From: Candidatus Gerdarchaeota archaeon
Lineage (GTDB): Archaea > Asgardarchaeota > Heimdallarchaeia > JABLTI01
DNA: 6,283 bases
Assembly: GCA_016840945.1 (NCBI GenBank)
Contig: JAEORJ010000001.1
Location: 1 to 6,283, forward strand
Direction: 5' to 3'
Positions 1-6,283 of this stretch are shown here, piece after piece. The notes under the pieces are model-generated. The model was not told the DNA's origin. It did not search any database and saw only the letters and a list, made by a program, of their open reading frames with translations. The position numbers and the translations under genes were made by a program. Every line of letters begins with the position of its first letter. Position 1 is the stretch's first letter.

Positions 1-134
1 CCAGCATAATAAATATCTAAACGTAATTGTGAATTCTCATTAACGAATTTCTCAAATGTTTCTTTTAGTGCTAAACATTTTTTGGTAGGTGGTCCTGCTA
101 AGAGTAATTCTAATCTCATTTTCTTGTTTGTCAT
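1..134 (-). CDS. Thioredoxin-fold-like small protein, N-terminal part only (cut by window edge)
   Basis: An open frame starts at ATG 134-132 and runs off the left edge after 44 codons. The start overlaps the stop of the lipoate ligase gene as ATGA, a typical translationally coupled junction, so this is the fourth gene of the minus-strand operon. The visible protein has a few polar residues, a hydrophobic strand (MRLELLLAG, residues 6-14), the turn PPTKKC (15-20) and then a helix-like stretch rich in Lys, Glu and Phe, ending near a second strand (LDIYYA). A strand, a Pro-containing turn with Cys and then a helix is how thioredoxin and glutaredoxin folds begin. If so, the first Cys of the usual CxxC is missing and only Cys20 remains. 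The identification rests on fewer than 50 residues and could be wrong. The gene itself is well supported by the overlap and the continuous frame. Confidence 0.6.
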   Translation of the reverse strand, partial: MTNKKMRLELLLAGPPTKKCLALKETFEKFVNENSQLRLDIYYA

Positions 135-1186
135 TGATTTTTCACCACTGATTCTTCTATTAAGGATATAATATCATACTTGAAATTTGATGGTAAATTA
201 CTTTCAGTAATTAGTGTTGTAGCTTCTGGAATCGTTTTATTTTGTAATGTTTGTATTAGTTTAATCAATAGTTCATTTTCCTTAAAAAGAAAATCACCAC
301 TAATAGTTAACTTAGCAATTTTATCATTAGCCATTTCTAATCCTAGACTAATAATCCCATAATCAGTTTTTCTCGAGAGTATTGTTTCCAAAGAAGCTTT
401 TTTACGAAAAGTCCAATCAATTGTTGAGTATTTATTTTGGTATAGGTTTTCTATTAATTCCTCTTCTTCTTTCGTGTAATTGCTTGTTACTGGATCAAAG
501 GTTACATTGATCTGCTCTTTTATGGTATTCACCAAAACGTCAATCACGTCATCCAATTCAAGTTTCTTATTAACAGCTTCTGAAAGATTAATCACTCGGT
601 CTTTAATATTGGTGAATCCTTTATCACTGAACTTCAATTTTGAAGGCTTTAGTGTTTTAGCCATTTGTTCAATATCAACATTTACTAGAAAAGTACCACT
701 ATGAACGAAAGCATCATATAATTGATTTTGAGCTGAACCATAGACCTTTCTGTTATTGATGGTAACATCATTTCGACCAGCTGTTTCAGCTTCAACACCA
801 AATTTATGGCAGGTGTTAACAATTACCTTACCAAATAGTTGATAGAGCGTGGAAGGGTCATTAATTTCTAAGTGGGTGAAAAAATCATCTGTTTTAAAGA
901 AAAACGAATAACAAAAACTTCCCGCATCTTGATAGACTGCTCCACCAGGATTAGGTCGACGAACAATAGGTATCTGTTCTTTTTTACAATATTCTACATC
1001 AACATCTTCTTCAGGGATTTGGTGCACTCCTATCCATACAGATCTTTCAAATGTTCTAATACGTAATGTTGGAGGGCTTCTACCTTCCTCAACTAATCGT
1101 AATAATGCTTCCTCTGCAGCAAAGTGTCTAAAAGGGTCTTTAATATCATCTCTAAGTAACCGTACTTTGAAAGACTCAACTTTCAT
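131..1186 (-). CDS. lplA: Lipoate-protein ligase A, two-domain (catalytic plus C-terminal accessory domain)
   Basis: The predicted enzyme activates lipoate as lipoyl-AMP and transfers it to a lysine of a lipoyl-domain protein in the cytoplasm. Taking ATG 1186 as start gives 351 residues. The N terminus (LLRDDIKDP, then FAAEEALL) matches the family opening. The nucleotide-binding loop RRPNPGGAVYQDAG (76-89) corresponds to the usual RRxSGGGAVYHDxG. GRNDVTINNRKVYGSAQ (137-153) holds the catalytic lysine, Lys147, and HSGTFL (162-167) matches HHGTLL. Residues about 260-350 (including ISGDFLF) resemble the accessory domain that some archaea encode separately as LplB, so this single chain should be self-sufficient. 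A longer frame from 1234 exists but runs 59 bases into the upstream gene and adds no family sequence; ATG 1186 overlaps it by only 11 bases. Departures from consensus are NPGG for SGGG and Gln for His in the loop. The probable substrate is the GcvH-like domain encoded on the other strand. Confidence 0.93.
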   Translation of the reverse strand: MKVESFKVRLLRDDIKDPFRHFAAEEALLRLVEEGRSPPTLRIRTFERSVWIGVHQIPEEDVDVEYCKKEQIPIVRRPNPGGAVYQDAGSFCYSFFFKTDDFFTHLEINDPSTLYQLFGKVIVNTCHKFGVEAETAGRNDVTINNRKVYGSAQNQLYDAFVHSGTFLVNVDIEQMAKTLKPSKLKFSDKGFTNIKDRVINLSEAVNKKLELDDVIDVLVNTIKEQINVTFDPVTSNYTKEEEELIENLYQNKYSTIDWTFRKKASLETILSRKTDYGIISLGLEMANDKIAKLTISGDFLFKENELLIKLIQTLQNKTIPEATTLITESNLPSNFKYDIISLIEESVVKNQ

Positions 1187-1865
1187 AATAACCACAAAGC
1201 TCCTTCTTACATTCATCCATATCTTTGAATTCACAAGTAAAAGTTGGTATCTTATATGATATCAGACCCTCTTCATTGAGGAATTTTAAAGTAGATTCAA
1301 TAGCTGAAAAAACGCTTTGTTTACAACACCGAGGTCCTCCCATAGCAGCTAAATCGATTAATGCTTTACCTGTCGCTTTCAAAGTTAAAGCACGCTCTTT
1401 GTCCGATTTATAACTTGCTCGAGTAATTATTGATACTGCTACACCTGCTCCCACACTAGCACCACAATCTCCTCGAGAGCCACAGGTGCCATAAGGTATA
1501 TCTATCGTTCTCTTAATAGCTGTTTTTATGCGATTGATGGGTATGTGAATTTCACCAGCATTAATTAAAGCTGCTAAAAGAGCTGGAGCAACAATAAGGT
1601 GATGTTCAATTCCGTGGCTGCGAAAGGTAGGGTGATGCATCAATAAATTAGCTATTTCAAAGGGATTAGTAGATTTTGTAGAAGTGGTAACTCGAAGAGT
1701 GATTTCTTCGGGATCAGCGGTTCTACAATCCTCACAAAGGAAATGTTGATGTTTACATAACCAATCAGCATGTTCAATTTTACCACAATACGTACATTTT
1801 GTTTCAATGGATGTTTCAGCTAGCTCTTCCTTACAAATAGGGCAATAAAACGTCACATTTATCAC
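1176..1865 (-). CDS. DUF5714-type cysteine-rich protein (function unknown)
   Basis: A 229-residue protein with 14 cysteines. The first 50 residues look like a metal-binding region: Cys8xxCys11, Cys24xxCys27, Cys37 and Cys44xxCys47, probably one or two zinc or Fe-S sites. The rest carries motifs I associate with DUF5714 proteins of methanogens and other anaerobes, where the domain can be fused to methyltransferases: HGIEHH (84-89), YGTCGSRGDCGASVGAGVA (125-143) and GGPRCCK (176-182). The GTCG...DCG and PRCC cysteines are candidates for a metal or thiol active site. The start is GTG at 1865; an in-frame stop lies four codons upstream and no ATG is available, and an internal GTG at 1856 is an alternative. 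It follows the ArsR gene by 16 bases and overlaps lplA by 11, so it should be co-expressed with the ligase. The biochemical role is unknown; this placement suggests a part in lipoyl or thiol chemistry, which is inference. Confidence 0.85.
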   Translation of the reverse strand: MINVTFYCPICKEELAETSIETKCTYCGKIEHADWLCKHQHFLCEDCRTADPEEITLRVTTSTKSTNPFEIANLLMHHPTFRSHGIEHHLIVAPALLAALINAGEIHIPINRIKTAIKRTIDIPYGTCGSRGDCGASVGAGVAVSIITRASYKSDKERALTLKATGKALIDLAAMGGPRCCKQSVFSAIESTLKFLNEEGLISYKIPTFTCEFKDMDECKKELCGYYES

Positions 1866-1881
1866 TAGCTTCTTTTCTTAA

Positions 1882-2205
1882 CTATAAAGCTTCTAGAAGA
1901 ATCTTCTGAGTTAGATCTTCCAAGAGTGGTTTGTCTAATGCCTTCACAATCTCAAGAATTTTGCTATTAGATAGACTATAGATCCTTTTCGTACCATCTT
2001 TTTTATCAGTGATAATACCACTCTCTCGTAGAATCCTCAAATGCCTTGAAATTAACGGTTGAGCAAGGTTCATCCTATCGACAATTTCGCAAACACATTT
2101 TTCATTTTCCCCTATGAAGTCAATTATATCTAATCTTAGTGGGTCTGCTAGTGCTTTGAAGAATTTTGCACGTATAGAGTTCTTATTTTCTGCCATGAAA
2201 TTCAT
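1882..2205 (-). CDS. ArsR/SmtB-family transcriptional repressor with CVC sensor motif
   Basis: A 107-residue winged-helix protein of typical ArsR size. ALADPLRLDIIDFI (18-31) is the family N-terminal helix region. The recognition helix is in LAQPLISRHLRILRESGII (47-65), and the wing in DKKDGTKRIYSL (67-78). The only two cysteines, Cys37 and Cys39, form Cys-Val-Cys before the DNA-binding helix, where arsenic-type ArsR proteins have ELCVCDL, so the inducer is probably a thiophilic metalloid, a metal or a reactive sulfur species. It is the first gene of the minus-strand operon and divergent to the HdrA-like gene. Two palindromes lie between them, so it probably represses both directions. The start is ATG 2205; ATG 2196 (fourth codon) is an alternative. 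With a transcription start about 26 bases from the symmetric TATA box, the mRNA would be nearly leaderless at 2205, consistent with the absence of a clear Shine-Dalgarno site. Confidence 0.92.
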   Translation of the reverse strand: MNFMAENKNSIRAKFFKALADPLRLDIIDFIGENEKCVCEIVDRMNLAQPLISRHLRILRESGIITDKKDGTKRIYSLSNSKILEIVKALDKPLLEDLTQKILLEAL

Positions 2206-2220
2206 AGCTTACAATTAAAT

Positions 2221-2244
2221 ATAACAATATTTAAATATTATTAT
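2221..2244. promoter_or_regulatory. Imperfect 24-bp palindrome over the TATA box, probable operator
   Basis: Eleven of twelve base pairs match around a centre between 2232 and 2233; only 2225/2240 fail. The left arm contains AATATAACAATATT (2218-2231), which recurs exactly at 2257-2270. It covers the shared TATA box, so a protein bound here would block both promoters. The AT-rich context makes short palindromes likely by chance, but the exact 14-base repeat in the second palindrome argues for a specific site. The probable ligand is the adjacent ArsR-family protein. Confidence 0.6.
2228..2237. promoter_or_regulatory. Symmetric archaeal TATA box, probably bidirectional
   Basis: TATTTAAATA reads the same on both strands and contains TTTAAATA, close to the archaeal TATA consensus. 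Measuring about 26 bases from its centre gives a plus-strand start near 2259, about 30 bases before ATG 2291. It gives a minus-strand start near 2206, one base before ArsR ATG 2205. Both fit usual archaeal spacing. The plus operon could instead use another AT-rich element around 2241-2250. Confidence 0.6.
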
Positions 2245-2256
2245 TTTATTTATGAC

Positions 2257-2278
2257 AATATAACAATATTGTTATATT
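2257..2278. promoter_or_regulatory. Perfect 22-bp palindrome, probable ArsR-family operator
   Basis: All eleven base pairs match: the left arm is AATATAACAAT and the right arm is its exact inverse, centred between 2267 and 2268. It ends 12 bases before ATG 2291 and covers the transcription start predicted from the TATA box, a standard place for an archaeal repressor to block RNA polymerase. Its left part repeats the 14-base sequence of the palindrome at 2221-2244, with centres 35 bp apart. Size and symmetry suit a dimeric winged-helix ArsR protein. Confidence 0.75.
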
Positions 2279-2290
2279 TGAGGTCTGTTA

Positions 2291-2662
2291 ATGACTGAGA
2301 AGAAAAAAATTGGTTTTATTATGTGTGTATGTACAGGGAAATGCCCTGGGTTTGAAAAAATGGATATATGGGATTTTGTTAATAGGGTAAGGGTAGAACT
2401 ACCAGTAGAATATGGTTTCATTCACCCACAATTATGTGAAGAAGATGGGGATAGATTTTTTGATGATTATTTAAGAGAAGGACGTAAATATATGATCGCT
2501 GGTTGTGCACCAACCATGCAGTATAAGCTCTTTAGGGATGCTTTCACTAAGAAAGGTTTAGATGTCAAACGAGATTTGATTCCACTAGATATTAGAGATA
2601 TGACCACTGATGACGCTTTTCAATTAGTAGAAAAAACACTTGAAGGATTAGGAGAAGAATAA
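2291..2662 (+). CDS. Stand-alone HdrA N-terminal-like Fe-S domain protein
   Basis: A 123-residue protein resembling the first domain of heterodisulfide reductase subunit HdrA, without the FAD and ferredoxin domains that follow in HdrA. The correspondences are GFIMCVCTGKC (8-18) with the HdrA opening YVCHCG, QLCEEDGDRF (47-56) with MCSDPG, IAGCAPTMQYKLFRDAFTKKGL (69-90) with VAACSPRLHEPTFR, and IPLDIRD (97-103) with the segment that reads NIRE in HdrA. Cysteines 12, 14, 18, 49 and 72 are candidates for a [4Fe-4S] cluster, which the HdrA N-terminal domain binds. It is the first gene of the plus operon. GAGGT at 2280-2284 sits six bases before the ATG and supports this start. The ferredoxin gene begins two bases after the stop. 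The probable role is cytoplasmic electron transfer with that ferredoxin. The family link rests on motif spacing; the function is inferred. Confidence 0.8.
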   Translation: MTEKKKIGFIMCVCTGKCPGFEKMDIWDFVNRVRVELPVEYGFIHPQLCEEDGDRFFDDYLREGRKYMIAGCAPTMQYKLFRDAFTKKGLDVKRDLIPLDIRDMTTDDAFQLVEKTLEGLGEE

Positions 2663-2664
2663 CA

Positions 2665-2970
2665 ATGGCTGAAAAGTATGACTCAACATCAGCTACATTC
2701 ATGGGTGTTCCTCGAAAAATAATACCTTGGTGGCCAACTATTGATTATGATAAATGCAATTATTGTATGGATTGTGATACCTTTTGTCCTCATAAAGTAT
2801 TTGAGAAAAGAGAGAATGAAGAGAAGCAATTAATTATAACCAATCCTTATAATTGTGTAGTTTTTTGTAGAGCTTGTGCGAAAATTTGCACCCCTGATGC
2901 TTTGAGCTTTCCAGATAAAAAAGAGATAACCTCAATCATTAAGGACTATCGAGCTAATAATACTGAGTGA
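2665..2970 (+). CDS. Dicluster 4Fe-4S ferredoxin with an atypical second motif
   Basis: A 101-residue soluble ferredoxin. Residues 15-30 (VPRKIIPWWPTIDYDK) match a recognisable ferredoxin subgroup that opens with VPRxxIPWxPTIDYxKC. Cluster motif 1 is the standard CxxCxxCxxxCP (Cys31, 34, 37, 41). Motif 2 is Cys64, Cys68, Cys71, Cys75: three residues instead of two separate the first pair, and Thr-Pro follows the last Cys instead of Pro alone. NPYNCVV before it is also typical of this subgroup. It should carry two [4Fe-4S] clusters and pass electrons in the cytoplasm. AGGAG at 2650-2654 precedes the ATG by ten bases, and the gene starts two bases after the HdrA-like gene. Its probable partners are that protein and the lipoyl carrier encoded next. 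Confidence 0.9.
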   Translation: MAEKYDSTSATFMGVPRKIIPWWPTIDYDKCNYCMDCDTFCPHKVFEKRENEEKQLIITNPYNCVVFCRACAKICTPDALSFPDKKEITSIIKDYRANNTE

Positions 2971-2975
2971 AGAAA

Positions 2976-3836
2976 ATGGCAAGAATATCTGTTTTAACTT
3001 GTGGTGGTATAGAGAAAGATTTAGGTTTAGTAACAAATGAATTGGCTTTAAAATTAACAGCGTTAGATCCAACTATTAAACTACTTAGTTTTGCATTATT
3101 ATGCACTAATAAGGAAAAATACCAAGAGATAATCAAAGAATCAACAATTATTGTTATTGATGGTTGTGCTACCCGATGTGCAGCAAAATTACTCGAGAAT
3201 CAAGAATATAAAAAGACTAAACGGATTTTTCTACCTGACGAGTACAAGAAGATTAAAAGTGTTATAGATGCAGCTGGAGGATCTACAGAAGAAAAAGAGA
3301 AAATAATAGCGCTGCTAGCACAAGAAATAATTAAAGAACTTAAGGAAGATGCTGAAAGCAGTGTAGAGTCAATTATTGAAAAAGAGTTTGGCGATATAGA
3401 GTATCACGAAATATCTTATGATAAATATCAATTCAAAGTACCGAAAGAAGGTTATTATTTTACTGAAAATGATTGTTGGGTAAAACCTGAAGGGACAAAA
3501 GCATTATTGGGGATAACAGATTACTTGCAAAATAATACTGGTGATATATTATTTGCTGATTTGCCAAAAGTAGATTCAGAGATAGAACAATTTGATGAAG
3601 TAGTTGAACTCGAATCAGTAAAGGCCGTTGTAGCTTTGATCTCACCTGTTTCAGGTAAGATTATTGCAGTTAATGCCAAACTTAAAGATGAACCAAATCT
3701 TATGAATGAAGATGCCTATGAACAAGGTTGGGCTGTAGAAATAGAATTAACAGCTTTTGAGGAAGAAAAGAAATTCCTCATGGATGGCGAACAATATTTT
3801 GAATATATGAAGAAGAAAATCGAAAAAGAATTGTAA
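2976..3836 (+). CDS. Fusion of a DGC (putative zinc-binding) domain and a GcvH-like lipoyl carrier domain
   Basis: A 286-residue, two-part protein. Residues 1-95 are a DGC domain: the N-terminal TCGG turn (Cys9), Cys43, then VIDGCATRC with Asp62, Gly63, Cys64 and Cys68. A charged helical linker follows (about 96-140). Residues about 143-283 match glycine cleavage H protein throughout: LLGITDYLQNNTGDILFADLP (177-197), the lipoylation motif ESVKA with Lys216 (codon 3621-3623), ISPVSGKIIAVN (222-233) and AYEQGWAVEIEL (247-258). The family HEW before the first core strand is changed to DCW. The lipoyl arm would shuttle electrons, acyl, methylamine or sulfur groups; no GcvP or GcvT gene is nearby. 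The operon-linked lipoate ligase probably modifies it. ATG 2976 is chosen, preceded by GAGTGA at 2965-2970. GTG 2967, overlapping the ferredoxin stop, would add three residues. Confidence 0.9.
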   Translation: MARISVLTCGGIEKDLGLVTNELALKLTALDPTIKLLSFALLCTNKEKYQEIIKESTIIVIDGCATRCAAKLLENQEYKKTKRIFLPDEYKKIKSVIDAAGGSTEEKEKIIALLAQEIIKELKEDAESSVESIIEKEFGDIEYHEISYDKYQFKVPKEGYYFTENDCWVKPEGTKALLGITDYLQNNTGDILFADLPKVDSEIEQFDEVVELESVKAVVALISPVSGKIIAVNAKLKDEPNLMNEDAYEQGWAVEIELTAFEEEKKFLMDGEQYFEYMKKKIEKEL

Positions 3837-3848
3837 AGAGATAGTAAA

Positions 3849-4256
3849 ATGACCAAAAAAGTATACATTATTCCTTGCAGTGGAATAGGTAAAGTTTATG
3901 GCAGTATGTGTCGGCATGCAGCATATAAAATCGTTAATGAATTAGAACCCGAGCGAACTGCTATCGAATGTTTGCCACTGATCGTAAAAGGAAAACAAGA
4001 AGTAGTTGATAAACTAAAAGCTAACAAAACGATAACTTTGGATGGTTGCACAGCAATGTGTGCATACTATGATGTAGCCAAAATTATCGGTGAACCAGAT
4101 GCTCAGTTTCTCTCTACCTCAGTCGTTCAGGAAAATCGTACCCTAAAGCCCGAACCAACCATAACTCCACTAGGTGAAAATGCAATGAAACTAACTGAAT
4201 TATTTGCTAAGAAAATTGCTAAAAAAGTAGGTGAATTATTAGATGGAGAAACTTGA
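3849..4256 (+). CDS. DGC-domain putative zinc-binding protein
   Basis: A 135-residue stand-alone DGC protein and the most canonical of the three here. Near the N terminus it has IIPCSGIGKVYGSMCRHAA (7-25; Cys10 and Cys21), then Cys41 in ECLPL, and the signature TLDGCTAMCA (63-72) with Asp65, Gly66, Cys67 and Cys71. The five cysteines are the expected metal or thiol ligands. The family is annotated as zinc-binding from its conserved cysteines; no reaction has been assigned that I know of. A final helix (LTELFAKKIAKKVGELL, 115-131) resembles the C-terminal helices of its two neighbours, which supports a common origin by duplication. It lies 12 bases after the fusion gene, with GAGAT at 3838-3842 as a weak ribosome site. 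The next gene overlaps its end by 14 bases, so expression is coupled. Confidence 0.88.
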   Translation: MTKKVYIIPCSGIGKVYGSMCRHAAYKIVNELEPERTAIECLPLIVKGKQEVVDKLKANKTITLDGCTAMCAYYDVAKIIGEPDAQFLSTSVVQENRTLKPEPTITPLGENAMKLTELFAKKIAKKVGELLDGET

Positions 4257-4689
4257 ATTACGCATAACAGAAAAACCAAAAATAGGTATTATCGCTTGTA
4301 GTGGAGAAAATTTAGTAGAAGGCACATTAAGTCGAGTAGCTACAAGAATCGTAGTTGAAAAATTACGACCATTAATCACAACTATTCTCTGTCAACCACT
4401 TTTTATGGCTGGAGATATTAAGAATAAAGGTGGAGGGAATGAACGCCTTTTTGCCATGAAACACAAAACTATTACCGTTGAAGGTTGTGAGGAAGCTTGC
4501 GCAAAATTTGCTGTTGAGGAATATAGTGCTCCAGCTGCAGCAACAATTTATATTAGAGAGATTATGAAGGCTCATCCAGAGTTAATTCCTGAATCCAAAG
4601 AAAACCTTGGAGAAAAAGGATTGAAGTTAGCTGAAATAATCGCCAATGAGATAGCCACTAAAGTGGATGAATTATATCATTCACAATAA
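4243..4689 (+). CDS. Divergent DGC-domain protein with an EGC signature
   Basis: A 148-residue paralogue of the preceding protein. The opening strand and Cys-Ser-Gly turn are kept (IGIIACSGENLVEGTLSRVA, 14-33; Cys19), as is a middle cysteine (Cys50 in LCQPL). The signature reads TVEGCEEACAKF (78-89): Glu80 replaces the family Asp, while Cys82 and Cys86 keep the CxxxC spacing. Compared with its neighbour it has about ten extra N-terminal residues and a short Gly-rich insert (NKGGGNE, 61-67). It ends in a related amphipathic helix (LAEIIANEIATKVDELYH). The ATG lies inside the previous gene; AGGTGA at 4229-4234 is a good archaeal ribosome site eight bases upstream and fixes this start. It is the last gene of the plus operon. 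It may form a heteromer with the other DGC proteins, which is inference. Confidence 0.85.
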   Translation: MEKLELRITEKPKIGIIACSGENLVEGTLSRVATRIVVEKLRPLITTILCQPLFMAGDIKNKGGGNERLFAMKHKTITVEGCEEACAKFAVEEYSAPAAATIYIREIMKAHPELIPESKENLGEKGLKLAEIIANEIATKVDELYHSQ

Positions 4690-4692
4690 TCA

Positions 4693-4698
4693 TTTTTT
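4693..4698 (+). terminator. Short T tract after the plus-strand operon
   Basis: Six T residues begin four bases after the stop of the last DGC gene. Archaeal RNA polymerase often ends transcription at such T runs without a hairpin. In an AT-rich window a run of six is weak evidence by itself; its position is the main support. Confidence 0.35.
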
Positions 4699-4758
4699 CT
4701 CAGACAAAATACAAGAGCTAACTTTGTTATGGGGTTCCAATTGAGTAATAATTTAATG

Positions 4759-4793
4759 AAAAAAAGTGAAAAATAGGAGGAAAGTATCCTCCT
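4759..4793 (-). terminator. Hairpin plus T tracts, terminator of the surface-protein gene
   Basis: AGGAGGA (4775-4781) and TCCTCCT (4787-4793) form a perfect seven-base stem with a five-base loop, 15 bases beyond the stop codon of the minus-strand surface-protein gene. Read on the minus strand, the stem is followed by T5, CAC and T7 (4773 down to 4759), the pattern of an intrinsic terminator. On the plus strand the hairpin is not followed by a comparable T run, so it serves the minus-strand gene. Confidence 0.75.
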
Positions 4794-4808
4794 CAGTACT
4801 CAAAAACT

Positions 4809-6283
4809 CTATCCTCGTTTTTTGAATTTTAATAAAGAACCAATTGCTGCTGTTGATAAGGCAATAATAACCACATAAATCGGGAAGCCTGTAATGGTGG
4901 TTGGTAAAGTTATTGTTGTAGGTGTTGGGTGAATGATTGAAAAGGTTGTTTCTGAGATATCCACGATAGGATCAAGAACGATACTAAAATAGCTAGCAGT
5001 CAAAGTAATTCGAAGACGATAGTTAATACCCGAGGGTAGTGCAGAAGTATTCCAGCTATAAGATGTACCTGTCAAACCTGAAGCTATTAGTTCCCAAGAG
5101 GAGCCATTATAGGAGTATTCAAGTTTAATTTCATAGATAATATCTGGATTGGTGTATACAAGATTCCAGCTAACCAAACAACTACTATCAATAGTTTCTC
5201 CACCGTTAGGATTAATGAGATTCATTAGAATGTCGGGGTAATTGTCGATTGTGAATGTAGTATCTGAAATATCAACTATAGGATCAAGTTCGACACCTAA
5301 ATATGTAGCTGTTAAGGTTACCCTTACACGATAGTTCGTTCCCATAGCTAAAGGAATGGTATCCCACTCATAGGATTCACCTGTAATACCTAAAGTAATT
5401 AGCTCCCAGGCAGTACCATTGTAGGAATATTCTAACATGATTTCATAAATAATCAAATCATTGGTATAGTCAACATTCCACGAAATGGTATGTGTACCGG
5501 TGATAGTTTCACCGCCATTAGGATTGATAAGATTCATATCAATCGATGGGCGATTATCGACGGTAAAGAGACCTGAGATGGCTTCAACTGGTTCATCCAG
5601 AGTGTTTTGAACGACTAACCTCAATCGAGTAGTAGTTGAATAGACAATACCGGTGCTATCCCAATCAATGGTTAATAACGTATCAGCAATGGAATCATCA
5701 ATCAATACCCAAACAGGTTCACCACTAACAACTGAGTAATAGAGCTCAAAACCAGAAATGTACTCATCAGGATCGATAATAGACCATGAAACAGAAATCA
5801 TTCCTTGATAGAGTAATCCCGATAGCGGGGTTGTAATAGAAGCTTCGGGGATATCTACATTATCAATTGTAAAGGTGAAATCCGACTCATCATTATCAGT
5901 ACCACCATAACCATCGTTAGCATAAACAATCACACTGACAGTAGTAGAATCAGCAATGCCACTGATATCCCAAAGATAAGAGGTATTGGTCAAGCCCGAT
6001 ACGATCATCGTCCAACTACCTGCAGTAGTACGATACCCAAGGCTATAGGTCAACGAATCATCATCAGGATCGGATCCAGACCATTCAATCAGAATGGAGT
6101 CTTGATAGGTGTCACCGCCATTTGGAGCAGTCAGAGTCACTTCACAAGCACGATTTTTGACTAAATAGCTGAAAGTTTCATTGTCAATATTCAGAATCGT
6201 TATCGAATTATCATTCGTATCAATCGCCAGAATATACCAGTAAACAACAGTTCCATGATCAAAACTTGGGATATTACCATACC
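4809..6283 (-). CDS. Cell-surface protein with tandem Ig/FN3-like repeats and C-terminal membrane anchor (N terminus cut by window edge)
   Basis: The frame is open from the right edge to TAG at 4811-4809, giving the last 490 residues of a larger protein; the real start lies outside the window. A GTG at 6140 is internal, because coding sequence continues upstream as a beta-rich segment (VVYWYILAIDTNDNS). Four domains of about 95-100 residues follow, each with an opening such as NPNGGET, a strand ending in SW, the pattern Y..NG..WELI, a turn like GLTGTSY.W, and a closing TFTIDN. After them come a Thr/Pro-rich stalk (HPTPTTITLPTTITG), one hydrophobic helix (PIYVVIIALSTAAIGSLL) and the basic tail KFKKRG. 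The protein should be secreted, with the repeats outside and the tail in the cytoplasm. Adhesion or an envelope role is plausible. It faces the redox operon convergently and has no evident functional link to it. Confidence 0.88.
   Translation of the reverse strand, partial: YGNIPSFDHGTVVYWYILAIDTNDNSITILNIDNETFSYLVKNRACEVTLTAPNGGDTYQDSILIEWSGSDPDDDSLTYSLGYRTTAGSWTMIVSGLTNTSYLWDISGIADSTTVSVIVYANDGYGGTDNDESDFTFTIDNVDIPEASITTPLSGLLYQGMISVSWSIIDPDEYISGFELYYSVVSGEPVWVLIDDSIADTLLTIDWDSTGIVYSTTTRLRLVVQNTLDEPVEAISGLFTVDNRPSIDMNLINPNGGETITGTHTISWNVDYTNDLIIYEIMLEYSYNGTAWELITLGITGESYEWDTIPLAMGTNYRVRVTLTATYLGVELDPIVDISDTTFTIDNYPDILMNLINPNGGETIDSSCLVSWNLVYTNPDIIYEIKLEYSYNGSSWELIASGLTGTSYSWNTSALPSGINYRLRITLTASYFSIVLDPIVDISETTFSIIHPTPTTITLPTTITGFPIYVVIIALSTAAIGSLLKFKKRG
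4935..6140 (-). repeat. Four tandem beta-sandwich domain repeats within the surface-protein gene
   Basis: Approximate units are 6140-5859, 5849-5553, 5540-5241 and 5231-4935, each about 280-300 bases and separated by short linkers. The last two are clearly closest: both contain MNLINPNGGETI, YEI.LEYSYNG, WELI, YR.R.TLTA.Y and LDPIVDIS, and many identical bases remain, which points to a fairly recent duplication. The first two units share the same frame of motifs but have diverged. Confidence 0.8.

Follow-up and report, generated by a model that had tools for sequence, protein, structure and literature searches.

Judged by their arrangement in related genomes, five adjacent genes, encoding an HdrA-N-like Fe-S protein (which we named HdrAs), a ferredoxin, a fusion of a DGC domain with a GcvH domain (DGC-GcvH), and two further DGC proteins, are a single operon that has been kept across archaeal and bacterial phyla. 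In the genomes surveyed, arsenic genes surround this operon, and also distant HdrA-N homologues that lack it, far more often than they surround control loci, and we consider it very probable that the operon represents a conserved, arsenic-linked module of anaerobes. The function that we propose, which we regard as having about an even chance of being correct, is that of an ArsR-controlled relay in which electrons would pass from ferredoxin via the Fe-S protein to lipoyl and DGC thiols, so as to reduce arsenicals, or hold them, for export.

Gene content and organization of the divergent locus

The window (the whole 6.3-kb stretch of DNA analyzed here) carries two operons that diverge from a shared promoter (Table 1). 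Its gene content is as described in the original prediction, and was confirmed by the sequence and by Pfam and NCBIfam matches. The gene fragment at the edge of the window had no Pfam or NCBIfam match; its product is perhaps thioredoxin-like, which is a guess based on its own sequence and on a gene (c16) located beside ArsR in Lokiarchaeota loci. The lipoate-protein ligase matched PDB entry 8cri (E 3e-31), and its best NCBIfam model was TIGR00545 (lipoyltrans) at 217.9 bits versus a cut-off of 280; the LplAB model gave 121.5 bits versus a cut-off of 550. The DUF5714 gene was found in only one of 80 related loci, and it is, together with LplA, accessory to the module. A role in anti-phage defense was also considered and rejected, as PADLOC returned no match among six proteins.

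Table 1. Features of the analyzed window
Feature	Position	Strand	Evidence or remarks
Gene fragment	1..134	-	5' part, 44 residues visible, continues beyond the window edge; minus-strand operon
LplA-type lipoate-protein ligase, C-terminal domain included	131..1189	-	PF21948 E 4e-47; PF10437 E 3e-5
DUF5714 protein	1176..1865	-	Pfam/NCBIfam match
ArsR/SmtB regulator	1882..2205	-	CVC box (KCVCEI); Pfam/NCBIfam
24-bp palindrome, candidate ArsR operator	2221..2244		Inside shared promoter
22-bp perfect palindrome, candidate second ArsR operator	2257..2278		Palindrome in sequence
HdrAs, HdrA-N-like Fe-S protein	2291..2662	+	Cys 12, 14, 18, 49, 72 invariant
2x[4Fe-4S] ferredoxin	2665..2970	+	Eight invariant Cys: 31, 34, 37, 41, 64, 68, 71, 75
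DGC-GcvH fusion, predicted lipoylated carrier	2976..3836	+	DGC Cys 9, 64, 68; lipoyl Lys216
Lipoyl-acceptor lysine codon (Lys216, DGC-GcvH)	3621..3623	+	Sequence and alignment
DGC protein 2	3849..4256	+	Cys 10, 41, 67, 71 in 100% of 73 sequences
DGC protein 3	4243..4689	+	Cys 19, 50, 82, 86 in 100% of 73 sequences

HdrAs is a free-standing protein of 123 amino acids with no FAD domain. Its fold is that of HdrA-N, and in alignments it matched only the N-terminal 90-140 residues of HdrA chains in the PDB (five of the seven HdrA rows in a second comparison). Among 50 genomes, the window copy shares 82-86% identity with the Asgard copies, and 64-74% with the strong copies from bacteria and Bathyarchaeota; as far as its sequences indicate, this HdrA-N family is small and unusually well conserved. 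The cluster cysteines of HdrAs and the ferredoxin are invariant in the alignments, as are the cysteines of DGC proteins 2 and 3.

Conservation of the five-gene operon

The complete order HdrAs, ferredoxin, DGC-GcvH, DGC, DGC, which is the plus-strand operon of the window, was present in 69 of 73 loci with the fusion, in Asgard archaea and several bacterial phyla, albeit these and the other locus counts are not phylogenetically independent and the surveyed MAGs are incomplete and possibly chimeric. Median gaps between the operon genes ranged from -17 to +1 nt in the 73 fused loci. When the search was seeded with HdrAs instead, HdrAs-ferredoxin-DGC-GcvH was found in 29 of 30 Asgard loci (at least nine of which came from genomes already found via the fusion), and the 30th runs out at a contig end. 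Likewise, 14 of 16 close bacterial loci, from two phyla, had DGC-GcvH; the exceptions were L155 and the truncated locus L183. On these counts we rejected a chance or scattered neighborhood; scattered homologues had been named with the original prediction as grounds to abandon it. The predicted lipoylated redox module, self-contained and different from sHdr, is supported.

DGC and GcvH are not fused everywhere, as they are separate, adjacent genes in five of six Bathyarchaeota loci. Among the 73 fused loci, 22 have LpdA directly upstream of the operon and 12 have LplA directly downstream of it; in the profile scan of 80 loci, L009 was the only Asgard locus with LpdA nearby. The profiles used for the 80 loci, 37 control loci, HdrAs-seeded Asgard and bacterial loci, and distant neighborhoods were built from the loci themselves. 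Whole-genome searches covered 50 of the 80 loci, which were picked by eye for long flanks and mostly represent one locus per genome.

The carrier belongs to its own GcvH lineage

The GcvH domain of the fusion scored above the Pfam cut-off, as would be expected of a glycine cleavage H protein, or a reserve copy of it. However, in a tree built without LbpA sequences, the GcvH domains of the module formed a branch apart from the glycine-cleavage GcvH of the same genomes (support 100/99). Moreover, 37 genomes have a strong match to GcvP, and inspection by eye revealed another GcvH-family gene in 36 of these; in the exception, G021, GcvP is close to a contig end. By the same kind of inspection, 13 of 50 genomes carry the module without a strong GcvP. 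The possibility, raised with the original prediction, that a glycine cleavage system relies on the H protein of the module is therefore not upheld, and we rejected this role as extremely improbable. In phylogenetic terms, the GcvH of the module is a lineage of its own; some of the loci also have a gene for a lipoate ligase or a lipoamide dehydrogenase directly adjoining the operon.

Arsenic genes in the neighborhood of the operon

Support for the arsenic link came from the flanking genes of related loci. At least one of ACR3, ArsM, ArsC, ArsA, and ArsP flanked 54 of 80 module loci, versus none of 37 canonical gcvH loci (profile searches at E 1e-6; the controls were drawn from the main set of genomes, and none from genomes with distant HdrAs). 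The genes for the ACR3 arsenite pump and HdrAs were no more than 10 kb apart in 25 of 49 genomes, versus 0.30 expected, based on 52 of 59 ACR3 matches (seven fragments or weak matches were left out) and 52 of 62 HdrAs matches (ten weak ones were left out, nine of them in frames >600 aa). Since ArsM profile scores ran from 31 to 342 bits, the ArsM count in the 80-locus survey is inflated, and we therefore made a separate count based on the cut-off, in which ArsM was within 10 kb in eight of the 17 genomes that have it. Among 227 Asgard genomes, ACR3 was present in 28 of 31 with HdrAs, versus 124 of 196 without (Fisher P 0.0015), and was within 10 kb in at least 13 of the 31.

The same association was seen with distant HdrAs homologues. 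There were 28 such loci (L159-L171, L173, and L184-L197), and 27 neighborhoods were examined at E 1e-5; arsenic genes were present in 21, and a ferredoxin gene was a neighbor in 24. The window itself contains no arsenic gene besides ArsR, and no efflux gene. Its near relatives L002, L003, L004, and L006, with flanks >5 kb on both sides, likewise have no arsenic gene within 10 kb, and L001 is the only one of the five closest fully flanked relatives that does. The earlier interpretation holds in part: the locus is a redox module distinct from sHdr, but its arsenic-gene context, which is invisible in the window, had been missed.

One could argue that the genes of the operon serve thiol redox or stress responses in general, and came to reside in metal-resistance islands without any direct role in arsenic metabolism. 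The islands do also contain thioredoxin, CcdA, and LpdA genes, and 26 of the 80 loci had none of the tested arsenic genes at E 1e-6. We nevertheless consider this explanation quite improbable, given that the arsenic link is common to two diverged groups of HdrAs and that in L102, L104, L107, L108, and L109 the gene immediately upstream, in the same orientation, is ACR3.

Asgard lineages have been described as possessing acr3 and arsM, but not arsC1 or arsC2, and loss or different enzyme systems have been suggested (PMC10060404). None of the 50 genomes searched had an ArsC above the curated cut-offs of TIGR02691 or TIGR00014. Weaker ArsC-like matches, of up to 135.6 bits, occurred in 41 of the 50 at E 1e-8, including one of 98.5 bits in the Asgard genome G004; part of these are probably ordinary phosphatases. 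ArsC-like genes are close to the module in 15 of the 80 loci, some of the weaker matches are close to it in Acetobacterium and Bacteroidota loci, and ArsC-ACR3 pairs adjoin distant HdrAs genes, so that the module is probably not a simple replacement for ArsC.

ArsR and the shared promoter

A CVC motif marks metal(loid) sensing. The window ArsR, which matches NF033788 above its cut-off, has two cysteines in total, both in KCVCEI, and of 25 adjacent ORFs selected as ArsR, 23 carry a CVC-type motif. The window shares the site of the 24-bp palindrome with six Heimdallarchaeota/Asgard loci (L001-L006).

These features bear on the sulfur-oxidation slant of the original prediction, and on the idea that the lipoyl arm carries sulfane sulfur or selenide (e.g., from thioarsenate) in a manner similar to sHdr, so that the arsenic link would be indirect. 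This idea draws on an analogy with LbpA of sHdr, as presented in PMC10332631, and on neighboring genes. Members of the cysteine desulfurase family occur in 17 of 80 loci versus one of 37 control gcvH loci, six loci encode a Se/S-carrier-like protein, and some have a YeeE-type Sulf_transp gene close by. Conversely, six phmmer queries and a motif scan found no HdrB-like (CCG) ORF in the 80 loci, some of which are truncated by the end of a contig; at any location, PF02754 was present in at least 40 of the 50 genomes. Arsenic genes are also enriched far above the control, and the window ArsR does not have the Cys50/Cys116 pattern described for sHdrR (PMC12423496). We accordingly rejected membership in sHdr, regard the sulfur-oxidation slant as unsupported, and consider sulfur or selenium transfer distinctly unlikely. 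The two-cysteine pattern is by itself not decisive, as many regulators near shdr clusters lack both residues (PMC12423496).

A candidate redox relay and its alternatives

In the electron relay that we favor, As(III), or a similar thiophilic metalloid, would be sensed by the CVC box of ArsR, thereby releasing the divergent promoter, and LplA would lipoylate the GcvH domain. Low-potential ferredoxin, and in many bacteria also NADH via LpdA, would supply electrons, which would travel via the HdrA-N cluster both to the dithiol of the swinging lipoyl arm and to the DGC cysteines of all three domains. Once reduced, these thiols would act on arsenicals, whether pentavalent, thiolated, or methylated, by reducing them or by holding the product, and the resulting trivalent species would be exported by ACR3 or ArsP. 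We think it rather probable that the module acts as a redox relay and not just as a carrier, and suggest only tentatively that the reduction of arsenicals is its actual reaction. The substrate cannot be read from the genomic neighborhood, and thiol chemistry of this kind would also suit Sb, Se, or S.

As(III) is tightly bound by dithiols, dihydrolipoate among them, and ArsD acts as its chaperone. The module might therefore be an arsenite carrier, in which As(III) is bound by the dihydrolipoyl arm and by the cysteines of the DGC domains and is passed on to ACR3 or ArsA in the manner of ArsD, with ferredoxin and HdrAs merely keeping the thiols reduced. ACR3, ArsA, and ArsP are indeed neighbors, and each of the three DGC domains has four conserved cysteines (93-100%), although the window DGC1 lacks one (position 38 is Ser in the window and Cys in 93%). 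Such a carrier is unlikely in our opinion, since it leaves unexplained the HdrA-N protein, mostly accompanied by ferredoxin, in arsenic islands without DGC-GcvH. More ambitiously, the relay could constitute an arsenical reductase of a kind so far unknown in biochemistry, driven by ferredoxin and dependent on the lipoyl group, running from ferredoxin through the HdrA-N cluster and the lipoylated DGC-GcvH arm to the DGC proteins, with Cys18 as a residue that could bind arsenic; this seems fairly unlikely. If true, DGC would be an arsenic or Fe-S domain, instead of a zinc domain, and the enzyme would supply the reduction of pentavalent arsenicals that seems to be absent from Asgard archaea, in view of the gene content reported in PMC10060404.

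If the favored relay is correct, it would provide testable functions for the DGC domain and the small HdrA-N family, and there would be a candidate, likewise testable, for the arsenic reduction step that is missing from Asgard archaea. The toxicity of arsenic is classically attributed to lipoyl thiols, and lipoic acid would acquire a third kind of job, arsenic handling, beside 2-oxoacid/glycine metabolism and sHdr sulfur oxidation. The module should soon be testable, as it occurs in cultured acetogens, among them named strains of Clostridium ljungdahlii, C. ragsdalei, and Acetobacterium.

Comparison with known systems

We found no description of the module as such, in agreement with the original prediction, in a literature search that reached few subscription papers. 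The selenocysteine-assisted organometal (SAO) genes named in NCBIfam have a possible counterpart in a SaoE-like/ArsP-type permease near some loci; the one SaoE match among the proteins scanned scored 129.7 bits, well under the cut-off of 325. With the sHdr-LbpA system of sulfur oxidation, of the Hyphomicrobium denitrificans type, the module has in common a GcvH-like lipoylated carrier outside glycine cleavage (with its lipoyl Lys present, in a comparison made without LbpA sequences), a lipoate ligase in the locus, an HdrA-related Fe-S protein, and an ArsR-type regulator. It differs in its DGC domains, LplA-type ligase, CVC-type ArsR, and arsenic neighbors, and there is no full HdrA in the window.

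HdrAs shares its fold with the N-terminal domain of HdrA from methanogen heterodisulfide reductase, and four cysteines match in the alignment; it has, however, an additional invariant residue, Cys18 (CxCxGxC), and lacks the FAD/thioredoxin-reductase domain that follows the N-terminal Fe-S domain in full HdrA. The carrier is distinguished from the glycine cleavage H protein not only by its branch, but also by the DGC fusion and by the absence of adjoining GcvP or GcvT genes in the window (ORF list and Pfam scan).

The lipoyl, DGC, HdrA-N, and ferredoxin parts are, to our knowledge, not among the known ars genes, nor were they found as such in the literature searched. In contrast to ars operons (ArsR, ACR3, ArsC, ArsM, ArsA, and ArsP), the window has no pump; what it shares with them is the CVC-box ArsR, and many of its relatives have both the regulator type and the neighborhood in common with these operons, the arsenic genes being directly adjoining in some of them.

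Gene content and relatives of the locus

Every gene that the original prediction had listed for this divergent lipoyl/thiol locus was recovered in the window by sequence, Pfam and NCBIfam (table). The two operons are separated by 85 bp holding two palindromes. Six loci (L001-L006), all from Heimdallarchaeota or unclassified Asgard archaea, keep the first of these, which was not found in seven other Asgard loci inspected. In a tree of GcvH domains, the window groups with L001-L004. At the right of the window lie the C-terminal 490 residues of a protein with repeats, which ends in an apparent transmembrane segment; a Pfam search gave no match, and the product is probably an unrelated surface protein.

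Features of the window and their coordinates
Feature	Position	Strand
Operon: ArsR, DUF5714, LplA, start of one more gene cut by the left edge		-
Palindrome 1, between the operons	2221-2244	
Palindrome 2, between the operons	2257-2278	
Operon: 123-aa HdrAs, ferredoxin, DGC-GcvH fusion, two DGC proteins		+
HdrAs	2291-2662	+
DGC-GcvH fusion, with DGC domain 1 (DGC1)	2976-3836	
Repeat-containing protein	4809-6281	-

Conservation of the operon

We kept 80 loci from 87 confirmed relatives of the DGC-GcvH fusion found in one scan of genome contigs, and counted their neighboring genes with profiles custom-built for the present analysis; the counted loci include related strains and so are not independent of each other. 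Within 10 kb of the fusion hits, 74 of the 80 loci have HdrAs (a free-standing HdrA-N-like Fe-S protein), 78 the ferredoxin and 79 additional DGC genes. DGC and GcvH are fused in 73 loci; of the other seven, L033 is a fragment at a contig end, and the remaining six come from Bathyarchaeota and have an unfused GcvH, directly preceded by a DGC gene in 5/6. HdrAs occurs at full strength in 49 of the 50 genomes searched whole, mostly as a single copy, whilst nine of the ten weak matches there fall in frames as large as full HdrA (>600 aa). Across the Asgard phylum, 31 of 227 genomes have HdrAs, and HdrAs-ferredoxin-DGC-GcvH was seen at 29 of 30 fetched HdrAs-seeded loci (at least nine of them from genomes already reached via the fusion), the remaining one being cut by its contig. 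In the phyla of two bacterial genomes, G023 and G013, HdrAs-positive genomes number 18/291 and 24/398, respectively, and the fusion is found at 14/16 loci with a close HdrAs. The operon is a conserved unit.

The predicted co-occurrence held for HdrAs, DGC and GcvH, with all five genes in order in 69 of the 73 fused loci (median gaps -17 to +1 nt). DUF5714 and LplA are only accessory, and LplA is not specific, since DUF5714 occurs in just one other locus among the 80 (L068), fused to radical SAM, and LplA in 18/80 loci versus 9/37 canonical gcvH control loci. The L068 protein (6209-8338; 709 aa) carries DUF5714 behind the radical SAM domain and adjoins a methyltransferase and the module. The window's DUF5714 matches the NCBIfam model of selenoprotein MbdU, with a score below cut-off. 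Full-text literature, mostly outside subscription papers, yielded no paper on DUF5714 or PF08859.

The carrier and glycine cleavage

Our tree comprised 120 GcvH domains over only 135 columns. The module branch contains 73 fused rows (window included) and eight in which GcvH is unfused or short; support of 100/99 separates it from the remaining rows, which are 38 canonical GcvH sequences from the module-carrying genomes and one additional GcvH. Of the 37 genomes having a strong GcvP, 36 carry another GcvH-family gene, as read by eye. We therefore rejected the idea that the fusion is the glycine-cleavage H protein. By the same reading, 13/50 genomes have the module and lack a strong GcvP.

An Actinomycetota locus (L049; G031 contig C7, 14.4-20.8 kb) has three GcvH-like genes inside 6.5 kb, one being the fusion. 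The fusion of L042, a record titled Alphaproteobacteria, groups inside the Bacteroidota branch, perhaps reflecting a misbinned contig or transfer.

Arsenic genes around the module

Module neighbors identified by NCBIfam and Pfam include ACR3, ArsM, ArsC-like proteins, ArsA, ArsE-like thioredoxin, ArsP-type permeases, CcdA-like proteins and LpdA. Of the five arsenic gene kinds ACR3, ArsM, ArsC, ArsA and ArsP, one or more lies within 10 kb in 54/80 loci, and in 41 of the 55 loci whose two flanks each reach 5 kb or more, whereas the control, canonical gcvH loci of the same genomes, had arsenic genes at 0/37. Of the 49 genomes with strong HdrAs (among 50 searched), 25 have ACR3 no further than 10 kb from it, compared with 0.30 genomes expected from random placement of ACR3 copies (P ~8e-45, kinship ignored); for ArsM over cut-off, the figure is eight of the 17 genomes that possess it. 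Among Asgard genomes, ACR3 is found in 28/31 with HdrAs versus 124/196 without (P 0.0015), and within 10 kb of HdrAs in at least 13 of those 31. In five Asgard loci (L102, L104, L107, L108, L109), ACR3 is directly upstream of the module on the same strand. In Caloramator fervidus (L043), ArsR, ACR3, a split ArsP, LpdA, the five module genes and LplA are followed by an MFS transporter, a second ArsR, an ArsE-like gene and ArsP; all share a strand, and three other ORFs are interspersed. The context of the module is arsenic.

Some findings run counter to this. The window itself has no arsenic gene besides ArsR. Among the closest relatives whose flanks exceed 5 kb in both directions, L001 has ACR3 within 10 kb, and L002, L003, L004 and L006 have no arsenic gene in that range. 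ArsC-like genes lie close to the module or to distant HdrAs homologues in some bacteria.

Seven Lokiarchaeota loci (L008-L012, L014, L016) have, beside the module, a second divergent operon of ArsR, a small gene (c16) and an extra DGC gene; the left-edge ORF of the window may be the c16 counterpart. Near the module, the downstream flanks of L010, L012 and L014 carry a YeeE-type sulfur transporter (a PF04143 match for L010, the copy tested) and three small adjoining genes.

Distant HdrAs homologues

Distant homologues of HdrAs (31-46% identity) occur in the bacterial phyla of G013 and G023. In 27 fetched neighborhoods (L198-L224), each ≤16.5 kb, a small ferredoxin adjoins HdrAs in 24, arsenic genes of the five kinds counted above occur in 21 (25 counting ArsR), and DGC-GcvH is absent from the genes shown. 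Because distant HdrAs sit in arsenic neighborhoods, HdrAs, mostly with ferredoxin, is itself tied to arsenic; the two seem to form an independent arsenic gene pair that is undescribed so far, and the lipoyl and DGC parts appear to extend it. Two loci look like intermediates: L201 and L202 have DGC, DGC and HdrAs (with ferredoxin in L201), together with ArsP, ArsE and thioredoxin-profile matches, and lack GcvH.

DGC1 and HdrAs share the same element order, and their GC motifs align (hhalign probability 29%); DGC may be a remote Fe-S relative of HdrA-N.

Proposed mechanism and comparison with known systems

The module combines cysteines, an HdrA-N fold and a lipoyl site in one conserved unit with arsenic neighbors. 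We infer that As(III) would be sensed by ArsR via its CVC box and that ferredoxin would feed the HdrA-N cluster. Electrons would pass next to the lipoyl arm, for which LpdA, encoded directly upstream of the module in 22 of the 73 fused loci, is another possible donor. Reduced lipoyl and DGC thiols would then reduce or hold an arsenical, although the module could possibly be a carrier without catalysis, or serve in sulfur transfer. In the arsenic relay, the arsenical would finally be exported by ACR3 or ArsP.

We found no description of the module in full-text literature, a coverage mostly outside subscription papers, so that one may exist elsewhere. According to PMC10060404, Asgardarchaeota have acr3 and arsM but no arsC1/arsC2, for which loss or different enzyme systems are suggested; the module could be a candidate to explain Asgardarchaeota without arsC1/arsC2.
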